From Thermococcus barossii (GTDB taxonomy: Archaea > Methanobacteriota_B > Thermococci > Thermococcales > Thermococcaceae): a stretch of 64,000 nt of DNA. Location of the stretch: contig NZ_CP015101.1 of NCBI RefSeq assembly GCF_002214465.1, positions 1,247,013-1,311,012 on the forward strand, given 5' to 3'. Both the position numbers and the translations under genes were made by a program. Shown here one piece after another: positions 1-64,000 of the stretch; position 1 is the stretch's first letter, and each line of letters begins with the position of its first letter. The notes beneath the pieces are model-generated. The model searched no databases and was not told the DNA's origin. It saw nothing but the letters and a program-made list of their open reading frames with translations.

Positions 1-2
1 TC

Positions 3-1538
3 CAGGTCAGGGGCTTCATGGGGCTGAAAAAGGGGGAGGCAATAGCCCCCACCAACGGAACACATCTGAGGGAGAGCCCGGCGGGAAGAAGGAGCCTTGC
101 CGTCCACACCAGCATGCAAAGGAACGGGAACCTATTAAGGGCGGAGCTCATGATACCCCCCCTTGAAAAGGCCTCCCTCCATGTCAGATTCGTCCCAAAG
201 GTCGAGGGCAGGGTCTCGGAGATACTGGCCGGGAAGAGAGAAGAGGTTCGGAACGTTGTCTTTACGGGCTCTCCAGCAATTGACGGAATATTCGAGAGGG
301 CAGTGGAAAACATAAACGCCCTAACGCTCTTCACGCGCTTTGGGCCGGTTCCCCTCGCGGGGATTCCCTACTTTGCCTGCCCCTTTGGAAGGGACGCCAT
401 AATAACCTCGCTCTTTCTCCTGCCGTACTACCCCGAATACGCCGCCGGAACGCTGAGGCTCTTCGGCATGATTCAGGGAAGGAGAATCAACCCGAAGAAC
501 GAGGAAGAGCCGGGGAAGATAGCCCACGAGTTCCGCCTTGGAGAGCTCGCACAGTCCGGCAGGGTTCCCTTCGCTCCGTACTACGGCACGGTCGATGCCA
601 CTCCCCTCTACGTGGCACTGGCGGGTGAGTACCTGCGCTGGACCGGAGATAGGGGACTGATTGAGGAGCTGAGGCCTAACCTTACGGCTGCTACCGAGTG
701 GATACTTGGAAAGCTGGACGAAGACGGCTACGTAACATACGTTCCGGGAATACTCGGCAACAAGGGGTGGAAGGATTCGAAAGACGCCATCGTTGATGAA
801 CATGGAAATCCCGCCAAGCCACCGATAGCGCTCGTCGAGGTGCAGGGCTACGCCTACTGGGCACTCAGACTGGCAGGAGAGCTTGAATTGACGGATTTCG
901 ACCCAGAAACGCTCCTCAGCGAAGCGGAGCGGCTCAAAAAAAGGTTCAACCGCGACTTCTGGCTCGGTTCGTATTATGCCCTCGCACTGGACGGCGAAGG
1001 AAACCCCATGAGGGTTGTTTCATCGAATATGGGGCACCTGCTCCTGACAGGGATAGCGCGGCATGAAGTGGAACTCGCGGAGAGGCTTTTCCAGCCAGAC
1101 ATGCTCTCCAGATACGGGATAAGAACCCTGGGCTCAAAGGAAAAGGCCTACAACCCGTTCAGCTACCACCGCGGGAGCGTATGGCCCCACGACAACGCAC
1201 TGATAGCCCTCGGTCTGGCGAGGGCTGGAATGAGCGACATGGCAAAGGTCCTGATGGATGCCGTGTTTGAGGCCGCAAAACTGCTGCCCGGGAGGGAACT
1301 TCCGGAGCTGTACAGCGGACTCGATGAGCTCGTCCCGGTTCCAAGGGCAAACTCGCCGCAGGCATGGAGTGCGGCGAGCGTTTTTGCCTTTGTCACCGCC
1401 GCCCTGGGAATGGAGGCAGGGGATGAGCTTACCCTGAAGCCTGCGGAGGGAATGAACATCATCCTCAGAGGGGTCTCATTCGGCGGAAGGAGATACCTCG
1501 TGGTGGCCAATGGAGGGGTTAGCGTTGAAGCCCTATGA
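3..1538 (+). CDS. Glycogen-debranching-type glycosidase (amylo-alpha-1,6-glucosidase family), 5' end outside window
   Basis: The frame is open to the window edge (Q-V-R-G-F precedes the first ATG at 18), so the true start is probably upstream and this is the C-terminal 511 residues. The first ~60 residues look like the end of the beta-rich N-terminal domain of bacterial-type debranching enzymes. The rest is an (alpha/alpha)6 barrel with family blocks FACPFGRDAIIT, VEVQGYAYWALRLAGEL, RGSVWPHDNALIALGLARAG and SPQAWSAAS. The family hydrolyses alpha-1,6 branches of glucans, but related GH63-like members act on other alpha-glycosides such as mannosylglycerate, so the substrate is not settled. The next gene starts within its last codons, so the two are probably co-transcribed. 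Confidence 0.8.
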   Translation, partial: QVRGFMGLKKGEAIAPTNGTHLRESPAGRRSLAVHTSMQRNGNLLRAELMIPPLEKASLHVRFVPKVEGRVSEILAGKREEVRNVVFTGSPAIDGIFERAVENINALTLFTRFGPVPLAGIPYFACPFGRDAIITSLFLLPYYPEYAAGTLRLFGMIQGRRINPKNEEEPGKIAHEFRLGELAQSGRVPFAPYYGTVDATPLYVALAGEYLRWTGDRGLIEELRPNLTAATEWILGKLDEDGYVTYVPGILGNKGWKDSKDAIVDEHGNPAKPPIALVEVQGYAYWALRLAGELELTDFDPETLLSEAERLKKRFNRDFWLGSYYALALDGEGNPMRVVSSNMGHLLLTGIARHEVELAERLFQPDMLSRYGIRTLGSKEKAYNPFSYHRGSVWPHDNALIALGLARAGMSDMAKVLMDAVFEAAKLLPGRELPELYSGLDELVPVPRANSPQAWSAASVFAFVTAALGMEAGDELTLKPAEGMNIILRGVSFGGRRYLVVANGGVSVEAL

Positions 1539-2436
1539 GTTCAGGTTTGAGAAGCTCCCAAAGCCCGTGCTTTCCCCTTCCGATGAAGGATTCGACTCGA
1601 AGAACGTTTACAACCCGGCGGTGGTCAAGAGGAGGGGAACGATAGTCATGCTCTACCGGGCTGAGGCAAAGGGGGAAAACATAACCGGCAGAATCGGGCT
1701 GGCGCTGAGTGAAGATGGAATCAACTTCACCAGACACCCGGAGCCGGTTATGGAACCCGAATACGGCTGGGAGAGCCGCGGAGTCGAAGACCCGCGCGTT
1801 GTTCAGGTGGGGAGAACCTACTACATGACATACACCGGCTACGACGGAAAAACCGCAAGGCTCTGCATCGCCACCTCGAAGAACCTCCTGAGCTGGAAAA
1901 AGCACGGGGTGGTTTTCGAGGAGTTCCCCTTCACCAAGAACGGCATCCCCAACTGGACAAAGAGCGGGGCCATACTGCCGGAGAAGATGAAGGCGGGGCC
2001 GTTCAAGGGCCACTACATCATGTACTTCGGGGACTCCAACATCTGGCTCGCCTACTCCAGAGACCTTCTCCACTGGGAGTACGAGAGGGAGCCCGTTCTG
2101 AGGCCGAGGGGCCATCTAGTTGAGCCGGGGCCGGCACCCCTTCTCACGGAGGACGGGATACTCCTGATACACAGCGAAGCCTTCCATGAGGACGGAAAGT
2201 TGGTTTATTACACCCACGCGGCCCTCTTTGACCGGGAAGACCCCAGAAAGCTCATCTGGAGAACGGAGGAACCGATCCTCGGGCCAACCTTCGACTGGGA
2301 GCTGCACGGGTGGGTGGACAACGTCGTCTTCGCCGAGGCAATGATAGAGCACGGAGGGAAGCACTACCTCTACTATGGCGGTGCAGATAGACACGTTGGG
2401 CTAGCGGTAGGGGCATGGAGAAGGAAGGACGATTAA
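1525..2436 (+). CDS. GH130 family glycosidase/phosphorylase
   Basis: Five-bladed beta-propeller enzyme of the GH130 (DUF377) family, whose characterised members phosphorolyse or hydrolyse beta-mannosides. The block GVEDPRVV carries the Asp expected as proton donor, and YNPAVVKRRG and GWVDNVVFAEAM are typical propeller repeats. An ATG lies at 1510, but nothing resembling a ribosome binding site precedes it. The TTG at 1525 follows GGAGGGG by eight bases and is my preferred start (303 residues). The gene overlaps the debranching-type enzyme by 14 bases and meets DUF371 tail to tail with a 4-base overlap. Pairing with a glucosidase suggests degradation or recycling of an oligosaccharide. The substrate cannot be read from sequence. 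Confidence 0.85.
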   Translation: MKPYEFRFEKLPKPVLSPSDEGFDSKNVYNPAVVKRRGTIVMLYRAEAKGENITGRIGLALSEDGINFTRHPEPVMEPEYGWESRGVEDPRVVQVGRTYYMTYTGYDGKTARLCIATSKNLLSWKKHGVVFEEFPFTKNGIPNWTKSGAILPEKMKAGPFKGHYIMYFGDSNIWLAYSRDLLHWEYEREPVLRPRGHLVEPGPAPLLTEDGILLIHSEAFHEDGKLVYYTHAALFDREDPRKLIWRTEEPILGPTFDWELHGWVDNVVFAEAMIEHGGKHYLYYGGADRHVGLAVGAWRRKDD

Positions 2437-2852
2437 TCGGGGATTATCAGTTCAATCTCCGCGACCGTCTCCGGACTCTTCAGGCGCTCCACTATTTTTC
2501 TGTCTATGTCTTTGGCGGCTTTGTTCGCCTTTATGGCGAGGGTTCTAGCGTCGATGTAAGTGCTCTTCCTGACGACCATCGAGTAGGGGTGGTCAAGTAT
2601 CAGCCCCGGACTTCCCTCCGCGAGAACCTCGTCCACCAAATCACCGACTTTTATCCGTATGAGGAGCTTCTTTCCGGCCTTCAGGGCGGATTTAAACTCA
2701 CCGCTAAGGTCGTTTATGCCCCTGTCTGCCTCAACGCAGAGTATACAGTCCCCACGCGGCGTCAGGTAGTTCTCCTTTGTGAACTCAAGGGTGGATTTAT
2801 GCGTCGCCCTGACGTTCTCGTGTCCCCTGCAGCGGATTACCTCCCTCAGCAT
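2433..2852 (-). CDS. DUF371 family conserved archaeal protein
   Basis: A 139-residue protein of the archaeal DUF371 family, recognised from the opening LREVIRCRGHENVRATHKST and the block TPRGDCILCVEADRG; length matches the family. Function is not established. No membrane segment or signal peptide. The promoter TTTATAA (2874-2880, read on the minus strand) is centred about 25 bases from the ATG, so transcription would begin at or next to the start codon and the mRNA is probably leaderless; no ribosome binding site is seen. Its upstream region is shared with divergent S17e. The 3' end overlaps GH130 by 4 bases. Confidence 0.8.
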   Translation of the reverse strand: MLREVIRCRGHENVRATHKSTLEFTKENYLTPRGDCILCVEADRGINDLSGEFKSALKAGKKLLIRIKVGDLVDEVLAEGSPGLILDHPYSMVVRKSTYIDARTLAIKANKAAKDIDRKIVERLKSPETVAEIELIIPD

Positions 2853-2961
2853 GGTTGCAACTTCGGGAGAGGGTTTATAAGTCTGAGCGAGGGAAAAGCT
2901 TTAAAACTGCTTTCGAGACTGGGGTATGGTTGTCAGAGTCAAGCTAACGGGGGGATTGATG

Positions 2962-3165
2962 ATGGGAAACATCAAGCAGACGTTCATCAAGAGGGTTGCC
3001 CGCGAGCTGTTTGACCGCTACCCGAACGAGTTCACCAGAGACTTCGAGCACAACAAAAAGAAGGTCGAGGAACTGACCAACGTCACCAGCAAGACCATCA
3101 GGAACAGGATAGCGGGCTACATAACCAGGCTCGTGAGGATGAAGGAAGAGGGCAAGATGCTCTGA
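2962..3165 (+). CDS. rps17e: 30S ribosomal protein S17e
   Basis: A 67-residue archaeal/eukaryotic-type small-subunit protein with the family start [17 protein letters not shown] and the block [16 protein letters not shown]. The reading frame extends 12 codons upstream to 2926, but S17e proteins begin at MGNI, so ATG 2962 is chosen (ATG 2959 is adjacent). A G-rich stretch ending about six bases upstream is the likely ribosome binding site. The TATA element AAGCTTTAAAAC near 2895-2906 predicts a start near 2927-2930. Monocistronic by layout. Confidence 0.95.
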
Positions 3166-3202
3166 AGCCCTTTTCTAGGATTTATTCCCCTCAAGATGTC
3201 TC

Positions 3203-3799
3203 CTAAAAGCCTTCGAGGTCTTCAAGTATTTTTCTCGGCAGTCGGGTTCTAAACTCCTTCATCAGCCTCTCGAACTCCCTCTCGTTCTCCTGGGCGATGC
3301 GGCGGAACAGGTTCTCGATGTACGTCTCGGTGAGAAGGCGCACCTCCTCAAGCTCCTGCTTCGTCCTGATTATCTCCTCTATTCTCTCCTGTATCTCGGT
3401 CAGGAAGGTCAGGAGTTCGTCTATTTTTGCCTCCACAGGCTCGGTGGACTTTATTAGGGCCCTTGCCTGAGCGTATTCCTTGGTCTGCCTCGGCTTTTTG
3501 GGCTCATACATCTCCGTACCGAATGCATAGGGCGTGAGCAGAACCTCAAGACGGAAGCCGCGCTTTATCGTGTAGTATTTCCTCGGCCTGCCGCGCGGTA
3601 TTTTCTCTGTCCGGCCCTCGATGAGGCCGGCACTCTCAAGTATCCTTAGGTGCTCAAGAACCGCCTTCTGACCAACTCCAAGCTCCTGGCTGAGCTCGCT
3701 CACAAAGTATGGCCTCTTGGTGAGCAGGATGAGTATTCTTCTCCGCGTCTCGTTTCCGAGTATGTCCAGCAACCTTCCCATGTTCTTATTTGACTCCAT
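3203..3799 (-). CDS. phr: Heat shock regulator Phr (ArsR-type winged-helix repressor)
   Basis: 198 residues with an N-terminal winged helix (residues ~8-75: LGNETRRRILILLTKRPYFVSEL, GQKAVLEHLRILESAGLIEG) and the wing IPRGRPRKYYTIKRG, followed by a long helical dimerisation region. I recognise this as the Thermococcales Phr, which represses hsp20, an AAA ATPase gene and its own gene at normal temperature and is released on heat shock (established for Pyrococcus furiosus). The start ATG follows GGGGGTGAGAGC. A dyad matching Phr sites overlaps the predicted transcription start (separate entry), supporting autoregulation. Confidence 0.9.
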   Translation of the reverse strand: MESNKNMGRLLDILGNETRRRILILLTKRPYFVSELSQELGVGQKAVLEHLRILESAGLIEGRTEKIPRGRPRKYYTIKRGFRLEVLLTPYAFGTEMYEPKKPRQTKEYAQARALIKSTEPVEAKIDELLTFLTEIQERIEEIIRTKQELEEVRLLTETYIENLFRRIAQENEREFERLMKEFRTRLPRKILEDLEGF

Positions 3800-3811
3800 G
3801 CTCTCACCCCC

Positions 3812-3849
3812 TTTCCCTAACCTGATGTAAGAAAAGATTACTTTAAGCT
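3812..3849 (-). promoter_or_regulatory. phr promoter and probable Phr autoregulatory operator
   Basis: Read on the minus strand, BRE/TATA CGAAAAGCTTAAAG (TATA near 3842-3849) is followed by a dyad at 3812-3835: TTTTC, TTAC, five bases ATCAG, GTTA, two bases, GAAA. This fits the published Phr recognition pattern as I remember it (T-rich, TTAC, five bases, GTnA, A-rich). Its centre (~3824) coincides with the predicted transcription start near 3820, where a repressor would block RNA polymerase recruitment. Confidence 0.75.
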
Positions 3850-3877
3850 TTTCGGTGATTTGGGAAATTGAAAGAAA

Positions 3878-4459
3878 CTAGGGAACGAAGTGATGCTCCC
3901 TGCATCTGGCTTCGTAGCTCTCGCTTCCGCCGACGAGTATTACCGGCGAGTCCCTCGGGGCGGGCTTACCGTCTATGAGGCGCTGACTCCTCGTTGCCGG
4001 CTTTCCACAGACGGTGCAAACCGCGGTCAGGTAAACTATGTTATCGGCCCTCACGAGAAGCTCCTTCGTGACCGGGAAAGGCTCAGCCTTAAAGTCCAGG
4101 TTGAGTCCGCTTGCTATGACGTAGACGCCCTCATCAGCGAGCCTTTCAAGGGCCTCGACAATGCTCATGGGGAAGAACTGCACCTCATCAATGCCTATTA
4201 CCTCGTAGCCCTCCCTTTTCGTTATTTCGACGATGCGCTTCACTCCGTCCTCATCCGTCGGTATCACGAAGGCCTCGTAGCGGAGACCGTTGTGGGCAAC
4301 CACCTCATCCTCGGAGTAGCGGTTGTCTATGCTCGGTTTGAAGAGTGCCGCCTTCCTCTTTGCAAACATCTGCCTCTCTATGCGCTTTATCAGCTCGGTT
4401 GTTTTTCCAGCGAACATTGGACCGGTGATTACCTCCAAGAATCCCCCTGGGTGAACCAT
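3878..4459 (-). CDS. tdk: Thymidine kinase
   Basis: 193-residue type II thymidine kinase that phosphorylates thymidine to dTMP in the salvage pathway. Walker A is GPMFAGKTT (residues ~13-21) and the Walker B/lid block is GIDEVQFF. The zinc-binding cysteines and histidines are the CTVC pair plus the C-terminal CREHH. The frame is open upstream to a GTG at 4582, but the translated extension has no family similarity and overlaps the RuBisCO terminus. ATG 4459, preceded by GGTGGGAATC, gives the normal length. It lies 98 bases downstream of the RuBisCO stop on the same strand, so co-transcription is possible. Confidence 0.95.
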   Translation of the reverse strand: MVHPGGFLEVITGPMFAGKTTELIKRIERQMFAKRKAALFKPSIDNRYSEDEVVAHNGLRYEAFVIPTDEDGVKRIVEITKREGYEVIGIDEVQFFPMSIVEALERLADEGVYVIASGLNLDFKAEPFPVTKELLVRADNIVYLTAVCTVCGKPATRSQRLIDGKPAPRDSPVILVGGSESYEARCREHHFVP

Positions 4460-4557
4460 GATTCCCACCAAGAAAAGAACGCCCCCAGGCGTTAAATCTC
4501 CTCCGGCCGAAAAGTTGAACGGAAGACAAAAATGGGGAAGAAAAGCCGTCAAAGCGG

Positions 4558-5889
4558 TCAGACCGGTGTGACATGACCCCACTTTTCGAGGGCCCTGGCG
4601 AGCTCTTTGTGCGTTTTCGCGTACTCATCGAGCGGGATACCCTGCATGATGGCATCAAGGGCCTGTCTGACAGCCATCGCCCCGGCCTTCGGCCCGTCCG
4701 GATGGCCGAGGGTTCCTCCCCCAATCTGGAGGACGATGTCCTTTCCAAGTGCGTCTATGACCGGCTCGATGTTGCCGGGGTGAAGGCCACCCGAGCTGAC
4801 AGGCATGGCCGGCTTGATGTGGTAGAACTTCTGCTCCATGTGGAAAACGTCGGTCTCATCGGGAACGTAGTGCTCCTCCCTGAATATTCTCGCGTACTGG
4901 ATGACCTCCCACTTGCCGCCCTCAAGCTTCCCTGCTCCGGCGGTACCAACGTGGAGCTGGTCTATACCTATGACGCGTAGAAGCTTTGCAAGGACGAACA
5001 TCGAGATGCCGTGGTAGGGGTTCCTCGTGAAGGTAGCGTGCATAGCCCTGTGGCCGTGGACGGCTATGCCGTAATCGGCCGCGACGTCCCTGATGTACTC
5101 CAGCGCCCCCCAGCCGGTGACCACAACATCAACCATGGCGTGTGGGTTGCCGTAGTCGGCGAGTATCTCAAGCCTGCGCTCCATCTCGCGCACATCGGCG
5201 GTGATGTTGGCGAACCAGCTCTTGAATTCACCGGTCTCGTCCTCGACCCTGTCTATGACGTTCATCAGAATCTCCGCCCTGGTCTCAAAGCGGTTGTACC
5301 AGGGACTGGTCAGGTTCTCATCGTCCTTGATGTAGTCCATCCCGCCGCTGAGCAGGTCGTAGGCGAGCTTTTCAAGCTCCTCTGGCGAATATCCCACCTT
5401 GGGCTTGGGGACTGTTCCGACGATGGGCCTGTCCTTGACATCAAAAATCCTCTTGACGCCATCCTTTCCGAAGTACGGTCCCTCGAACTCGCGGAGGAAC
5501 TTCTCCGGCAGATAGATGTCCTCAAGGCGGAGACCCTTAACACGCTTCATTCCAAAGACGTTACCGGCAACGCTCGCGAGCATGCCGGGCATGTTCCACT
5601 CCTCGAACAGGTGAACCGGATAGGCTATCCTCACTATCCAGCTGCCGTCGCCCATGTCGTGGAAGTGGTACGCTTTAGCCGACATGTCGTCCCATCTTTC
5701 CTTCTCGTACCACTGGTAGAGGCTCGTCCAGGTTCCGGTCGAGCTCTCTGCTGCGACGGCTCCAGCAGCATCCTCGATGCTGAACCCCTCAGCGGGTGTT
5801 ATTCTGAAGACTGCTACGAGATCCCTCTTGGGGTTGGGTTCGTAGTCCTTATCGACGTAGATGTCGTATATCTCAAACTTCTCTACCAT
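4558..5889 (-). CDS. rbcL: Ribulose-bisphosphate carboxylase large subunit, type III
   Basis: 443 residues, the length of archaeal type III RuBisCO. Family blocks are visible: AGAVAAESSTGTW, KPKVGYSPEE, DYIKDDENLTSP (carbamylated Lys region), GHRAMHATFTRNPYHGI and SSGGLHPGN. In Thermococcales it carboxylates ribulose 1,5-bisphosphate derived from AMP through AMP phosphorylase and ribose-1,5-bisphosphate isomerase, feeding nucleoside carbon into glycolysis (established knowledge). The start ATG 5889 has a strong GGAGGTGAAAGC; an in-frame extension upstream of it is not family-like. Compared with T. kodakarensis the neighbours (Phr, RuBisCO, histone, TFB, Gar1) appear to be in conserved order, judging from locus numbers I remember. 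Confidence 0.96.
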   Translation of the reverse strand: MVEKFEIYDIYVDKDYEPNPKRDLVAVFRITPAEGFSIEDAAGAVAAESSTGTWTSLYQWYEKERWDDMSAKAYHFHDMGDGSWIVRIAYPVHLFEEWNMPGMLASVAGNVFGMKRVKGLRLEDIYLPEKFLREFEGPYFGKDGVKRIFDVKDRPIVGTVPKPKVGYSPEELEKLAYDLLSGGMDYIKDDENLTSPWYNRFETRAEILMNVIDRVEDETGEFKSWFANITADVREMERRLEILADYGNPHAMVDVVVTGWGALEYIRDVAADYGIAVHGHRAMHATFTRNPYHGISMFVLAKLLRVIGIDQLHVGTAGAGKLEGGKWEVIQYARIFREEHYVPDETDVFHMEQKFYHIKPAMPVSSGGLHPGNIEPVIDALGKDIVLQIGGGTLGHPDGPKAGAMAVRQALDAIMQGIPLDEYAKTHKELARALEKWGHVTPV

Positions 5890-5928
5890 GCTTTCACCTC
5901 CTGAGTAACCTGAAGATTGCATTGCTAC

Positions 5929-5938
5929 CTATAAAAAT
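5929..5938 (-). promoter_or_regulatory. rbcL promoter (TATA box)
   Basis: Minus-strand ATTTTTATAG centred about 45 bases upstream of the rbcL ATG. It predicts a start near 5908 and a ~20-base leader that includes the GGAGGTGAA ribosome binding site. Confidence 0.65.
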
Positions 5939-5939
5939 G

Positions 5940-6200
5940 CTGTGGTGCAATATTGGGGCATTCCTGCCTCTATGTGAGTATTGGAGACGCTTTTCCTGCG
6001 CCAACGCCCCAAACTCCTGCCCCCCTTTTGAAAATTAGAGCAATGGTAAAGGCGCAAATCGTATTTAACAGCCAGATAGGCTTTTTTGAAACTTTGCCCT
6101 CAAGTTAGTATTTGCCCGTTCATAAGTCGGCAGGCTAAGGATACCAGATTTCTCAACATCTCACCCAAAAATGGCCGATTATTGGCTCCAGAGCGCCCGG
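5940..6200. other. Gene-free spacer between rbcL and histone promoters, content unexplained
   Basis: About 260 bases without a plausible reading frame, unusually long for this window. Its upper part is pyrimidine-rich with many short dropouts (stretches of C and T). A TATA-like GTATTTAACA at 6061-6070 on the plus strand is followed by a T6 run at 6082-6087. I see no C/D box motif set, tRNA-like fold or long inverted repeat. It may hold an untranslated RNA or only upstream control sequence. Confidence 0.3.
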
Positions 6201-6203
6201 TTT

Positions 6204-6219
6204 CCGAAAGGTTTATATA
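6204..6219 (+). promoter_or_regulatory. Histone gene promoter (BRE/TATA)
   Basis: CCGAAAG directly followed by GTTTATATAG, the best BRE/TATA combination in the window. The predicted start is near 6242, giving a ~39-base leader that ends in AGGAGGTTGGG before the ATG. Strength is consistent with an abundant chromatin protein. Confidence 0.8.
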
Positions 6220-6280
6220 GACCTTTGTTCTTAGAATAGAACGCAGATACCTGCAAAACAACGTTTAGGAGGTTGGGAAA

Positions 6281-6484
6281 ATGGCTGAGTTGCCGATTGC
6301 CCCAGTTGACAGGTTGATAAGGAAGGCCGGCGCCGCCCGCGTCAGCGAGGACGCCGCCAAGCTCCTGGCCGAGCACCTCGAGGAGAAGGCCCTCGAGATC
6401 GCCAAGAAGGCAGTTGACCTTGCCCACCACGCCGGCAGGAAGACCGTCAAGGCTGAGGACATCAAGCTCGCTATCAAGAGCTGA
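6281..6484 (+). CDS. Archaeal histone
   Basis: 67-residue single histone fold, the standard length: three helices, opening [18 protein letters not shown], central [20 protein letters not shown] and ending [16 protein letters not shown]. Dimers assemble into extendable nucleosome-like particles on DNA. The gene is flanked by RuBisCO and, tail to tail, a phosphodiesterase. From gene order it corresponds to the T. kodakarensis histone beside RuBisCO (HpkB/HTkB, from memory). No N-terminal tail or C-terminal extension. Confidence 0.97.
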
Positions 6485-6525
6485 TGGCCTTTCTTTTCCA
6501 TCATTTTCCGCTTTTCTGAGGACTT

Positions 6526-7026
6526 TTACCAGAAGCGTATTCTCTCGACCCTAACGCTTTCGCCGTTGACCTCTAGAAACGCAAAGCCCGCAGAGTCCAT
6601 CCTGGGAAAAGTTGGGGAGCCAGGGTTGAGGAGAATCACGCGCTTCCCGTGAACCGAGTACGTGTCATGGTAAAAACGGTGTGTATGGCCGAATACCATG
6701 ACGTCCGCCCCCATATCGAGGGCTTTAAGGGTCAAAAACTGGGCGTTGAGCGAGAAGAACTGGTGGCCGTGGAGAAGGCCTATCCTAACGTCGTCAACCT
6801 CAATGAGCCGCTCCTCGGGGAGACTGAGGTGATCAGCGTTTCCCCGCACTGCTACGACCGGCGCGAAATCTTCAAGCCTCTCCAGAAGTTCGGGGGAGGT
6901 AACGTCCCCGGTGTGGAGTATCAGATCAGGTTTTTTCTCCTCAAGGTGATGGAAAAGAAGGGAAGGAAGGTTTCTCGTCTTATCGCCGTGATGCGTATCG
7001 CCCGTTACAGCTATCAGCAAGTCCAT
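6526..7026 (-). CDS. YfcE/MJ0936-type metallophosphoesterase
   Basis: 166-residue calcineurin-like phosphodiesterase with the complete metal-ligand set: GDTHHGD (residues ~9-15), HTGDVTS, VRGNAD, LLHGHQ and FGHTHR. Characterised homologues hydrolyse phosphodiesters with Mn or Ni; the natural substrate is unknown. No signal peptide, so cytoplasmic. The start lies three bases downstream of the TFB stop on the same strand, so it is probably translated from the Gar1-TFB transcript. Confidence 0.85.
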   Translation of the reverse strand: MDLLIAVTGDTHHGDKTRNLPSLLFHHLEEKKPDLILHTGDVTSPELLERLEDFAPVVAVRGNADHLSLPEERLIEVDDVRIGLLHGHQFFSLNAQFLTLKALDMGADVMVFGHTHRFYHDTYSVHGKRVILLNPGSPTFPRMDSAGFAFLEVNGESVRVERIRFW

Positions 7027-7029
7027 CCC

Positions 7030-7941
7030 TCATATCGGGACGTTTATGTTGAGCTTCTCAACGAGCTCCTTGTACCTGTTCCTGACCGTGACCTCTGTTA
7101 CGTGCGCTACCTCCGCCACCTCGCGCTGAGTCTTCTTCTCTCCCTCCAGCAGGGACGCGACGTAGAGGGCAGCGGCAGCGAGTCCCGTGGGGCCTTTGCC
7201 GCTGGTGATGCCCCTCTTGATGGCCTCCTGAAGTATCTCCTTGGCGCGCTTTTTGGTTCTCTGACTCACACCGAGCGCATCGCCAAACCGGTCAACGTAC
7301 TCTATTGGGCTGGTTGGTCTGAGGTTCAGGCCAAGGCCTCTGGCCAAGAAGCGGTAGCTCCTGCCGATTTCCTTCTTCGTGACCTTCGAAACCGCGGCAA
7401 TCTCGTCCAGTGTTCTCGGGATGCTCTCCATCCTGCATGCGGCGTACAGGGCGGCTGAAACCATGCCCTCTATGGACCTTCCCCTGATGAGCTTCTTCAT
7501 AACGGCCTTGCGGTAGAGTGAGGCGGCTACCTCCTTAACGCGCCTTGGCAGCATCATCTGGGCCGCCATCCTGTCGAGCTCGCTCAGGGCAAAGGCGAGG
7601 TTCCTCTCGGCGGCATCGTTTATCCTCATCCTGCGCTGCCACATTCTGAGCCTTCTCATCTTCGTGCGGTACATTCCGGTGATCTGGTTGCCGTGTATAT
7701 CCCTGTCGCGCCAGTCTATATCGGTGGAGAGACCCTTATCGTGGATCATCAGAGTCATGGGCGCACCGGTTCTGGCGCGCTTTGCCCTCTGGTCGGGATC
7801 AAAGGCACGCCATTCGGGGCCCTCATCAATGACGTTCTGCTGAACGACGTAACCGCAGACAGAACAGACGATTTCGCCCCTCCTCGGGTCGTAAAACAGC
7901 TTATCGGAGCCGCAAACCGGACAAACATTCTTATCAGCCAA
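7030..7941 (-). CDS. tfb: Transcription initiation factor TFB
   Basis: 303 residues. An N-terminal zinc ribbon (CPVC...CSVC, residues ~7-30) and B-reader/linker region containing [18 protein letters not shown] precede two cyclin folds (from ~110 and ~205). TFB recruits RNA polymerase to TBP-bound promoters. Thermococcales usually have two TFBs; this one sits beside Gar1, the context of T. kodakarensis TFB2 as I remember it. Six bases separate it from Gar1, so the two share a transcript. The C-terminal cyclin repeat is intact ([23 protein letters not shown] region). Confidence 0.95.
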
Positions 7942-7947
7942 AAGCTC

Positions 7948-8259
7948 TCACCCCCTCCTTCTGGGGGCAGGGCGTCTTGCCTTTCCGCCCTTGGATTTTT
8001 TCTTCTTTCCGTGATTCGGCTTGCTCCTCTTGCGCTTGGTATCAACGTAGAGCAGAGCACCAACGTAATCCTCAGGATTCCTGATGCGTGGCTTCACGGC
8101 CACGTACGGTCTGTTAACAGGTCCAAACACATCCTTCACTACCCCGACCACGGTGAGCTTTTTGTCAACCACCGGGTCGTTGAGCGATGGAACCCAGTCC
8201 GTGCGCAGAATAAGGAACCCCTGCCTCGCGTAGTGAGAAACTTTTCCCAGGCGTCTCAT
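7948..8259 (-). CDS. gar1: H/ACA ribonucleoprotein subunit Gar1
   Basis: 103-residue beta-barrel protein that binds Cbf5 in H/ACA particles for rRNA pseudouridylation. Core blocks: MRRLGKVSHYARQGFLILRT, KKLTVVGVVKDVFGPVNRPYVAVKP and a Lys/Arg-rich tail (KKKKSKGGKARRPAPRRRG). An ATG seven codons upstream (8280) lies too close to the TATA element and lacks family similarity; ATG 8259 follows GGGGTGGGGCT. The upstream promoter AAAAGCTTAAAAG lies near 8281-8294. First gene of the gar1-tfb-phosphodiesterase unit. Confidence 0.93.
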   Translation of the reverse strand: MRRLGKVSHYARQGFLILRTDWVPSLNDPVVDKKLTVVGVVKDVFGPVNRPYVAVKPRIRNPEDYVGALLYVDTKRKRSKPNHGKKKKSKGGKARRPAPRRRG

Positions 8260-8382
8260 AGCCCCACCCCAAAAGGACATATCCTTTTAAGCTTTTCGCT
8301 TTTGCCTTTATAAACTTTTCGCCAAATTTCCAAAAGGTTTTTATTCAAGTACCCTCTACAAAAAAAGATTGGGTAGGTTAAA

Positions 8383-9225
8383 ATGAAATGCCTTCTCGCC
8401 GGACACCTCGTCATCGACAGGATTATAAAGGGTTCGAGGTTCGAAACGAGGATCGGCGGAGGGGTCTACTATTCCGCGATAACCCTCGCGAATTTCTGTG
8501 ACGTTGAGGTTCTGACCAGCGTCGGGGAAGATTTCCCCGGCGAGTGGCTCGATGAGCTAGCCGACCTGGGAATAAGGCTAAAGTTACTCCCCTCAGAGAA
8601 TAGCACCTCCTACGAGCTTCGCTACCTGGACGCCAACAGGAGGGAGCTCAGGCTTCTCTCAAGGGCAGCCCCTATAAGGGACGTTCCCAGCGGGAGCTAT
8701 GACATGGTGATGCTGAACCCGGTTGCGGGAGAGATTTCCCCCGAAGATGCATCCCGGTTCAAGAGGCTCTCGGACTACATCATCGCCGATGTTCAGGGTT
8801 TTGTAAGGGTTCCCGAGACAGGTCCTGTAAGGTTTAAGAATATCAACGCGTCATTTCTCAGGGGGATTAGCGTTCTCCATGCCGACCTAAAGGAAACACG
8901 CCATCTGAGGAACTTTAATCCCGGAGACGTGGAGGTTTTCCTGGTCACCAACGGGGCGCAGCCGGGTTTTGCGTACCTCAGGGGGAAAAGATATACGTAC
9001 AGACCGGTGGAGGTTGACGTCGAGGAGTCCACGGGTGCTGGAGACGTTTTTCTCGCGAGTTTTGCCCATTTCTACTCCCAATGCCCTTTCATCCAGGCTC
9101 TGAAGAGGGCAAGCGCGTTCACAGCCCTCTTTTTAGAACACAGGGACTTTTCATTCTCGATGGAGGATGTGGACAAACTGGCAATGAAGGTTCAAGTGGA
9201 GAGGCTTAATGATATAAATCCATAG
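8383..9225 (+). CDS. PfkB-family kinase, probable myo-inositol 3-kinase
   Basis: 280-residue ribokinase-fold enzyme: N-terminal RIGGGVYYSAITLANF, and the signature ESTGAGDVFLASF (residues ~224-236) with the catalytic Asp and anion hole. Family membership is clear. The specific call is inference: the position next to Gar1/TFB is that of T. kodakarensis TK2285, characterised as a myo-inositol 3-kinase (from memory). Its product, D-myo-inositol 3-phosphate, is the same compound as L-myo-inositol 1-phosphate, the MIPS product used by the IPCT/DIPPS encoded in this window. The TATA is near 8336-8345. Alternatives: another sugar or nucleoside kinase of the family. Confidence 0.75.
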   Translation: MKCLLAGHLVIDRIIKGSRFETRIGGGVYYSAITLANFCDVEVLTSVGEDFPGEWLDELADLGIRLKLLPSENSTSYELRYLDANRRELRLLSRAAPIRDVPSGSYDMVMLNPVAGEISPEDASRFKRLSDYIIADVQGFVRVPETGPVRFKNINASFLRGISVLHADLKETRHLRNFNPGDVEVFLVTNGAQPGFAYLRGKRYTYRPVEVDVEESTGAGDVFLASFAHFYSQCPFIQALKRASAFTALFLEHRDFSFSMEDVDKLAMKVQVERLNDINP

Positions 9226-9240
9226 GAATAATTATGGCCG

Positions 9241-9294
9241 CCGATGATGAAACGTCAGCATGCTGAAGATGATGAGAAGGGACTTCCCTGAGGT
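9241..9294 (+). ncRNA. C/D box guide sRNA upstream of the Nudix gene
   Basis: Motifs in order with exact archaeal spacing: box C ATGATGA (9244-9250), 12-base guide AACGTCAGCATG, box D' CTGA (9263-9266), two bases, box C' ATGATGA (9269-9275), 12-base guide GAAGGGACTTCC, box D CTGA (9288-9291). Both guides have the canonical 12 bases. By the fifth-base rule the D' guide would direct 2'-O-methylation of the C in CATGCTGACGTT (capital-position 5) and the D guide of the G in GGAAGTCCCTTC (position 5). The 3' end merges with the GGTGAT ribosome binding site of the gene that starts at 9301. The RNA target was not identified. Confidence 0.85.
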
Positions 9295-9300
9295 GATGGC

Positions 9301-9810
9301 ATGGACCGGTACGTTCTGCTCGTTAAAGCCCCTCGGGGGTACGATATAACCCCCATTCGGGAAGAGCTGAATGAATTCCTCTCCAGAAAACATCCAGAAC
9401 TCAAGGTCGAGGCGCACAGGTGCATAGGCCTCACAGTTGACATCGTCATCCTTTATAATAACGGAGTGGTGCTTATCAAACGGAAGCACGAACCGTTTAA
9501 GGGCCACTACGCCCTGCCCGGAGGATTCGTGGAGTACGGCGAGACCGTTGAAGAAGCCGCCATAAGGGAGGCGAAGGAAGAGACCGGCCTCGACGTGAGG
9601 CTCATCAGACTCGTCGGGGTTTACTCCGACCCCAGCAGGGACCCGAGGGGACACACGGTGACGGTGGCCTTTCTGGCGGTGGGAACTGGAGAGCTCAAGG
9701 CGGGAAACGATGCCAAGGAAGTTCACGTCGTTTCGATAGAGGAGGCGCTCACTTTACCCCTGGCCTTCGACCACGAGAAGATATTGAGGGATGCCCTAAG
9801 CCTGAGGTGA
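9301..9810 (+). CDS. Nudix hydrolase, ADP-ribose pyrophosphatase-like
   Basis: 169 residues. The Nudix box is complete: G-G-F-V-E-Y-G-E-T-V-E-E-A-A-I-R-E-A-K-E-E-T-G-L (residues ~78-101), with the REAKEETG metal-binding core. An N-terminal ~50-residue extension (opening MDRYVLLVKAPRGYDITPI) precedes the domain. Related archaeal enzymes split ADP-ribose to AMP and ribose 5-phosphate, but the substrate is not proven by sequence. The start is fixed by GGTGAT six bases upstream, which overlaps the end of a C/D box sRNA. The following Mth938-like gene begins five bases after its stop, so the two are co-transcribed. Confidence 0.88.
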   Translation: MDRYVLLVKAPRGYDITPIREELNEFLSRKHPELKVEAHRCIGLTVDIVILYNNGVVLIKRKHEPFKGHYALPGGFVEYGETVEEAAIREAKEETGLDVRLIRLVGVYSDPSRDPRGHTVTVAFLAVGTGELKAGNDAKEVHVVSIEEALTLPLAFDHEKILRDALSLR

Positions 9811-9814
9811 TGCC

Positions 9815-10171
9815 ATGAAGGTCGAGTTTCCCGGCTTCGGAAAAATAGTCGTGGATGGGACGGTTTACAGCCATGACATCGTGATATACCCGAGCGGAAA
9901 AATTGAGGAGCGGAAGAAGTGGCTCAGCAAGGGGAAGCACGGCACGAGCCACAAGCTCGACCCGGACGAGCTGAAGGAGTATCTCACGGAGGATTTTGAC
10001 GTCCTAATCGTCGGCACGGGATTCTACGGATACCTCTCGCTCCTGCCGGAGAGCATGGAGCTTATCAAGGACAAAGAAATCCACGAGCTCCCAACAGGAA
10101 AGGCGGTGGAGCTCCTCAACGAGCTGTGGGAGAAGAGAAAGGTTCTGGCGATATTCCACGTCACCTGCTGA
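9815..10171 (+). CDS. Mth938-like domain protein
   Basis: 118 residues of the Mth938/DUF498 fold, recognised from FGKIVVDGTVYSHDIVIYP near the N-terminus and the central DVLIVGTGFYG. The domain is found in archaeal proteins, in the mitochondrial complex I assembly factor NDUFAF3 and in AAMDC; its biochemical role in archaea is unknown. Directly follows the Nudix gene with GGTGAT as ribosome binding site overlapping the junction. The 3' end overlaps the convergent ABC permease by 11 bases. Confidence 0.8.
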   Translation: MKVEFPGFGKIVVDGTVYSHDIVIYPSGKIEERKKWLSKGKHGTSHKLDPDELKEYLTEDFDVLIVGTGFYGYLSLLPESMELIKDKEIHELPTGKAVELLNELWEKRKVLAIFHVTC

Positions 10172-11624
10172 CGGCCCTCTGAACGAGGGCGAAACCTATG
10201 GCCGCCAGGGCCAGCGCGTAGGGATAGCCGAGGAAGTACCAGAGGCCTGCTATCGCTCCGAGGGTAGCCCCGTTGATTATCATCAGCACAAGGACGTGGC
10301 CGAAGTTCGTCTCAGGCACGGACAGCTCCCTTTCACCGTGGTAGAAGAAGGCCAGGGCTACCGAAGAGGTTAGCAGGGGAAGGAGAACCGCCGCCGGGAG
10401 AAATAGAAGGCTTCTAACGTTGATGTATGAGACGGCGAGGACGAGGCCAACGCCGGCAGTAACCGGAACGGCGTTCATCACCAGGAGCTTTGCCCGAACG
10501 AACTGACCGACCGTTATGGGCAGACTCCTCAGGAACTCAAACTCCTGACCATCTATTTTGAGAACCGTGTCAATGCCCACAGAGCTCATCCAGGCTATCA
10601 TGAGTAGAACAGAGGCAACGGCCCACTCTCCAACCGTCCCAGAGGTTAGAATGCCAACGGCGCTCGGAAGTATTATGAAGAGCGGAAAGATGAGGCCGAC
10701 TAAGAGGGCGCTCTTCCGGAAGACTATCCTCAGATCCTTCAGGGCGAGCGCTATTACCGGGTGATGGGTTTTGGCCCTGAAGCGGACGACTCTAGAGTGG
10801 GAAATCACGTTCCCCTCTTCAAGCTTGTCCCAGAGCCGTCCAAGGAGGAAGAAATAGAGCGGGACGAGAATCACGAGGTAACCGAGGAGGAGAATGGTGG
10901 AGTGGAGCGGATCCGTTATCGAGGCAACGGAGAAGGGATAGGCAAGGGAGTACTTTGAGAAGAATGGCAGAATGTCCTCGTAGTGCTCGTTTACATACCG
11001 CTGGACGTAGTTGAGGGCGTAGAAGATGCCGATGAAGAGGATAACTCCCAGGGTTCTGGCGAGGGTTCTGAGCTTCGAGAACCCCCCGCCGACGCTGGCG
11101 GAGCCGAAGAAGGTGAAGACCACCAGTCCCAGGACGTGGCCGAGGAAGGCGCCAGTGAGAACCCACAGGAGGCTGAGCAGGCCGGTGCTTCCGTACTTCA
11201 CCATCATAGCGATGGCAGCAGGAAGGAGGGCTATGACCGCGGGGACGTTGTCTATCGCGAGGAGAACGCTGAGGTACGTCGAGCCAGTTTCTATGGGCAG
11301 GGGCTTGAGAGGCTCGAAAATCCCCATCGAAACCGCGTAGGAGGCATTCACCGTCGTCGTGTAGAGGGCCATTACAAAGGGAAGCAGGGCGTAGGTCGCG
11401 AACAGGATCGCCGCCCGGGTTTCGTCCTCGGCTCCGAGTACCGCTCCGGCCATCATGACTCCGAAGAACATGAACGCAACGGACTGAAGGGCCATGCCCC
11501 TCTTTATATCCCCCGCGTTCCTGAGCTGCTTCCTGAACTTCTCGGGGTCTCCCGCTACCTGCGGGTTGCTCTTCAGGCGCCGGTAGTGGAGTTCTCTGTA
11601 GAGGATTCTGACTATCTCAAACAT
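10161..11624 (-). CDS. ABC-2 type export permease
   Basis: 487-residue polytopic membrane protein with a cytoplasmic N-terminus (about 60 residues, rich in Arg and Lys) and roughly 12 hydrophobic segments grouped in two halves. It forms an exporter with the ATPase encoded immediately upstream (nine bases apart). The family moves drugs, lipids, peptides or polysaccharides, and the cargo cannot be told. The large secreted lipoprotein gene starts divergently upstream, which is suggestive but not proof of a link. Confidence 0.8.
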   Translation of the reverse strand: MFEIVRILYRELHYRRLKSNPQVAGDPEKFRKQLRNAGDIKRGMALQSVAFMFFGVMMAGAVLGAEDETRAAILFATYALLPFVMALYTTTVNASYAVSMGIFEPLKPLPIETGSTYLSVLLAIDNVPAVIALLPAAIAMMVKYGSTGLLSLLWVLTGAFLGHVLGLVVFTFFGSASVGGGFSKLRTLARTLGVILFIGIFYALNYVQRYVNEHYEDILPFFSKYSLAYPFSVASITDPLHSTILLLGYLVILVPLYFFLLGRLWDKLEEGNVISHSRVVRFRAKTHHPVIALALKDLRIVFRKSALLVGLIFPLFIILPSAVGILTSGTVGEWAVASVLLMIAWMSSVGIDTVLKIDGQEFEFLRSLPITVGQFVRAKLLVMNAVPVTAGVGLVLAVSYINVRSLLFLPAAVLLPLLTSSVALAFFYHGERELSVPETNFGHVLVLMIINGATLGAIAGLWYFLGYPYALALAAIGFALVQRAVSR

Positions 11625-11633
11625 GCTCCCACC

Positions 11634-12395
11634 CTAAAGGGCATCCTTAAGCGCCCGCACTATTCCTGCAACCTCGTCCTGGCTCTCGGTGAGCTTGAGA
11701 AAAACGTCCTCCAGGCTCTCCTCGTGGGCAAACTCCTTGAGCTGTTCAACCGTGCCCTCGGCGATTATCTCGCCGTTGTATATGACGCCAACCCTGTCGC
11801 ATATCGTCTCCGCCAGCGCAAGAACGTGAGTGGAGAAGACAATGCTCTTGCCCTCCTCCCTGAACTGGAGGAGGAGCTCCCTGAGGATGCGGGCACTCTT
11901 GGGGTCGAGGCCGTTCATCGCCTCGTCGAGGATGAGAACCCCCGGATCGTGGAGCATTCCAGCTATGAGGGAAACCTTCTGCTTCGTTCCAAAGCTCAGC
12001 GAACCTATCATCTCGCCGAGGTACTTTTCTATCCCAAATGCCCTCACGAATGTTTCAACGCGCTCCTGGAGTTCTTCCTTCGGAATCTCCCTAACGCTCC
12101 CCACGAAGTTGAAGAACTCGACCGGTGTGAGGCTCTCGTAGAGAACCGGCGTTTCCGGAACGTAGCCGGTTATCCTTCTGACCCCAACGGGATTCTCGCC
12201 CACGTCGATGCCCCCAACGACGACGCGTCCGGAGGTAGGCTGCAGTATGCCCGCCAGAATCTTCATCGTCGTACTCTTCCCGCTCCCGTTCGGGCCGAGG
12301 AGGCCGTAAATCTCGCCGTCAGCAACCGTGAAGGTTATTCCTTTAACGGCTATCGTCGAGCCGAAGCTCTTGGTGAGGTTCTCAACCTCGATCAT
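11634..12395 (-). CDS. ABC exporter ATP-binding protein
   Basis: 253 residues: Walker A GPNGSGKSTT (~34-43), Q-loop near GYVPETPVLYESL, signature LSFGTKQKVSLIAGML, Walker B GVLILDEAMNGLDP, and H-loop FSTHVLALAE. The signature is LSFGTKQ rather than the common LSGGQ, as in several ABC-2 exporter subunits. Partner of the permease at 10161-11624. The upstream minus-strand TATA AAAGTTTATTAGG near 12427-12440 and GGTGGTAGA before the ATG mark the start of this two-gene operon. Confidence 0.9.
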   Translation of the reverse strand: MIEVENLTKSFGSTIAVKGITFTVADGEIYGLLGPNGSGKSTTMKILAGILQPTSGRVVVGGIDVGENPVGVRRITGYVPETPVLYESLTPVEFFNFVGSVREIPKEELQERVETFVRAFGIEKYLGEMIGSLSFGTKQKVSLIAGMLHDPGVLILDEAMNGLDPKSARILRELLLQFREEGKSIVFSTHVLALAETICDRVGVIYNGEIIAEGTVEQLKEFAHEESLEDVFLKLTESQDEVAGIVRALKDAL

Positions 12396-12601
12396 TCTAC
12401 CACCGGGTGTGATAATGAGCGACGCCTAATAAACTTTTGGCTTTTCTCAGTCATCCCCAATGACAGAGGAGATGTATCCTTAAATGACTCCCTGGGAAAG
12501 AAACTCTTAAATAAAATGAGACCAATATTAAACAAAATCCAAACCTCTGTATGGGCCTCAATTTCTTTTCTTGCCCCGGGTTTGGGTTTGGAGGTGCGTG
12601 T

Positions 12602-15181
12602 ATGAAAAGAACCTCAAGGATATTGGTTCTTGTTTTACTGAGCGCGTTAGTCATCATTGGAGGGTGCATTGGAAACACCCCTTCACCCACAGGGACCGGT
12701 TCCCAAACCGGCGAGAACACCCAGGAAGGAGGGATAAGTGAGAGCTCAACAACAGAGACCCAGGGAACGACCGAGACGGTGACCGAGACCGTAACCCAGA
12801 CGGAAACCCAAACTCAAACGGAGACCGGGACATCAACGGAAACCCAAACCCCTGCCAACGAAAGCCTCCAGTTCGACGAGGACGGCAACGTCATCTGCGA
12901 TGAGAACTCTGACCCTGACCTCGGCTGTGAGGCAGGTGAGAGGAACGAAAACGGGACGGGCATTGGTTTCCCGATCCTCAGCATCAACTTAACGCCAGCG
13001 ATAATCCCTGTTTACAGGCTGAGCCTCAACCTGACCTACGCCGGCCCGCTGACGGGCATGGCGAGCGAGCCCAACGGCGAGATAGTGGAGTGGGTCTCAA
13101 TACTGACCTCGTCCCGCGAGCCGGGGAAGAACGTTGCCTTCACGATAAAGTTCGAGAGCGAGGGGCTGGCCAAAACGTACATCCACATGAAGGAGCTGCG
13201 GGACCTCCAGGGAAGGGTGATAGCGTCCTACAAGCCTACAATCCTGAAGTTCGACACCGGTGAGGAGTTCGGAGGGAGGTGGGAGCTCCACCTCTACCTG
13301 GGAAGCTTCACACTCTACAACGTTACCGGAGGCGGCCTCGCCGAGGTCCAAAAGGGGAGCGTCGAGCTAGATGGCTCCATCGTGAGGTTCACCGTCGAGA
13401 ACTTCTCGGAGATATTCCCCGACACCGTCTTCATGCGCATAGAGGGCAACCCAGAGGACCCGAAGACCAGTCCGAGATTCAGCTACCCTGAGACAGGGAA
13501 GTTCATCATAAAAGCAAACCTGGGGAGGATTGACTACTACGCCCCGGCCTACTACGGCGACGCCAAGAGCGGCGTAGCTTTGTACGCCGAGGTTCTCGGC
13601 GATGACGTGAAGTTCAGGCTCCAGTTCAAGGACGAGGAAACGTACGAGGACTTCATACCCGGCGACATGTTCATAGACAGCACCGACAACGGCGAGTTCG
13701 ACTGGTACGCGGAGATAGGGTCGAGCCACTTTCAGCTCAAGGACAGCTCCGGGAGCGTTTACCGCGAGGGGGACGTCATCCGCGGGGAAACGCAACTCGG
13801 CCCCTACGTGGAGTTCACGGTCGAGAACCTCTTCTCCATAATCCCGTGGAGAGAGTTCCGGTTCTGGTTCTCCAGGCCGCTACTGAAGACGCGCTTCCCT
13901 GCCGAGGGGAACCTATGGTTCAACGCCACCAGTGGGCTGAGCATAGAGGAGGACGTTGATAGGTACATCGTTGTTGTGGTCGAGGACGTCTACATCAAGG
14001 GCAACAAGGACGAGGCCGAGGGGGAGATAAGCCTCGTCTCGTGGGCCTACGCCACGAACTACTACGAGAACCTCAATAAAATCGAGTACAGCCCCATCTA
14101 CGTCTTCGGCTATCCGCTCAGGCTCTGGATCGAGGCAGAAGACCACAGCAGGCTCCTGTACCACGACAGGAACGCGGCAAGGCCGGACTGGCCCTTCACA
14201 AACGGCTACCCTGTCCTGGCGATGCCCCTCGACGAAGCTAAGAAGTACCAGAAGATATTCGTTAAGACGACCGGCTGGGACAACGACGACCTCGGAACGT
14301 ACGTCAAGCTCGGCGCCGGCTTCCTCCTCGATGCCGCGATAGGCCTCGCGACGGGCGAGATATCGAGCCTCGTCGAGCACGGCTACACTGGCGTGATGCT
14401 CCTCCACCAGCTAGAGACCGGCGAGAGCGCCAGCTACTTCTGGGGCGAGGCTTTAGCGAACCTCTTCGGCGCACCGCCGGACAGGGTGGGCTACGATACG
14501 ATATCCTTCGACCCGATGCGGGACTACAGCGACGGCTACCTCGTCAGGTCGGTCTCGAAGGACGGCAACATGGTGGTCACCTACATCATCTACGAGGTCG
14601 ACCTTCCAAGGGCGGCGCGCTACGCGAGGCTCGAACTGTCAGCCGATGGATTGCTCTTCACGAAGGACACCGAGTGGGGCGACGACGAGTACTACGCCTT
14701 CTTCAGGGCCTCCACCGGTTTCACTCCTGGAAATGCCGAGATCGATGACGCCCTCATAGGGGAGATCACGACGATGGTTCCAGAGGGGGTGGCCTACGCC
14801 TATCCAAAGCTCGACAGGAGCAGCGGAACGGTGGGCTTCTCGGTGGGGGACTTCTCCGACGGCAAGCTCGACCACGGGGTCATAAACGGGAACACCGTCA
14901 AGATAATCCCCTTCGGGCTCACCCTGGTCAATTTGAGCAGCATAAGGACGCCCTTCGTCTACGTCGAGTACGACGGCTGGGAGGAGGATTCCGGTAACTG
15001 GGGCAACGACGACGACCCGATGGGGACGTTCGGCATAACGCTCCTCCTCGACGGCGGGAACTTCCACTGGGACCCGTTCTCGGGAATTCCGAGAAGATCC
15101 TGGGGAGGGAAGGACTTCGACGTCTGCGGCGTCTCAGGCGGCTGTTCCACGGTGTACATGAGCGCCTACATAGGGCCCTGA
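12602..15181 (+). CDS. Large secreted lipoprotein, no recognised domain
   Basis: 859 residues from ATG 12602, preceded by GGAGGTGCGTGT; 17 upstream codons of the frame are not a signal. A lipoprotein signal (MKRTSRILVLVLLSALVI, lipobox region IIGGC at ~C21) is followed by a ~65-residue Thr/Ser/Glu-rich tether with repeated T-E-T-Q units. A short acidic Cys-containing segment (CDENSDPDLGCEAGERNENG) comes next, then a long aromatic and acidic region that looks beta-rich. Two further cysteines are near the end (DVCGVSGGCST). I recognise no enzyme motif. Surface-anchored by inference, and divergent from the ABC-2 exporter. TATA ACTCTTAAATAAAA near 12506-12519. Confidence 0.8.
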   Translation: MKRTSRILVLVLLSALVIIGGCIGNTPSPTGTGSQTGENTQEGGISESSTTETQGTTETVTETVTQTETQTQTETGTSTETQTPANESLQFDEDGNVICDENSDPDLGCEAGERNENGTGIGFPILSINLTPAIIPVYRLSLNLTYAGPLTGMASEPNGEIVEWVSILTSSREPGKNVAFTIKFESEGLAKTYIHMKELRDLQGRVIASYKPTILKFDTGEEFGGRWELHLYLGSFTLYNVTGGGLAEVQKGSVELDGSIVRFTVENFSEIFPDTVFMRIEGNPEDPKTSPRFSYPETGKFIIKANLGRIDYYAPAYYGDAKSGVALYAEVLGDDVKFRLQFKDEETYEDFIPGDMFIDSTDNGEFDWYAEIGSSHFQLKDSSGSVYREGDVIRGETQLGPYVEFTVENLFSIIPWREFRFWFSRPLLKTRFPAEGNLWFNATSGLSIEEDVDRYIVVVVEDVYIKGNKDEAEGEISLVSWAYATNYYENLNKIEYSPIYVFGYPLRLWIEAEDHSRLLYHDRNAARPDWPFTNGYPVLAMPLDEAKKYQKIFVKTTGWDNDDLGTYVKLGAGFLLDAAIGLATGEISSLVEHGYTGVMLLHQLETGESASYFWGEALANLFGAPPDRVGYDTISFDPMRDYSDGYLVRSVSKDGNMVVTYIIYEVDLPRAARYARLELSADGLLFTKDTEWGDDEYYAFFRASTGFTPGNAEIDDALIGEITTMVPEGVAYAYPKLDRSSGTVGFSVGDFSDGKLDHGVINGNTVKIIPFGLTLVNLSSIRTPFVYVEYDGWEEDSGNWGNDDDPMGTFGITLLLDGGNFHWDPFSGIPRRSWGGKDFDVCGVSGGCSTVYMSAYIGP

Positions 15182-15186
15182 GGCCC

Positions 15187-15864
15187 TCAACCTTTTCTTT
15201 CAAGGTGTGCCCTCTTCACCTCAAGAACCCCGGAATACTCCCACTCGTTCCACCTCTTCTCGACCTCGTCGAAAACTATCCTCGCCCTGAAGAACGGTGC
15301 ATCCCTGACGAAGGTCTCGAACTCGCCGCCCTCGCCAGCGACGTGGATTTTATACCTCTCGTGGAGCTTTACCAGCTCACCTAAGGCCTTCTCGTCTATC
15401 CTCCGTCCGAGCCAGCTCTCGTCCAGGCCGTATGCTGAAACCCCGACCATCACGATGTCGAAAATCCCCACCAGCTCGCGCATATAATCTATTGGATCGC
15501 GGTGCCAGGCCGGGGCGAAGCTCTCAAGCCCGAGCTCCTCCGCCACCCTATCAACGCGCTTCTTCTGGTACTCACTCGCCAGAGCTCCGGCAACGACACC
15601 CTCAATCTTCAGCCCTTCGAGGACGGCCTTCATGTCCTCGACTTCCCTCTCCTTCTCGCCGCTTGTGAATCCCTTGACGAGGGGGATCCCTATGGCTTTA
15701 GCTTGGAGCTCGGTGAGGTGTATGTTCGGCACGTGGTACATGTAGCTGTCATCGCGCTCGCTGACCATCGAGACGAGGTATTTCACCTCAAAGCCCTGCC
15801 TCAGCGCCCAGTAGAGGGCGTAGTTGGAATCTTTACCGCCCGAATAGAGCACCGCGACGCGCAT
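15187..15864 (-). CDS. dph6: Diphthine--ammonia ligase (Dph6)
   Basis: 225-residue ATP pyrophosphatase (adenine nucleotide alpha-hydrolase fold) with the PP-loop [12 protein letters not shown] at residues ~6-17 and the family C-terminal block [17 protein letters not shown]. It amidates diphthine on elongation factor 2, the last step of diphthamide synthesis. The frame extends upstream by 22 codons, but ATG 15864 follows GGTGGTGAAA and gives the family N-terminus. Converges with the lipoprotein gene (five-base gap) and diverges from IPCT/DIPPS. Confidence 0.92.
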
Positions 15865-15957
15865 TTTCACCACCGAAAGCTTTAAATCACCTGTGGTTAA
15901 TTTAATCTCGGTTCTCTTAATGGATGCCACATCGAGGGGCTTAAAAAGGTGATGTCA

Positions 15958-17241
15958 ATGGCTCCAGGGACGGCGGTGATTCTAGCGGCTGGCCTCGGCA
16001 CGAGGATTGGGGGCAGGCCCAAAGGGCTCCTGAAGGTCGCCGGAAGGGAGATTCTCTATCGAACGATGGTACTGCTCCAGAAAAACGGCATCAAACGCTT
16101 TGTAATCGTAACCAACGAGCGCTACGCCCCCCTCTACAGGGAGTTCATTGAAAGGCACGGCTTCAACGCGGAGCTCGTCATCAATCCCGAGCCCGAGAAG
16201 GGCAACGGACACTCGCTCCACCTGGCCAGAAACCGCGTCTCCGGGAGGTTTGTTCTGGTCATGAGCGACCACGTTTATGGTGAAGCATTCATCGAGCGCG
16301 CTGTAAAGGGAGACGGCCTGATAGCGGACAGGAAACCGGGGTGGATTAACGTTGAAGAGGCCACAAAGGTCAAAATCAGGGACGGCAGGGTCGAGCGAAT
16401 CGGAAAGGGGCTGAGAGAGTGGGACGCGGTTGACACGGGCTTTTTTGTCCTCGACGAGGGCATCTTTGAGGTGACAGCCCGGCTTGAAGAAGAGCGGGAC
16501 GGTGACTACCCGCTGAGTGAGGTCGTTGAGCGGGCTGGGCTTAGGGTGACTTTCGTTGACGGTCTAGGCTGGACCGACGTTGACACGCCGGAGGAGCTGA
16601 AGAGAGCCAGAAAGATGCTCGTCTTCACCGCTGTTAAGGGAACCGGCGACGGCTTCATCAGCAGGCACATCAACAGGAAGATTTCGACGAGGGTCAGCTA
16701 CCTCCTCGCCGAGAAGGTCACTCCGAACCAAATGACAGCCCTTACATTCACCCTTGGAATCCTTTCGGCCTTTCTAACGCTCGTTAACCTCCCGCTGGCC
16801 GGGATACTCTACCAGCTTAGCTCTATCCTCGACGGAGTTGACGGCGAGCTGGCCAGGGCACAGCTGAGGACGAGCAGGTTCGGCGGCTATATAGACTCCC
16901 TCCTCGACCGCTACGTTGACGGGGCGTTCCTCGCGCTAATGGCATACACTACCCTGAGGGAACCCCTCTGGTACCTCGTTGCCCTCCTCGCCCTCCTCGG
17001 CTCGGTCATGGTCAGCTACTCGACCGAGAGGTTCAGGGCCGCCTACGGCGAGGACGCCTACCGCGCGATTCCAGCGTTGAGAAAACTGCCGGGGAAGAGG
17101 GACGAGAGAATATTCCTGACGATGCTGTTTCTCCTGCACCCGTCCGGGGCTTCGGTTAAAGCGCTCCTTCTCCTGCTGGCCCTTTTGACAAACCTGAGGG
17201 TTATCCTGACGGCGTGGCTTGTGGGAAGGAAGAAAAGCTGA
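15958..17241 (+). CDS. Bifunctional CTP:inositol-1-phosphate cytidylyltransferase / di-myo-inositol phosphate phosphate synthase
   Basis: 427 residues in two fused parts. The N-terminal nucleotidyltransferase (~1-225) has LAAGLGTRIGGRPKGLL and makes CDP-inositol from inositol 1-phosphate. The C-terminal membrane CDP-alcohol phosphotransferase has D-G-V-D-G-E-L-A-R-A, eight bases of spacer residues, then GGYIDSLLDRYVD, the complete DG..DG..AR..G..D..D motif, plus several membrane helices. It joins CDP-inositol and inositol 1-phosphate into phospho-DIP. ATG 15958 after GGTGATGTCA is preferred to GTG 15949. The matching MIPS gene lies 4.8 kb downstream, beyond an ABC importer on the other strand. 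Confidence 0.93.
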   Translation: MAPGTAVILAAGLGTRIGGRPKGLLKVAGREILYRTMVLLQKNGIKRFVIVTNERYAPLYREFIERHGFNAELVINPEPEKGNGHSLHLARNRVSGRFVLVMSDHVYGEAFIERAVKGDGLIADRKPGWINVEEATKVKIRDGRVERIGKGLREWDAVDTGFFVLDEGIFEVTARLEEERDGDYPLSEVVERAGLRVTFVDGLGWTDVDTPEELKRARKMLVFTAVKGTGDGFISRHINRKISTRVSYLLAEKVTPNQMTALTFTLGILSAFLTLVNLPLAGILYQLSSILDGVDGELARAQLRTSRFGGYIDSLLDRYVDGAFLALMAYTTLREPLWYLVALLALLGSVMVSYSTERFRAAYGEDAYRAIPALRKLPGKRDERIFLTMLFLLHPSGASVKALLLLLALLTNLRVILTAWLVGRKKS

Positions 17242-17243
17242 GC

Positions 17244-18329
17244 TCAATCCCCAAGGAACTCAAGGGCTTTCTCGCTCTTTTTGTCGAAGAGGACTATCCT
17301 GTCCTCCCGGAGTTTCACCGTCACCGGCTCGCCGAAGCTGAAGTGCTCCCCCTCGGGAGCAAAGACCTTGACAAACGCACCGTTGACCGAGACGGTTACT
17401 ATCTGCTCCCTGCCGAGAGGCTCAAAGGAGTAAACCGTTCCAGCCAGTCCCTCGGCCTTTCCTTTGACGACCTCCGCGTCGTGCGGCCTGAAGCCAAGGA
17501 TCACCTCAGTGACACCCAGCCTCTCTACCGTCTCCCTGTACTGGGCCGGAACCGGAATCACACTCCCGTAAACGTTGAGGTAAGGGCCCTCGATTTCCGC
17601 CTCCACAAAGTTCATGGGCGGACTTCCGAGGAAGCCGCCGACGAACCGGTACTTCGGCCTGTAATAGACGTCGTCGGGAGTCCCGACCTGCAGTATTACT
17701 CCCTCTTTTATCACCGCTATCCTGTCGGCCATTGCCAGGGCCTCCGCCTGATCGTGGGTGACGTAAACGGCCGTGATACCAAGCTCTTTCTGGAGCCTCT
17801 TGAGCTCGGCCCTGACCTCAAGCCTCAGGAGAGCGTCGAGGTTGCTGAGGGGCTCGTCGAGGAGCAACACATCGGGTTCCTTGACCAGCGCCCTCGCTAT
17901 GGCCACACGCTGCTGCTGACCGCCGCTCAGCTGCCACGGATAGCGGTCGAGGAGGTTCTCTATCCTGAGCATCTCGGCCACTTCCCTGACTTTTCTGGCT
18001 ATTTCGTCCTTTGGTGCCTTTCTCAGCTCAAGGGGAAAGGCTATGTTGTCGAAGACCTTCATATGGGGATAGAGCGCCCAGTTCTGAAAAACCAGGCCAA
18101 CGTTCCTGTCCTTCGGCGGGACATCGGTAACGTCCCTGCCGTCGAAATAAATCCGACCGCTCGTCGGCCTGTAGATTCCGGCTATCGTGTAGAGGAGCGT
18201 TGACTTCCCGCTTCCGGAGGGACCAAGGAGGGCCATGAACTCCTTATCGGATATCTCCAGGCTCACCCGTTTGAGGGCCTCAAAGTCGCCGAACCTCTTT
18301 GTGATGCTGTCGAGGGTAACCCTAACCAT
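17244..18329 (-). CDS. CUT1 sugar-type ABC importer ATPase (MalK/UgpC family)
   Basis: 361 residues: Walker A GPSGSGKSTL, Q-loop LVFQNWALYPHMKVFDN, signature LSGGQQQRVAIARAL, Walker B LLLDEPLSNLDA and H-loop VTHDQAEALAMADR. A C-terminal regulatory OB/TOBE region follows from ~240. This is the shared-ATPase type used with MalF/MalG-like permeases. ATG 18329, preceded by GAGGTGGTTGGA, is chosen over GTG 18338, which lies inside that ribosome binding site. Last gene of the four-gene operon; it stops two bases from the convergent IPCT/DIPPS stop. Confidence 0.9.
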   Translation of the reverse strand: MVRVTLDSITKRFGDFEALKRVSLEISDKEFMALLGPSGSGKSTLLYTIAGIYRPTSGRIYFDGRDVTDVPPKDRNVGLVFQNWALYPHMKVFDNIAFPLELRKAPKDEIARKVREVAEMLRIENLLDRYPWQLSGGQQQRVAIARALVKEPDVLLLDEPLSNLDALLRLEVRAELKRLQKELGITAVYVTHDQAEALAMADRIAVIKEGVILQVGTPDDVYYRPKYRFVGGFLGSPPMNFVEAEIEGPYLNVYGSVIPVPAQYRETVERLGVTEVILGFRPHDAEVVKGKAEGLAGTVYSFEPLGREQIVTVSVNGAFVKVFAPEGEHFSFGEPVTVKLREDRIVLFDKKSEKALEFLGD

Positions 18330-18339
18330 TCCAACCACC

Positions 18340-19209
18340 TCACCCCTTTATTCCACCCGAGTAGCCCTGGAGGAGGAGCTGCTGGGCGGTGATGAAGAAT
18401 ATTATCGTGGGAAGGAGATAGAACGTTCCGGCGGCGGCTATGAGGGGCATGTGGGAGTACTCGGCCTCTATGTTGGCCTCTATGAAGGTTGCGAGCGTGG
18501 GATAAACCAGGAAGGTTCTTACGTAGATTATGTCCTGCCAGCCGGCCAGGAATGCGAAGAGAGCAACGGCCAGTATTCCGGGCTTTATCAGCGGAAGCAT
18601 TATCTTCCTCCAGACCGTTATCCGGGAGGCCCCGTCTATGATGCCGGACCATTCAAACTCCCATGGTATCGTGTCAAAGAAGCCCTTCATGAGCCAGATT
18701 GACATGGGTATCTCAAGTGCCGCCCGGGCGAGTATGACGTATGCGAAGGAGTAGAGTCCGACGACCTCGTAGTTCTGGGGGAAAGTAAGGCGGTAGAGGA
18801 GGTAGACGCCGACTATCAGGGCAACGCCTGGAAAGGCATGAAGGACAAGGAGGAGAACCATCATGGTCTTTCTTCCGCGGAAGTCTATCCTTGAGAGGGA
18901 GTATCCGGCGAGGGCACTTACCCCGGTTACCACCCCGGCGACGCCGAGAGCCACTACGAGCGTGTTAAGGGTTATGCGCCATATGTTGACCCTTATTCCA
19001 CCTGTGGTGGCTATTTTTCCCTGGAAGAGGTTTATCCAGTTCTCAAGCGTTGGATGGAATGAGCCGGGATCGAGGTTGGTAACCATCTCCGTGCTGAAGC
19101 TCGAAAGAACGAGAAGGAAAAAGCCCAGAATGAGCGGGAGGCTCGCGAGGAGGAGGGCGAGGACTATGAGCCGCTCGTACCTCTTGGGTCTCGTTTCCAC
19201 GTCCCTCAT
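18340..19209 (-). CDS. ABC importer permease, MalG-like
   Basis: 289 residues, six predicted membrane helices, with the EAA-loop IIDGASRITVWRKIMLPLIKPG that contacts the ATPase. The first residue of the usual EAA triplet is divergent (FEWSGIIDGA). CUT1 family inner permease that pairs with the gene at 19209-20147, whose stop overlaps this start by one base. The ATPase gene follows 10 bases downstream. The substrate is not determined by this subunit. Confidence 0.88.
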   Translation of the reverse strand: MRDVETRPKRYERLIVLALLLASLPLILGFFLLVLSSFSTEMVTNLDPGSFHPTLENWINLFQGKIATTGGIRVNIWRITLNTLVVALGVAGVVTGVSALAGYSLSRIDFRGRKTMMVLLLVLHAFPGVALIVGVYLLYRLTFPQNYEVVGLYSFAYVILARAALEIPMSIWLMKGFFDTIPWEFEWSGIIDGASRITVWRKIMLPLIKPGILAVALFAFLAGWQDIIYVRTFLVYPTLATFIEANIEAEYSHMPLIAAAGTFYLLPTIIFFITAQQLLLQGYSGGIKG

Positions 19210-20147
19210 CAGAAGTCCCCCCGGGGCCTTTTCATCATCCTCTCAAACTTGAGAACCTTCAGCGTCACGAAGCCGCCGAGGATTCCGATTATGGAGAGTA
19301 TGACCGCAGCGGCAGCGGCCAGTCCCTGATCCTGCTCTCCCCTGCCGAAGGCCGTGTTGAATACGTAGAGTGCCAGTGTAGTGCCGTAGTCCCTGTTGAC
19401 GAGGTCCCACTGGACGAGCAGGAAGAGGTGCGGGTATGTGGTCAGCAGACTGAGGAACTGCCACGTCAGGACGTAGAGGAGGTGCCACTTTATCATTGGA
19501 ATCAGAATCCTCCTCGATATCTGCCATGATGACGCACCATCAACCCTTGCGGCTATGACGAGTTCCCTGGGTATCTGATTCAAAGCCGAGGTGAAGACTA
19601 TCATTCCAAAGCTCACACCCACCAAACCGTTGACGAAGATTATCACGCTCCACGCTCCCCAAGGGGTTACCTGCCCCCAGGGAATCGGCTCGGAAATCGC
19701 ACCCAGACTCATAAGGATGGAGTTCAGCGTTCCAATCTCACTCCCGTGGAAGAAGTAATACCAGACGAGGCTGTAAACCGCTATCGGCGACATCCTCGGG
19801 AGGAGCCAGAGGAGTCTGTACGAAGATGCGGGCCTCTCGTTGATGAAAAATGTCGCGAGGGCCAGTGCAAGGCCGCCAAATACGTTTATCATGAGGGTTA
19901 TGCCAACAAAGACGAGGGTTGTCAGAATCACGGCTTTAAACGTCGGGTCGTGCTGGAACATGTAAAAAAGCCGCTCGTAGTTGTAGAAGCCGACAAACTC
20001 GGTAAGATACCTGTCAACGTTCCAGTTCCTCATCCTGGTCATGCTTATGTAAACCGTCATGATTAGGGGCACCAAATAGAACAGGAACACCATGAGCACC
20101 ATGGGGGAAAGGAAAAAGGAAAGATCCCTGAGCTTTCCCCGTGCCAT
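19209..20147 (-). CDS. ABC importer permease, MalF-like
   Basis: 312 residues with a first membrane helix directly after MARGKLRDLSFFLSP and five more downstream. The EAA loop is ELVIAARVDGASSWQISRRILIPM. A short MalF-type permease without the extra large periplasmic domain of enteric MalF. It begins nine bases after the binding-protein stop and is followed with a one-base overlap by the MalG-like gene, so the transporter is one transcript. Confidence 0.88.
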   Translation of the reverse strand: MARGKLRDLSFFLSPMVLMVFLFYLVPLIMTVYISMTRMRNWNVDRYLTEFVGFYNYERLFYMFQHDPTFKAVILTTLVFVGITLMINVFGGLALALATFFINERPASSYRLLWLLPRMSPIAVYSLVWYYFFHGSEIGTLNSILMSLGAISEPIPWGQVTPWGAWSVIIFVNGLVGVSFGMIVFTSALNQIPRELVIAARVDGASSWQISRRILIPMIKWHLLYVLTWQFLSLLTTYPHLFLLVQWDLVNRDYGTTLALYVFNTAFGRGEQDQGLAAAAAVILSIIGILGGFVTLKVLKFERMMKRPRGDF

Positions 20148-20156
20148 GACATCACC

Positions 20157-21791
20157 TCATCCCTGCGGGAACTTCCAGTCCTTGGGTATTTCGCCCTGTA
20201 TCTCAACGTTCTGAGCAAGCTCCGGGTCCGCCTTAACCTTCTGGATGATGTAGTTGACCGCCTCCTCAGGGGTCATCTCGCCCCTCAGAACCTTGTCAAC
20301 CGCCTCCTTGAAGATGTCGGCAAGGGCTGGATACTTCGGGTGGGCAGGAGCGAGGTGGGTGTATTCGAGCATGTAGCTGACGTCGGCAAGGAACTGGGCG
20401 TTTATCGGGTTGACGGTGGCCTGGACTATGTCCCTGATGTTGTTCTTAACATCGTCGCTCAGGTCGAGGTTGAGTGCCTTGAGGTCGCTGAGCCACTTCT
20501 CATCTTTGATCAGCTTTGCTGCCTCCTTTCTAACCGGCAGGTGGGCTGAGATGACGCTGTGTATGGCGTTTATGTCCGGGTCGCTGGCCTTGATCAGCAT
20601 CAGAAAGGCCAGCTTGTGGTAGACATCCTTCAGCTCATCGTACTTCGGGTTCAGCTGGCCGGCCTTGGAGTTTATCATCCAGACGAACGGCTGGCTGAGG
20701 GTTACCGGCTTGTCACCCTTCTCACCCGCCGGGAAGAGCGTGTAGTAGAACCACTCCTTCACTTCCTCCGGCTTCAGGCCCCTCGGAGTTCCGTCCTTGG
20801 CGTAGTACTGCTTGGTCTGCCACTCCGTCCAGTACCATGTTCCGCCTATGTCAAAGAGCGTCCTGCCCTCGACTATAGCCGGGTGTATCTGCTTGGCCCA
20901 GTCCCAGCTCATTATGTCTTCCGGAAGGAGGCCATCGCGGGCGAACTTCCACTCAACGTAGAGCCACTTGTAAACGGCCGGAACGTCAACTACGAGCTTT
21001 CCGGTGTTCGGGTCGTAGAGCCTGCCCCCGAAGGCGAAGATGAACTGTATCAGATCCGGATGGGCTGAACCCTTTCTGTGGATAAGACCCCACTCTGCGG
21101 CCCCCTCGTCCTTGGCCTTCTTGGCCCAGTAGTAGACGTCGCTCCACGTGAACTCCCCGTTCTTCACCTTCTCATCGAGGCCGTTGAGCTCGAATCCGAT
21201 CTTTTGGGCCACGTCCCTCCTTATGTAGAGCGGTCTCGCCTCGGTGTCCTGCGGGAGGCCGTAGAGCCTTCCGTTGAACTTGGAGGCCTCGATGAGGGAC
21301 GGATAGAAGTCATCAACAACGCCCTGATAGGCTTTGGCGTAGTCCGTTATGTCGAGTATGTAACCCTCGTCTGCCAGCGTCGGCAGGAAGGCGTAGCTGT
21401 TCACGAAGAAGTCCCCAGCCTGTCCAAGGGGCTGCTTGCTGAGGTACTCCTTGTAAGCATCCTGGAAGGAGGCAACGTAGTGAGTCTCGGTTATAACGAT
21501 CTTAACATTGATCCCGTTGTCGGCCCAGATTTTGTTTATTCTCCTCGCGGCCTCCACTATTCCGTAAACCCTCATGACGCTGTTCGGATCGCCCGAACCC
21601 CACGCAGAGAACTTGACCTCATTAACACCGTTCTGCTCCAGAACCTTTCCTATTTCCACAAGATCCTTTGTGAGGTCCCCGGTAAGCTGAACCTCGGTCT
21701 GAGAAGTCTTTGCCTCTTCACCGCCTATGCAGCCGCTGGCAATTACTCCGAAAATTACCAGTGCAACCAGCCACAGTGCCGCGGCCCTCAT
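20157..21791 (-). CDS. ABC importer solute-binding lipoprotein (CUT1 family), substrate unknown
   Basis: 544 residues from ATG 21791 (GGAGGG eight bases upstream; the GTG at 21800 falls in the binding site itself). Lipoprotein signal MRAAALWLVALVIFGVIASGC, then a family 1 extracellular binding fold with many exposed Trp/Tyr (WYWTEWQTKQYY), typical of sugar or polyol ligands. At 544 residues it is about 100 longer than the usual Thermococcales maltose/trehalose-binding proteins. The operon lies between the two DIP biosynthesis genes, so an inositol-related ligand is possible (inference). First gene of the operon 21791-17244. Confidence 0.88.
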   Translation of the reverse strand: MRAAALWLVALVIFGVIASGCIGGEEAKTSQTEVQLTGDLTKDLVEIGKVLEQNGVNEVKFSAWGSGDPNSVMRVYGIVEAARRINKIWADNGINVKIVITETHYVASFQDAYKEYLSKQPLGQAGDFFVNSYAFLPTLADEGYILDITDYAKAYQGVVDDFYPSLIEASKFNGRLYGLPQDTEARPLYIRRDVAQKIGFELNGLDEKVKNGEFTWSDVYYWAKKAKDEGAAEWGLIHRKGSAHPDLIQFIFAFGGRLYDPNTGKLVVDVPAVYKWLYVEWKFARDGLLPEDIMSWDWAKQIHPAIVEGRTLFDIGGTWYWTEWQTKQYYAKDGTPRGLKPEEVKEWFYYTLFPAGEKGDKPVTLSQPFVWMINSKAGQLNPKYDELKDVYHKLAFLMLIKASDPDINAIHSVISAHLPVRKEAAKLIKDEKWLSDLKALNLDLSDDVKNNIRDIVQATVNPINAQFLADVSYMLEYTHLAPAHPKYPALADIFKEAVDKVLRGEMTPEEAVNYIIQKVKADPELAQNVEIQGEIPKDWKFPQG

Positions 21792-21888
21792 GGCTACCAC
21801 CCTCCAAAGTTTTCAAAAGCGAGCCTCAAAGGGCCCGGAGGGCTTATTTTAGAAAGCGAGCTGATTCCACATTTTATTCAGATTTTGT

Positions 21889-21899
21889 ATTTATAAAAT
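21889..21899 (-). promoter_or_regulatory. Promoter of the embedded ABC importer operon
   Basis: Minus-strand ATTTTATAAAT; the predicted start is near 21868, leaving a long ~77-base leader before the binding-protein ATG. No TATCAC-N5-GTGATA (TGM) sugar-regulon site is seen, which argues against ordinary maltodextrin-type control. Confidence 0.6.
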
Positions 21900-21988
21900 T
21901 TTTGGCAGGGGCCTCCTCGGCTCAGCATTCGGAGCAAATAAGCACAGGGGGTATTCAAAAATCCGTAAAATCGTTTTCCCACCAAAAA

Positions 21989-22015
21989 CTATTTAACCAC
22001 TGTAAAATATCTTAC
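21989..22015 (+). promoter_or_regulatory. MIPS promoter with inverted repeat near start site
   Basis: TATA CTATTTAACC (21989-21998) predicts a start near 22020. Between them, 22002-22015 reads GTAA, AATATC, TTAC, an inverted repeat that shares TCTTACA with the Phr operator at 3812-3835. MIPS belongs to the Phr regulon in T. kodakarensis as I remember it, so this may be a Phr half-site. Confidence 0.5.
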
Positions 22016-22037
22016 ACTAACAAAGGAGGTGGAGAAA

Positions 22038-23186
22038 ATGGTTAAGGTTGTCATACTCGGACAGGGTTATGTCGCCAGCATATTCGCGAGCGGGCTTGAG
22101 AAGATAAAGGCCGGAAAGATGAAACCCTACGGCGTTCCCCTCGCCGATGAGCTCCCGATTAAAATCAAGGACATTGAGATAGTCGGTTCTTACGACGTCG
22201 ACGCCTCCAAGGTCGGCAGGGATCTCTACGATGTTGTCAAAGCCTACGACCCAGAGGCCCCGGAGAGCCTCAGGGGAATAACCATAAGAAAGGGAATCCA
22301 CCTGAGGAGCCTCAGGAACCTTCCGCTTGAGGCAACCGGCCTTGAGGACGAGATGACCCTCAAGGAGGCAGTCGAGCACCTCGTAAACGAGTGGAAGGAG
22401 CTCAAGGCTGAGGTCTTCATAAACGTCTGCACCACCGAGGCCTTCGTGCCCTTCGAGAGCAGGGAGGAGCTTGAGAAAGCCATCGAGGAGGACAACAGGG
22501 ACAGACTCACGGCAACGCAGGTCTACGCCTACGCGATAGCACAGTACGCCAAGGAGGTCGGCGGCGCTGCCTTCGTCAACGCGATTCCGACGCTTATAGC
22601 CAACGATCCAGCATTCGTCGAGCTCGCCAGGGAGAGCAACATGGTTATATTCGGTGACGATGGTGCTACCGGTGCCACTCCGCTCACTGCCGACATACTC
22701 AGCCACCTCGCCCAGAGGAACCGCTACGTTCTCGACATAGCCCAGTTCAACATCGGCGGAAACAACGACTTCCTGGCATTGACCGACAAGGAGAGAAACA
22801 AGAGCAAGGAGTTCACCAAGAGCTCGGTTGTCAAAGAACTGCTCGGCTACGACGCGCCGCACTACATCAAGCCCACCGGCTTCCTTGAGCCCCTCGGCGA
22901 CAAGAAGTTCATAGCGATGCACATCGAGTACATCAGCTTCAACGGCGCCCGCGATGAGCTCGTCATAACCGGCAGGATAAATGACAGTCCGGCTTTAGCT
23001 GGCCTTCTCGTCGACCTCGCGAGGCTCGGAAAGATAGCGATTGAGAAGAAGGCCTTTGGAACCGTCTACGAGGTTAACGCATTCTACATGAAGAACCCTG
23101 GACCGAAGGACAGGCCCAACATACCGCGCATCATAGCCCACGAGAAGATGAGGATGTGGGCCGGACTGGAGCCGCGCTGGTTCTGA
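22038..23186 (+). CDS. myo-Inositol-1-phosphate synthase (MIPS)
   Basis: 382 residues. Converts glucose 6-phosphate to L-myo-inositol 1-phosphate with NAD+, supplying DIP and inositol phospholipids. The Rossmann start VVILGQGYVASIFASGLEKI, the block VFINVCTTEAF, FNIGGNNDFLALTD and the catalytic region FNGARDELVITGRINDSPALAG are conserved. ATG 22038 follows AAAGGAGGTGGAGAAA; a GTG at 22029 is within that site. Divergent from the ABC importer. Locus numbers recalled for T. kodakarensis (TK2278 and TK2279) place it directly next to IPCT/DIPPS, unlike here. Confidence 0.95.
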   Translation: MVKVVILGQGYVASIFASGLEKIKAGKMKPYGVPLADELPIKIKDIEIVGSYDVDASKVGRDLYDVVKAYDPEAPESLRGITIRKGIHLRSLRNLPLEATGLEDEMTLKEAVEHLVNEWKELKAEVFINVCTTEAFVPFESREELEKAIEEDNRDRLTATQVYAYAIAQYAKEVGGAAFVNAIPTLIANDPAFVELARESNMVIFGDDGATGATPLTADILSHLAQRNRYVLDIAQFNIGGNNDFLALTDKERNKSKEFTKSSVVKELLGYDAPHYIKPTGFLEPLGDKKFIAMHIEYISFNGARDELVITGRINDSPALAGLLVDLARLGKIAIEKKAFGTVYEVNAFYMKNPGPKDRPNIPRIIAHEKMRMWAGLEPRWF

Positions 23187-23240
23187 CCTTTTCCAACAAA
23201 CTTTTAATCCCCTTACCCTATTTTTCTCGGAGGGAAGCCG

Positions 23241-23843
23241 ATGAGCTGGAAGAGGGGAGCCTATCCTGAGTTCACTCTTGAGGATGCCGTTGCGGTTCTT
23301 TTCATGCTTCAGAACCCGACGGGAAGAAAGGCTATATCAGAGGTTCTTGACCTCGGCGAAGGGAGTGTTAGGACGCTTTTGAAGAAACTTGCCGCCCTCG
23401 ATGTCATAAGCTCCACCCAGCGCGGGCACTCTCTCAACGAGAGCGGAATGAAGCTCCTTGAAAGGCTCTCAAAGCACTTCTCAGAGGTTCATAAGGTTGG
23501 AGAGGTCGATGGTTACCCCGCCTACGCCATTCTCGTAAAAAGCCCGCCCGAATTCAAGAGCATTGAGCTCAGGGATGAAGCCATAAGGTTCTTTGCAAAG
23601 GGAGCAATGATACTCGTTGTGAAGAACGGAGAGCCCGTCTTCCCCGAGGACGAAAGGCCGCTGAGCGAGACGATGCCCGGGCTTGCGGGGGAAATTAAAG
23701 GGGCGTTCAATCTGGAGGATAATGACCTCGTAGTGGTAACGTGGGCAGAGAAGGAAGCCGACGCCATGAAGAGCGCATATCACGTCGCGCTCACCCTGAA
23801 AGAGGGAGAACTGCCGGAGGAGATAAGGTTCCTTGTGAGGTGA
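23241..23843 (+). CDS. DUF4443 winged-helix protein
   Basis: 200 residues. N-terminal winged helix (residues ~12-75; TLEDAVAVLFMLQ, EGSVRTLLKKLAALDVI, GHSLNESGMKLLERL) joined to a C-terminal DUF4443 domain of unknown function (from ~85: YPAYAILVKSPPEFKSIELRDEAIRFFAKGA in pieces). Probably a regulator, ligand unknown. The start follows GGAGGGAAGCCG, and AACTTTTAATCC near 23199-23210 is the likely TATA. The stop is five bases before pyrF, so it may head the pyrF-PUA-ribL run. Confidence 0.82.
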   Translation: MSWKRGAYPEFTLEDAVAVLFMLQNPTGRKAISEVLDLGEGSVRTLLKKLAALDVISSTQRGHSLNESGMKLLERLSKHFSEVHKVGEVDGYPAYAILVKSPPEFKSIELRDEAIRFFAKGAMILVVKNGEPVFPEDERPLSETMPGLAGEIKGAFNLEDNDLVVVTWAEKEADAMKSAYHVALTLKEGELPEEIRFLVR

Positions 23844-23847
23844 AGCC

Positions 23848-24480
23848 ATGAAGAGACTCATACTTGCCCTTGACGTCTACGAACGTGAGAGGGCCCTGGA
23901 GATAGCGGAATGCACGGCCGATTACCTGTGGGCTGTGAAGGTGAACTGGCCGCTGATAATAGGCTCGGGTTTGGGCATCATCACCGAACTCAGGCAGGTG
24001 ACCGGACTGCCGGTAATAGCAGATCTTAAGCTGGCCGATATTCCGAACACCAACAGGCTCATAGCGAAGAGGGTTTTTGATGCCGGGGCCGACTACATCA
24101 TAGCCCACGGCTTCGTCGGAAGGGACAGCGTCAATGCCATCATGGAGCTTGGGGAGACGATAATCGTCGTCGAGATGAGCCACCCGGGTGCAGAGGAATT
24201 TATCCAACCGGCGACGGATAAGCTGATCGAACTCACCAACGAGCTTGAGCCCTTCGGCGTTATAGCGCCGGCCACGAGGCCGGAGCGCGTTGCATACATA
24301 CGCTCGAAGCTGAAACCCGGAATCAAAATACTCACCCCCGGTGTTGGAGCCCAGGGGGGCAGGGGGGATGAGGTTTTAAAGGCCGGTGCCGATTACGTCA
24401 TCGTGGGCCGCTCTATCTATGCGAGTGAGAATCCAAGGGAAGCCGCGAGAAATCTTCACCAAGAGATAGCGGGGGTGTGA
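23848..24480 (+). CDS. pyrF: Orotidine 5'-phosphate decarboxylase
   Basis: 210-residue TIM-barrel enzyme for the last step of UMP synthesis. Substrate and catalytic residues are visible: LALDVYE, VKVNWPLI, the DLKLADIPNTN catalytic tetrad block, and the phosphate-binding GRSIYASENPREAA. Normal archaeal length. Five bases from the DUF4443 stop, GAGGTGAAGCC as ribosome binding site. The stop overlaps the upstream edge of the PUA gene. In T. kodakarensis this is the marker gene TK2276, a few genes from MIPS as here. Confidence 0.96.
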   Translation: MKRLILALDVYERERALEIAECTADYLWAVKVNWPLIIGSGLGIITELRQVTGLPVIADLKLADIPNTNRLIAKRVFDAGADYIIAHGFVGRDSVNAIMELGETIIVVEMSHPGAEEFIQPATDKLIELTNELEPFGVIAPATRPERVAYIRSKLKPGIKILTPGVGAQGGRGDEVLKAGADYVIVGRSIYASENPREAARNLHQEIAGV

Positions 24481-24482
24481 AG

Positions 24483-25001
24483 ATGGAGCTTAAGGTCAAG
24501 CACCCGCTCAGCAAGAAGGAAGTGAAGGAGATAATAAGGGAGATGAGTGAGATATTCGGCGAGGAGATAGCGGGGAAGATGCTGAGCAAGAAGGACCGCG
24601 TCGAGGTGGCGGAGTTCGATAAGACAACCGAGATACTCCTCGTGAACGGGAAGCCGTTCTTCATACGGAGGAAGGGCCTCATCTTCCCGCTGGTAATCGC
24701 CCTCTACGAGCTATCCAACGAGGAAGACCTGAGGAAGTGGCCGAGAAGGGTGGTGGTCGATGCCGGTGCGGTGCCCTTCATAATAAAGGGCGCCGACGTC
24801 ATGGCCGCCGGGATAACCGATGCCGATGAGGGCATAAGGGAGGGCGACTTCGTCTTCGTGGTTGAGGAGGACTACGGAAGGCCCCTTGCCATAGGCATAG
24901 CACTCATGGACGGAAAGGCGATGAAGGAGAAACCCAAGGGGAAAGCGGTTAAGAACATACACCACGCAAAGGACAGGATCTGGGAACTGACGGTGGGCTG
25001 A
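24483..25001 (+). CDS. PUA-domain RNA-binding protein (MCT-1/Tma20-like)
   Basis: 172 residues. N-terminal DUF1947/pre-PUA region ([38 protein letters not shown]) followed by a PUA domain from ~90 ([41 protein letters not shown]). Eukaryotic relatives MCT-1/Tma20 act in translation re-initiation and ribosome recycling; the archaeal role is inferred. ATG 24483 is preferred over GTG 24477 because the GGGGGTG run stands at the right distance. Two bases downstream of pyrF. Confidence 0.85.
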
Positions 25002-25002
25002 G

Positions 25003-25461
25003 ATGACAGGAATCGGGGAGGGAAGGAAGAAAATCCGTGTTCTCGTCGGTGGGGTTTTCGACATCCTTCACGTCGGCCACATCCACTTTCTCAGTCAGGC
25101 CAAGGCACTCGGAGATGAACTTGTGGTGATAGTCGCCCACGACGAGACTGTAAGGAGGCAGAAGCGCAGGGAACCGGTGAACAGCGCCGAGGACAGGGCA
25201 GAACTTCTCAGGGCTCTCTCCGTCGTGGACGAAGTCTACATTGGTTCACCTGGAGGAATAGACTACGGGCTTGTCAGGAAAATAGATCCGGACATAGTCG
25301 CGATAGGACCCGACCAGGCCTTCAGCTGCGAGCGCCTCAAGGAGGAGCTGAGGAGGCACGGAATAGAGGCGGACGTGATAAGGATACCATACCTCTACAA
25401 GAGTGACAGGGCGAAGACCAGCAAGATAATCCAGAGGATAATAGAAACGTACTGCGATTGA
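25003..25461 (+). CDS. ribL: FAD synthetase RibL (archaeal)
   Basis: 152-residue cytidylyltransferase-fold enzyme with [15 protein letters not shown] (HxGH nucleotide-binding motif, residues ~16-30) and the C-terminal [12 protein letters not shown], equivalent to the ISSTxI region of the superfamily. Archaeal RibL adenylates FMN to FAD; a glycerol-3-phosphate cytidylyltransferase role would be the alternative for this fold. It starts two bases after the PUA gene stop with GGTGGGCTGAG as ribosome binding site. The first ~10 residues ([10 protein letters not shown]) are a basic extension. Confidence 0.88.
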
Positions 25462-25522
25462 TTTTAGCCCTGATTCAAGTCCGCCCGCGGGAGTTGGGGC
25501 CTGATTTTAGCGGATGATTCAA
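25459..25522. repeat. Two copies of a ~20-base element between convergent genes
   Basis: TGATTTTAGC, two bases, TGATTCAA at 25459-25478 and TGATTTTAGC, three bases, TGATTCAA at 25502-25522, 43 bases apart in direct orientation. The first copy begins at the ribL stop codon. The core TTTTAGCGG of copy two recurs beside ftsZ (27973-27981). Role unknown: terminator, binding site or chance. Confidence 0.5.
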
Positions 25523-25549
25523 ACGGTGAATTGAGCTTCTGGATTAACG

Positions 25550-25891
25550 TTAGAGTTTGAATCTCCCCATGTACTCCCGCAGGAACTCCGGGTCCTCCCT
25601 CTTCACGGCACTCATAAGCTCATCGAACTTCTTCTCCCCGAGGGCAAGCTTCAGATAGTAGTACAGGTTGACAGCATCCTCGACGATGACGCTCTGCCTC
25701 CTGCCCTCCTCCCCGTAGAGCTCTATGAGCTTCCTGTTCATATCGAGGCTGATGTAAAGAGTCTTCTGCTTCTTCTCCTTCTTCATGTCCTTGGATTTTG
25801 GTTTCCTGTCCTTTTTTGGCCTCGATGGCCGGGTGAGTTCGTTAACGGAGCCGTCAAAAAGCTTGGGGATTTTATCCTTCGACAATTTCAA
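25550..25891 (-). CDS. Small basic protein with RHH-like C-terminal half, partner of ParA
   Basis: 113 residues. The first ~45 are very rich in Lys and Arg (SRPKKDRKPKSKDMKKEKKQ) and probably unfolded or DNA-binding. The second half starts TLYISLDMNRKLIELYGEE and continues with EDAVNLYYYLKLALG, a strand-helix-helix pattern like ribbon-helix-helix proteins. Its start overlaps the ParA stop by 20 bases, so the two are translationally coupled. This resembles the ParA plus small centromere-binding protein arrangement of partition loci, but the function here is inferred only from layout. Confidence 0.7.
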   Translation of the reverse strand: MKLSKDKIPKLFDGSVNELTRPSRPKKDRKPKSKDMKKEKKQKTLYISLDMNRKLIELYGEEGRRQSVIVEDAVNLYYYLKLALGEKKFDELMSAVKREDPEFLREYMGRFKL

Positions 25892-26642
25892 CCACCTCTC
25901 TCGCGAGTTTTAGAAGTGCCTTGGAGGCCCTACCATCCCCATCGAACTCAAATATGCTCATTCCCTGGCTCTGGGCCTTCTCAAGGGCTATCGCCTTCGG
26001 AATCGTCGTCAGTATTGGCGCGTCTGGGTAGGTCTCCCTGAGCTCCCTGAGGCGCATTTTCGGAACCTTGGTCTGGCGTGTGAACTTGTTGGGTACGAGA
26101 CCGAGGAGCTTCAGGTTCTCGTTGGTTTCTTCCCTTATCATGCGCATTAGGTTGAACATCAGCTGCATGCCTATGACCCCGAAGTAGCTGAGTTCGAGCG
26201 GAATGAGGACGTAGTCCGAAGCTGTGAGCGAGTTGACGAGAAAGATGCCCATGCTGGGTGGGTTGTCTATGAGAACGTAGTCGTAGTCGGGGAGTATGGG
26301 GGTCAGGGCCTTTTCCAGGCGCCTCTCTCGGTTGTAGGCGTTGATGATCTCTATCTCTCTGGCGGAGAGGTTCAGGTGGCTCGGAATAAGGTGGAGATTC
26401 CTTCTCACCTCGACGATGGTGTCCTCGATGTCGCTTTCACGGGTCATGAGCGTTCCCACGTTGCTCTCGCCGTACTGGAGGACGTCCATACCGATCAACC
26501 CAAAGGTCAGGTTGAACTGCGGGTCTATGTCAACGAGAAGAACCCTCTTACCCATTTCAGCCAAGGCATGGCCAAGGTTCATGGTCAGGGTGGTCTTCCC
26601 GACTCCGCCCTTCTGATTGGCTATGCTAATCACGACCGCCAC
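25872..26642 (-). CDS. ParA/Soj-family ATPase
   Basis: 256 residues: deviant Walker A ANQKGGVGKTTLTMNLGHAL at ~8-27 with the signature lysine, switch region DIDPQFNLTFGL, Walker B YDYVLIDNPPSMG, and the C-terminal KAIALEKAQSQG. ParA proteins pattern DNA or other cargo by ATP-dependent nucleoid binding. GTG 26642 (GGTGG five bases upstream, N-terminus MAVVISIANQKGG) is preferred over GTG 26651. It follows ftsZ by 30 bases on the same strand and overlaps the small basic protein, forming a division/partition operon. Confidence 0.88.
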   Translation of the reverse strand: MAVVISIANQKGGVGKTTLTMNLGHALAEMGKRVLLVDIDPQFNLTFGLIGMDVLQYGESNVGTLMTRESDIEDTIVEVRRNLHLIPSHLNLSAREIEIINAYNRERRLEKALTPILPDYDYVLIDNPPSMGIFLVNSLTASDYVLIPLELSYFGVIGMQLMFNLMRMIREETNENLKLLGLVPNKFTRQTKVPKMRLRELRETYPDAPILTTIPKAIALEKAQSQGMSIFEFDGDGRASKALLKLAREVVEIVEG

Positions 26643-26672
26643 TGGAACCACCTGCCGAAGATAAAGAAATGG

Positions 26673-27917
26673 TCAGGTGATGTCAATGAAGTCCTCAAGA
26701 ACCCGCTTAGCGTATGCCGGGAGCTCCTTCTTTTCCTTTTTGGATATCGTCGTGAATATCTTATCGAAGCCGTTGTCCTCGGACTTGAAGGGCTTAACCG
26801 GCTCCGGGGCTATGATGTTCTCCTTGAAGGAGGAACCGACGCGAAGGGCGTGCTCGCCACCAAGGATATGCGGGGACTTAACACCGGTCATTATGACCAT
26901 CGCCCTTACCACTTTACCCATGTCCTCGTCTATCCTTGCACCCCACTTGATTTCGCTCTTCTCGCCAAGCTTCTCGTAGACGACGTTCATGGCATCGTTT
27001 ATCTCGCCGAGGCTCACGTCTGGTCCAACTGTGAAGTGAACCAGAGCCCTGTCGCCGCTTCCATACTCAACCTCAAGCATCTTGTTTTCGAGCGCATTCT
27101 TGACCGCATCGACCGCCCTGTTGCTTGAATCGCTCTCTCCGATTCCTATCAAGGCCGCACCGCCGTTGTGCATGACGCTGTAGACGTCGGCGAAGTCGAT
27201 GTTGACCATGGACGGGAGCTTTATGGTTTCGGTGATGCCCTTGACCATCCTGGCGATTATCTCGTCGGCGAAGCGGAAGGCGGCGTTTATTGGAAGCTTC
27301 GGAACGAGCTTAAGGAGCTTGTCGTTCTCGATGATGATGACCGTGTCCGAGTAGTACATGAGGGCCTTTATACCAGCCTTGGCCTTCTCGATCCTAATCT
27401 TGCCCTCGTTCTTGAAAGGATACGTCACAACGCTGACGACGAGCGGTTCCCTAAAGCGACCGTTGTGCCTGGCACGCTCCTTTATGACCTTTGCAACAAC
27501 CGGAGCAGCGCCCGTACCGGTGCCGTTACCCATACCAGCGGTTATGAACACAAGATCGGCGTCACCGATGGTCTCGGCAATCTCATGGGCGCTCGCCTCG
27601 GCGGCCCGGTAGCCTATCTCAGGGTTTCCACCCGAGCCCTTACCCTGCGTTATCTCCTTGCCGAGGAGAAGCTTCCTGTGAGCCTTCGTCCTGGCAAGGT
27701 GCTGGGCGTCGGTGTTCATGGCGATGAGCTCAGCACCCTGAACGCCGAGCTCGTAAAGCCTGGTTATGGTGTTGTTTCCAGAACCACCGACACCGACTAT
27801 AACGATCCTTATCAAATCCTCAAGGTTCTCGTCGGAGAATCTGTCGAACTTCGCTGTTCTGGGCTCGTCGTCTAGGTCGAGTTTTATTCCGGCTTGTTCC
27901 AGGAGTTTAAATACCAT
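26673..27917 (-). CDS. ftsZ: Cell division GTPase FtsZ (FtsZ2-like)
   Basis: 414-residue tubulin homologue. GTP-binding features: [19 protein letters not shown], the signature [15 protein letters not shown] (~130-145), and the T7 loop [11 protein letters not shown] with catalytic acids. The signature has Asn where most FtsZ proteins have Gly (GGGTGTG); the codon is AAC. The conserved tail after ~375 is Lys-rich. A 63-residue RHH gene lies just upstream, the context of haloarchaeal ftsZ2 with cdrS, hence the FtsZ2 suggestion. Minus-strand TATA CCTTTAAATC (27958-27967) and GAGGGGGTTGGGGCA before the ATG give it its own promoter. Confidence 0.93.
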
Positions 27918-27976
27918 TGCCCCAACCCCCTCAATACGTCTGGTTTTGGATGATAATGATTTAAAGGAATGATTTT

Positions 27977-27985
27977 AGCGGCTTA
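27977..27985. promoter_or_regulatory. Shared AGCGGCTTA element upstream of ftsZ
   Basis: AGCGGCTTA at 27977-27985 (minus: TAAGCCGCT), 12 bases upstream of the ftsZ TATA and overlapping the stop codon of the RHH gene. The same nine bases in the opposite orientation lie at 28195-28203 at the RHH gene start site. Candidate binding site for the RHH protein. Confidence 0.45.
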
Positions 27986-28174
27986 TTTCAGGATGTAGTC
28001 AGGCGTTGAGCGTTCCTCAGTCTCCAGCTGATAAAGTTCCTTCTTCAAAAGCTCGCGAATGGCCTCCCTGATGATTTCGCTTCTGCTTGGATAGACGCCC
28101 TTTTTAACCAGCTGATCCATGGCGTTAATCAGACCCTGGGGAAGCTGTACACTGATGATACGCATTTTGCTCAT
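27983..28174 (-). CDS. Ribbon-helix-helix regulator, CdrS-like
   Basis: 63 residues: strand IISVQLPQGLINAMDQL, helix-turn PSRSEIIREAIRELLKKEL, a short acidic tail. A single RHH domain that should dimerise and bind DNA. In haloarchaea the equally small RHH protein CdrS is encoded directly before ftsZ2 and controls it and division genes (established knowledge); the same order here makes this the likely orthologue. GGTGGTG five bases before ATG 28174 supports that start; ATG 28165 is the alternative. Likely autoregulated through the inverted repeat at 28190-28206. Confidence 0.82.
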   Translation of the reverse strand: MSKMRIISVQLPQGLINAMDQLVKKGVYPSRSEIIREAIRELLKKELYQLETEERSTPDYILK

Positions 28175-28189
28175 TCCTGCACCACCCAG

Positions 28190-28224
28190 TTCAGTAAGCC
28201 GCTGAAATAACTAGTGATTTAATT
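28190..28224 (-). promoter_or_regulatory. Promoter and candidate operator of the CdrS-like gene
   Basis: Minus-strand TATA AATTAAATC (28216-28224) predicts a start near 28194. An inverted repeat TTCAG, seven bases, CTGAA (28190-28206) sits across that start and contains the element shared with the ftsZ upstream region. Confidence 0.55.
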
Positions 28225-28335
28225 AGTTAAATACTTTGCGGATGGATATTAATATTATAATATTATCAAATTCAAAAAATTTTTAGTAAAATCTCAAAAC
28301 GCAAAAAATACTTTACACCAACAAAAATCCGGGAG
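28225..28335. other. AT-rich spacer with short palindromes
   Basis: About 110 bases of more than 75 percent A+T between the divergent CdrS-like and Cgi121 promoters, including TTAATTAGTTAA (28219-28230) and the near-palindromic ATTAATATTATAATATTAT (28247-28265). No gene. It could be simple promoter DNA or a binding/unwinding site next to the division genes; nothing proves an origin. Confidence 0.35.
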
Positions 28336-28383
28336 GAGAAAGGGTTTTAACATCGCATATTTCACCAGATTTCGGGGGACTCG

Positions 28384-28791
28384 ATGAGAGCCATAACGGA
28401 AAAACTTCACATCACGAAGGTGCACGTGGAGAACGTCGAAGAGATTATCCCCAAGCTTGGAGGGGACGTTCAGATAGTCAGTGCCGAATGCTGGGAGGCT
28501 GTGGCGTTCGCAGCCCTGCTGGCACTCCGTTCGTTTGAAAGGAAAACAAACCACGCGAGAACTCTTGGCGGGGAACTCCTGATCCGCCTGGCCGGAACGC
28601 TGCAGATAAAAGATACAATAGCTCAAAACGGCATAAAAAGAGGCGAGAACTATCTGGTGGTCTTCGGAACGCGGGAGAGAGCTCTGGAGATTCTGCAAGA
28701 ATTTGGGCTGAGGGAACTTCCTCTAACCGAATGTAACAGGGAAAAAGTGAAAACTTTTTTTGAAAAAGCCGCACTCGTTGAAGTTTTATAG
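28384..28791 (+). CDS. cgi121: KEOPS complex subunit Cgi121
   Basis: 135 residues of the Cgi121/TPRKB family: VQIVSAECWEAVAFAALLALRSF in the helical core, NHARTLGGELLIRLAGTLQI with the AG tract, and NYLVVFGTRERALEIL. In KEOPS it binds Bud32 and tRNA for threonylcarbamoyl-adenosine synthesis at position 37. TATA GGGTTTTAAC at ~28339-28348; CGGGGGACTCG precedes the ATG. Not grouped with other KEOPS genes. Confidence 0.87.
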   Translation: MRAITEKLHITKVHVENVEEIIPKLGGDVQIVSAECWEAVAFAALLALRSFERKTNHARTLGGELLIRLAGTLQIKDTIAQNGIKRGENYLVVFGTRERALEILQEFGLRELPLTECNREKVKTFFEKAALVEVL

Positions 28792-28875
28792 ACAGCAAGT
28801 ACCCATTTCTGGGGCCCTCTGAGGATAGGTTTATAAAATCCCTTCCTCATTTTCGAAGTGCCTGAGGTGATGCTC

Positions 28876-30054
28876 ATGAAGTATAAAAAGCGCAAGTATT
28901 TCCTTGCTGGCAGAATAAACCTTATCCAGCGCTCGAAAATCAGGGAACTTTTTGAGAAGGCCAAGAAGATGGAAGACGTCATTTCCCTGGGCATAGGCGA
29001 GCCCGACTTTGATACTCCAGCTGTCGTCAAGGAGGCCGCCAAGCGGGCCATCGACGAGGGTTACACCCATTACACACCCAACGCCGGAATTCCCGAGTTC
29101 CGCGAGGCTATAGCAGAATACTACAAGACCCACTACAAGGTTGACGTTTCTCCCAATGACATAATCGTAACCGCTGGCGCTTACGAGGCGACCTATCTGG
29201 CATTTCAGACCCTCCTTGAGCAGGACGATGATGTCATAATTCCAGACCCGGCTTTCGTGTGCTATGTTGAGGACGCCAAGATAGCCGAGGCCGGCATCAT
29301 CAGGATTCCCCTCAGGGAGGAGAACGAATTTCAGGTCGATCCCGATGAGCTTGTCGAGGCCATAACAAAGCGCACCAGGATGCTTGTTCTCAACTATCCA
29401 AACAATCCAACGGGCGCGATTCTCAAGAAGAAGACGGTAAAAGCCATAGCGGATATAGCCGAGGACTACAACCTGTATATTCTGAGCGATGAGCCCTATG
29501 AGCACTTCCTTTACGATGGAGCCAAACACTATCCGATGATAAAGTACGCACCCGACAACACGATCCTGGCAAACAGCTTCTCCAAGACATTCGCCATGAC
29601 CGGCTGGCGCCTCGGCTTCACCATAGCACCCACCCAGGTCATCAGGGACATGATAAAGCTCCACGCGTATGTCATCGGCAACGTTACGTCATTCATCCAG
29701 ATCGCAGGAATCACCGCCCTCCGGGACAAGCGCAGCTGGGAGGCCGTTGAAAGGATGCGTGAAACCTACGCCGAGAGGAGGAAGCTCGTGCTCAAGCACC
29801 TCAATAAGATGCCCTACATAACGCCCTTCAAGCCAAAGGGTGCCTTCTACATATGGGCCAAGATCGACCCAAGCCTCGACATGAGCAGCGAGGACTTCGC
29901 CGACTGGCTCCTCGAAAACGCACGCGTCGTCGTCATCCCGGGAACAGCCTTTGGAAAAGCCGGCGAGGGCTGGATAAGGATAAGCTACGCCACAAAGAAG
30001 ACTCAGCTAATAGAGGCAATGCAGAGAATGAATGAGGCCCTGTCAAAGCTCTGA
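28876..30054 (+). CDS. Class I/II aminotransferase, aspartate/aromatic type
   Basis: 392 residues of PLP fold type I: substrate loop ISLGIGEPDFDTP, the NYPNNPTGAIL turn, SDEPYEHFLYDG and the PLP lysine motif SFSKTFAMTGWRLGF, ending AGEGWIRISYA with the carboxylate-binding Arg. Closest in pattern to the archaeal aspartate and aromatic aminotransferases; the amino donor cannot be assigned. GAGGTGATGCTC places the start at ATG 28876 rather than GTG 28858. TATA AGGTTTATAAAATC near 28827-28840. The GDT1-type gene follows after 12 bases. Confidence 0.92.
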   Translation: MKYKKRKYFLAGRINLIQRSKIRELFEKAKKMEDVISLGIGEPDFDTPAVVKEAAKRAIDEGYTHYTPNAGIPEFREAIAEYYKTHYKVDVSPNDIIVTAGAYEATYLAFQTLLEQDDDVIIPDPAFVCYVEDAKIAEAGIIRIPLREENEFQVDPDELVEAITKRTRMLVLNYPNNPTGAILKKKTVKAIADIAEDYNLYILSDEPYEHFLYDGAKHYPMIKYAPDNTILANSFSKTFAMTGWRLGFTIAPTQVIRDMIKLHAYVIGNVTSFIQIAGITALRDKRSWEAVERMRETYAERRKLVLKHLNKMPYITPFKPKGAFYIWAKIDPSLDMSSEDFADWLLENARVVVIPGTAFGKAGEGWIRISYATKKTQLIEAMQRMNEALSKL

Positions 30055-30066
30055 TGGGGGAAAGAG

Positions 30067-30330
30067 ATGGACGGAATTTTTGCCATCTTTTTCGCCATTT
30101 TCCTAGCCGAGCTTGGGGACAAGACCCAGCTAGCAACAATGGCATTTGCCTCCAAGTATGGCTGGAAAACAGCTTTTACTGGGGCCATCCTGGGCCTTGC
30201 TGCCGTCAATCTCATCGGGGCACTGCTGGGCGATAAGCTCGGAGACATGGTGCCCCTTGAACTTGTCCACAAGTTTGCCGGAGCACTTTTCATTGTTTTC
30301 GGCGTTCTTATGGTGCTAGGAAAGCTTTAG
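30067..30330 (+). CDS. GDT1/TMEM165 (UPF0016) family cation transporter, half-size
   Basis: 87 residues, three membrane helices with the family motif ELGDKTQLATMAFA at residues ~15-28. Eukaryotic GDT1 contains two such halves and exchanges Mn2+/Ca2+ for protons. A single-motif protein like this must dimerise to form the pore (inference). Between the aminotransferase and the MFS gene, 12 and 11 bases apart, in one apparent transcript with them. Confidence 0.85.
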   Translation: MDGIFAIFFAIFLAELGDKTQLATMAFASKYGWKTAFTGAILGLAAVNLIGALLGDKLGDMVPLELVHKFAGALFIVFGVLMVLGKL

Positions 30331-30341
30331 GGGGGAAAATC

Positions 30342-31547
30342 ATGGACAAGCGTTGGAGTTCAGTCCTGCTTGACACACTGGTTATGACAGCCGGATTCGG
30401 AACCCTGACCATGATGGCCGTCGCCAAGCCGGACGTCATGGCCCACTTTGGAATCGACAGCGCCGCCTACGAGTGGCAGCACATAGCTTACGTTTTCGGT
30501 CTCTTCATTGCGTTCCTTCTCGGCCACACCAAAATCTACGAGGGCAGCTTTAAGAGGAGCGTTGCCATAGCACTCAGCTGGGCCGCAATAGCGCAGGCTC
30601 TAATACCGCTCGCACCCAACTGGTACGTCGTCGTCTTCCTCAGGTTCATTCAGGGTTTCGTCGTTACGCTCGTTCCGCTCTTCAGCACGCAGATTGCCCA
30701 CTTCTTCGTGGCCGAGAGGCCCTTCGCCAAGGGTATAATCCTCTCGGGCATATTCTGGGGCGGCGTGTTCGGGAGCATGAGCGCCAAGTACGCCGTCGGA
30801 GCTCTGGGCTGGAAGGGCGGATTTTGGGTCACGGTTGTCATAATGTACGCGGTTCTCACCCTCTGGTGGCTCTTTACGGAGGACTTTGAAATAATTCACA
30901 GAACCGAAGGCAGCGAAAAGATAAACGTCTGGAAGATGCCCTTCACATGGGTGCTCGGTCTCACCTTCTTCCCGGCGCTCTGGATCATCTTCACCATCGT
31001 CGGCTTTTCAGCTTCCCTCGGCTACGAAATCGGCTGGACCAAGGAGCACGTTGCGACGCTGAGCACGAGCCTCAACATATCCAAAGCACTCTGGAGCATA
31101 GGCATGGGATACGTCGGCTACCTGCTCTCAAGGAAGAACCCCACTGCCAGAGGACTCTTCAAGGCTATCGTCCAGGTCATGATATTCTCCTATGCTGTGG
31201 CATTCGTTGGTCTTCTCATCTACGGCAAGGCCATGCTTGCCGGCAACTACACCATGGCTTTGGCCTCAGTGGTTCTCATAGGCGCCCTCCAGGGAACTGG
31301 ACCGGCCTTCTGGACGAGCGCTCCAGCAACCTATCCGAAGAGCATCTTCCCAAAGGCGAGCTTCGCCCTCGGCCTCATATCCAACTCGGCCAACATCATT
31401 GCGCCGGGACTCACTGATGCACTGGCGAGGCAGAGCATCGGCCTAGCTCTCGGGGAGCTGGCGATAATGCCTCTCCTTGGTATCCTGACGCTGGTGACCG
31501 TTTCAAGGATGAAGCTCCCGGTGGAGGAGCTGGGCGATGAGGCCTAA
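30342..31547 (+). CDS. Major facilitator superfamily transporter
   Basis: 401 residues with about 12 membrane helices. The cytoplasmic loop between the first halves (FLLGHTKIYEGSFKRS) stands in place of the canonical GxxxDRxGRR motif and is divergent. FLRFIQGFVVTLVPLF and FWGGVFGSMSAKYAVGALGWKGGFW match MFS helices 4 and 5. Substrate unknown. Start follows GGGGGGAAAATC; its end overlaps the next membrane gene by 11 bases. Confidence 0.83.
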   Translation: MDKRWSSVLLDTLVMTAGFGTLTMMAVAKPDVMAHFGIDSAAYEWQHIAYVFGLFIAFLLGHTKIYEGSFKRSVAIALSWAAIAQALIPLAPNWYVVVFLRFIQGFVVTLVPLFSTQIAHFFVAERPFAKGIILSGIFWGGVFGSMSAKYAVGALGWKGGFWVTVVIMYAVLTLWWLFTEDFEIIHRTEGSEKINVWKMPFTWVLGLTFFPALWIIFTIVGFSASLGYEIGWTKEHVATLSTSLNISKALWSIGMGYVGYLLSRKNPTARGLFKAIVQVMIFSYAVAFVGLLIYGKAMLAGNYTMALASVVLIGALQGTGPAFWTSAPATYPKSIFPKASFALGLISNSANIIAPGLTDALARQSIGLALGELAIMPLLGILTLVTVSRMKLPVEELGDEA

Positions 31548-31866
31548 ACTTGCCGTCCTTTCCTTCTTTCTCCTTCTCGCGCTTTTCTTCTACGGAATCG
31601 CCGCGATGAGTTTCGGGGAGAAGTACACCTTCTGGGGCTACATACTCGTGGGGAGCATTCACCTGCTCTTTGCCTATGGGGTTTGGGCCGGTAATGAGAC
31701 AATCGTAGATCTCTCAGCGTACCTGGCCCTGCTCGACCTTCTCTTTGGCCTCCTCTGGGTAATGGTTGGGCTTTCCATTCCTGCGGTAACGCTTACCCTA
31801 CTCTCGGCGCTGATTCTCTTCGTTCTGATGGACGAGGATGTGAGAAGTGAACTCAAAATGCCGTGA
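31537..31866 (+). CDS. Small membrane protein of unknown function
   Basis: 109 residues, four hydrophobic segments (from LAVLSFFLLLALFFYGIAA to LTLLSALILFVLMDED). No recognised family. It overlaps the MFS stop by 11 bases and is likely translationally coupled to it, so it may assist the transporter. A GCAAG-N5-CTTGC hairpin directly after the stop (31866-31880) may be the end of the transcript. Confidence 0.65.
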   Translation: MRPKLAVLSFFLLLALFFYGIAAMSFGEKYTFWGYILVGSIHLLFAYGVWAGNETIVDLSAYLALLDLLFGLLWVMVGLSIPAVTLTLLSALILFVLMDEDVRSELKMP

Positions 31867-31880
31867 GCAAGCTTTGCTTG
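31866..31880 (+). terminator. Possible hairpin terminator after the MFS operon
   Basis: GCAAG, CTTTG, CTTGC begins at the stop codon of the membrane protein gene. There is no clear T-run directly after it, so termination is a guess. Confidence 0.3.
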
Positions 31881-32114
31881 CGTAAGGCCTGACCAAAGAG
31901 TCTTTACTGTCCAAAATGGAAAGTTAGAAGTTGGCATGCTTCTTCAAAAGGTGCATTTTAAGAGGGTTTGTATCCAGGCGGAGTAATTCAACAAGTGTTT
32001 ACTTCAAGACAGCGCCCGGAGGGCGCTTAATCATGAAAACACACTCTAAAATTGCCATTTTGAACGCGAACCCTTTTAAAACGACCAAGCACAAAAAGCA
32101 TGCCAACTTTGATA
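31881..32114. other. Gene-free spacer with one very stable hairpin
   Basis: About 230 bases with no plausible gene. It contains AGCGCCC-GGA-GGGCGCT at 32011-32027, a perfect 7-bp stem with a three-base loop, enclosed by GTGTTT (31995-32000) and AAACAC (32036-32041), which could form an outer stem. The pattern is not a C/D box RNA, tRNA or rRNA fragment. Confidence 0.4.
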
Positions 32115-32136
32115 AAACTTTTCGCCAGAAAAGTTT
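32115..32136 (-). terminator. Hairpin 3' of tRNA-Leu
   Basis: Minus-strand AAACTTTT, six bases, AAAAGTTT begins two bases after the encoded CCA of the tRNA. The stem includes T-rich stretches that could serve as archaeal termination signal and 3' processing site. Confidence 0.45.
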
Positions 32137-32137
32137 C

Positions 32138-32225
32138 TGGTGCGGGGGACGGGATTTGAACCCGCGAACCCCTACGGGACGGGACCCTAAATCCCGCGCC
32201 TTTGGCCAGGCTCGGCAACCCCCGC
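32138..32225 (-). tRNA. tRNA-Leu (anticodon UAG)
   Basis: Read on the minus strand: acceptor GCGGGGG pairing with CCCCCGC, D arm GCC...GGC, anticodon stem CGGGA/UCCCG with loop UUUAGGG (anticodon UAG, codon CUA), a long type II variable arm, T arm GCGGG-UUCGAAU-CCCGU, discriminator A and an encoded CCA (32138-32140). The long variable arm and discriminator A fit leucine. No intron. TATA TTTTTAAAG at 32249-32257 predicts a start two bases before the 5' end. Confidence 0.96.
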
Positions 32226-32248
32226 GCGGATTGAACTTCTCTCCGGCG

Positions 32249-32257
32249 CTTTAAAAA
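32249..32257 (-). promoter_or_regulatory. tRNA-Leu promoter
   Basis: Minus-strand TTTTTAAAG, centred ~28 bases from the mature tRNA 5' end. It lies back to back with the plus-strand TATA at 32273-32280. Confidence 0.65.
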
Positions 32258-32272
32258 CTTTGAGGGGAAAGG

Positions 32273-32315
32273 TTTATAAGGATGTAAAGGAAACTTTACG
32301 TAAAGGAAACTTTAC
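32273..32315 (+). promoter_or_regulatory. Promoter with two tandem 16-bp inverted-repeat operators
   Basis: TATA TTTATAAG (32273-32280) predicts a start near 32302. Two identical, directly adjacent 16-base units follow at 32284-32299 and 32300-32315; each is GTAAAG, GAAA, CTTTAC, an inverted repeat. They straddle the start, the expected place for a repressor. The XRE-type protein encoded four genes downstream is the obvious candidate. The GGTGGGAGC ribosome binding site follows directly. Confidence 0.8.
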
Positions 32316-32326
32316 ATGGTGGGAGC

Positions 32327-32707
32327 ATGGAGAGATGGAGACTCACTGGCTACGCAATCCCCGCAACAACGGCTTTTTTACTGGTCGTTGCCCTGCGGAT
32401 GGGAAACGTTGCACTGGCCTTTGGCGTCCTGGCGGCGGCAATCGCGGTTTCGTTCCTCTACGCGGACTGGCTTAAAAAACGGGGCGAAATTATAAGCGAC
32501 GAGAGAACGCTTCGCATCGAGGAGATTGCCTCGAGGAGAACCCTCCAGGTGCTGGTGCTGGCCCTGGCGTTTTTGGTTGTTGTACTGTCCATACTGTCCG
32601 AGAAGAATTCAAGCCTGAGGAGCGCCTACTACCTCGCCACAGGCCTGATGGTTCTGGTCTCAGTTCTTAAGCTAGGCCTCAAGCATCACTACGCGAGGGT
32701 GATGTGA
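32327..32707 (+). CDS. DUF2178-type membrane protein (1 of 3)
   Basis: 126 residues with four hydrophobic helices in two hairpins and the central cytoplasmic block KKRGEIISDERTLRIEEIASRRT (residues ~50-72), the D-E-R motif that recurs in the next two genes. DUF2178-type proteins have no assigned function and often accompany small XRE regulators. First gene of the operon 32327-35984; the start follows GGTGGGAGC. Its last codons read GTG ATG TGA, identical to the end of the following paralogue. Confidence 0.75.
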   Translation: MERWRLTGYAIPATTAFLLVVALRMGNVALAFGVLAAAIAVSFLYADWLKKRGEIISDERTLRIEEIASRRTLQVLVLALAFLVVVLSILSEKNSSLRSAYYLATGLMVLVSVLKLGLKHHYARVM

Positions 32708-33076
32708 GTGAACTTAAAGTACGAAGGCCTGCGCGCAGGTTTAATAGCCGGGATAATTATCGGCCTTGCATACTCCACCAAATCTGGAAGGGCATCCCTA
32801 GCGGTGGGAATATTCCTTCTAGGCGTTCTGCTGGCATACGCTCTGAACTGGTACTACAACTCAAGGGTGGAAAAGGTAGAGGACGAGAGAACCGAGCTGA
32901 TAGGTGCCAAAAGCACGAGAAACGCGTTCGCCGTGATGAGTATCGTCCTCTTTGCCGAATACCTCTGGGAGTACTCCAAAGGGAACACCGAAATTGCCAT
33001 GAAGCTCCTGATTCCAATAGCGCTGGGTGTCCTTTCACTCCTCGTCTCCCAGTACTGGTACGAAAGGGTGATGTGA
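32708..33076 (+). CDS. DUF2178-type membrane protein (2 of 3)
   Basis: 122 residues, GTG start immediately after the preceding stop, with GGGTGATGTGA overlapping as ribosome binding site. Same architecture: two helices, the block VEKVEDERTELIGAKSTRNAF with the D-E-R-T motif, two helices, and the ending YWYERVM (the first paralogue ends HHYARVM). Clearly a tandem duplication of the first gene with strong divergence in the helices. Confidence 0.75.
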   Translation: MNLKYEGLRAGLIAGIIIGLAYSTKSGRASLAVGIFLLGVLLAYALNWYYNSRVEKVEDERTELIGAKSTRNAFAVMSIVLFAEYLWEYSKGNTEIAMKLLIPIALGVLSLLVSQYWYERVM

Positions 33077-33376
33077 ATGAACGAGCTCGTCTTGGTCTCG
33101 TTGATTGCCCTGATCGGGGGCGGGTTCCTGGGGTACTTCATGACCAAGACGGTAATGAACAACATCGGCTTTCCCCTCGATGAGAGGGCCAAGGAAATAG
33201 CCAAAACCTCCGCCATGCGGACGCTGGAGCTGGTTCTACTAGTAACAGTGGTTTCGCTGTACTACTGCGCATTCTTTATCCGAGACGAGAGATGTGCCAA
33301 TTTCATGACATTGATATTCGCGACAATATTTTTTGGCAACTTGGCCTTCAGGGCGTATTACTCGAGGAAACTGTGA
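33077..33376 (+). CDS. DUF2178-type membrane protein (3 of 3)
   Basis: 99 residues, shorter than its two neighbours. An initial helix (LVLVSLIALIGGGFLGYFM) is followed by LDERAKEIAKTSAMRTLELVL carrying the motif DERAKEIAKTSA, then two helices. The ATG directly follows the previous stop. Recognised as DUF2178-like from the D-E-R motif and helix layout; sequence identity with its neighbours is low. Confidence 0.7.
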   Translation: MNELVLVSLIALIGGGFLGYFMTKTVMNNIGFPLDERAKEIAKTSAMRTLELVLLVTVVSLYYCAFFIRDERCANFMTLIFATIFFGNLAFRAYYSRKL

Positions 33377-33385
33377 GGGATTCGA

Positions 33386-33595
33386 ATGAAGAACCGCCTG
33401 CGCGAGCTGAGGGAGGAGCTGGGCATAACCCAGGAGAAGCTGGCGAGGGCTTTGGGCGTCACCAGACAGACGATAATAGCCATCGAGAAGGGTCGCTACG
33501 ACCCGTCGCTGAGGCTGGCATTCAAAATAGCCCGCTTTTTCGGCGTTAAAATCGAGGATGTGTTCATATACGGGGGTGATGGGGATGAAGGCTAG
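33386..33595 (+). CDS. Small XRE-family transcriptional regulator
   Basis: 69 residues, a single Cro/CI-type [21 protein letters not shown], recognition helix [19 protein letters not shown], ending [15 protein letters not shown]. This compact class typically represses its own operon, whose membrane proteins or exporter respond to a small molecule. The tandem operators at 32284-32315 fit such a dimer (inference). GAGGGATTCG precedes the ATG. The stop overlaps the next gene by 11 bases. Confidence 0.88.
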
Positions 33596-33953
33596 AACGG
33601 TCGCTGGGGGGCTGGCCTATCTCCTCGGAATAGGGCTCTCCCTGGTCAGACCACCCATCGAAAGGCTGGCCTGCGTGGAGGTGCCGAGCGGCAGGGTCTG
33701 CACTGGGGTCAACACTCCCCTGCTCCTCATCGAGCTCGGGCTGGTTGTGGTTGGGGCGCTGCTCCTGGGGCTCGACCACGGCTTTAAAAACGATCACGAA
33801 TTAAACGGCTGGCTTGGAGTCGCCATCGGGCTTGGAACTGCATTCATCGGGGGATACTCGGGAATCTGGGTGGTTTTTCTCTTTGGAGTTGCGCTCGCCA
33901 CCCTTGGACTGCTCGTTTACAAGGTGGGGAGGGTCAAACATGACCATGGTTGA
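33585..33953 (+). CDS. Membrane protein of unknown function in the XRE/ABC operon
   Basis: 122 residues, four hydrophobic helices ([63 protein letters not shown]). Two cysteines lie in the first external loop ([14 protein letters not shown]), which could form a disulfide. ATG 33585 has GGTGA five bases upstream; ATG 33579 is possible. It overlaps both the XRE gene and the ABC ATPase gene. No family recognised. Confidence 0.65.
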
Positions 33954-34698
33954 AGTTTTGAATCTGGAGAAGGACTACGGAAAGGTGAAGGCCCTCAAGG
34001 GAATAAGCTTCTCCATCAAGGAGGAGGAGATATTCGGTCTGATAGGGCCAAACGGGGCTGGAAAGAGCACGACGCTCAAGATACTCTCGACGCTCCTCAA
34101 ACCGACGGGAGGAAGGGCAAGCATAGCTGGTCACGACGTTGTGAAGGAGGCCGACAGAGTCAGGGAAATCATCAGCTACCTGCCCGAGGAGGCGGGAGCA
34201 TACAAAAACCTCACCGGCTACGAGTACCTTCAGTTCATGGCAAGGCTGTATGCAAAGGACGAGGGAAAGGCGAGGGAGATGCTTGAGCTGGGTGTCGAGC
34301 TCAGCGGGCTCGGCGAGAGGCTCCACGACAAGGTCTCCACGTACTCCAAGGGAATGACGAGGAAGCTCCTCATAGCGAGGGCCCTCATGGTGCGGCCGAA
34401 GCTGGCGATACTGGATGAGCCGGCGAGCGGGCTGGACATAGTCAACGCCTATGCCATAAGGCAAATGATAAGGCGTTTCTCCAGAACCGAGGGGGTCACG
34501 TTCCTCCTCTCAAGCCACAACATGCTTGAAGTTGAGTTCCTCTGCCACCGCGTTGCGCTGATAAACAAAGGGCAGATAATCGAGGTGGGAACCCCAAAGG
34601 AGCTGAAGGAGAAGTACGAGGCGGAGAACCTGGAGGAGGTCTTCATGAAGGCAGTGGGGGCGAACATCAGCGAGCCGATAGGGGGTGAGGGTGGATGA
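33940..34698 (+). CDS. ABC exporter ATP-binding protein of the XRE operon
   Basis: 252 residues: Walker A GPNGAGKSTTLK, Q-loop ISYLPEEAGAYKNLTG, signature YSKGMTRKLLIARALM, Walker B LAILDEPASGLDI, H-loop LLSSHNMLEVEFL. The signature is YSKGMTRK, as in many ABC-2/NatA-type exporters. Start ATG 33940 follows GGGGAGGGTCAAAC and overlaps the preceding gene by 14 bases. Its stop shares ATGA with the permease start. Confidence 0.9.
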   Translation: MTMVEVLNLEKDYGKVKALKGISFSIKEEEIFGLIGPNGAGKSTTLKILSTLLKPTGGRASIAGHDVVKEADRVREIISYLPEEAGAYKNLTGYEYLQFMARLYAKDEGKAREMLELGVELSGLGERLHDKVSTYSKGMTRKLLIARALMVRPKLAILDEPASGLDIVNAYAIRQMIRRFSRTEGVTFLLSSHNMLEVEFLCHRVALINKGQIIEVGTPKELKEKYEAENLEEVFMKAVGANISEPIGGEGG

Positions 34699-35984
34699 GC
34701 GACTTCTGGGTGATGGCAAAGAAGGAGCTGTGGAACCTCTTCAGGGACAAGAAGCTCATCTTTGGCCTTGTAGTGGTTCCGCTGATTCTGCTCCCCGTGA
34801 TGGGAAAGGCCGTCAGTGTTGGAATGGAACAGGCCCAGGGCGAAACCCACGTGGCGATAGTCAATTTCGACGACGGAACGTATGGTTCACTCTTGATAAA
34901 GGCCCTTGAGGTTGCCCCCAACGTCACGGTAACCGTTGTGAACGCTACGACGCTTGACGAGGCCATTCAGCAGGCCATCCGGCAGGAACAGAACGTCTTG
35001 GTGGTCATCCCTTCAGACTTCACGGCCAAGCTCCAGGCCAACGAGACCGCCACCGTCGAGATATACGGCATCTTCACGACCATAAGCACCGGAATAAAGG
35101 AGAGCGTCAGCGAGGGCAGGATAAACGCCGTCCTGGGGATACTCAGCGATGAGATAGCGAGGCTAAAGGTAAGGAACCTCGGTGCCAGCAATCCCGATGC
35201 CATTCTTCAGCCGATAAGGACCGAGAGCAGGTCCGTCATAAACAACAACATCGTGGACATCTCCCCCACGGTGGTTTCGAGCGTCATAGCGGCCCAGGCT
35301 TTCACGATACCGCTAATCGTCTTCATGATGGTCATGATAACCTCCCAGATGGCGGCTGGAGCCATAGCGAGCGAGAAGGAGAACAAGACCTTGGAGACTC
35401 TCCTGACCCTTCCGGTGGCGAGGACAAAGATAGTTGCGGCGAAGATATTCGGCACTGCCATGATGGGCCTTGTTGCGGCGATAGCGTACATGATAGGCAT
35501 GCGCTACTACATGAGCTCCTTCGGACTGGGTTCGAGCGGGGTGAGCCTTGAGGATCTGGGCCTCACCGTCACCCCAACGGGAGCGCTGATGTTCGCCCTG
35601 GTGGTGTTCCTGACCATAATAATCGCCCTCAGCTTGGCCATGATAGTGGCAACCTTCGCCGAAGACGTCCAGAGCGCAACAACGCTGGTCAGCGCGGTTA
35701 TCCTGCCCCTGGCGTTCCCGGCGTTCCTGCTGATGTACACGGATATCAACGACCTCCCGGCGGTCGTTAAGTACGTCCTGCTCGCGATACCTTTCACCCA
35801 CCCCGTGGTGGACTACCGCTACGTCCTCCTCAGCAGCTATACGCCGATAGCGATAAGCATGGCCTATCTGGCCATAGTGGCGGTCCTCATACTCTACGCC
35901 ACGGCGTGGCTGTTCTCAACGGAGAGGATTCTCACGGCGCAGGTGAGCTGGGGCAGGAGAAAGAAGAAAAAAGCTGCCGAGTGA
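34695..35984 (+). CDS. ABC-2/NatB-type export permease of the XRE operon
   Basis: 429 residues. An N-terminal helix (residues ~22-40) is followed by a ~150-residue extracytoplasmic domain (VAIVNFDDGTYGSLLIKAL, ATVEIYGIFTTISTG) and five to six helices in the C-terminal half, with ASEKENKTLETLLTLPVARTKIV, the conserved cytoplasmic block of NatB/YhgE-like permeases. It ends in a Lys-rich tail (GRRKKKKAAE). With its ATPase it probably exports ions, a drug or a peptide. Last gene of the operon. Confidence 0.88.
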   Translation: MSDFWVMAKKELWNLFRDKKLIFGLVVVPLILLPVMGKAVSVGMEQAQGETHVAIVNFDDGTYGSLLIKALEVAPNVTVTVVNATTLDEAIQQAIRQEQNVLVVIPSDFTAKLQANETATVEIYGIFTTISTGIKESVSEGRINAVLGILSDEIARLKVRNLGASNPDAILQPIRTESRSVINNNIVDISPTVVSSVIAAQAFTIPLIVFMMVMITSQMAAGAIASEKENKTLETLLTLPVARTKIVAAKIFGTAMMGLVAAIAYMIGMRYYMSSFGLGSSGVSLEDLGLTVTPTGALMFALVVFLTIIIALSLAMIVATFAEDVQSATTLVSAVILPLAFPAFLLMYTDINDLPAVVKYVLLAIPFTHPVVDYRYVLLSSYTPIAISMAYLAIVAVLILYATAWLFSTERILTAQVSWGRRKKKKAAE

Positions 35985-35994
35985 GCTTTCTTTT

Positions 35995-36414
35995 TTACTC
36001 TATCGGCACTCCGTCCCTGGTTCTCGGAGCGAGCCACTTCATTAGCTTCCCCGGGTCCCTGGTTCTGATGATTATCGTTATCGGGCCGAGAGGGCTTTCC
36101 TCGTTGAAGTTTACCACGCCCGCATAGGCGGCCTGCTTGTTCACCCTGATGATTATCTCCTCGCCGAAGTAGCCCTCCTCAAGGAACGAGCGCGCAGTGT
36201 CAAGTATGGCCTGTCCGCGGAAGAGCTCGTAGAGCCTCTGAAGGGCCTTTCTGCTCCTCGTCTTTCCGGTGAGGATGACGTAGTCACCCCTATCGAAGGC
36301 CTCGAACTCCAGATCGTGAACCAGGTTCAGCATGGCCCTCTTGACCTTCTCGATGTCCTCCGTCGGATAAACGTAGGCCTCGACCTCAACCTCTTCGAAA
36401 AGTTCCTCAGTCAT
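35995..36414 (-). CDS. Predicted RNA-binding protein, DUF54 (PF01877) family
   Basis: 139 residues with a dsRBD-like alpha/beta pattern: [81 protein letters not shown]. The family has been called a predicted exosome-associated subunit; activity is not shown. ATG 36414 follows GGTGGGAGA; the 17-codon upstream extension is not conserved. Divergent promoter region shared with the ZIP gene; converges with the ABC permease. Confidence 0.75.
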
Positions 36415-36485
36415 TCTCCCACCCAGAAGAAGCTCGCGGGAAGGCTTATAAACCCAACCGCCCAAATAGTTAGGGTGGCCTAATA

Positions 36486-37295
36486 GTGTTAGAGAACTTC
36501 GTGACCAGTCTCGCGGAGTGGATACTGAGCATCTCGAACGGCGAGATAATGTGGGTTGCCTTCTACGCCGGGCTTTTCGTCGCGCTGATGACTTCTCTCG
36601 GAGCCATGGTGGCGATATTCGCCAAAAACCTCCCCGAGGGAGGCGTTGACTTCGCGCTCAGCTTCGCCGCCGGGGTCATGATAGTTGCGGCCTTCACGAG
36701 CCTCATCCTGCCGGCGATAGAGAGCACTGGTTCCTTTGCACCCGCCGGAGTCGGAATAGCCCTCGGGGTGCTGCTCATCTACGCCATAGACCGCGTTCTC
36801 CCCCACGAGCACCTCGTCAAGGGCTACGAGGGTCCGAAGTCCATGAAGAACAGGCTGAGAAAGGTCTGGCTCCTCGTCATAGCCGTGATAATCCACAACC
36901 TGCCCGAGGGAATGGCCGTCGGAACCTCTCTGGTCTACAACCTGGAGGTCGGCCTGGTAACCACCATAGCCATCGGAATCCAGGACTTCCCGGAGGGCAC
37001 GGTCGTATCTCTTCCCCTGGCGACGATACAGAGGAAGCGCCTGCAGCCGATAGCGATGGGTGTGCTGAGCGGCTTCGCTGAGATGGCGATGGTTCTCCTC
37101 GGCGCGTACTTCTTCACCCTCTTCTCCTGGCTCCTGCCCTACGGCCTCGGTCTGGCGGGAGGGGCGATGCTCTACGTGACGGTCAAGGAGATGATACCGG
37201 AGATATACAGGGAAGAAAAGAGCGACACGCTGATAACCCTGGGATTCTTCCTGGGCTTCTACGTGATGCTTTTCCTCGACTCAATGCTCGGCTAA
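36486..37295 (+). CDS. ZIP family metal transporter
   Basis: 269 residues, eight predicted helices. Metal sites: [12 protein letters not shown] in helix 4 and [15 protein letters not shown] in helix 5 (HN..PEG and D..PEG). ZIP proteins import Zn, Fe or Mn; which one is not evident. GTG start at 36486. The 3' end overlaps the convergent UPF0200 gene by 15 bases. Confidence 0.9.
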
Positions 37296-37838
37296 AATCC
37301 TGTCAACGAGCTCCCGCACTCTTTTCTCATACTCTTCCCTGTCGCAGTCGTTCACTATCATGTGGTCTGCCATCGCGATGACGCTTCCTATTCCAAACTT
37401 CAGCTCCTTCCAGTCGCGCTCCTCGAAGTCCTCCCAGCTCTTGGGGTCGTCGTGCCTGCCCCTGGCCCTGAGCCTCTCGAAGCGAAGGTGCGGGGGTGTG
37501 TGAACGGCGAGTATTATTATCTCCTCATCAGGGAAGGCGCTCCTGAAGGTTCCGACCTCGTCGAGGGAGCGGACACCGTCTATGACGACGACCCTGCTGT
37601 CCTTTAGGAGGCGCCTCACCTTCTCCACCGTCAGTTTCGCGACAGCGTTCTGGCCTAGCTCCTGCCTCAGCCTTATGCTCACCTTGGCAACGTTCTCCTT
37701 GGTGAGCTCAAGTCCGCGCTTAGCGGTTTCCTCCCTCACGATGTCACCCATAGAAACGCTCGGAAAGCCCCTCCTCTCGAACTCCCTAACGATTCTGCTC
37801 TTTCCCGAACCCGGCATTCCAGTCACGATGATTATCAT
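37281..37838 (-). CDS. UPF0200 family nucleotide-kinase-like protein
   Basis: 185-residue P-loop protein: Walker A TGMPGSGKSRI (~6-16), a lid-like Arg-rich stretch FERLRARGRHDDPKS, and the DGVRSLDEVGTFRSAF block characteristic of UPF0200. Related to dephospho-CoA and adenylate kinases, but the archaeal dephospho-CoA kinase is a different family, so the substrate is open. ATG 37838 gives the family N-terminus; a GTG three codons upstream is possible. Confidence 0.8.
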   Translation of the reverse strand: MIIIVTGMPGSGKSRIVREFERRGFPSVSMGDIVREETAKRGLELTKENVAKVSIRLRQELGQNAVAKLTVEKVRRLLKDSRVVVIDGVRSLDEVGTFRSAFPDEEIIILAVHTPPHLRFERLRARGRHDDPKSWEDFEERDWKELKFGIGSVIAMADHMIVNDCDREEYEKRVRELVDRILAEH

Positions 37839-37883
37839 AGTGCCCACGCCAGAGTAAAAGGACGGGATTTAAAAGCTTGACCC

Positions 37884-40064
37884 TCACTTCAGGAAAGCAT
37901 CGAGGGTTCCCTTCCGCGCTTTTTCCGCCTTTTTGGAGTCCTTTTTAGCACCCTTTGGCATTTCCACGCCGAAGTGCTTGAACAGTCCCTCGACAACCTT
38001 CATTCCTATACCCTCAACCTCCAGCAGGTCCCTAACCTTGGCGCGCATTATGTCCTCCTGTGTTCTGAAGCCCGCGTTGTAGAGGGCCCTAGCCCTCTTC
38101 CTTCCGATGTTCGGGAGCCTGACCAGCTCCAGGAGCTCCTCGCGAACGCCGTGGCGCAGACGGAGGTGCAGGTCTCTCAGGTAGTCCAGCACATCTTTTT
38201 CCGGACTGAAGAGCTTGTAAAGCTCGATTAGGGAGTACATGAGCCAGTCCGCAAGTTCGAGGATGCGGTAGAGGTCACCGGGGTCTATACTGTAGGTCTC
38301 GTAAATACGCGCCTCCGGAACCTCGTTTATCCAGTCGAGGAGGATTTTCGCGGTCTTGACCTCGCTGAGGAACGTCTGGAACCTGTAGTCTTCGTAGTAG
38401 GGGATGTTCGTGTAGAGCTTCTCCTCAAACTCGTAGGCCAGGTCGAGGTAGTCCTCCATCTCGCGCTTTCTGGCGGTCAGCGTCGCCATGTCCGGCGTCG
38501 AGGCCATCAGCTGGAAGATTCCGAAGGGGTTGGGGTTCCTCTCGATGGCCGGAAAGGCGTCCTTGAATTTCTTGGCGGTGAGGGGGTCTATGTAGAGCTG
38601 GGATGTGCGCTTTCCAAAGGGCAGGGGTATGAAGCGGTCGTTCATGTCCATGTCCGCGAACTCGTTTTCTATGAGGAAGTAGACCACATCCTTCGCCTTG
38701 TACTCTATGGAACTGGTGTCCTTCCTCTGGTGGAAGTAGAAGGTCTTCTCAAGGAAGCTTATCAGCTCCCTGAAGCTTGAAACACCGAAGTTCGTTATCA
38801 AGGCAAGGATCTGGCTCCTGAAGGCCTGTTCGTTGGCGAGCATCGAGAAGAGCTTCTCGGGCTTTCCGTGGACGTACCGCTCCAGGAGCTTTCGGGGGTC
38901 TTCGGTTCTGGCAACTATTATGGCCTCCCCCACTTTATCGTACTTGGGCCTTCCCGCCCTGCCCATCATCTGCTGTATCTCAAGGACCGGGATGTCTGTC
39001 CAGCCGAAGCCGGCGTAGCGCTTGGTGTCACGGATTATGACGCGGAAGGCGGGCAGGTTTATTCCAGCGCTGAGGGTCGGCGTCGCTGTTATTACCTTAA
39101 TCAATCCCTCACGGAAGGCATCTTCTATCATGGTCCTCTCAGCGCGGCTTAATCCCGCGTGGTGGAAGGCAACGCCGCCTCTGATGGCCCTTCCGAGCTT
39201 CTCGTTGGTGGGGTTTTCCTCCAGTGAGTCGGCCAGTTCCTTAAGCTGCCTCGTCTCCGGCTTCGTGAGGAGGCGGGATATTTTGGAGGACAGTGAGAGG
39301 GCCTCCTTCTCGGCAGAGCGACGGGTGTTGACGAAGACAAGTGCCTGTTTGCCCCTCTTGACGGCGTCAATCGCCAGGCTCTCCCAGTTCTCGGGATAGC
39401 GGTCTATTCTACCGTCCTCCCAGAAAAGTTCTCCCAGGTGGAAGACGCCCTTCCTCAGCTCGACCGGACGCCAGTCGCTCACAACCAGTTCGGCGTTGAG
39501 CCACTCCGCCAGCTCCTCGGCGTTGCCGACGGTTGCGCTCAGGGCGAGTATCTGTGCCTTATCGAGCATGTGGGAGAGTATCATCTCAAGCGTCGCTCCC
39601 CTGTCGTAGGAGCCGATCAGGTGAACCTCGTCTGCAACGATGAGCTTGACGTCCCTTATCCAGCCCGAGCCGTGCCTCAGGAGTGAGTCGAACTTCTCGG
39701 AGGTGGCGATGATTATGTCGTACCTTCCGAGCCACTCATCGGTCGAGTCGTAGTCGCCCGTCGTTGCGGCCACGCGAATGCCAAGAACCTCCCATGCCTT
39801 GAACTCCCGGTACTTTTCCTCCGCGAGGGCCTTCAGGGGGACGAGATAGACCGCCTTGCCACCCTCCTTCAGGAGCTTGTTGACCATGACTATCTCGCTC
39901 ACCAGGGTCTTTCCGCTCGCGGTGGGGATGGCCAGAACAAGGTTCTTCCCCTCAAGAACCCCGCTCTTCAGGGCTTCCGCCTGCGGCGGGTAGAGTTCGA
40001 CTATGCCCCTCTCGACAATGACCCGCTTAACCCGCTCGTCTACCGGGAGTTCCTCAATCCGCAT
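37884..40064 (-). CDS. hel308: Hel308/Hjm superfamily 2 DNA helicase
   Basis: 726 residues: motif I AIPTASGKTL, Ia VPLKALA, II ADEVHLIG, III LSATVGNA, IV VFVNTRRSAE, V TPTLSAGINLPA, VI QMMGRAGRP. Winged-helix and ratchet domains follow, then a C-terminal HhH region (RLPNIGRKRARALYNAGF, VEGIGMKVVEGLFKHFG). It unwinds lagging strands at stalled forks and migrates Holliday junctions. The tail KGTLDAFLK resembles a PCNA-interacting peptide. Divergent from the 188-residue gene at 40136. Confidence 0.96.
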   Translation of the reverse strand: MRIEELPVDERVKRVIVERGIVELYPPQAEALKSGVLEGKNLVLAIPTASGKTLVSEIVMVNKLLKEGGKAVYLVPLKALAEEKYREFKAWEVLGIRVAATTGDYDSTDEWLGRYDIIIATSEKFDSLLRHGSGWIRDVKLIVADEVHLIGSYDRGATLEMILSHMLDKAQILALSATVGNAEELAEWLNAELVVSDWRPVELRKGVFHLGELFWEDGRIDRYPENWESLAIDAVKRGKQALVFVNTRRSAEKEALSLSSKISRLLTKPETRQLKELADSLEENPTNEKLGRAIRGGVAFHHAGLSRAERTMIEDAFREGLIKVITATPTLSAGINLPAFRVIIRDTKRYAGFGWTDIPVLEIQQMMGRAGRPKYDKVGEAIIVARTEDPRKLLERYVHGKPEKLFSMLANEQAFRSQILALITNFGVSSFRELISFLEKTFYFHQRKDTSSIEYKAKDVVYFLIENEFADMDMNDRFIPLPFGKRTSQLYIDPLTAKKFKDAFPAIERNPNPFGIFQLMASTPDMATLTARKREMEDYLDLAYEFEEKLYTNIPYYEDYRFQTFLSEVKTAKILLDWINEVPEARIYETYSIDPGDLYRILELADWLMYSLIELYKLFSPEKDVLDYLRDLHLRLRHGVREELLELVRLPNIGRKRARALYNAGFRTQEDIMRAKVRDLLEVEGIGMKVVEGLFKHFGVEMPKGAKKDSKKAEKARKGTLDAFLK

Positions 40065-40135
40065 GACCCTCAGCTCCGGGAATATTCCACCGACGGTTTT
40101 ATATGTTTATCCCACCTATCCTATGGGGGAGGGAA

Positions 40136-40702
40136 ATGAGGCTGAGGGTTCCCTACGTGCTCTTTGAAACCGGAACTGGGGAATACGGCGTGGATGCGTA
40201 CTTCTCGCTGAGGGTGGAAAAACCGGAGAGACGGGCGACCCTGATAAGGAAGGCGGAGGACCTCGTGAGAACCGGGGAAAAGCCTATGGGGGCACTTCTA
40301 AAGGGCGAGTCCGTCGTGGAGTACCTCACCTCACTCTTCGTGCTCCTCTACGAACTCAGCGGCGAGAGCTTCAACGAGAGGACGAGACATATGAGGCGCT
40401 GGAACATCTGGCGGCTCATAGGCATACCTACCGGCCACCAGCGCCACGTGGACAGGGACGAGGAGCTGGCCAAGAAGAACAGGGAGGCTCTGCTCGCCCT
40501 GGCGATACTGAGGAAAGTTCTTGGAGCAAAAACTCCGGTCGAACTGGAAGGGGTCACGATAAGACCGCTGGGCTATGCATTCCTCGAATTCGACGTGGAC
40601 GGTGGGAACGTCAGCGACCCCGTTTACAGGGAGCTGTTCAAAATAGACTCCAACGCGGGAATGGCGCTCCCATGGTTGAGAACCAAAAAGAGGGAAGAAT
40701 AG
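40136..40702 (+). CDS. Conserved hypothetical protein
   Basis: 188 residues from ATG 40136 (GGGAGGGAA just upstream; the ORF extends 11 codons further without support). Soluble; basic helical middle (NERTRHMRRWNIWRLIGIPTGHQRHVDRDEELAKKNRE). The N-terminal MRLRVPYVLFETGTGEYGVDAY and C-terminal GYAFLEFDVDGG are beta-rich. No family recognised. TATA TTTTATATGTTTA at 40098-40110, in the short intergenic region shared with Hel308, could suggest a DNA-related role but proves nothing. Confidence 0.65.
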   Translation: MRLRVPYVLFETGTGEYGVDAYFSLRVEKPERRATLIRKAEDLVRTGEKPMGALLKGESVVEYLTSLFVLLYELSGESFNERTRHMRRWNIWRLIGIPTGHQRHVDRDEELAKKNREALLALAILRKVLGAKTPVELEGVTIRPLGYAFLEFDVDGGNVSDPVYRELFKIDSNAGMALPWLRTKKREE

Positions 40703-40705
40703 GGA

Positions 40706-41686
40706 TCATGCCTTTCCGTAGAGCCAGCAGGCGACGTAGTGGCCGCTCTCCACCTCTATGAGGGGTGGCTCCTTCTTGTCGCAGAGCCCGGCCTTTGCGA
40801 GGGGACACCTCGGGTGGAAGCGGCAGCCCTGCGGCGGGTTTATTGGGCTGGGCGGCTCCCCCTCGACCTTCATGCGCTTTTTCTTAAGCTCCCTCGCCAG
40901 TTCAGGGTCGGGAACCGGTATCGCCGACAGCAGGAACTTGGTGTACGGGTGTAACGGGTTCTCGAATATCTCCTCGGCCGGGCCAACCTCCACCAGCTTC
41001 CCGAGATACATAACACCCATTCTGTGGCTCATGTACTTGACGACGCCAAGGTCATGGCTGATGAACAGGTATGTGAAGCCGAACCGTTTCTGGAGGTCTT
41101 TCATCGTGTTGAGTATGTTGGCCTGAACCGAAACGTCGAGGGCGGAGGTGGGCTCATCCAGGACTATGAACTCCGGTCTGAGCGCGAGAAGCCTGGCCAG
41201 GGCTATCCTCTGCCTCTGACCGCCGCTGAATTCGTGGGGATAGCGGTAGAGATGCATCTCGTTGAGGCCGACGCTCTCCAGCAGCTTTATCACGAAGTCC
41301 TCGGGGTCGTCAACCTCTATCCCGTGGAACTTAACCGGTTCCATGATTATTTCAAAGACGGTCTGCCTGGGGTTGAGTGAGGAGTAGGGGTCTTGGAACA
41401 TGATCTGGGCCTTCCTGCGGAACCACTTCATTTCCTCCCCCTTGAGCTTCGTGACGTCCTTTCCCTGGAAGATGATTTGACCGTCGGTTGGCTCTATGAG
41501 GCGGAGAATGGTTCTCCCGGTGGTTGTCTTCCCGCATCCGCTCTCGCCGACGAGGCCGAAGGTTTCACCCCGGTTTATGGTGAAGCTGACGTCGTCAACG
41601 GCCTTGACGTAGCCCTCAGTCCTGAAAAGCCCCCTGATGGGGAAGTACTTCTTGAGGTTCTTAACCTCGAGTATCGGCTCGCTCAT
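40706..41686 (-). CDS. Dipeptide/oligopeptide ABC importer ATPase (DppF/OppF-like)
   Basis: 326 residues: Walker [15 protein letters not shown], signature [19 protein letters not shown], Walker [18 protein letters not shown]-loop [13 protein letters not shown], then the oligopeptide-specific C-terminal cysteine block [19 protein letters not shown]. Last gene of the peptide importer operon; nine bases after the DppD-like gene. The pair forms the heterodimeric ATPase. Confidence 0.93.
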
Positions 41687-41695
41687 GCTATCACC

Positions 41696-42676
41696 TCAGT
41701 ACAGGTGGCAGGCCACGAAGTGGCCGGGCTCCATCTCCTTCAGCTCGGGTACCTTCTCCTTGCAGATGCCCATGACCCTCGGACACCTCGGGTGGAAGCG
41801 GCAGCCGCTGGGGGGTTCTATCAGGTTCGGAACCGTCCCTGGTATAGTCTCAAGGCGCTCAATCTTCGCCATGGGGTTGGGAACCGCACGCAGGAGTCCC
41901 TGAGTGTACGGGTGAAGCGGGTTCTTGAATATCTGGTCAACGGAACCTATCTCCACTATTTTGCCTGCGTACATGACGGCGACGCGGTCGGCCATCTCCG
42001 CGACGACTCCCATGTTGTGGGTGATGAGTATGACAGTGGTGTTGTACTCCTCCTTGAGTTTGTTCATGAGGTCGAGTATCTGGGCCTGGACTGTGACATC
42101 GAGAGCAGTAGTCGGCTCGTCGGCGATGAGTATCTTCGGATTGTTGGATACGCCGGTTCCTATAACAACGCGCTGCTTCATTCCTCCACTCAGCTCGTGG
42201 GGGTAGTTTTTCACCCTGCTCTCCGGGTCGGGGATGAGAACGCGCCGGAGTATGTCCACAGCTTTCCGGAAGCCTTCCTTCCAGTCCTTGACTGTGTTGT
42301 GGACGACCATCGCCTCGGCTATCTGATAACCAACGGTGTAGAGCGGGTCAAGAGACGCGTGGGGGTCCTGGAAGATGTAGGCTATCTCCTTTCCGCGAAC
42401 GTCCCTTATCTCCTCCTCGCTTAGCTTGAGCAGGTCAACGGTGGAGCCGTCCTCCCTGTGGTAGAGAACCTGTCCCTCGACTATCCTTCCTGGGCTCTCA
42501 ATGAGCTGGGTTAGTGCCCTGGAGGTGACGCTCTTCCCACAGCCAGTTTCTCCAACGAGAGCGAAGGTTTCTCCGCGATAGACATCGAAGGAAACCCTCT
42601 CGATGGCCTTGACTATGCCGGCGTAGGTGTAGAAGTGCACGGTCAGGTCGCGGACTTCAAGGATGGGCTCAGGCAT
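41696..42676 (-). CDS. Dipeptide/oligopeptide ABC importer ATPase (DppD/OppD-like)
   Basis: 326 residues: Walker A GETGCGKSVTSRAL, signature LSGGMKQRVVIGTGV, Walker B ILIADEPTTALDVTVQ, H-loop ITHNMGVVAEMAD, and C-terminal [18 protein letters not shown], which together with its partner can bind an Fe-S cluster in related proteins. ATG 42676 follows GGAGGGTGAGAGCA and overlaps the DppC-like stop by 8 bases; the upstream GTG is inside that site. Confidence 0.93.
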   Translation of the reverse strand: MPEPILEVRDLTVHFYTYAGIVKAIERVSFDVYRGETFALVGETGCGKSVTSRALTQLIESPGRIVEGQVLYHREDGSTVDLLKLSEEEIRDVRGKEIAYIFQDPHASLDPLYTVGYQIAEAMVVHNTVKDWKEGFRKAVDILRRVLIPDPESRVKNYPHELSGGMKQRVVIGTGVSNNPKILIADEPTTALDVTVQAQILDLMNKLKEEYNTTVILITHNMGVVAEMADRVAVMYAGKIVEIGSVDQIFKNPLHPYTQGLLRAVPNPMAKIERLETIPGTVPNLIEPPSGCRFHPRCPRVMGICKEKVPELKEMEPGHFVACHLY

Positions 42677-43847
42677 TGCTCTCACCCTCCTTCTTGGCCT
42701 TCTTGACCTTGAACTCTATGCTCCTCCTTGTCTTCGGGTCGAGGATATCCCTCATCGTGTCGCCGAGCAGGTTCCAGCCAAGGGCGACGAGCATTATCAT
42801 GAAGCCCGAGAATGTGACCAGCCACCACTTCTCCGGGAAGTACTGGGAACCGTCGTAGACTATCCTTCCCCAGTCCGCTATGGGTGGCGTTGCACCGAGA
42901 CCGAGGAAGCTCAGGCCGGCCTCCATGAGGATTACGCCACCGAAGTCAAGGGTTATGTAGACCAGTATCGGGCCGATGATGTTGGGCAGGATGTGTTTGA
43001 ACATTATCGTCCTGGAGCTGAGCCCGATGGCACGGGCGGCCTCGACGTAGAGGTTCTCCCTCTCGGTGAGGGTCGAACCGCGCGTTATCCTCGCGTATGC
43101 AGGCCACCAGACGATTATCATTGCCAGTATGACCGCCAGGAGCTTTCCGAGGTTGCCCGCGTCCTGCGGTTTCAATGCGAATAGCCACAGCACGAAGCTC
43201 TGAACGGCCTCGTGGGCCGAGATGAAGTTCTGAAGCCTCTGGGGGAGCACGGCAGAGAAAGCTATAGCCAGAATAAGTGCCGGAAAGGCCAGGAAAACGT
43301 CCGTGATGCGCATGACGAGCTCGTCCACCTTGCCGCCGTAGTAGCCCGCTATCAGACCCAGGATGATGCCCAGTGGGACACCAAGGGCGATGACGATTAT
43401 GGATATCACGAATGACACCCTCGCACCGTAGAGGATGAGGCTGACGAGGTCCCTGCCGTAGTGATCCGCGCCGAGGAGGTAGTGTATCGTGGCGGTGTAC
43501 TGGATTATGTTGCCCTCATGAAGCTCCGTAACGTTCATGCTGTACGTGGAGCCGGGGGGAGCCAGGTAGGTTTCAAAGTTGTAGTTGCTCGGAAAGAAGC
43601 GGTAGCTCCAGGGGGCGAGGCTGGGGCCGAAGAGACCGAGGAACACGAACATCAGCACGAGGGCGAGGCCTATGAGTCCCGGCGGTGAACGGTTGAGTGC
43701 GTAGAGCATGAGCTTCCACTCTTCCATCTTGGAGCGATTCTTTCTCCTCCAGTCCTTTTTGAAGAGGCTGATGAATGAGCCAAGAGCTTCGATGAAGGCA
43801 TCGGAGAGCTTATCGAGGACGTTCTTTTTGTATTCCTCCCTTCCCAT
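42669..43847 (-). CDS. Peptide ABC importer permease (DppC/OppC-like)
   Basis: 392 residues. A long cytoplasmic N-terminus (~55 residues) precedes the first helix (GLIGLALVLMFVFLGLFG), then a ~90-residue external region containing LLGADHYGRDLVSLILYGARVS, the hallmark of OppC proteins. The EAA loop is NLYVEAARAIGLSSRTIMFKHILPN. Length is about 90 above the usual 300 because of the N-terminus and an inserted loop near SAHEAVQSFVLWLFALKPQDAGN. Confidence 0.92.
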   Translation of the reverse strand: MGREEYKKNVLDKLSDAFIEALGSFISLFKKDWRRKNRSKMEEWKLMLYALNRSPPGLIGLALVLMFVFLGLFGPSLAPWSYRFFPSNYNFETYLAPPGSTYSMNVTELHEGNIIQYTATIHYLLGADHYGRDLVSLILYGARVSFVISIIVIALGVPLGIILGLIAGYYGGKVDELVMRITDVFLAFPALILAIAFSAVLPQRLQNFISAHEAVQSFVLWLFALKPQDAGNLGKLLAVILAMIIVWWPAYARITRGSTLTERENLYVEAARAIGLSSRTIMFKHILPNIIGPILVYITLDFGGVILMEAGLSFLGLGATPPIADWGRIVYDGSQYFPEKWWLVTFSGFMIMLVALGWNLLGDTMRDILDPKTRRSIEFKVKKAKKEGESNA

Positions 43848-43862
43848 TTTACCACCCCAACG

Positions 43863-44864
43863 TCAGTACCTCACCCTCGGGTCTATCAGCGCGTAGAGTA
43901 TGTCCACGACCAGGTTCGTTATCAGGAATATCAGAGCGAAGACCATGGTTATAGCCACAACCGCGGGGAAGTCGAGGTTCCTGATGGATTCTATAACGTA
44001 CGAACCCATTCCCGGCAGGCCGAAGACCGTCTCGGTGATCGGTGTTCCTCCGAGGAGGCCACCAAACTGAAGGCCGAGAACTGTGACTATCGGCACCATG
44101 GCGTTCTTGAGGGCGTGGCGGTAGATGCCCCTCTTGGGAACTCCCTTGGCCTTGAGAAAGCCCACGTAGTCGCTTCCTATGGCTTCGAGGAAGCTGTTCC
44201 TGACGAACCTGGCCAGAACACCCGCGCCCATGAAACCGAGTGTGAATCCTGGTAACCAGAGCCTGTGAATGTGCTGGCTGAGGGTGTCGAAGTCTCCCGT
44301 CAGGAGGGCGTCTATCATCGGAATGTGGGTTATCTGATGCTCGGGAGGAGCTGGAAAGCCGGCGAGCGTTATCCAGTGCACCTCAACGAAGAACACGTAG
44401 ATGAGCAGATAACCCAGCCAGAAAACCGGCATCGAGACACCGGTGAGGGCAAAGAACCTTATAACCGTGTCCACCCAGGTATTGCGTTTGAGGGCTGAGA
44501 TTATACCGAGGGGAATGCCTATTATCAATATGAAGAAGAACGCCACCAACGCCAGTTCAAACGTTATGGGAAACCTCTCACTTATGTCATCGAAAACGTA
44601 GTTCGATGTCCTTGGGTCCACTATATTGTTCCTAGCCAGCCCGCTGATGAGGAACCAGTACTGGTCGTACCAGGGTTCATCGAGATGGTACTGGCGCCTT
44701 ATCTGCTCCATATAGGCCTGGCTTGCCTTCTCACCCCCTGCCCAGGCCCTTGCAACATCCGCGGGGATGACATACGCAATCAAAAACACTATGAGCGTGA
44801 CTCCAATGAGGGTCGGTATGAATGTGAGGAGCCTCCTTATTAGGAACTTCCTCAGGTTCGCCAA
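43863..44864 (-). CDS. Peptide ABC importer permease (DppB/OppB-like)
   Basis: 333 residues; starts MANLRKFLIRRLLTFIPTLIGVTLIVF in family style, six helices, EAA loop SDYVGFLKAKGVPKRGIYRHALKNA, ending VVDILYALIDPRVRY as is typical of OppB. An internal insertion (GFPAPPEHQITHIPMIDALLTGDFDTLSQHIHRL) sits between helices 3 and 4. It follows the binding-protein gene by 79 bases and precedes DppC by 15. Confidence 0.93.
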   Translation of the reverse strand: MANLRKFLIRRLLTFIPTLIGVTLIVFLIAYVIPADVARAWAGGEKASQAYMEQIRRQYHLDEPWYDQYWFLISGLARNNIVDPRTSNYVFDDISERFPITFELALVAFFFILIIGIPLGIISALKRNTWVDTVIRFFALTGVSMPVFWLGYLLIYVFFVEVHWITLAGFPAPPEHQITHIPMIDALLTGDFDTLSQHIHRLWLPGFTLGFMGAGVLARFVRNSFLEAIGSDYVGFLKAKGVPKRGIYRHALKNAMVPIVTVLGLQFGGLLGGTPITETVFGLPGMGSYVIESIRNLDFPAVVAITMVFALIFLITNLVVDILYALIDPRVRY

Positions 44865-44943
44865 TTCGATTCCCCCCTGCCTTCTTTGGAACGCCTCTCT
44901 GGGACAGCCCCAAAAATCATGAAGAAAAAAAGAAAGTCCGAAA

Positions 44944-47127
44944 TCAGCTAACGGTTACCTCAAGGCTCTTGAACTCGGTGGCACCGTAGAGGAACGGACC
45001 AACCCAGTTGTCGGAGTCGAGGTAGTCCGGAACCCAGCCAACGACGTAGACGTCGTACTCGCCGTGCTCGGTCTTGTCGAGGTACGTCGGCCAGTTGTAG
45101 CTGTTTACCGTCACCTGGAAGCCGAGCTGGCTCCAAACGTTCTGCAGGAGGGTCATTATCTTCTCACGGGCGCTGTTGCCCTCGTTGTAGATGAGTTCAA
45201 TCTTGTACTTGGTCGGGTCAACTCCAGCCTGCTGGAGGAGCTGCTGGGCCTTGGCGAGGTTGTAACTGTACTTGATTATGCCCTCCTCGGTGTAGCCCGG
45301 CCACGGCTTCGGTATCGGGCCGTAGTTCCTCTCAAGCAGTCCCTGGTACACGATCTTGGAAATCTGGTCGTACGGGACAGCGTAGGCGAGCGCCTCCCTG
45401 ACGAGCGGGTCGTTGAAGGGCTCCCTCTGGGTGTTGAAGACGAGGAAGGTCAGTATCGGCTGGAGGATGTCGGTCTGAACGATGGACTTGAAGCCCTGGA
45501 GCTCAAGGCCCTTAACCGTGTCCATCTTCTCGGGTGGGATTGCAACGACATCCGCCGTTCCGGTCTTGAACAGGTTGATTCTGGCCATGGCGTCACTGTT
45601 GATGACATAGATAACCCTCTTGTGGCCCGGATTGGCGGTGGCGTTCCAGTAGTGCGGGTTGTACTCGAGGACTATGTAGGCGTCCTTCTGGTAGTCGGCA
45701 ACGTAGAACGGTCCGGTTCCAACGGGCTTGTTGTGCATGAGCTGGTGGGTCGGGTCGCTCTTACCCTCGCTCAGGTAGTTCCACCAGGCACTCGGGTTGT
45801 GGCCGTTGTCGCTCGCCTGGAGGGCCTCCTGGTACTTGTCGCCGAGGAGGTACTCCATAGGAACAACGCTGAGGAACGGGTCGGCGAGTATTCCAAGAAC
45901 CGGGGCGTACGGGGCCGGGAGGACGAGCTTGAAGACTCCAGCGGTATCACCGCTGTAGCCGAAGAACTGCTTGAGCTCGTCGAGGCTCTTCACCTCGGTG
46001 CTCTTGCCGTTGAACTCGGCTATGAGCGGGTGCTCCTTGAGGTACTGGTCGAACTCATCCTCGGTTAGGGCGGCCGAGTGGTTAACGTCCATGAAGGCGT
46101 CAACCATCCAGCTAACGCTGTGGCCGAGCCTTTCAACACGGAGGAATGTGAATGCAACGTCCGTGGCGTCAATCGGATAGGTCTTGTCGTTCCACGGGTC
46201 GTAGGCCTTGACGCCTCCGCGGATGAGGAAGTACCACTCGGTGCCGTCCTTGTTGTGGGCCCAGGCAACGGCAAGGTCGGGGCTGACCTGCTCCGTGTTC
46301 TCCTTCCAGTAGGTGACGAGGGTATCACCTATCTCGTGCCAGATTTCCCATCCGAAGGTCTCGTAGGTCATGGCCGGGTCAAAGCTCTCCGGCCAGCCGA
46401 AGGTGGCGATGGTGTAGGTCTCGGGGTCGTTCTTGTAGTCCTTTATACCTATCTTTACGGACGGCGCGTTCTGATCCTCGCTGAGGAGGTCGTAGCGCTC
46501 CGCAAGGGTCGGGTGGTAGTAGCGTCCCTTAACCCAGTTCCAGTAAACACGGAGCTGTCTGTTCTGGCCAAGTATAATCTCGGGGACAAACTTGTTTCCG
46601 AGCATGTAAACAGCCTTGAAGAGCTCGGTTCTTATGGTCGGGTCGGTCTGGCGCCTTGCTGCGATTATTAGAGCATCCACGTGCTCATCGCGGAAGAAGG
46701 CCGGATCAATCGCACCGAATCCCTGACCCTGCTCCATAAGGGTCTTGACGTCCGGGGTGTTGGCGGTGTCCACCTCATATTCGACCTTTATGACCTTCTT
46801 GCCGCTTGGGATGCTAACGCTCGGGCTGGCGCCCTTCGGGCCAACGACCACGACGCTCTTGTCAGTGACTATAACGTAGACCTTCCCCATTTCGAGGATT
46901 CCAGGCTTAATCTCCGCTGGAGTCTGGGTTTGTGTGGAAGTCGCGCTGGACGTGGTGGTTCCTGTGGAAGTTCCAGTCGGGGATGTGGTCTGTCCGCTCG
47001 GGCTCGAAGTGGTTGCCTGAGAAATGGTGGTCGGAGAGCTCTTGCCTCCTCCAATGCAGCCGCTGGCAACAACAGAAAAAGCAACCAAAAAGACAACCAG
47101 CAGGGCTATTGCGGCCTTTGCCTTCAT
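44944..47127 (-). CDS. Peptide-binding lipoprotein (SBP family 5), apparently circularly permuted
   Basis: 727 residues. Lipoprotein signal with lipobox SGC (C24), then a ~45-residue Ser/Thr tether. Residues ~145-215 (DEHVDALIIAARRQTD, ELFKAVYMLGNKFVPEI, GRYYHPTLAERYD) match what normally forms the C-terminal end of family 5 proteins. The usual N-terminal part begins only at ~238 (YTIATFGWPESFDPAMTYET). The protein ends at VGWVPDYLDSDNWVGPFLYG plus a short tail, just where that C-terminal segment would normally continue. It delivers di/oligopeptides to the importer. First gene of the operon, strong promoter. Confidence 0.9.
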   Translation of the reverse strand: MKAKAAIALLVVFLVAFSVVASGCIGGGKSSPTTISQATTSSPSGQTTSPTGTSTGTTTSSATSTQTQTPAEIKPGILEMGKVYVIVTDKSVVVVGPKGASPSVSIPSGKKVIKVEYEVDTANTPDVKTLMEQGQGFGAIDPAFFRDEHVDALIIAARRQTDPTIRTELFKAVYMLGNKFVPEIILGQNRQLRVYWNWVKGRYYHPTLAERYDLLSEDQNAPSVKIGIKDYKNDPETYTIATFGWPESFDPAMTYETFGWEIWHEIGDTLVTYWKENTEQVSPDLAVAWAHNKDGTEWYFLIRGGVKAYDPWNDKTYPIDATDVAFTFLRVERLGHSVSWMVDAFMDVNHSAALTEDEFDQYLKEHPLIAEFNGKSTEVKSLDELKQFFGYSGDTAGVFKLVLPAPYAPVLGILADPFLSVVPMEYLLGDKYQEALQASDNGHNPSAWWNYLSEGKSDPTHQLMHNKPVGTGPFYVADYQKDAYIVLEYNPHYWNATANPGHKRVIYVINSDAMARINLFKTGTADVVAIPPEKMDTVKGLELQGFKSIVQTDILQPILTFLVFNTQREPFNDPLVREALAYAVPYDQISKIVYQGLLERNYGPIPKPWPGYTEEGIIKYSYNLAKAQQLLQQAGVDPTKYKIELIYNEGNSAREKIMTLLQNVWSQLGFQVTVNSYNWPTYLDKTEHGEYDVYVVGWVPDYLDSDNWVGPFLYGATEFKSLEVTVS

Positions 47128-47177
47128 TAATAACCACCCCTGTACATTAAGGGCATTGACTATATGACTGATTTCGG

Positions 47178-47210
47178 TAATAAAGCTTTCGATGTACCTC
47201 TAAGTGGTAC
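47178..47210 (-). promoter_or_regulatory. Peptide importer operon promoter with upstream inverted repeat
   Basis: Minus-strand BRE/TATA CGAAAGCTTTATTA (TATA 47178-47185) predicts a start near 47156. Immediately upstream of the BRE, GTACC, seven bases, GGTAC (47194-47210) forms an inverted repeat in the place expected for an activator. Confidence 0.55.
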
Positions 47211-47355
47211 AGAGAATGATTAAGGACACTAAAGAGTACTACCGGGCAGCGCGACTGGCGTACTCCCACCCTAGGGATTCGCCTAAAAACTACGAAAAGC
47301 TTAAATGAGATGGGCGGCTAAATAAAGGCGTAAAGCCTTTCAGCGGTGGTGGAAA

Positions 47356-47601
47356 ATGGTTAGGTCGTACGTTTTGTTGACTGTGGAAATTGGGAAGGTA
47401 GAAAGCGTTATAGAGGCCCTCAAACAGATACCCGGCGTTACGAGGGCGGACGCCGTCACCGGACCTTACGATGCTATAGTTCACATCGAGGCCAAGGACC
47501 TCGGTGAGCTTACCAGAAAGATACTCCACGACATACACAACATCGACGGCGTTATAGACACTACTACCGCCATAGTCGTGGAGATGGAAGAGGAGGAGTG
47601 A
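47356..47601 (+). CDS. Stand-alone RAM-domain (Lrp/AsnC C-terminal) protein
   Basis: 81 residues comprising only the amino-acid-sensing RAM fold: AYVLLTVEIGKVESVIEAL-like start, GVTRADAVTGPYDAIVHIEAKDLGEL, ending DTTTAIVVEMEEEE. There is no HTH, so it cannot bind DNA alone; such modules may form hetero-oligomers with Lrp-type regulators. TATA AAGCTTAAATGA near 47298-47309, GGTGGTGGAAA before ATG. Converges directly with SRP19 (stop codons adjacent). Next to the peptide importer, whose product could alter amino acid pools (inference). Confidence 0.87.
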   Translation: MVRSYVLLTVEIGKVESVIEALKQIPGVTRADAVTGPYDAIVHIEAKDLGELTRKILHDIHNIDGVIDTTTAIVVEMEEEE

Positions 47602-47949
47602 TCACCTCTTTTTCTTCCTGGATTTGTGCTTCTTCTTGCCCCTGGCTTTAGCCTGGATTTTCCTGATTTCCCTGATCTTCTGGCCAAGCATCTTGAGGCT
47701 TTTCCCTTTAGGGTGCTTGCTTTCGAGACGGAGCATCCCTCTGAGCCTGTACTCCTCGTCCAGACCCGCCAGACGAGGGTTGAGCTTTGACTCATCCATC
47801 TCAACTACCTTCATGCCGAGGGCCCTTGCGGCGTCCGCTATCTCCTGAATTTTCGGACCGTCGACGGCGAATTCCTTCCCGATGGCCCTGCCGTATTTCC
47901 TGCTCAGCCGGGCATCGAGTTCGCTGGGCCACACCACGAACCGCTTCAT
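47602..47949 (-). CDS. srp19: Signal recognition particle subunit SRP19
   Basis: 115 residues: MKRFVVWPSELDARLSRKYGR, a variant of the usual VVWP...D...SR..GR start, EIADAARALGMKVVEMDESK, and a basic C-terminal tail (KARGKKKHKSRKKKR). Binds 7S RNA helices 6 and 8 and promotes SRP54 assembly. ATG 47949 with GGTGATGAA is preferred over the upstream ATG 47964. Confidence 0.94.
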   Translation of the reverse strand: MKRFVVWPSELDARLSRKYGRAIGKEFAVDGPKIQEIADAARALGMKVVEMDESKLNPRLAGLDEEYRLRGMLRLESKHPKGKSLKMLGQKIREIRKIQAKARGKKKHKSRKKKR

Positions 47950-48006
47950 TTCATCACCTAACAAGGTTTAAAAGAGGAGCCGTTAAAAACCCTTTTGGTG
48001 AGTCGT

Positions 48007-48645
48007 ATGGAGACCTCCGTCCTCGAAAAATACCTCTTCGGGAAGGCCGAGAGGGGCGATACCGTTCTCATCGAGTACCGGCCGACGTATCCACTTGAAA
48101 AGCTCTCATGGGGATTCCTCATACCCGCCCTCCTTGAGAGAGGGAACGTCGTCATAGGGGACTTCTTCGGAATCGGTGACCTGCTCTTCAGGAACTATAT
48201 CCGCAGGATTTCCGGCAAGGAGTACTCAGATGTTATCGAGCTCATAAAGAGAATAAAGGTCGTGAAGATAGGCCCAGGCTCCGCCAGCTACGGGGAGGTC
48301 ATAGAGGAGGTCGTTCCCGTTTACGACTCCCACAGCTTCCTCAAGAACTACCATACCGTTGTCAACAGGATGACCCACTCCCCAACGAAGCCCGAGTACT
48401 TCGTGACCTTCGGGCTCTCCCACTACGTCCACTTTGGCGGGGATGAGGCCATGAAGGCCATAATGACCGGAATAAGCACCATACCCATGGAGGACTGGGT
48501 TGGAATACACTTTCTCAACGTCGAGGTGCTGAGCAAACACCATCTCGCCATGCTTGAGGAGATGGCCTCGATAGTGTTCCACGTATCCAACGAGGAGCTT
48601 ATCGTAAAGAAGGGCGGTGAGATTTTTGATTCGAGAGGGGGATAG
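48007..48645 (+). CDS. DUF257 family protein (Thermococcales-specific)
   Basis: 212 residues: GDTVLIEYRPTYPLEKLSWGF at the N-terminus, NVVIGDFFGIGDLLFRNYIRR, DDS-like replaced by KIGPGSASYGEVIEEV, and a C-terminal VFHVSNEELIVKKGG. The fold pattern recalls RecA/KaiC-type domains without a P-loop. Function unknown; the family is multi-copy in Thermococcales. ATG 48007 follows GGTGAGTCGT. Overlaps trmI. Confidence 0.8.
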   Translation: METSVLEKYLFGKAERGDTVLIEYRPTYPLEKLSWGFLIPALLERGNVVIGDFFGIGDLLFRNYIRRISGKEYSDVIELIKRIKVVKIGPGSASYGEVIEEVVPVYDSHSFLKNYHTVVNRMTHSPTKPEYFVTFGLSHYVHFGGDEAMKAIMTGISTIPMEDWVGIHFLNVEVLSKHHLAMLEEMASIVFHVSNEELIVKKGGEIFDSRGG

Positions 48646-49387
48646 GGTCCTTCTGGTGGATAGAAGGGGTAAAAGGTACCTCGTGACGGTCTCGAACAGG
48701 GAGTTCCACACGGATCTGGGTATAATCAACCTCGGTGAGCTGGTGGAGAAGGACTACGGGGACAGCATAGCCAGCCACAAGGGAGAGGAGTTCAGGATAC
48801 TGAAACCGGACGTCAACGACATAATAGCGAAGATGCGCCGCGGTCCCCAGATCGTCCATCCGAAGGACGCTGGAATAATCATCGCCTACGCGGGCATTTC
48901 TCCGGGGAACACGGTGATAGAGGCAGGGGTTGGAAGCGGTGCCCTCACGATATTCCTGGCGAACATAGTCGGCCCCCAAGGCAGGGTCATCAGCTACGAG
49001 CTCAGGGAAGACTTTGCGAAGATAGCGCAGAAGAACATTGAAATGGCCGGCTTCGCAGACAGGGTCACGATAAAGCTCAAGAACATCTACGACGGCATAG
49101 ACGAGGAAAGCGCCGACCACATAGTTCTCGACCTCCCCCAGCCCGAGAACGTTCTCCCCCATGCGGTTGAGGTTTTGAAACCCGGTGGCTACTTCGTCGC
49201 CTACACACCGTGCACCAACCAGGTGCACCGCTTCTTCCAGGCGTTCCAGGAGTACAGAGAACACTTCTACAAGCCCAGGGTCGTCGAGGTTCTTGTCAGG
49301 GAGCATGAGGTCAAGAAGGAATGCATGAGGCCGAAGACGACAATGCTGGCCCACACAGGCTACATAACGTTCATCAGGAAGCTCTGA
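48626..49387 (+). CDS. trmI: tRNA (adenine-57/58-N1)-methyltransferase TrmI
   Basis: 253 residues from TTG 48626 (GGTGAG six bases upstream), which gives MIREGDRVLLVDRRGKRYLV and the length I remember for Pyrococcus abyssi TrmI; GTG 48617 would add three residues. SAM site VIEAGVGSGALTIFLANIVGP, catalytic motif HIVLDLPQPE-like (VLDLPQPENV), ending PRTT-like KTTMLAHTGYITF. Archaeal TrmI methylates A57 and A58, a step to 1-methylinosine 57 and thermostable tRNA. Overlaps DUF257 by 20 bases. Confidence 0.94.
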   Translation: MIREGDRVLLVDRRGKRYLVTVSNREFHTDLGIINLGELVEKDYGDSIASHKGEEFRILKPDVNDIIAKMRRGPQIVHPKDAGIIIAYAGISPGNTVIEAGVGSGALTIFLANIVGPQGRVISYELREDFAKIAQKNIEMAGFADRVTIKLKNIYDGIDEESADHIVLDLPQPENVLPHAVEVLKPGGYFVAYTPCTNQVHRFFQAFQEYREHFYKPRVVEVLVREHEVKKECMRPKTTMLAHTGYITFIRKL

Positions 49388-49475
49388 GCACATCCTCCGG
49401 ATACATAACCTTTTCTTGAAAATTTATCATGAAAAACGTCTCACTCCGAAATCTATTCGCCCAGTTAAACCAAAG

Positions 49476-49512
49476 GTTAGCAACATCTTTATAAACACTT
49501 TTGGTTGCAAAC
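49476..49512 (+). promoter_or_regulatory. nfn promoter with two SurR-type sites around the TATA box
   Basis: TATA TTTATAAA (49488-49495) is bracketed by GTTAGCAAC (49476-49484) and GTTGCAAAC (49504-49512), both exact GTT-N3-AAC, the SurR recognition motif. A further GTTAAAC lies at 49464-49470. Predicted start ~49517. The upstream copy sits on the BRE and the downstream one between TATA and the start. Confidence 0.8.
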
Positions 49513-49555
49513 CTTTAGATGTCCAAATTTGACCACCTGCACGGAGGTGTTCATC

Positions 49556-51869
<2,314 letters not shown>

Positions 51870-51878
51870 CCCTTTCAT

Positions 51879-52973
51879 TCATTTTTCCTTGAAGCATTCC
51901 TCAAGTATCGGGTCGGGAATGCTATAGCGGACGTTTCTTCCCTCGCGCTTCTTCTCAAGGAACGAGGAGTCAACAAGGGCCTTGAGGAGCCTCGCCAGCA
52001 CGCTGTCGGCTACGCTCCTTCCTTCCTTCATCTCAAGGTGTTCCTTTATCTCCTCCCACGTTCTCCTGCCGCTGGCAACGGCCCTCATTATCTCAACGTA
52101 CCTCTTTCTAGCGGCGGGTCTCTTCGAAAGGAAGTTCTCGAACTCCTCCATGGCGAGAGCCTTTGCCTCCTCGAAAACATCATCTACGAGGTTCTTGGTG
52201 AGCCCCTTTTCCATTGCCTTCCTGCCGAAGAGAACGAGCCACCCCACTATCCCGTCGAGCCTCTCCACGGCCAGGTCTATGAGCTCCTCGGAGGGAGTTA
52301 AACCGACCTGTTCAAAGCCTATTCTGAGGAACTCCCTGCTCTGCTCCGGTGAGAACCTGTGAAGGGAAATTTCATGGAAGTACCTGCCGTAAAGGGGGGC
52401 CTTCGGGTCGTCGAGGCCCAGGTAATCATGGAGCAGGCCCACCTCGGAGCCGGTCATGACCATTCTGAGGTCGGAGTAATCGTAGAGGTGGGCTATGATG
52501 CCGGCGAATTCACTCCCTACCGGTCCTCGGAGGTACTGAACCTCATCGAAGGCCAGGACAACGTCGTATTTTTCCAGTTCCCTGAAGAGCGCTATGAGGT
52601 CGGTTCTCTCGTCCTTCCAGGAAAAGCTCACCCCGAAGCTCAGAACCCTGAGGCCCGTTATGTTCTTAAGGTCTTTCTTGAGCTCCTCCCAGAGGTCGCG
52701 GTTTTCGCGAAGGAAGGTATTGACCGAGCTCTCTATCCTCCGATAAACGTCCATTCTGGAGTTCGGGTTTACCCCCCGGAAATCCACGAGAACATAGGGG
52801 ACCGCAAGCTCGTTCAGTCCCACCACGAGAAGGGACGTTTTCCCAAGCCTCCTTATGCCTGTTATGACGGTGAGGGGGTTTCCGGACCTGATTGAGCGCT
52901 CGAACTCCGCAAGCTCCTCTTCCCTGTCGTACAGATCCTCCCTCCGTCTCTTCGGCCGGGTGTCAAAGTACAC
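51879..52973 (-). CDS. Archaeal P-loop ATPase, probable winged-helix C-terminus
   Basis: 364 residues from GTG 52973 (GGTGGTAGTT upstream), N-terminus MYFDTRPKRRREDLYDREEE typical of this family. Walker A ITGIRRLGKTSLL (~40-52), Walker B DVVLAFDEVQYLRGP, sensor-like MVMTGSEVGLLHDYL, and a C-terminal HTH-like region (SVADSVLARLLKALVDSSF). The family (STAND-like archaeal ATPases) is multi-copy in Thermococcales and of unknown function. Its leader contains a perfect palindrome, so expression is probably controlled there. Confidence 0.85.
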   Translation of the reverse strand: MYFDTRPKRRREDLYDREEELAEFERSIRSGNPLTVITGIRRLGKTSLLVVGLNELAVPYVLVDFRGVNPNSRMDVYRRIESSVNTFLRENRDLWEELKKDLKNITGLRVLSFGVSFSWKDERTDLIALFRELEKYDVVLAFDEVQYLRGPVGSEFAGIIAHLYDYSDLRMVMTGSEVGLLHDYLGLDDPKAPLYGRYFHEISLHRFSPEQSREFLRIGFEQVGLTPSEELIDLAVERLDGIVGWLVLFGRKAMEKGLTKNLVDDVFEEAKALAMEEFENFLSKRPAARKRYVEIMRAVASGRRTWEEIKEHLEMKEGRSVADSVLARLLKALVDSSFLEKKREGRNVRYSIPDPILEECFKEK

Positions 52974-52981
52974 AACTACCA

Positions 52982-53020
52982 CCCCAGTAGTTAACTACTG
53001 GGGCAGAAGTTATAAGGGTT
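52982..53020 (-). promoter_or_regulatory. ATPase gene promoter with a perfect 22-bp palindrome
   Basis: CCCCAGTAGTT followed directly by its exact reverse complement AACTACTGGGG occupies 52982-53003. The minus-strand TATA CCTTATAACTT (53009-53019) predicts a start near 52988, inside the palindrome. It can act as dimer operator or as a strong 5' hairpin that ends at the GGTGG ribosome binding site. Confidence 0.8.
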
Positions 53021-53054
53021 TCGTGAAGTTTATCGGGTGAGGATAGAGAACAGT

Positions 53055-53114
53055 ACGGCGATGACGAGCCTAACGGTAGCTGACCCGTGATGAGGGGCAT
53101 ACTGGCCGAGCCGT
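53055..53114 (+). ncRNA. C/D box guide sRNA with variant C and D boxes
   Basis: Terminal stem ACGGC (53055-53059) with GCCGT (53110-53114). Box C ATGACGA (53061-53067), 12-base guide GCCTAACGGTAG, D' CTGA (53080-53083), three bases, C' GTGATGA (53087-53093), 12-base guide GGGGCATACTGG, D CCGA (53106-53109). The D' guide predicts methylation of the C at position 5 of CTACCGTTAGGC, and the D guide of the U at position 5 of CCAGUAUGCCCC. The C and D boxes differ from consensus at facing positions (C instead of U in each). Target RNA not identified. Confidence 0.8.
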
Positions 53115-53117
53115 CAG

Positions 53118-53127
53118 CCTTTTAACC
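53118..53127 (+). promoter_or_regulatory. Likely promoter for the second C/D sRNA
   Basis: CCTTTTAACC lies 21-30 bases before the 5' stem of the sRNA at 53148, proper spacing for a separate transcript. Co-processing of both sRNAs from one transcript is the alternative. Confidence 0.4.
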
Positions 53128-53147
53128 CCTTGAAAAGAGGAAGAAAC

Positions 53148-53203
53148 GAGCGATGAAGACCTCTAGGGTATCTGAACGGTGATGATGGTCAAAGCCTGAG
53201 CTC
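53148..53203 (+). ncRNA. C/D box guide sRNA overlapping a convergent stop codon
   Basis: Terminal stem GAGC (53148-53151) with GCTC (53200-53203). Box C ATGAAGA (53153-53159), 12-base guide CCTCTAGGGTAT, D' CTGA (53172-53175), three bases, C' GTGATGA (53179-53185), 10-base guide TGGTCAAAGC, D CTGA (53196-53199). The D' guide predicts the C at position 5 of ATACCCTAGAGG, and the D guide the U at position 5 of GCUUUGACCA. Box C has A where U is usual, and the D guide is two bases short. The last two bases overlap the convergent hypothetical gene. Confidence 0.75.
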
Positions 53204-53543
53204 ACTCCTCTTCAATTTCCTCAATTTCTTCGAGAATTTCCTCGAACTCCTTGAAGTCCTCGCTCTTTGCAAGGAGTGTAACGAACTCGTCTATCTCCCT
53301 CTTCTCAAGGAAGGCTCCTGCCAGGAGCTTCCCCGTGTAGTGGTTGTTCTTTATCTCCCAGAACATGTAGAACTCCGGGAAGTTCTCCTTAATCCTCCTG
53401 TAGGCAACGCCGTATTTCGAGTCCTTCAGCGGGTTCTGCTCGAGGTAGAAATGGCCCGGCTCAAGTTCTATCATGTGGAGAATCGCTCCCCTCTTGGTTT
53501 TCACGAGCTTTACCTTAACGTCCCACTCCTTCAGAACCTTCAT
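53202..53543 (-). CDS. Conserved hypothetical protein
   Basis: 113 residues from ATG 53543 (GGTGTTCGCC upstream); the frame is open 17 codons further without support. Small alpha/beta protein: MKVLKEWDVKVKLVKTKRGAILHMIELEPGHFYLEQN in pieces, then PEFYMFWEIKNNHYTGKLLAGAFLEK and a strongly acidic end (EEILEEIEEIEEE). Reminiscent of small ligand-binding folds but no family recognised. Shares the strand with GcvH upstream. Confidence 0.65.
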   Translation of the reverse strand: MKVLKEWDVKVKLVKTKRGAILHMIELEPGHFYLEQNPLKDSKYGVAYRRIKENFPEFYMFWEIKNNHYTGKLLAGAFLEKREIDEFVTLLAKSEDFKEFEEILEEIEEIEEE

Positions 53544-53634
53544 GGCGAACACCGATGGAAATAGGGCGTCGAAATACTTAAGGGTTCCGAGCAAGGGAAG
53601 AGAAAAGTCAGGAAAACGCCTTCACAGGACGCCC

Positions 53635-54039
53635 TCAGAGGCTCTCAAGGTACTCGGCGTAAGCCTTGGCGTCCATGAGCTCCTTGAGCTCCTCGTCGAG
53701 GTTGCTCGGCTTGAGCTTGGCTATCCAGTTCTCGTAGGGATCCTCGTTGATAAGCTCCGGGGAGTCCTCAAGCTCCTCGTTGACCTCAACCACCTCGCCG
53801 CTGACCGGGGCGTAGACCTCGGAAACGGCCTTGACGCTCTCCAGCTCGCAGAGAACGTCGCCCTTGCTGACCTCTTTCCCGACCTCGGGAAGCTCGACGT
53901 AGGCGAGGTCGCCGAGCTCCTTCTGGGCGTAGTCGCTTATGCCAACGAGAACCGTTCCGTCCTCAAGAACCTGCGCCCACTCGTGGTCCTTTGTGTAGTA
54001 AAGGCCTTCCTTGACCTTGTATTCACCAACCTCAATCAT
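53635..54039 (-). CDS. gcvH: Glycine cleavage system H protein
   Basis: 134-residue lipoyl carrier: YTKDHEWAQVLEDGTVLVGI at the start, the lipoylation motif ELESVKAVSEVYAPVSG with the modified Lys at ~66, and EDPYENWIAKLKPSN. It shuttles the methylamine group between P, T and L proteins. ATG 54039 follows GGTGATGCTC. Minus-strand TATA GGTTTAAATC (54073-54082) predicts a start near 54052. No other gcv genes are in the window; it could also serve lipoate-handling proteins. Confidence 0.94.
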   Translation of the reverse strand: MIEVGEYKVKEGLYYTKDHEWAQVLEDGTVLVGISDYAQKELGDLAYVELPEVGKEVSKGDVLCELESVKAVSEVYAPVSGEVVEVNEELEDSPELINEDPYENWIAKLKPSNLDEELKELMDAKAYAEYLESL

Positions 54040-54202
54040 GAGCATCACCGTTTCCCTCTAGAACCGCCGGAGATTTAAACCTTTCCATAACGAGCCTTCC
54101 CCGCTTGAGTCCCGGAAGGACAGCACAAAAACCCTCCATTTTTTCAGCTTTATCCGAAGGGATTTCACATTTTTGGCCAATATCTTTGCGTCTGCAAAAT
54201 CG

Positions 54203-54208
54203 TTATAA
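54203..54208 (+). promoter_or_regulatory. Mrp operon promoter, leaderless
   Basis: TTATAA centred ~27 bases upstream of the mrpE ATG; the predicted transcription start coincides with the start codon and no ribosome binding site precedes it. Confidence 0.6.
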
Positions 54209-54231
54209 CCCTCCGCGCCCTAAAATACCAC

Positions 54232-54837
54232 ATGAGCCGCGTTCCCTTCTACCTGAAGGAGAGGCTTGAGAGCCTAAGGGAGAAGGTTCTCCATGAGGAG
54301 TTCGAGGCCTCGAAGCTCCCATCGTGGGAGAGGGTTGTTCTGACGTGGGCGGTTCTGATGGCCTTCTGGATCGTCATATCCGCAAGCTTGGAAATGAGAG
54401 ACCTCGCCCTTGGCGCGGCCGTTACGCTGATGATAGCAGCCTTCATGCGCGACCTCCTGACCGAGGACATAAGGAGAAGCGGCCACATCTTGGAGAAGCT
54501 CCTCTACTTCGCCTTCATCTACCTCCCGCAGTACCTCGTGATAATGGCCTTCCGCCTGCTGGAGAGCAACCTGAAGGTGGCGAAGAACGTGATTTTCATG
54601 GACATCAACCCCGGCATAGTCAAGATAAAGACCGACCTGCACTCGGACACCGGGGTAACCATACTCGCCAACTCCATAACCCTCACCCCGGGAACCCTGA
54701 CCCTCGACGTCAGCAAAAAGCTCGGTGAGACGTACCTCTACGTCCACTGGATAGATTTGGAGACCCTCAACCGCGAGAAGGCCGGAGAAAAGATAAAGGG
54801 GGACATCGAGGAATGGCTCAAGAAGGTCTTCTGGTGA
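54232..54837 (+). CDS. mrpE: Mrp-type Na+/H+ antiporter subunit E
   Basis: 201 residues, MnhE/MrpE family: a ~35-residue cytoplasmic lead, helices near ERVVLTWAVLMAFWIVISAS and LALGAAVTLMIAAFM, a third near LYFAFIYLPQYLVIMAF, and the conserved C-terminal domain DTGVTILANSITLTPGTLTLDV. First gene of an eight-gene membrane complex operon. Similar modules occur in Thermococcales hydrogenase and formate complexes; here it stands without catalytic partners in the window. Confidence 0.92.
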   Translation: MSRVPFYLKERLESLREKVLHEEFEASKLPSWERVVLTWAVLMAFWIVISASLEMRDLALGAAVTLMIAAFMRDLLTEDIRRSGHILEKLLYFAFIYLPQYLVIMAFRLLESNLKVAKNVIFMDINPGIVKIKTDLHSDTGVTILANSITLTPGTLTLDVSKKLGETYLYVHWIDLETLNREKAGEKIKGDIEEWLKKVFW

Positions 54838-55082
54838 GCGCCTTCTACGTGCTCGTCTTCACGGCGATGCTGATAACATACCGCGTGGTTAGGGGGCCGA
54901 CCCTGCCCGACAGGATAGTGGGCCTCAACACGATAACGACGAAGGTCGTAATCATAATAGCGGTCGTCTCGGTCATCAGGCGGGAGTACTACCTGGTGGA
55001 CCTCGCGATAGTCCTGCTTATGGTGAACTCCGTTGGCGGGCTTATCCTGGCGAAGTACATGGAGAGGAGGAGCCATGCTTGA
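54834..55082 (+). CDS. mrpF: Mrp-type antiporter subunit F
   Basis: 82 residues, three helices, with RVVRGPTLPDRIVGLNTITTK, the MrpF signature between helices 1 and 2. GTG 54834 gives a four-base stop-start overlap (GTGA), the pattern used repeatedly in this operon; ATG 54813 would add seven residues. Confidence 0.9.
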   Translation: MSAFYVLVFTAMLITYRVVRGPTLPDRIVGLNTITTKVVIIIAVVSVIRREYYLVDLAIVLLMVNSVGGLILAKYMERRSHA

Positions 55083-55389
55083 GGTTCTGCTGCTCCTGTT
55101 CGGTGAAGCCGTTATGGTGTTCGGGGCGCTGGGGATACTCCGCTTCCCAGATGTGTACACGAGGCTCCACGCGGCAAGCAAGTGCGACACCGGGGGTGCG
55201 ATGAGCATAATCCTCTCGCTGATACTGATGATGGACGCCCCCGCGCTCGTGAGGGCTAAGTTCCTCGTGCTCGCTTTCCTCATTGCAATGATAAACCCGA
55301 TGGTGAGCCACGCGATAGCGAGGGGAGCCTACAGGTACGGGGTAAAGCCAGAGGTAGTGGTGGACATGTATGCTTGGGACAATCCTTGA
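55075..55389 (+). CDS. mrpG: Mrp-type antiporter subunit G
   Basis: 104 residues: three helices and the MrpG signature LGILRFPDVYTRLHAASKCDTGG. ATG 55075 follows GGAGGAGCC and overlaps mrpF by eight bases. The C-terminus (KPEVVVDMYAWDNP) is short and soluble. Confidence 0.92.
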   Translation: MLEVLLLLFGEAVMVFGALGILRFPDVYTRLHAASKCDTGGAMSIILSLILMMDAPALVRAKFLVLAFLIAMINPMVSHAIARGAYRYGVKPEVVVDMYAWDNP

Positions 55390-55600
55390 CGTGGTCTTCA
55401 TGGCGATGATACTGCTCGCTGTGGCGGTGGTTGAGGAGAAGAACCTGGTTAGTGCGCTCGTTAAGTACTCCCTCCTCAGCCTGCTCTTCGTCCTGGCCCT
55501 CTTCGAGCTGAAGGCCCCAGATGTGGCCCTCTCGGCCATAGTCGTGGGGGCCATAGTGATAGGCGTCTTCCTGTTCACCATAGAGGAGGTGACCGGGTGA
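55370..55600 (+). CDS. DUF4040 subunit (MrpA C-terminal/MbhD-like)
   Basis: 76 residues, three helices with KNLVSALVKYSLLSLLFVLALFELKAPDVAL-type sequence (ELKAPDVALSAIVVGAI), corresponding to the DUF4040 portion at the end of long MrpA, encoded separately as in Mbh complexes. Overlaps mrpG by 20 bases. Confidence 0.85.
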   Translation: MLGTILDVVFMAMILLAVAVVEEKNLVSALVKYSLLSLLFVLALFELKAPDVALSAIVVGAIVIGVFLFTIEEVTG

Positions 55601-55839
55601 GGAGAGTTGCCCTGCCCCTCACACTGGCCCTCGGGGCAGTCCTGCTCGGACTGAGCTACGGACCCCCGTACGGCGGAAGCTACTCCTACTACGTGGCCAA
55701 CTGGGGCGAGATTGGGGTTCCCAACCTGGTCTCAGCAATCCTGGCCGGCTGGAGGGCCTACGACAGCCTCGGCGAGGCGAGTTTGCTCTTCACAGCGGTC
55801 ATAGGCTTCTACCTGCTCCTCGGGGGGAAGAAGAAGTGA
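55597..55839 (+). CDS. MbhE-like subunit (MrpA/MrpB linker homologue)
   Basis: 80 residues, two helices, a Tyr/Gly-rich loop (YGPPYGGSYSYYVANWGEIG) and VPNLVSAILAGWRAYDSLGEASLLFTAV, characteristic of the segment between MrpA and MrpB. GTG start in a GTGA overlap with the preceding gene. Confidence 0.82.
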   Translation: MRRVALPLTLALGAVLLGLSYGPPYGGSYSYYVANWGEIGVPNLVSAILAGWRAYDSLGEASLLFTAVIGFYLLLGGKKK

Positions 55840-56237
55840 AGATGAGCACCGTCGTGAGGAGCACCACCAAGATGGTGAGCCCCTTCCTCGTCACCTACGC
55901 GGCATACCTCATGCTCTACGGCCATCTGAGCCCCGGCGGCGGCTTCCAGGGAGGGGTAATCCTGGCCGTCGCGGTCATACTCCTCATAACCTCGCACGGC
56001 TACCAGAAGGTCAGGAAGAGGTTCCACTTCAACTGGGCCAGCCTTATGGAGAGCTCAGCCGGAGCCATGCTGGTGATTTTGGGGCTGGTAGGGCTCGCCT
56101 TCGGCGCCTTTTACTCAAACTTCCTCCCCATCGAGGGGGGCGTAATCCTCCCCTTCAACGTTATCGTCGGCCTTGAGGTCGGTGCGGCGTTCACCTTCGT
56201 CTTCTACATACTGCTGAGGTGGGTGGAAAGTGATTAG
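55836..56237 (+). CDS. mrpB: Mrp-type antiporter subunit B
   Basis: 133 residues, four helices: STVVRSTTKMVSPFLVTYAAYLMLYGHLSPGGGFQGG in pieces is the MnhB signature, with LSPGGGFQGGVILAVA. GTG 55836 overlaps the preceding stop by four bases; ATG 55842 is the alternative. Confidence 0.9.
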   Translation: MKMSTVVRSTTKMVSPFLVTYAAYLMLYGHLSPGGGFQGGVILAVAVILLITSHGYQKVRKRFHFNWASLMESSAGAMLVILGLVGLAFGAFYSNFLPIEGGVILPFNVIVGLEVGAAFTFVFYILLRWVESD

Positions 56238-56520
56238 CCCGGAGCAGGCGGGAGTTGTCATAATGCTCATTGGAATATACGGCCTGATGGCAAAGAGGGA
56301 GCCGGTGAAGCTGGTGCTCTCCATAAACCTCGTCTCCCTGGGCCTGGTGCTCTTCTTCATCGGGCTGGCCTACGCCCCTGGAAAGGACGTCCCGATAATG
56401 CCGACCGACCCAGTTGACCCCCTGCCTGCGACGCTGATGCTCACGACCCTCGTCGTTGACGTGGCCATAACATCGCTCGCCCTGGCGATAATAATCCGAA
56501 TAGGGAGGGACGGCTCGTGA
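56230..56520 (+). CDS. mrpC: Mrp-type antiporter subunit C (NuoK-like)
   Basis: 96 residues, three helices, IGIYGLMAKREPVKLVLSINLVSLGLVLFFI as in NuoK/MrpC, then DPVDPLPATLMLTTLVVDVAITSLALAI in two parts. GTG start eight bases before the mrpB stop; stop shared (GTGA) with mrpD. Confidence 0.9.
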   Translation: MISPEQAGVVIMLIGIYGLMAKREPVKLVLSINLVSLGLVLFFIGLAYAPGKDVPIMPTDPVDPLPATLMLTTLVVDVAITSLALAIIIRIGRDGS

Positions 56521-58016
56521 TTCCCCTGATAACAGCTATTCCACTCCTCTTCGCCTTCACAATAGTGATGCTGGACACCCTAAGGGTGAAGGGAGCCCCC
56601 ATAAAGGCCGCCTTTCTTCTCGGTGCCGTTCTCCCGGCCGGAGTCCCGCTCCTCCGGAACGGGACGGAGGTCGTCGGCGGCTGGAGCAGGGAGGCCGGGA
56701 TAGAGGTCGGAATCGGCGAGGTCAACGGACCGTTTATAGCCGGTGAGCTCATACTCTTCACCGCAGTTGCCATCTACTCCCTCTCCTACTTCGACTTCAG
56801 GGACAGAAAGACGGCCAAGGCCCTCGCCCTGTTCCTGCTTATCCACGCGGGCCTGCTGGGGGCGTTCATCTCACTCGACTTCTTCAACTTCTACATCTAC
56901 ATGGAGATTGCCTCGGTTGGAGCATTCGCCCTGGTGGCGTTCTCCGAAGAGCCCGGCTCCAGAAGGGCGGCCTTCAAGTACCTCATTCCCTCGCTCCTCG
57001 CCTCGTACATGTTTATCTTCGCGGTGGGCTTGATATACATGGAAACCGGGTACCTGAACGTGGACATCGTTGCCGAAGCGGCCATTCCAAGCAGGGAGCT
57101 CAGCGCCGCCCTCGGGATAGCCTTCGCCTCGCTCCTCCTCAAGGCGGGCATCTTTCCCCTTCACGGCTGGCTTCCCGATGCACATTCCGTCGCCCCAACT
57201 CCGGCGAGTGCATTGCTGAGCGGAGCCGTGGTGAAAGCTCCCGCCTACGGGATGATACTCCTGTTCTCAGCCCTCCCCCTCGGGGAAGCCATCAAAACGG
57301 TTGGAATGGCGATAGCGGCGGCTTCAATTTTCTTCGGCATAGCGATGGCCCTTCTCCAGAGGGACGCAAAGCGCCTGCTCGCCTACCACACGGTCTCCCA
57401 GATGGGCTACGTGCTCCTTGGAATTGCGAGCATGAACTTTACGGAGGCGGCATACTACGCGATGGCCCACTCCATCTTCAAGGGCGGTCTCTTCCTGGGT
57501 ATTGGAAGCCTCGGAAGGAAGAGCAGAAAACTCGGTGAGTTCGGCTACAGGGGCGCGCCGGTGATGGCGTTCTCGGTGCTTGCCCTGAGCCTCGCCATAG
57601 GAGGGGTTTCGCCTTTCATCGGGGCGTACGCCAAGGGCCTCATCTCCTCCGGCCTCTCAGGGAACTGGAGTCTGGTGGTTCCGCTCGGAACCGTCGGGAC
57701 GCTCGTGTCATTCACCAAGCTTAACCACTATCTGCTGAAGGGAAGCCCCGGGAAACTCAGAACGGCATGGAAGCTCTCCACCTCGGCCCTCGCCGTTGCA
57801 GCTCTTGGCCTTGGCATTTACCTCGGTGCAAAGGTTAAACCAGCCGATTTTATATACCTGGCAGTATCTGCGGCAATTTTCCTCGCTCTCCGGGAGCTGG
57901 GACTCTTTGACAGGGAAATAAAGGCGAAACCGGCTGAAGTCGGGAGGGAAATAAACGTCCTGACGGCGGTCTTTGTGAGTGTTATGCTGGCGCTGCTCCT
58001 ACTCCAGCGGCCTTAG
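56517..58016 (+). CDS. mrpD: Mrp-type antiporter subunit D (ND5/NuoL family)
   Basis: 499 residues, about 14 helices. Ion-channel features: FISLDFFNFYIYMEI with the helix 5 Glu, the Lys in GIFPLHGWLPDAHSVAPTPAS, and AHSIFKGGLFLGIGS. The only antiporter-type subunit of the operon, since the other large one, MrpA, is represented only by its two C-terminal fragments. GTG start. The 3' end overlaps the convergent ACT gene by 18 bases. Confidence 0.93.
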   Translation: MIPLITAIPLLFAFTIVMLDTLRVKGAPIKAAFLLGAVLPAGVPLLRNGTEVVGGWSREAGIEVGIGEVNGPFIAGELILFTAVAIYSLSYFDFRDRKTAKALALFLLIHAGLLGAFISLDFFNFYIYMEIASVGAFALVAFSEEPGSRRAAFKYLIPSLLASYMFIFAVGLIYMETGYLNVDIVAEAAIPSRELSAALGIAFASLLLKAGIFPLHGWLPDAHSVAPTPASALLSGAVVKAPAYGMILLFSALPLGEAIKTVGMAIAAASIFFGIAMALLQRDAKRLLAYHTVSQMGYVLLGIASMNFTEAAYYAMAHSIFKGGLFLGIGSLGRKSRKLGEFGYRGAPVMAFSVLALSLAIGGVSPFIGAYAKGLISSGLSGNWSLVVPLGTVGTLVSFTKLNHYLLKGSPGKLRTAWKLSTSALAVAALGLGIYLGAKVKPADFIYLAVSAAIFLALRELGLFDREIKAKPAEVGREINVLTAVFVSVMLALLLLQRP

Positions 58017-58406
58017 GACGACCTCCCTCACAACGTCCAGTGCCTCCAGCTCCTCCCGGAGTTCTTCGAGGGTGCCGCTCATCCCGCTCACGTCTATGAC
58101 CGCGACTATGCCGGCCAGGCCGATGGAGGATAGCTCCTCCGACTCGCTGAAGAGTATGTTGGCCCCGTGTTTTCCGAAGAGTCCGCTTATCCTCGCCAGC
58201 ACACCGGGTCTGTCCTCAACGACCAGCTCGACCTCCACAAGCTTCTTTCCTGGAAGCGCTATCCGCTCCATGTGAACCTCGTTGAGGTCGGTGTCTATCT
58301 CAAGAAGGAAATACGCTCCCTCCACCATCCCCAGCTCGTAGGCATAGTCCATGGGAAGCTCAACCCTGCCGTTCTCACGTATCCGGACTATCTCGTAGTG
58401 CCTCAT
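57999..58406 (-). CDS. ACT-domain protein with AbrB-like N-terminus
   Basis: 135 residues. Residues ~1-55 (MRHYEIVRIRENGRVELPMDYAYELGMVEGAYFLLEI in parts) look like a swapped-hairpin AbrB domain. From ~68 an ACT domain follows: LVEVELVVEDRPGVLARISGLFGKHGANIL. ACT domains bind amino acids; the pair suggests a small-molecule-responsive DNA-binding protein (inference). The minus-strand TATA GCTTTTATTG (58428-58437) lies so close that the mRNA is probably leaderless at ATG 58406. Confidence 0.75.
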   Translation of the reverse strand: MRHYEIVRIRENGRVELPMDYAYELGMVEGAYFLLEIDTDLNEVHMERIALPGKKLVEVELVVEDRPGVLARISGLFGKHGANILFSESEELSSIGLAGIVAVIDVSGMSGTLEELREELEALDVVREVVLRPLE

Positions 58407-58484
58407 GATTAGAGCTAACACTTCGAACAATAAAAGCCTTGTCTGGCGGAAGAATTATTAACCTGCCCGCCGTAGGAGGCCAAT

Positions 58485-59633
58485 ATGGAAATCATCGGAT
58501 ACGTCTTCGTGATCATTGCATTCGCGAGGCTACTCGCTGAAGGCTTTGAGAGGCTTGGCTATCCGGGATTCCTCGGCGAGATAACCGCGGGAATGATACT
58601 CAGCGCCGTCCTCGTTGAGATGCCGCGGGACCAGATGCTCCTCATGGCGGAGCTCGGCCTTTTCTTCCTAATGATTTCGGCGGGCCTTGAGGTAACACCG
58701 GAGGAACTCCACTACGCAGGAAAGAAGACACTGCCCCTTTACGTAGTCACCTATGCGACCATGTTACTGGTCACGCTGCCCTTTACGGGGTGGCAGTTGA
58801 ACTCCGATGCATTCATAGTGGCCGCGATAATATCAACGGCATCAGCCCCCATAGTTCTCCGCCTGAAACGCTTCTTCGGTGAGGACTTCATCCACGTTGC
58901 CCTCTCCTACGCGGTCATAAGCGAGATAATGAGCCTCTTCATAGTCTACGTAATGGTCAGGATACACGAGAACCCGGGAAACTACACGCCCGTTGTCGAA
59001 AGCCTGGTGAAGGATGCGGTTTTCATAGGCATCCTCATGTACATCAACTACATCATCGGAATAAGGCATAAGGTGAGGATAATACGCTTCCTCAGGAGGC
59101 TGAAGAGCGATGAGGCCGTCTTCGGTCTCTTTATGGTACTCTCAACGTCCCTGGCATTCATCAGCGATGAGATAGGCTTACATTTCAGTATCGGAGGATT
59201 TATGGCAGGTCTAATGATGCACAGCGATCTCGTCGGAACTAAGCAGTACGACAGACTGACCACCATCGTGAGCGGCGTTACCTACGGAATCTTCGCCCCG
59301 ATATTCTTCGCTTGGCGCGGGCTGAACTTCGAGACCGAGCTCTCCTTCGTGGTCATTGAGTTCTTCCTCCTGGTTTACGCGGTCAGGCTGGTGCTCTCGT
59401 CCCTCATAGTCAGGCACAACGATGTCCCCACCTCCGTCGTGAGGGGAGCAGGGATAGCCAGCTTCGGTGTTTTGGGCCTGCTTGTGGGCGAGATAGGTTT
59501 TGTCTCCGGCGTTTTAAGCCAGCACATGTACGCCATGGCGTCCCTCGCCAGCGTGCTCGGAATATTCACCTCGGCAACACTGGGCAGGACTATCAACCAT
59601 TATCAATCAAAAGGGCTTAAAAGGGAGGCTTAG
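58485..59633 (+). CDS. Cation:proton antiporter (CPA2/NapA-like)
   Basis: 382 residues, about 12 helices: GYPGFLGEITAGMILSAVLV, LFFLMISAGLEVTPEEL, AAIISTASAPIVLRLKRFF and ISDEIGLHFSIGGFMAGLMM carry the family blocks, although the double-Asp transport motif of NapA is replaced by STASAP and the acidic VMVRIHEN/SDEIG positions. It may thus be K+ or Na+ specific. GTAGGAGGCCAAT precedes the ATG; TATA AAGAATTATTAAC near 58451-58463. Confidence 0.85.
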   Translation: MEIIGYVFVIIAFARLLAEGFERLGYPGFLGEITAGMILSAVLVEMPRDQMLLMAELGLFFLMISAGLEVTPEELHYAGKKTLPLYVVTYATMLLVTLPFTGWQLNSDAFIVAAIISTASAPIVLRLKRFFGEDFIHVALSYAVISEIMSLFIVYVMVRIHENPGNYTPVVESLVKDAVFIGILMYINYIIGIRHKVRIIRFLRRLKSDEAVFGLFMVLSTSLAFISDEIGLHFSIGGFMAGLMMHSDLVGTKQYDRLTTIVSGVTYGIFAPIFFAWRGLNFETELSFVVIEFFLLVYAVRLVLSSLIVRHNDVPTSVVRGAGIASFGVLGLLVGEIGFVSGVLSQHMYAMASLASVLGIFTSATLGRTINHYQSKGLKREA

Positions 59634-59799
59634 ACGTAATTATGCCCTGTACACCGCCGTTGAAAGCCAAAGTTACCTCTGACTCGTTCTTTCCGATATA
59701 GCGAAACGTTTTTAAGCCTGCCCCAGAGTAGCGAGTAGATGAATCGCGGGTTTAGTCTATAATCGTCTAACGAGTGAGAAAAGAAAGGAGGAAGCTGAG

Positions 59800-60273
59800 A
59801 TGAGCTGGACAACCCCAAAGAGGGCCTTTATAGGAGCTGCCTCCGCGGAGGGAGGTACTAAGCTCAACGCCTTTGATAACGCACTCCTCAAGCTCGGCAT
59901 AGGCAACGTAAACCTCGTCAAGCTGAGCAGCGTCATACCAGCCCACATTGAGTGGATTGACGAGGTACACGACGTCCCCATAGGGATGCTCCTGCCCACT
60001 GTCTATGCCCATATCGAGAGCGACGAGCCGGGGATGACAATAAGCGCGGCCCTTGGAATAGGCATCAGCGAGAACAACGAGGGCGGCCTCATCTATGAGT
60101 ACGCCGGATACTGCACCAAGGAGGAGGCCGAGGAAATGGTCAGGAAGATGGTCGAGGAAGGCTTCGCCATGCGCGGCTGGAAGCTGGCCGAGTTCAAGGT
60201 TGCCAGCGCGAGCATAACGGTCGGAGAGAAACCCGCCGCGGCCATAGCCGCTGTCGTGATGTTCCCCTACTGA
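59800..60273 (+). CDS. pdaD: Pyruvoyl-dependent arginine decarboxylase
   Basis: 157-residue proenzyme. Self-cleavage within VKLSSVIPAHIEW (between the two serines, residues ~43-44) would create the N-terminal pyruvoyl group on the alpha chain. AFDNALLKLGIGNVNLVKLSS and the C-terminal ITVGEKPAAAIAAVVMFPY match the family. It makes agmatine for the polyamine pathway; the spermidine synthase gene lies 590 bases downstream. TATA CGTTTTTAAGCC near 59707-59718 gives a ~60-base leader, with GGAGGAAGCTGAG before ATG. Confidence 0.95.
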   Translation: MSWTTPKRAFIGAASAEGGTKLNAFDNALLKLGIGNVNLVKLSSVIPAHIEWIDEVHDVPIGMLLPTVYAHIESDEPGMTISAALGIGISENNEGGLIYEYAGYCTKEEAEEMVRKMVEEGFAMRGWKLAEFKVASASITVGEKPAAAIAAVVMFPY

Positions 60274-60764
60274 GCTCCATCAATCCTTTTTATATCCCTC
60301 AGAACGAACCACTTCCCCCTTTTCTCAAAAAGGACGTTGTATTTGGTACCTCCAAAAACCGCCCAGATCTGGACGAATTCGCTTCCATTGAGAATATACT
60401 CATTTGCCCATAGAATTTCAAAGCCCATATCCCGGAGGAATTCCACGGGGGGCGTCCTGAGAAGTACCCTGAAACGTGAACCACCGACCGTTTTCTCAAG
60501 AAAGCTCATAATCTCCAGAAAGACCATGTAGGGGTTCAAATCCTCAAGGGGGTACATGAATTTAATTGAATCACCATCTTCAAACGCCAGTGGATGTCTG
60601 CTCCCATTGAAGGTTACCAGGGAGAGATTTACGGCGGGCTCTTCTTCGGAGAACGTTATTTCACCCACAACATGTGGAATGCCGTACTTCATATTCTTGC
60701 GTACCTCCGGCACAGAGTCCTCGAGGAACTTTATAAGCTCCTTATGGACTTTCTCCCATTTCAT
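60267..60764 (-). CDS. Hypothetical protein
   Basis: 165 residues, soluble. Opens MKWEKVHKELIKFLEDSVPEVRKNMKYGIPHVVG in pieces (faintly like DUF1801), followed by alternating strands (AVNLSLVTFNGSRHPLAFEDGD, FRVLLRTPPVEFLRDMGFEILWA). No family assigned. Minus-strand TATA TTTTTATAAATA near 60788-60799. The 3' end overlaps pdaD by seven bases. More A+T-rich and with more relaxed codon use than its neighbours, so possibly acquired. Confidence 0.65.
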   Translation of the reverse strand: MKWEKVHKELIKFLEDSVPEVRKNMKYGIPHVVGEITFSEEEPAVNLSLVTFNGSRHPLAFEDGDSIKFMYPLEDLNPYMVFLEIMSFLEKTVGGSRFRVLLRTPPVEFLRDMGFEILWANEYILNGSEFVQIWAVFGGTKYNVLFEKRGKWFVLRDIKRIDGAQ

Positions 60765-60820
60765 CGTCTAAACTTTTTACGCATATTTATAAAAATATCC
60801 CCGCGTTCGCAGACCTCAAG

Positions 60821-60850
60821 GTTTAAAACCCAACGCCCTACCTAAGGGCG
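60821..60850 (+). promoter_or_regulatory. speE promoter with inverted repeat
   Basis: TATA GTTTAAAA (60821-60828) predicts a start near 60851. CGCCCT, five bases, AGGGCG (60834-60850) lies exactly between them, a place where a bound protein would block transcription. Confidence 0.5.
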
Positions 60851-60859
60851 GTGGGACAC

Positions 60860-61708
60860 ATGGGATTCAACGAGAAGGAGAGAGCGTTTATAGAATGGTA
60901 TCCTCGCGGTTACGGGGTTGGATTCAAGGTTAAGGAGAGGCTCTTTGAAACCCAAACAAAGTATCAGAGGCTTGAACTGTACGAAACCGAAGGGTTCGGC
61001 AAGCTCCTCGTTCTCGACGGGACTGTCCAGCTGGTCGAGGTCGGCGAGGAGAGCTATCACGAACCGCTGGTTCATCCCGTCATGCTCGCCCATCCGAATC
61101 CCAGAAGGGTGCTCATCATCGGGGGCGGCGACGGTGGAACCCTCAGGGAGGTTCTGCGACACGACACCGTTGAAAGGGCCACGATGGTCGAAATAGACGA
61201 GATGGTCATAGAGGTGTCGAAGATATACATGAACGTCGCCAGGGGGGCCTTCGAAGATCCGAGGACAGAGCTCATCGTCGGTGACGGGGTGGAGTATCTG
61301 AGGGAAACCGATGAAAGCTTCGACGTCATAATAGTGGACTCCACCGACCCGGTTGGACCTGCAAAGCTTCTTTTCAGCGAGGAGTTCTACCGCTCGGCCT
61401 ACGAAAAGCTGAACGAGAAAGGGCTCTACATCACCCAGGCGGGGAGCGTTTACCTCTTCACCAACGAGCTCCTCGATGCTTACAGGGCGATGAAGAGGGT
61501 CTTCGACAGGGTTTACTACTTCAGCTTCCCGGTGATAGGCTACGCCTCGCCCTGGAGCTTTCTGGTGGGTGTCAAAGGGGAAATTGACTTCATGAAGGTG
61601 GACCTGGAGAGGGCCAAAAAGCTCGACCTCTACTACTATGACCCGGAGAGGCACGAGACGCTCTTCCAGATGCCGAAGTACGTCAGGGACCTCCTTGAGA
61701 GGGCCTGA
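60860..61708 (+). CDS. speE: Spermidine synthase / aminopropyltransferase
   Basis: 282 residues from ATG 60860 (GGTGGGACAC upstream). N-terminal beta region ([25 protein letters not shown]), SAM-like fold with decarboxy-SAM site [29 protein letters not shown] and the [18 protein letters not shown] gate. Archaeal homologues in this family prefer agmatine as amine acceptor, giving N1-aminopropylagmatine, consistent with the nearby arginine decarboxylase. Confidence 0.95.
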
Positions 61709-61782
61709 CGGCATTTTTACCCCCTTCTCGGTGCATAGAAAAGGCTTATGAGGTTTCGTCCCCAATACCCCTGGGGGTTATC

Positions 61783-62499
61783 ATGCGGATTGAAGAGCTC
61801 ACCTGGCCCGAGTTTGAGGAGCTGAAGAGGCGGGTTGACACGGTTGTCCTCCCCGTCGGGAGTATCGAGGCACACGGGAGACACCTGCCCCTGGGAACCG
61901 ATGTTTTCGCCCCGCTTGAGATAGCCCGCAGGGTTGAAGAAAGGCTCAGGGGAATGGGAATGGAAGTTCTCATAGCTCCACCGGTGTGGTACGGGCACAC
62001 CTTTGTCCTCGATGTGTACCCCGGAACCATAAACGTCGGCTCAGACACCCTGAAAGCCTACGTTCGGGAGATACTGCGTGAGTTCGCAGCCGAGGGCTTT
62101 AAGAGAATCGTCCTCCTCAACGGTCATGGCGGCAACCACTCCCCGCTTCTTCTAGCTGCGGAAGAGGTGGCGGGGGAGTTTCCTGGAGTGGAAATCTGGC
62201 TCATAAACTGGTGGGTGGACTTCAGGGAGGACATACTCAGCATATGCTCCAGCCAGGGACACGCGGGCCAGGACGAAACGTCGGTGATGCTGGCCATAAG
62301 GCCCGAGCTCGTGAGGATGGAGGAGGCCAAAGGGGAGAGGAGAACATCGAGGGTGAGGGTAATCAGGAAGGACATCGGAAGGGAGCTGTTCCCGGACGGA
62401 GTGAACGACGACCCGTCCCTTGCGACTGCCGAGAAAGGTGAGGCAATTCTGAGCGTTGTTAGCGAAAAGATAGCCCGACTCATAGCGGGGGAGAAGTAA
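61783..62499 (+). CDS. Creatininase-family amidohydrolase
   Basis: 238 residues: VVLPVGSIEAHGRHLPLGTDV with metal-binding Glu/His/Asp, LLNGHGGNHSP, and GHAGQDETSVMLAIRPELV with the second metal Glu. The archaeal family includes FAPy deformylase ArfB of flavin synthesis as well as enzymes of unknown substrate, so creatinine itself is unlikely. GGGGGTTATC precedes ATG. Stop and next start share one base. Confidence 0.85.
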   Translation: MRIEELTWPEFEELKRRVDTVVLPVGSIEAHGRHLPLGTDVFAPLEIARRVEERLRGMGMEVLIAPPVWYGHTFVLDVYPGTINVGSDTLKAYVREILREFAAEGFKRIVLLNGHGGNHSPLLLAAEEVAGEFPGVEIWLINWWVDFREDILSICSSQGHAGQDETSVMLAIRPELVRMEEAKGERRTSRVRVIRKDIGRELFPDGVNDDPSLATAEKGEAILSVVSEKIARLIAGEK

Positions 62500-63140
62500 T
62501 GGGGCACGAAGAAGTTTTGGAGGAACTGGATAGGCGTATAAAACGCCTGCAGGCCGAGGTGGAGCTGGCCGAGGAGAGACTCCGCTATCTGGATGAGATA
62601 GGCGCCCCGTCGAGGTACAGGACCCTGCAGAGGAAGGACAACTCGGTCTATTACCTCCTTCTCATGGCAGTCTGGGTGCTCCTCGGCTTTCTCGCCCTGA
62701 TGGCCATCAGTCACAGGCTTCCCTACGGTTTCAGCTTTCCCCTGCTCCCTTACGTTCTTATTATGCTCCTGGTGATAGTGCTACCTCTTGCATACTACTA
62801 CCTGAGCCGGCGCGAGGAACCGAAGACGCCCATGGACGAGCTTGAGGAGAGGGAAAGGCTCGCCAAACTCGTGCTTTCTCTGTTTTACCTGCCACTGAGG
62901 GAGGCCATCGAGAAGGACGACCGGAGGAAAATTGAAGGGCTGGCGGAGGATCTACTAAACAACCCGATTCTGGCGGAGGCCATCGAGAGAACCAACGAGG
63001 GGGATCCGAAAGCCATGGCCTACGGCCTCTATCTCTACGCCACCTACCGTCCGGAGCTTGAGGGGGAGGTACGGGAGGCCCTAAGGATGGTCAACAACAA
63101 GCCCATCAGAGCGCTCCTCAAAGAGCTCGTCGAGGGCTAA
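62499..63140 (+). CDS. Membrane protein with N-terminal coiled coil, unknown function
   Basis: 213 residues: residues 1-36 form a predicted coiled coil (EEVLEELDRRIKRLQAEVEL), two helices follow (YYLLLMAVWVLLGFLALMAIS and LLPYVLIMLLVIVLPLAYYYL), then a ~120-residue helical cytoplasmic domain (LAEDLLNNPILAEAIERTNEG). No family recognised. ATG overlaps the creatininase-family stop by one base; GGGGGAGAAGTA as ribosome binding site. Confidence 0.7.
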   Translation: MGHEEVLEELDRRIKRLQAEVELAEERLRYLDEIGAPSRYRTLQRKDNSVYYLLLMAVWVLLGFLALMAISHRLPYGFSFPLLPYVLIMLLVIVLPLAYYYLSRREEPKTPMDELEERERLAKLVLSLFYLPLREAIEKDDRRKIEGLAEDLLNNPILAEAIERTNEGDPKAMAYGLYLYATYRPELEGEVREALRMVNNKPIRALLKELVEG

Positions 63141-63171
63141 GGTTATAACCGTTGATGCCCTTCTTCCTCCG

Positions 63172-63993
63172 GTGAGAGGCTTGAGGCTTGAGGTTCTAAG
63201 CAAGGAGGATATGAACGCCCTCTCAAGGGAACTGAGCAGGGCGGGGATTATGAACAGAACCCTGGAAGACGTTACCCCTGAGATTTCCCACTACGTGGTC
63301 GTGAGGGGTACCTACGCCGAGCTGGTGGAGAAGGCGGAGGGGATAGAACCCCTCCAGGAGAGTCTGGACGAGCTGAAGTTTGCCTTTGAGGAGATAACCT
63401 CCAACTGGGAGGTAGGGGAGGGGAAGCCCCTCGACGGACTCTTCGACGAGTCCGATTTGGGCAGGCTGCTCGTGCTCACCGCCCTGATAGAGAGCGGTAC
63501 CGTGGTTGAGGAAGACGGAAAACTCGTTCTCATGGAGAGACCCGTTCTCGACGGCCTCAGGGTGGAGCTCCGCTTCCCGATAGACGAGGTGGAGGATTAC
63601 CTAGAGGAACTTGAGAGGCGCTTTGAAACGGGGATGATAACCGAGTACACGATGGAGAAGAGGTACTTCGTCGAGGTGATGGAGGTCGACAGGGAGCTGG
63701 TCGAGGCGGCGCTTGAGATAGCCGAGGATTACGCCACGGAGGAGAGCATAGTCGAGGCGATGTTCGATGGGATAGCCCGCTCGGTTCTGGCGGACGTTAT
63801 CCTGGAGCTGGCAAAGAAGCACAGGAAGAAGAACGACCTCATAGATGCCCTTCTGGAGAGGGAACCCATAGTGGTCGAGGGAGAGCGTGAGAGGCTGAAC
63901 ATATACTTCGACGAAGATGCAATAGAGGACTTCCTCAAGGAACTCCAGAGCCTCGGCTACCTGAAGGTCAAGGGCAACAGGATATGGGTCTAA
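63172..63993 (+). CDS. Hypothetical protein
   Basis: 273 residues, acidic, soluble, mostly helical. An N-terminal domain (~1-75: MRGLRLEVLSKEDMNALS) is followed by a middle region (~115-200, RVELRFPIDEVEDYLEELERR) and a C-terminal winged-helix-like end (DFLKELQSLGYLKVKGNRIWV). No family recognised. The TATA GGTTATAACC (63141-63150) predicts a start at GTG 63172, which would be leaderless. TTG 63181 with GGTGA at the right distance is an equal alternative and would give MRLEVLSK. Confidence 0.7.
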   Translation: MRGLRLEVLSKEDMNALSRELSRAGIMNRTLEDVTPEISHYVVVRGTYAELVEKAEGIEPLQESLDELKFAFEEITSNWEVGEGKPLDGLFDESDLGRLLVLTALIESGTVVEEDGKLVLMERPVLDGLRVELRFPIDEVEDYLEELERRFETGMITEYTMEKRYFVEVMEVDRELVEAALEIAEDYATEESIVEAMFDGIARSVLADVILELAKKHRKKNDLIDALLEREPIVVEGERERLNIYFDEDAIEDFLKELQSLGYLKVKGNRIWV

Positions 63994-64000
63994 TCCCTCC

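Follow-up and report, generated by a model that had tools for sequence, protein, structure and literature searches.

Organization of the locus

The window, a 64,000-nt stretch of the Thermococcus barossii genome, contains a four-gene ABC importer located between the genes for two enzymes of di-myo-inositol phosphate (DIP) synthesis, IPCT/DIPPS and MIPS (Table 1). A sequence-only reading of this DNA had described a complete CUT1 importer on the strand opposite to these genes, with a long binding lipoprotein (SBP), and both features are present: all four genes score above their Pfam cut-offs for a CUT1 (MalEFGK-type) importer, and the SBP is predicted to have the CUT1 binding-protein fold. The MIPS gene is the sole PF01658 match in the genome. 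On the left, the conserved site ends at a Dph6-type gene, which adjoins either the importer or IPCT in g1, g4 and g5. The same reading held that the importer splits the DIP genes. The separation is real, as the IPCT/DIPPS–MIPS gap is roughly 65 bp in genus-mates without the importer, but no operon is broken: importer-bearing and importer-free genomes alike have the MIPS promoter (CCRAAAACTATTTAA).

Table 1 Features of the importer locus and the linked kinase in the window
Feature	Position	Strand	Basis
PfkB kinase orthologous to T. kodakarensis myo-inositol 3-kinase (MI3K)	8383–9225	+	phmmer, 327 bits to 3w4s/4xf7
Dph6-type diphthine–ammonia ligase, flanking gene	15187–15930	-	TIGR03679, 291 bits (cut-off 197)
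IPCT/DIPPS, bifunctional inositol-1-phosphate cytidylyltransferase/CDP-inositol inositolphosphotransferase	15958–17241	+	NCBIfam NF041135, 680 bits (cut-off 580)
Importer ATPase, MalK/UgpC type	17244–18338	-	ABC_tran, OB_MalK, TOBE_2
Importer permease 2, MalG type	18340–19209	-	PF00528 (BPD_transp_1)
Importer permease 1, MalF type	19209–20147	-	PF00528 (BPD_transp_1)
Solute-binding lipoprotein (SBP), 544 aa, long InoE-type branch	20157–21791	-	SBP_bac_1; lipobox SGCIGG
Importer promoter core, CCAAAAATTTTATAAATA (minus-strand reading)	21888–21905	-	Kept in 12 of the 13 intergenic regions aligned
MIPS promoter core, ACCAAAAACTATTTAA	21981–21996	+	Kept in 13 importer genomes and in importer-free genomes
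MIPS, myo-inositol-3-phosphate synthase	22038–23186	+	PF01658 (above cut-off), PF07994

Promoters and regulatory sites

Conservation of the importer–MIPS intergenic region is confined to both core promoters and a portion of the SBP leader. The middle of the region is not conserved and gives no grounds for a common operator, and we rejected a shared regulatory element for the importer and MIPS. The importer had been noted to lack a TGM sugar-regulon site; we likewise found no TGM-like site in the IPCT/DIPPS–MIPS interval. The nearest one (12398–12414, one mismatch) precedes another ABC gene, and matches with up to three mismatches are fewer in the window than expected by chance. A search with a consensus pattern for the Phr heat-shock operator gave two one-mismatch matches in the window and none in the interval; this is the chance level, and the candidate was discarded.

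Relationship of the binding protein to Thermotoga InoE

The window SBP scores 181 bits against Thermotoga maritima InoE (TM0418; a neighbouring gene that matches TM0415 exactly identified the locus), compared with at most 70 bits for other CUT1 binders, with comparison proteins and outgroups taken from the same kinds of genome. In a phylogenetic tree, the SBP and InoE form one clade (support 100/98), with the other CUT1 binders outside. The tree tool warned of long branches, and we therefore count the gap in bit scores as separate support. Residues R74, Q181, T183–P187, H238–R239, W298, H303, W321, E323, W324 and H411 show little or no variation in either branch, whereas most of them are different or missing in other CUT1 binders. 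Both by its grouping and by these diagnostic residues, the SBP belongs to the InoE type. T. maritima InoEFGK is located with inositol-catabolic genes, whereas the window importer lies beside inositol-anabolic genes. Such location is a feature of genomic context, not of the defining sequence.

Second-hand published accounts describe InoEFGK as the inositol transporter of T. maritima (PMC3750489) and equate InoK with TM0421 (PMC2246101); T. maritima did not grow on inositol as the sole carbon source (PMC3750489). The Thermotoga system had been cited as precedent for the transporter class, and bit scores, tree and residues alike make it the closest studied relative of the window importer. Because this relative is described as an inositol importer, inositol-class uptake is probable, and judging from sequence we assign the importer to the InoE type, as an archaeal branch with long binders and an inositol-class ligand (probability roughly 0.68). 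The SBP exceeds InoE by about 100 residues and is only 32–36% identical to it, and some polar and aromatic residues are conserved specifically in the long-binder branch; the ligand may therefore have shifted from that of InoE.

The predicted SBP structure (AlphaFold2, mean pLDDT 92.8) has the CUT1 binding-protein fold, and a Foldseek search with this model returned generic CUT1 matches only (14–20% identity), which pointed to no ligand. Such a modelled fold with generic sugar-binder matches would also suit a common CUT1 importer for sugars or oligosaccharides, present at the site by descent only and unrelated to inositol. However, the closest characterized relative is InoE, and the signature that the two share is absent from ordinary CUT1 binders.

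Conservation in Thermococcaceae

The importer abuts MIPS in 30 of the 39 full-length Thermococcaceae copies with testable context, and this adjacency is kept in three genus-level groups; in g4 the importer adjoins MIPS although IPCT/DIPPS is elsewhere. Nine carriers (the Pyrococcus group and G093) have the importer away from MIPS, and the Pyrococcus copies adjoin an aminotransferase (PH0207 in P. horikoshii) rather than inositol genes. The adjacency could represent one ancestral placement inherited vertically. Descent of all MIPS-adjacent copies from a single insertion, like the aminotransferase context in Pyrococcus, is in keeping with an ordinary sugar importer, but no glycosidase or sugar-catabolic gene adjoins the importer in Thermococcaceae and the locus has no TGM site. 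We therefore regard a sugar importer unrelated to inositol as unlikely. A location beside unrelated carbohydrate genes in most relatives, named beforehand as the outcome that would speak against a link to inositol, was not found.

The inositol kinase

The sequence-only reading had taken the PfkB kinase for the counterpart of T. kodakarensis MI3K, and this assignment is upheld: the window protein is an orthologue with an intact inositol pocket. The inositol contacts of T. kodakarensis MI3K, which has a ribokinase fold, are D12, G26, Q136, R140 and D219 (PMC5931981); D12, G26, Q138, R142 and D221 are conserved in the window kinase, as are all eight positions compared, so that it has both the fold and the inositol-contact residues of MI3K. 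Importer and kinase as a co-inherited salvage module are not supported. The kinase is present in 87 of 94 Thermococcaceae independently of the importer (Fisher p = 0.45) and is far from it in g3, g4 and g5; its proximity in the window is ordinary synteny. In the crenarchaeal class, MI3K and the importer are weakly associated (p = 0.018, not corrected for relatedness).

Relatives outside Thermococcales

If the importer were tied to DIP synthesis, its carriers would be expected to have IPCT/DIPPS. Several carriers outside Thermococcales have no detectable IPCT/DIPPS: six crenarchaeal metagenome-assembled genomes, whose incompleteness may contribute, and G096 have no match, and G097 has only a weak one (24%, in the nucleotidyltransferase region). 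Both Pseudothermotoga carriers also lack MIPS. A link of the importer to DIP is not general.

The neighbours of these distant relatives are varied. Pseudothermotoga copies adjoin murein-recycling genes, and a TIM barrel resembling CbiR and EndoIV adjoins both these copies and Thermotoga InoEFGK. GDPD genes (PF03009, all over cut-off) lie beside importer relatives in Crenarchaeota, at seven loci that show three arrangements. Among NCBIfam families the TIM barrel matches phosphodiesterase CbiR best, at 53–58 bits against a cut-off of 105, and its phosphodiesterase activity is therefore only putative. Given these phosphodiesterase-type neighbours, the ligand may be an inositol phosphodiester instead of free inositol. 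In this narrower form of the main reading, the importer would take up glycerophosphoinositol (GPI) or DIP as an osmolyte or lipid headgroup, which the cell would use as such or split internally with a phosphodiesterase. The ATPase, whose best NCBIfam match is UgpC (below cut-off), and the polar residues specific to the long-binder branch point the same way. Against it, the Thermococcaceae importer has no phosphodiesterase next to it, GDPD is missing from two complete carriers of the Pyrococcus group (G006 and G008), and the TIM barrel falls well short of the CbiR cut-off. We consider the phosphodiester form a serious alternative to free inositol, though more unlikely than not. GDPD as a correlate of the importer in Thermococcaceae was set aside, since it is nearly universal there and hence uninformative.

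A crenarchaeal relative (L147) adjoins IolN-like and IolO-like inositol-catabolic genes. Together with the T. maritima cluster, this arrangement would fit an importer whose inositol is mainly catabolized, the role proposed in T. maritima, rather than used for DIP. In the T. barossii genome, however, the genes most similar to the Thermotoga inositol dehydrogenase are about 32% identical and score 193 and 142 bits, far below the 355-bit inositol 2-dehydrogenase cut-off. This Gfo/Idh pair goes with the importer in the genus (12/14 versus 12/47; p = 8e-5, not corrected for relatedness), but it sits in a separate, compatible-solute-like cluster that also encodes a CUT1 importer of its own, a glycosyltransferase resembling mannosylglycerate synthase and a glycerate kinase. 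On account of this cluster and the sub-cut-off scores, we do not take the pair as inositol catabolism, and a mainly catabolic role seems improbable.

Proposed function

DIP is usually viewed as made de novo from glucose 6-phosphate. Hyperthermophiles rely on it as a major solute under heat stress, and P. furiosus MIPS is strongly induced by heat shock (PMC10746257). Under the preferred reading, that of an inositol-class importer, the system probably takes up inositol, or a phosphate compound containing it, made by other microbes. Besides the kinship of the SBP with InoE, the adjacency to MIPS, the inositol-catabolic neighbours of L147 and the intact MI3K pocket favour this reading; the carriers with the importer away from MIPS, the murein-recycling neighbours in Pseudothermotoga, the description of P. 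furiosus PF0119 as a general sugar binder and the lack of growth of T. maritima on inositol speak against it. We infer the ligand, the direction of flux and the use for DIP as follows. The lipoprotein would capture its ligand outside the cell, either free myo-inositol or a small phosphodiester such as GPI or DIP released by neighbouring hyperthermophiles, and the two permeases and the ATPase would carry it inside. MI3K could then phosphorylate free inositol to D-myo-inositol 3-phosphate, the product of MIPS, which would enter the inositol-phosphate pool that supplies archaetidylinositol lipids and, by way of IPCT/DIPPS, DIP. Of the inositol salvage module originally suggested, the InoE-like importer and its retained MIPS adjacency are supported; co-inheritance of the kinase and a general link to DIP are not.

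More tentatively, the long-binder branch might be dedicated to inositol phosphodiesters, with hyperthermophiles recapturing or sharing thermoprotective solutes; its partners might be phosphodiesterases in certain lineages and, in Thermococcus, the de novo synthesis of inositol phosphate. The literature searched contained no DIP uptake route. If an inositol-class importer is correct, it would complement de novo DIP synthesis with uptake of inositol or inositol phosphodiesters, provide the archaeal myo-inositol kinase with an outside supply, and give a testable ligand class to a family annotated only as maltose or general sugar importers. This family is widespread in hyperthermophilic archaea and Pseudothermotoga.

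Comparison with known systems

Orthologues of T. kodakarensis MI3K, IPCT/DIPPS and MIPS are all present in the window. The IPCT–MIPS neighbourhood resembles that of importer-free genus-mates and differs by the four-gene importer in between; the sequence-only reading gives the two genes as adjacent in T. kodakarensis (TK2279/TK2278). P. furiosus and P. horikoshii have orthologues of all four importer genes (SBP about 80% identical), located by PH0207 in P. horikoshii and, in contrast to the window, not beside MIPS or IPCT; the P. horikoshii orthologue of the ATPase is PDB 2it1. PF0119 is the likely P. furiosus orthologue of the SBP, an assignment based on size (mass) and lipobox (PMC3824201); the protein was found in the supernatant of a starch-grown culture and called a general sugar binder (PMC3824201).

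The Ugp importers of glycerol-3-phosphate and glycerophosphodiesters resemble the window system in their ATPase and in the GDPD genes adjoining some crenarchaeal relatives. However, the window ATPase scores 381 bits against a UgpC cut-off of 432 and the permeases only about 35–39 bits to UgpA/UgpE, so that it does not qualify as a Ugp glycerophosphodiester importer, and no GDPD adjoins it in Thermococcaceae.

T. maritima InoEFGK (TM0418–TM0421) differs in that its binder is shorter (448 aa), whereas the window SBP is an archaeal lipoprotein with extra segments, and in its inositol-catabolic neighbours, whereas the window importer adjoins MIPS. The two systems share the CUT1 architecture, the SBP clade and the PQDTEARP and GGTWxWxEW signatures, and their ATPases (TM0421/InoK) are 51% and their permeases 42% (TM0420) and 37% (TM0419) identical.

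Genes of the locus

Domain hits bore out the arrangement proposed in the sequence-only reading, in which a complete four-gene importer on the opposite strand, with a 544-aa binding lipoprotein (SBP), separates two genes of di-myo-inositol phosphate (DIP) synthesis. In the whole 1.92-Mb genome, a domain search matched PF01658 in MIPS only. The PfkB kinase likewise proved to be the counterpart of the T. kodakarensis myo-inositol 3-kinase (MI3K), scoring 327 bits against its solved structure and conserving five inositol-contacting residues (taken from PMC5931981) and three other pocket positions. As also proposed, a window scan found no TGM-like sugar-regulon site near the importer. A TGM-like palindrome with one mismatch, TACCACCGGGTGTGATA, lies upstream of an ABC exporter ATPase gene.

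Features of the window and of compared loci (L, locus; G, genome)
Feature	Location	Strand	Content or basis
MI3K	8383-9225
Exporter ATPase gene	11634-12395
TGM-like palindrome	12398-12414
IPCT/DIPPS	15958-17241		NF041135, 680 bits (own-family curated cut-off 580)
CUT1 importer, complete	17244-21791, between IPCT/DIPPS and MIPS	minus	SBP (20157-21791), two permeases, MalK-type ATPase
MIPS	22038-23186		both MIPS domains
Compatible-solute-like cluster (L167)	G000:C1:1226500-1240500		mannosylglycerate-synthase-like GT, tandem Gfo/Idh dehydrogenases, separate CUT1 importer, TrmB regulator, glycerate kinase, PfkB kinase
SBP remnant of G080	L090:9874-10287		137 residues
GDPD beside importer	(1) L056; (2) L057, L140, L152; (3) L052, L054, L138		three arrangements
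TM0422-type TIM barrels	L113:13666-14577; L119:11207-12058		linked to InoE-type importers
Inositol-catabolism-like cluster	L147:3199-13575		IolN-like, IolO-like, PfkB kinase, Fe-ADH, InoE-type importer

Distribution and genomic setting

Orthologous SBPs (at least 75% identity) occur in 42 of 94 Thermococcaceae genomes. Thirty full-length copies start 162-401 bp from MIPS in divergent orientation, as does a remnant in G080 (1/94), which lies beside MIPS with the remaining importer genes absent and represents importer loss in progress. Three carriers fall outside this count (contig ends or missing MIPS), and in nine, eight of the Pyrococcus group plus G093, the importer lies away from MIPS. Gene order is dph6 - IPCT - importer - MIPS in genus-level groups g1 (the window's genus) and g5, and dph6 - importer - MIPS in g4, where IPCT is located elsewhere; the importer therefore stays with MIPS when IPCT departs. 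One ancestral placement followed by vertical inheritance would also give this adjacency. Genus-mates lacking the importer have an IPCT-MIPS gap of ~65 bp. MIPS is served by a promoter of its own both in importer genomes and in importer-free ones, so no operon is broken.

Ancestry across 12000-25000 is mosaic: lip12551 (95-96%, against about 50% in others), IPCT, dph6, DUF4443 and pyrF are nearest G016 and mostly G039, both importer-free, and MI3K, cetZ and the importer are nearest G030/G042/G070. This suggests that homologous exchange may have crossed the importer site. A contig labelled Methanothermococcus okinawensis (L055, DQVW01000083.1) carries Thermococcales-type MIPS, importer and IPCT; it has probably been binned wrongly and belongs to Thermococcales. 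The L167 cluster, which lies about 12 kb upstream of the window and in relatives additionally has an MGH1-like glycoside hydrolase, looks as if it makes and salvages a glyceryl-glycoside solute; in the genus it co-occurs with the window importer (12/14 vs 12/47).

Kinase and DIP synthesis

The idea that importer and kinase form a salvage module feeding DIP synthesis emerged weaker than proposed. MI3K occurs in 87 of 94 Thermococcaceae independently of the importer (Fisher p = 0.45), and their closeness in the window is g1 synteny, the same in genomes without the importer; the kinase is not its specific partner. Because the inositol-pocket signature (D12/G26/Q138/R142/D221) is kept in 20 of 20 further MI3K-like proteins (Pyrococcus group, G093, Crenarchaeota), MI3K has long accompanied inositol metabolism and is not part of the locus. 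In the crenarchaeal class, importer and MI3K are weakly associated (p = 0.018, uncorrected). MIPS and convincing IPCT/DIPPS were found in neither of the two Pseudothermotoga importer genomes, nor was IPCT/DIPPS in six importer-carrying crenarchaeal MAGs, whose completeness limits this reading. Outside Thermococcales the importer is not tied to DIP. A putative feeding of DIP through MI3K is biochemically possible.

Importer family and ligand

Foldseek matched a confident AlphaFold2 model of the SBP (38 homologues; mean pLDDT 92.8, pTM 0.88) to CUT1 binders of various kinds, including those for trehalose/maltose, dinucleotide and sulfoquinovosyl glycerol, at 14-20% identity, a comparison that gave no ligand pointer. 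The P. horikoshii ATPase orthologue is PDB 2it1 and its importer locus adjoins PH0207 (both exact matches). The P. furiosus binder is very likely PF0119, as lipobox and 61-kDa mass agree; PF0119 was found in the supernatant of starch-grown cultures and termed a general sugar binder (PMC3824201). For the archaeal branch, a literature search thin on subscription journals found no ligand assignment or proposal of inositol/DIP uptake.

Within Thermotogales the family appears at two levels: identity to the window SBP is 62-66% for Pseudothermotoga copies and 32-36% for those of Thermotoga. In T. maritima the SBP comes three genes behind a protein that matches TM0415 exactly, within the TM0411-TM0422 inositol cluster (ROK regulator, ADH, creatininase-type, Gfo/Idh, kinase, TIM barrel, SBP, permeases, ATPase, TIM barrel), and by position is InoE/TM0418. 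InoEFGK is listed as an inositol importer in PMC3750489, and InoK is named in PMC2246101. InoE matches the window SBP at 181 bits, against at most 70 bits for the best other CUT1 binders of Thermococcaceae and Thermotogales genomes. An IQ-TREE phylogeny, with long branches flagged, places the branch of the window SBP together with InoE and a group from Crenarchaeota in one clade (100/98) apart from other CUT1 binders, in which the clade-invariant residues (R74, TEARP(183-187), HR(238-239), W298, H303, W321, E323, W324, H411) are mostly different or missing. The importer is of the InoE type, in an archaeal variant with a long binder. The idea from the sequence-only reading is partly supported: its ligand class stands on firmer ground than that reading could know, its module on weaker.

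An inositol phosphodiester instead of free inositol is a live option, to which the neighbourhoods of distant relatives point. Seven crenarchaeal loci have a gene for the phosphodiesterase GDPD (PF03009, all over cut-off) next to the importer; three independent adjacencies among about 15 lineages would have a chance of about 6e-5, a rough estimate assuming 1.5 GDPD genes per 1,700 genes. A TM0422-related TIM barrel follows InoEFGK in Thermotoga and is the divergent neighbour of the Pseudothermotoga copies; CbiR/endonuclease-IV-like (PMC7733943) with a score under the CbiR cut-off, it may be a phosphodiesterase that acts on inositol phosphodiesters. Several polar or aromatic residues, such as D68 and W296-D297, further set the long-binder branch apart from InoE. 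However, GDPD is absent from two complete Pyrococcus-group carriers, and the Pseudothermotoga TIM barrel leads an operon otherwise resembling murein recycling (L-Ala-D/L-Glu epimerase, 610 bits, cut-off 500). Given the phosphodiesterase-type neighbours and residue differences, both ligands are live options; that the importer serves one or the other, inositol or an inositol phosphodiester, we hold to be probable, at roughly two in three.

An independent link of the family to inositol comes from L147, a crenarchaeal locus on the InoE side, where the importer has as neighbours an IolN-like gene (237 bits, cut-off 245) and an IolO-like gene (225 bits, cut-off 300) in a cluster that resembles T. 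maritima TM0411-TM0422.
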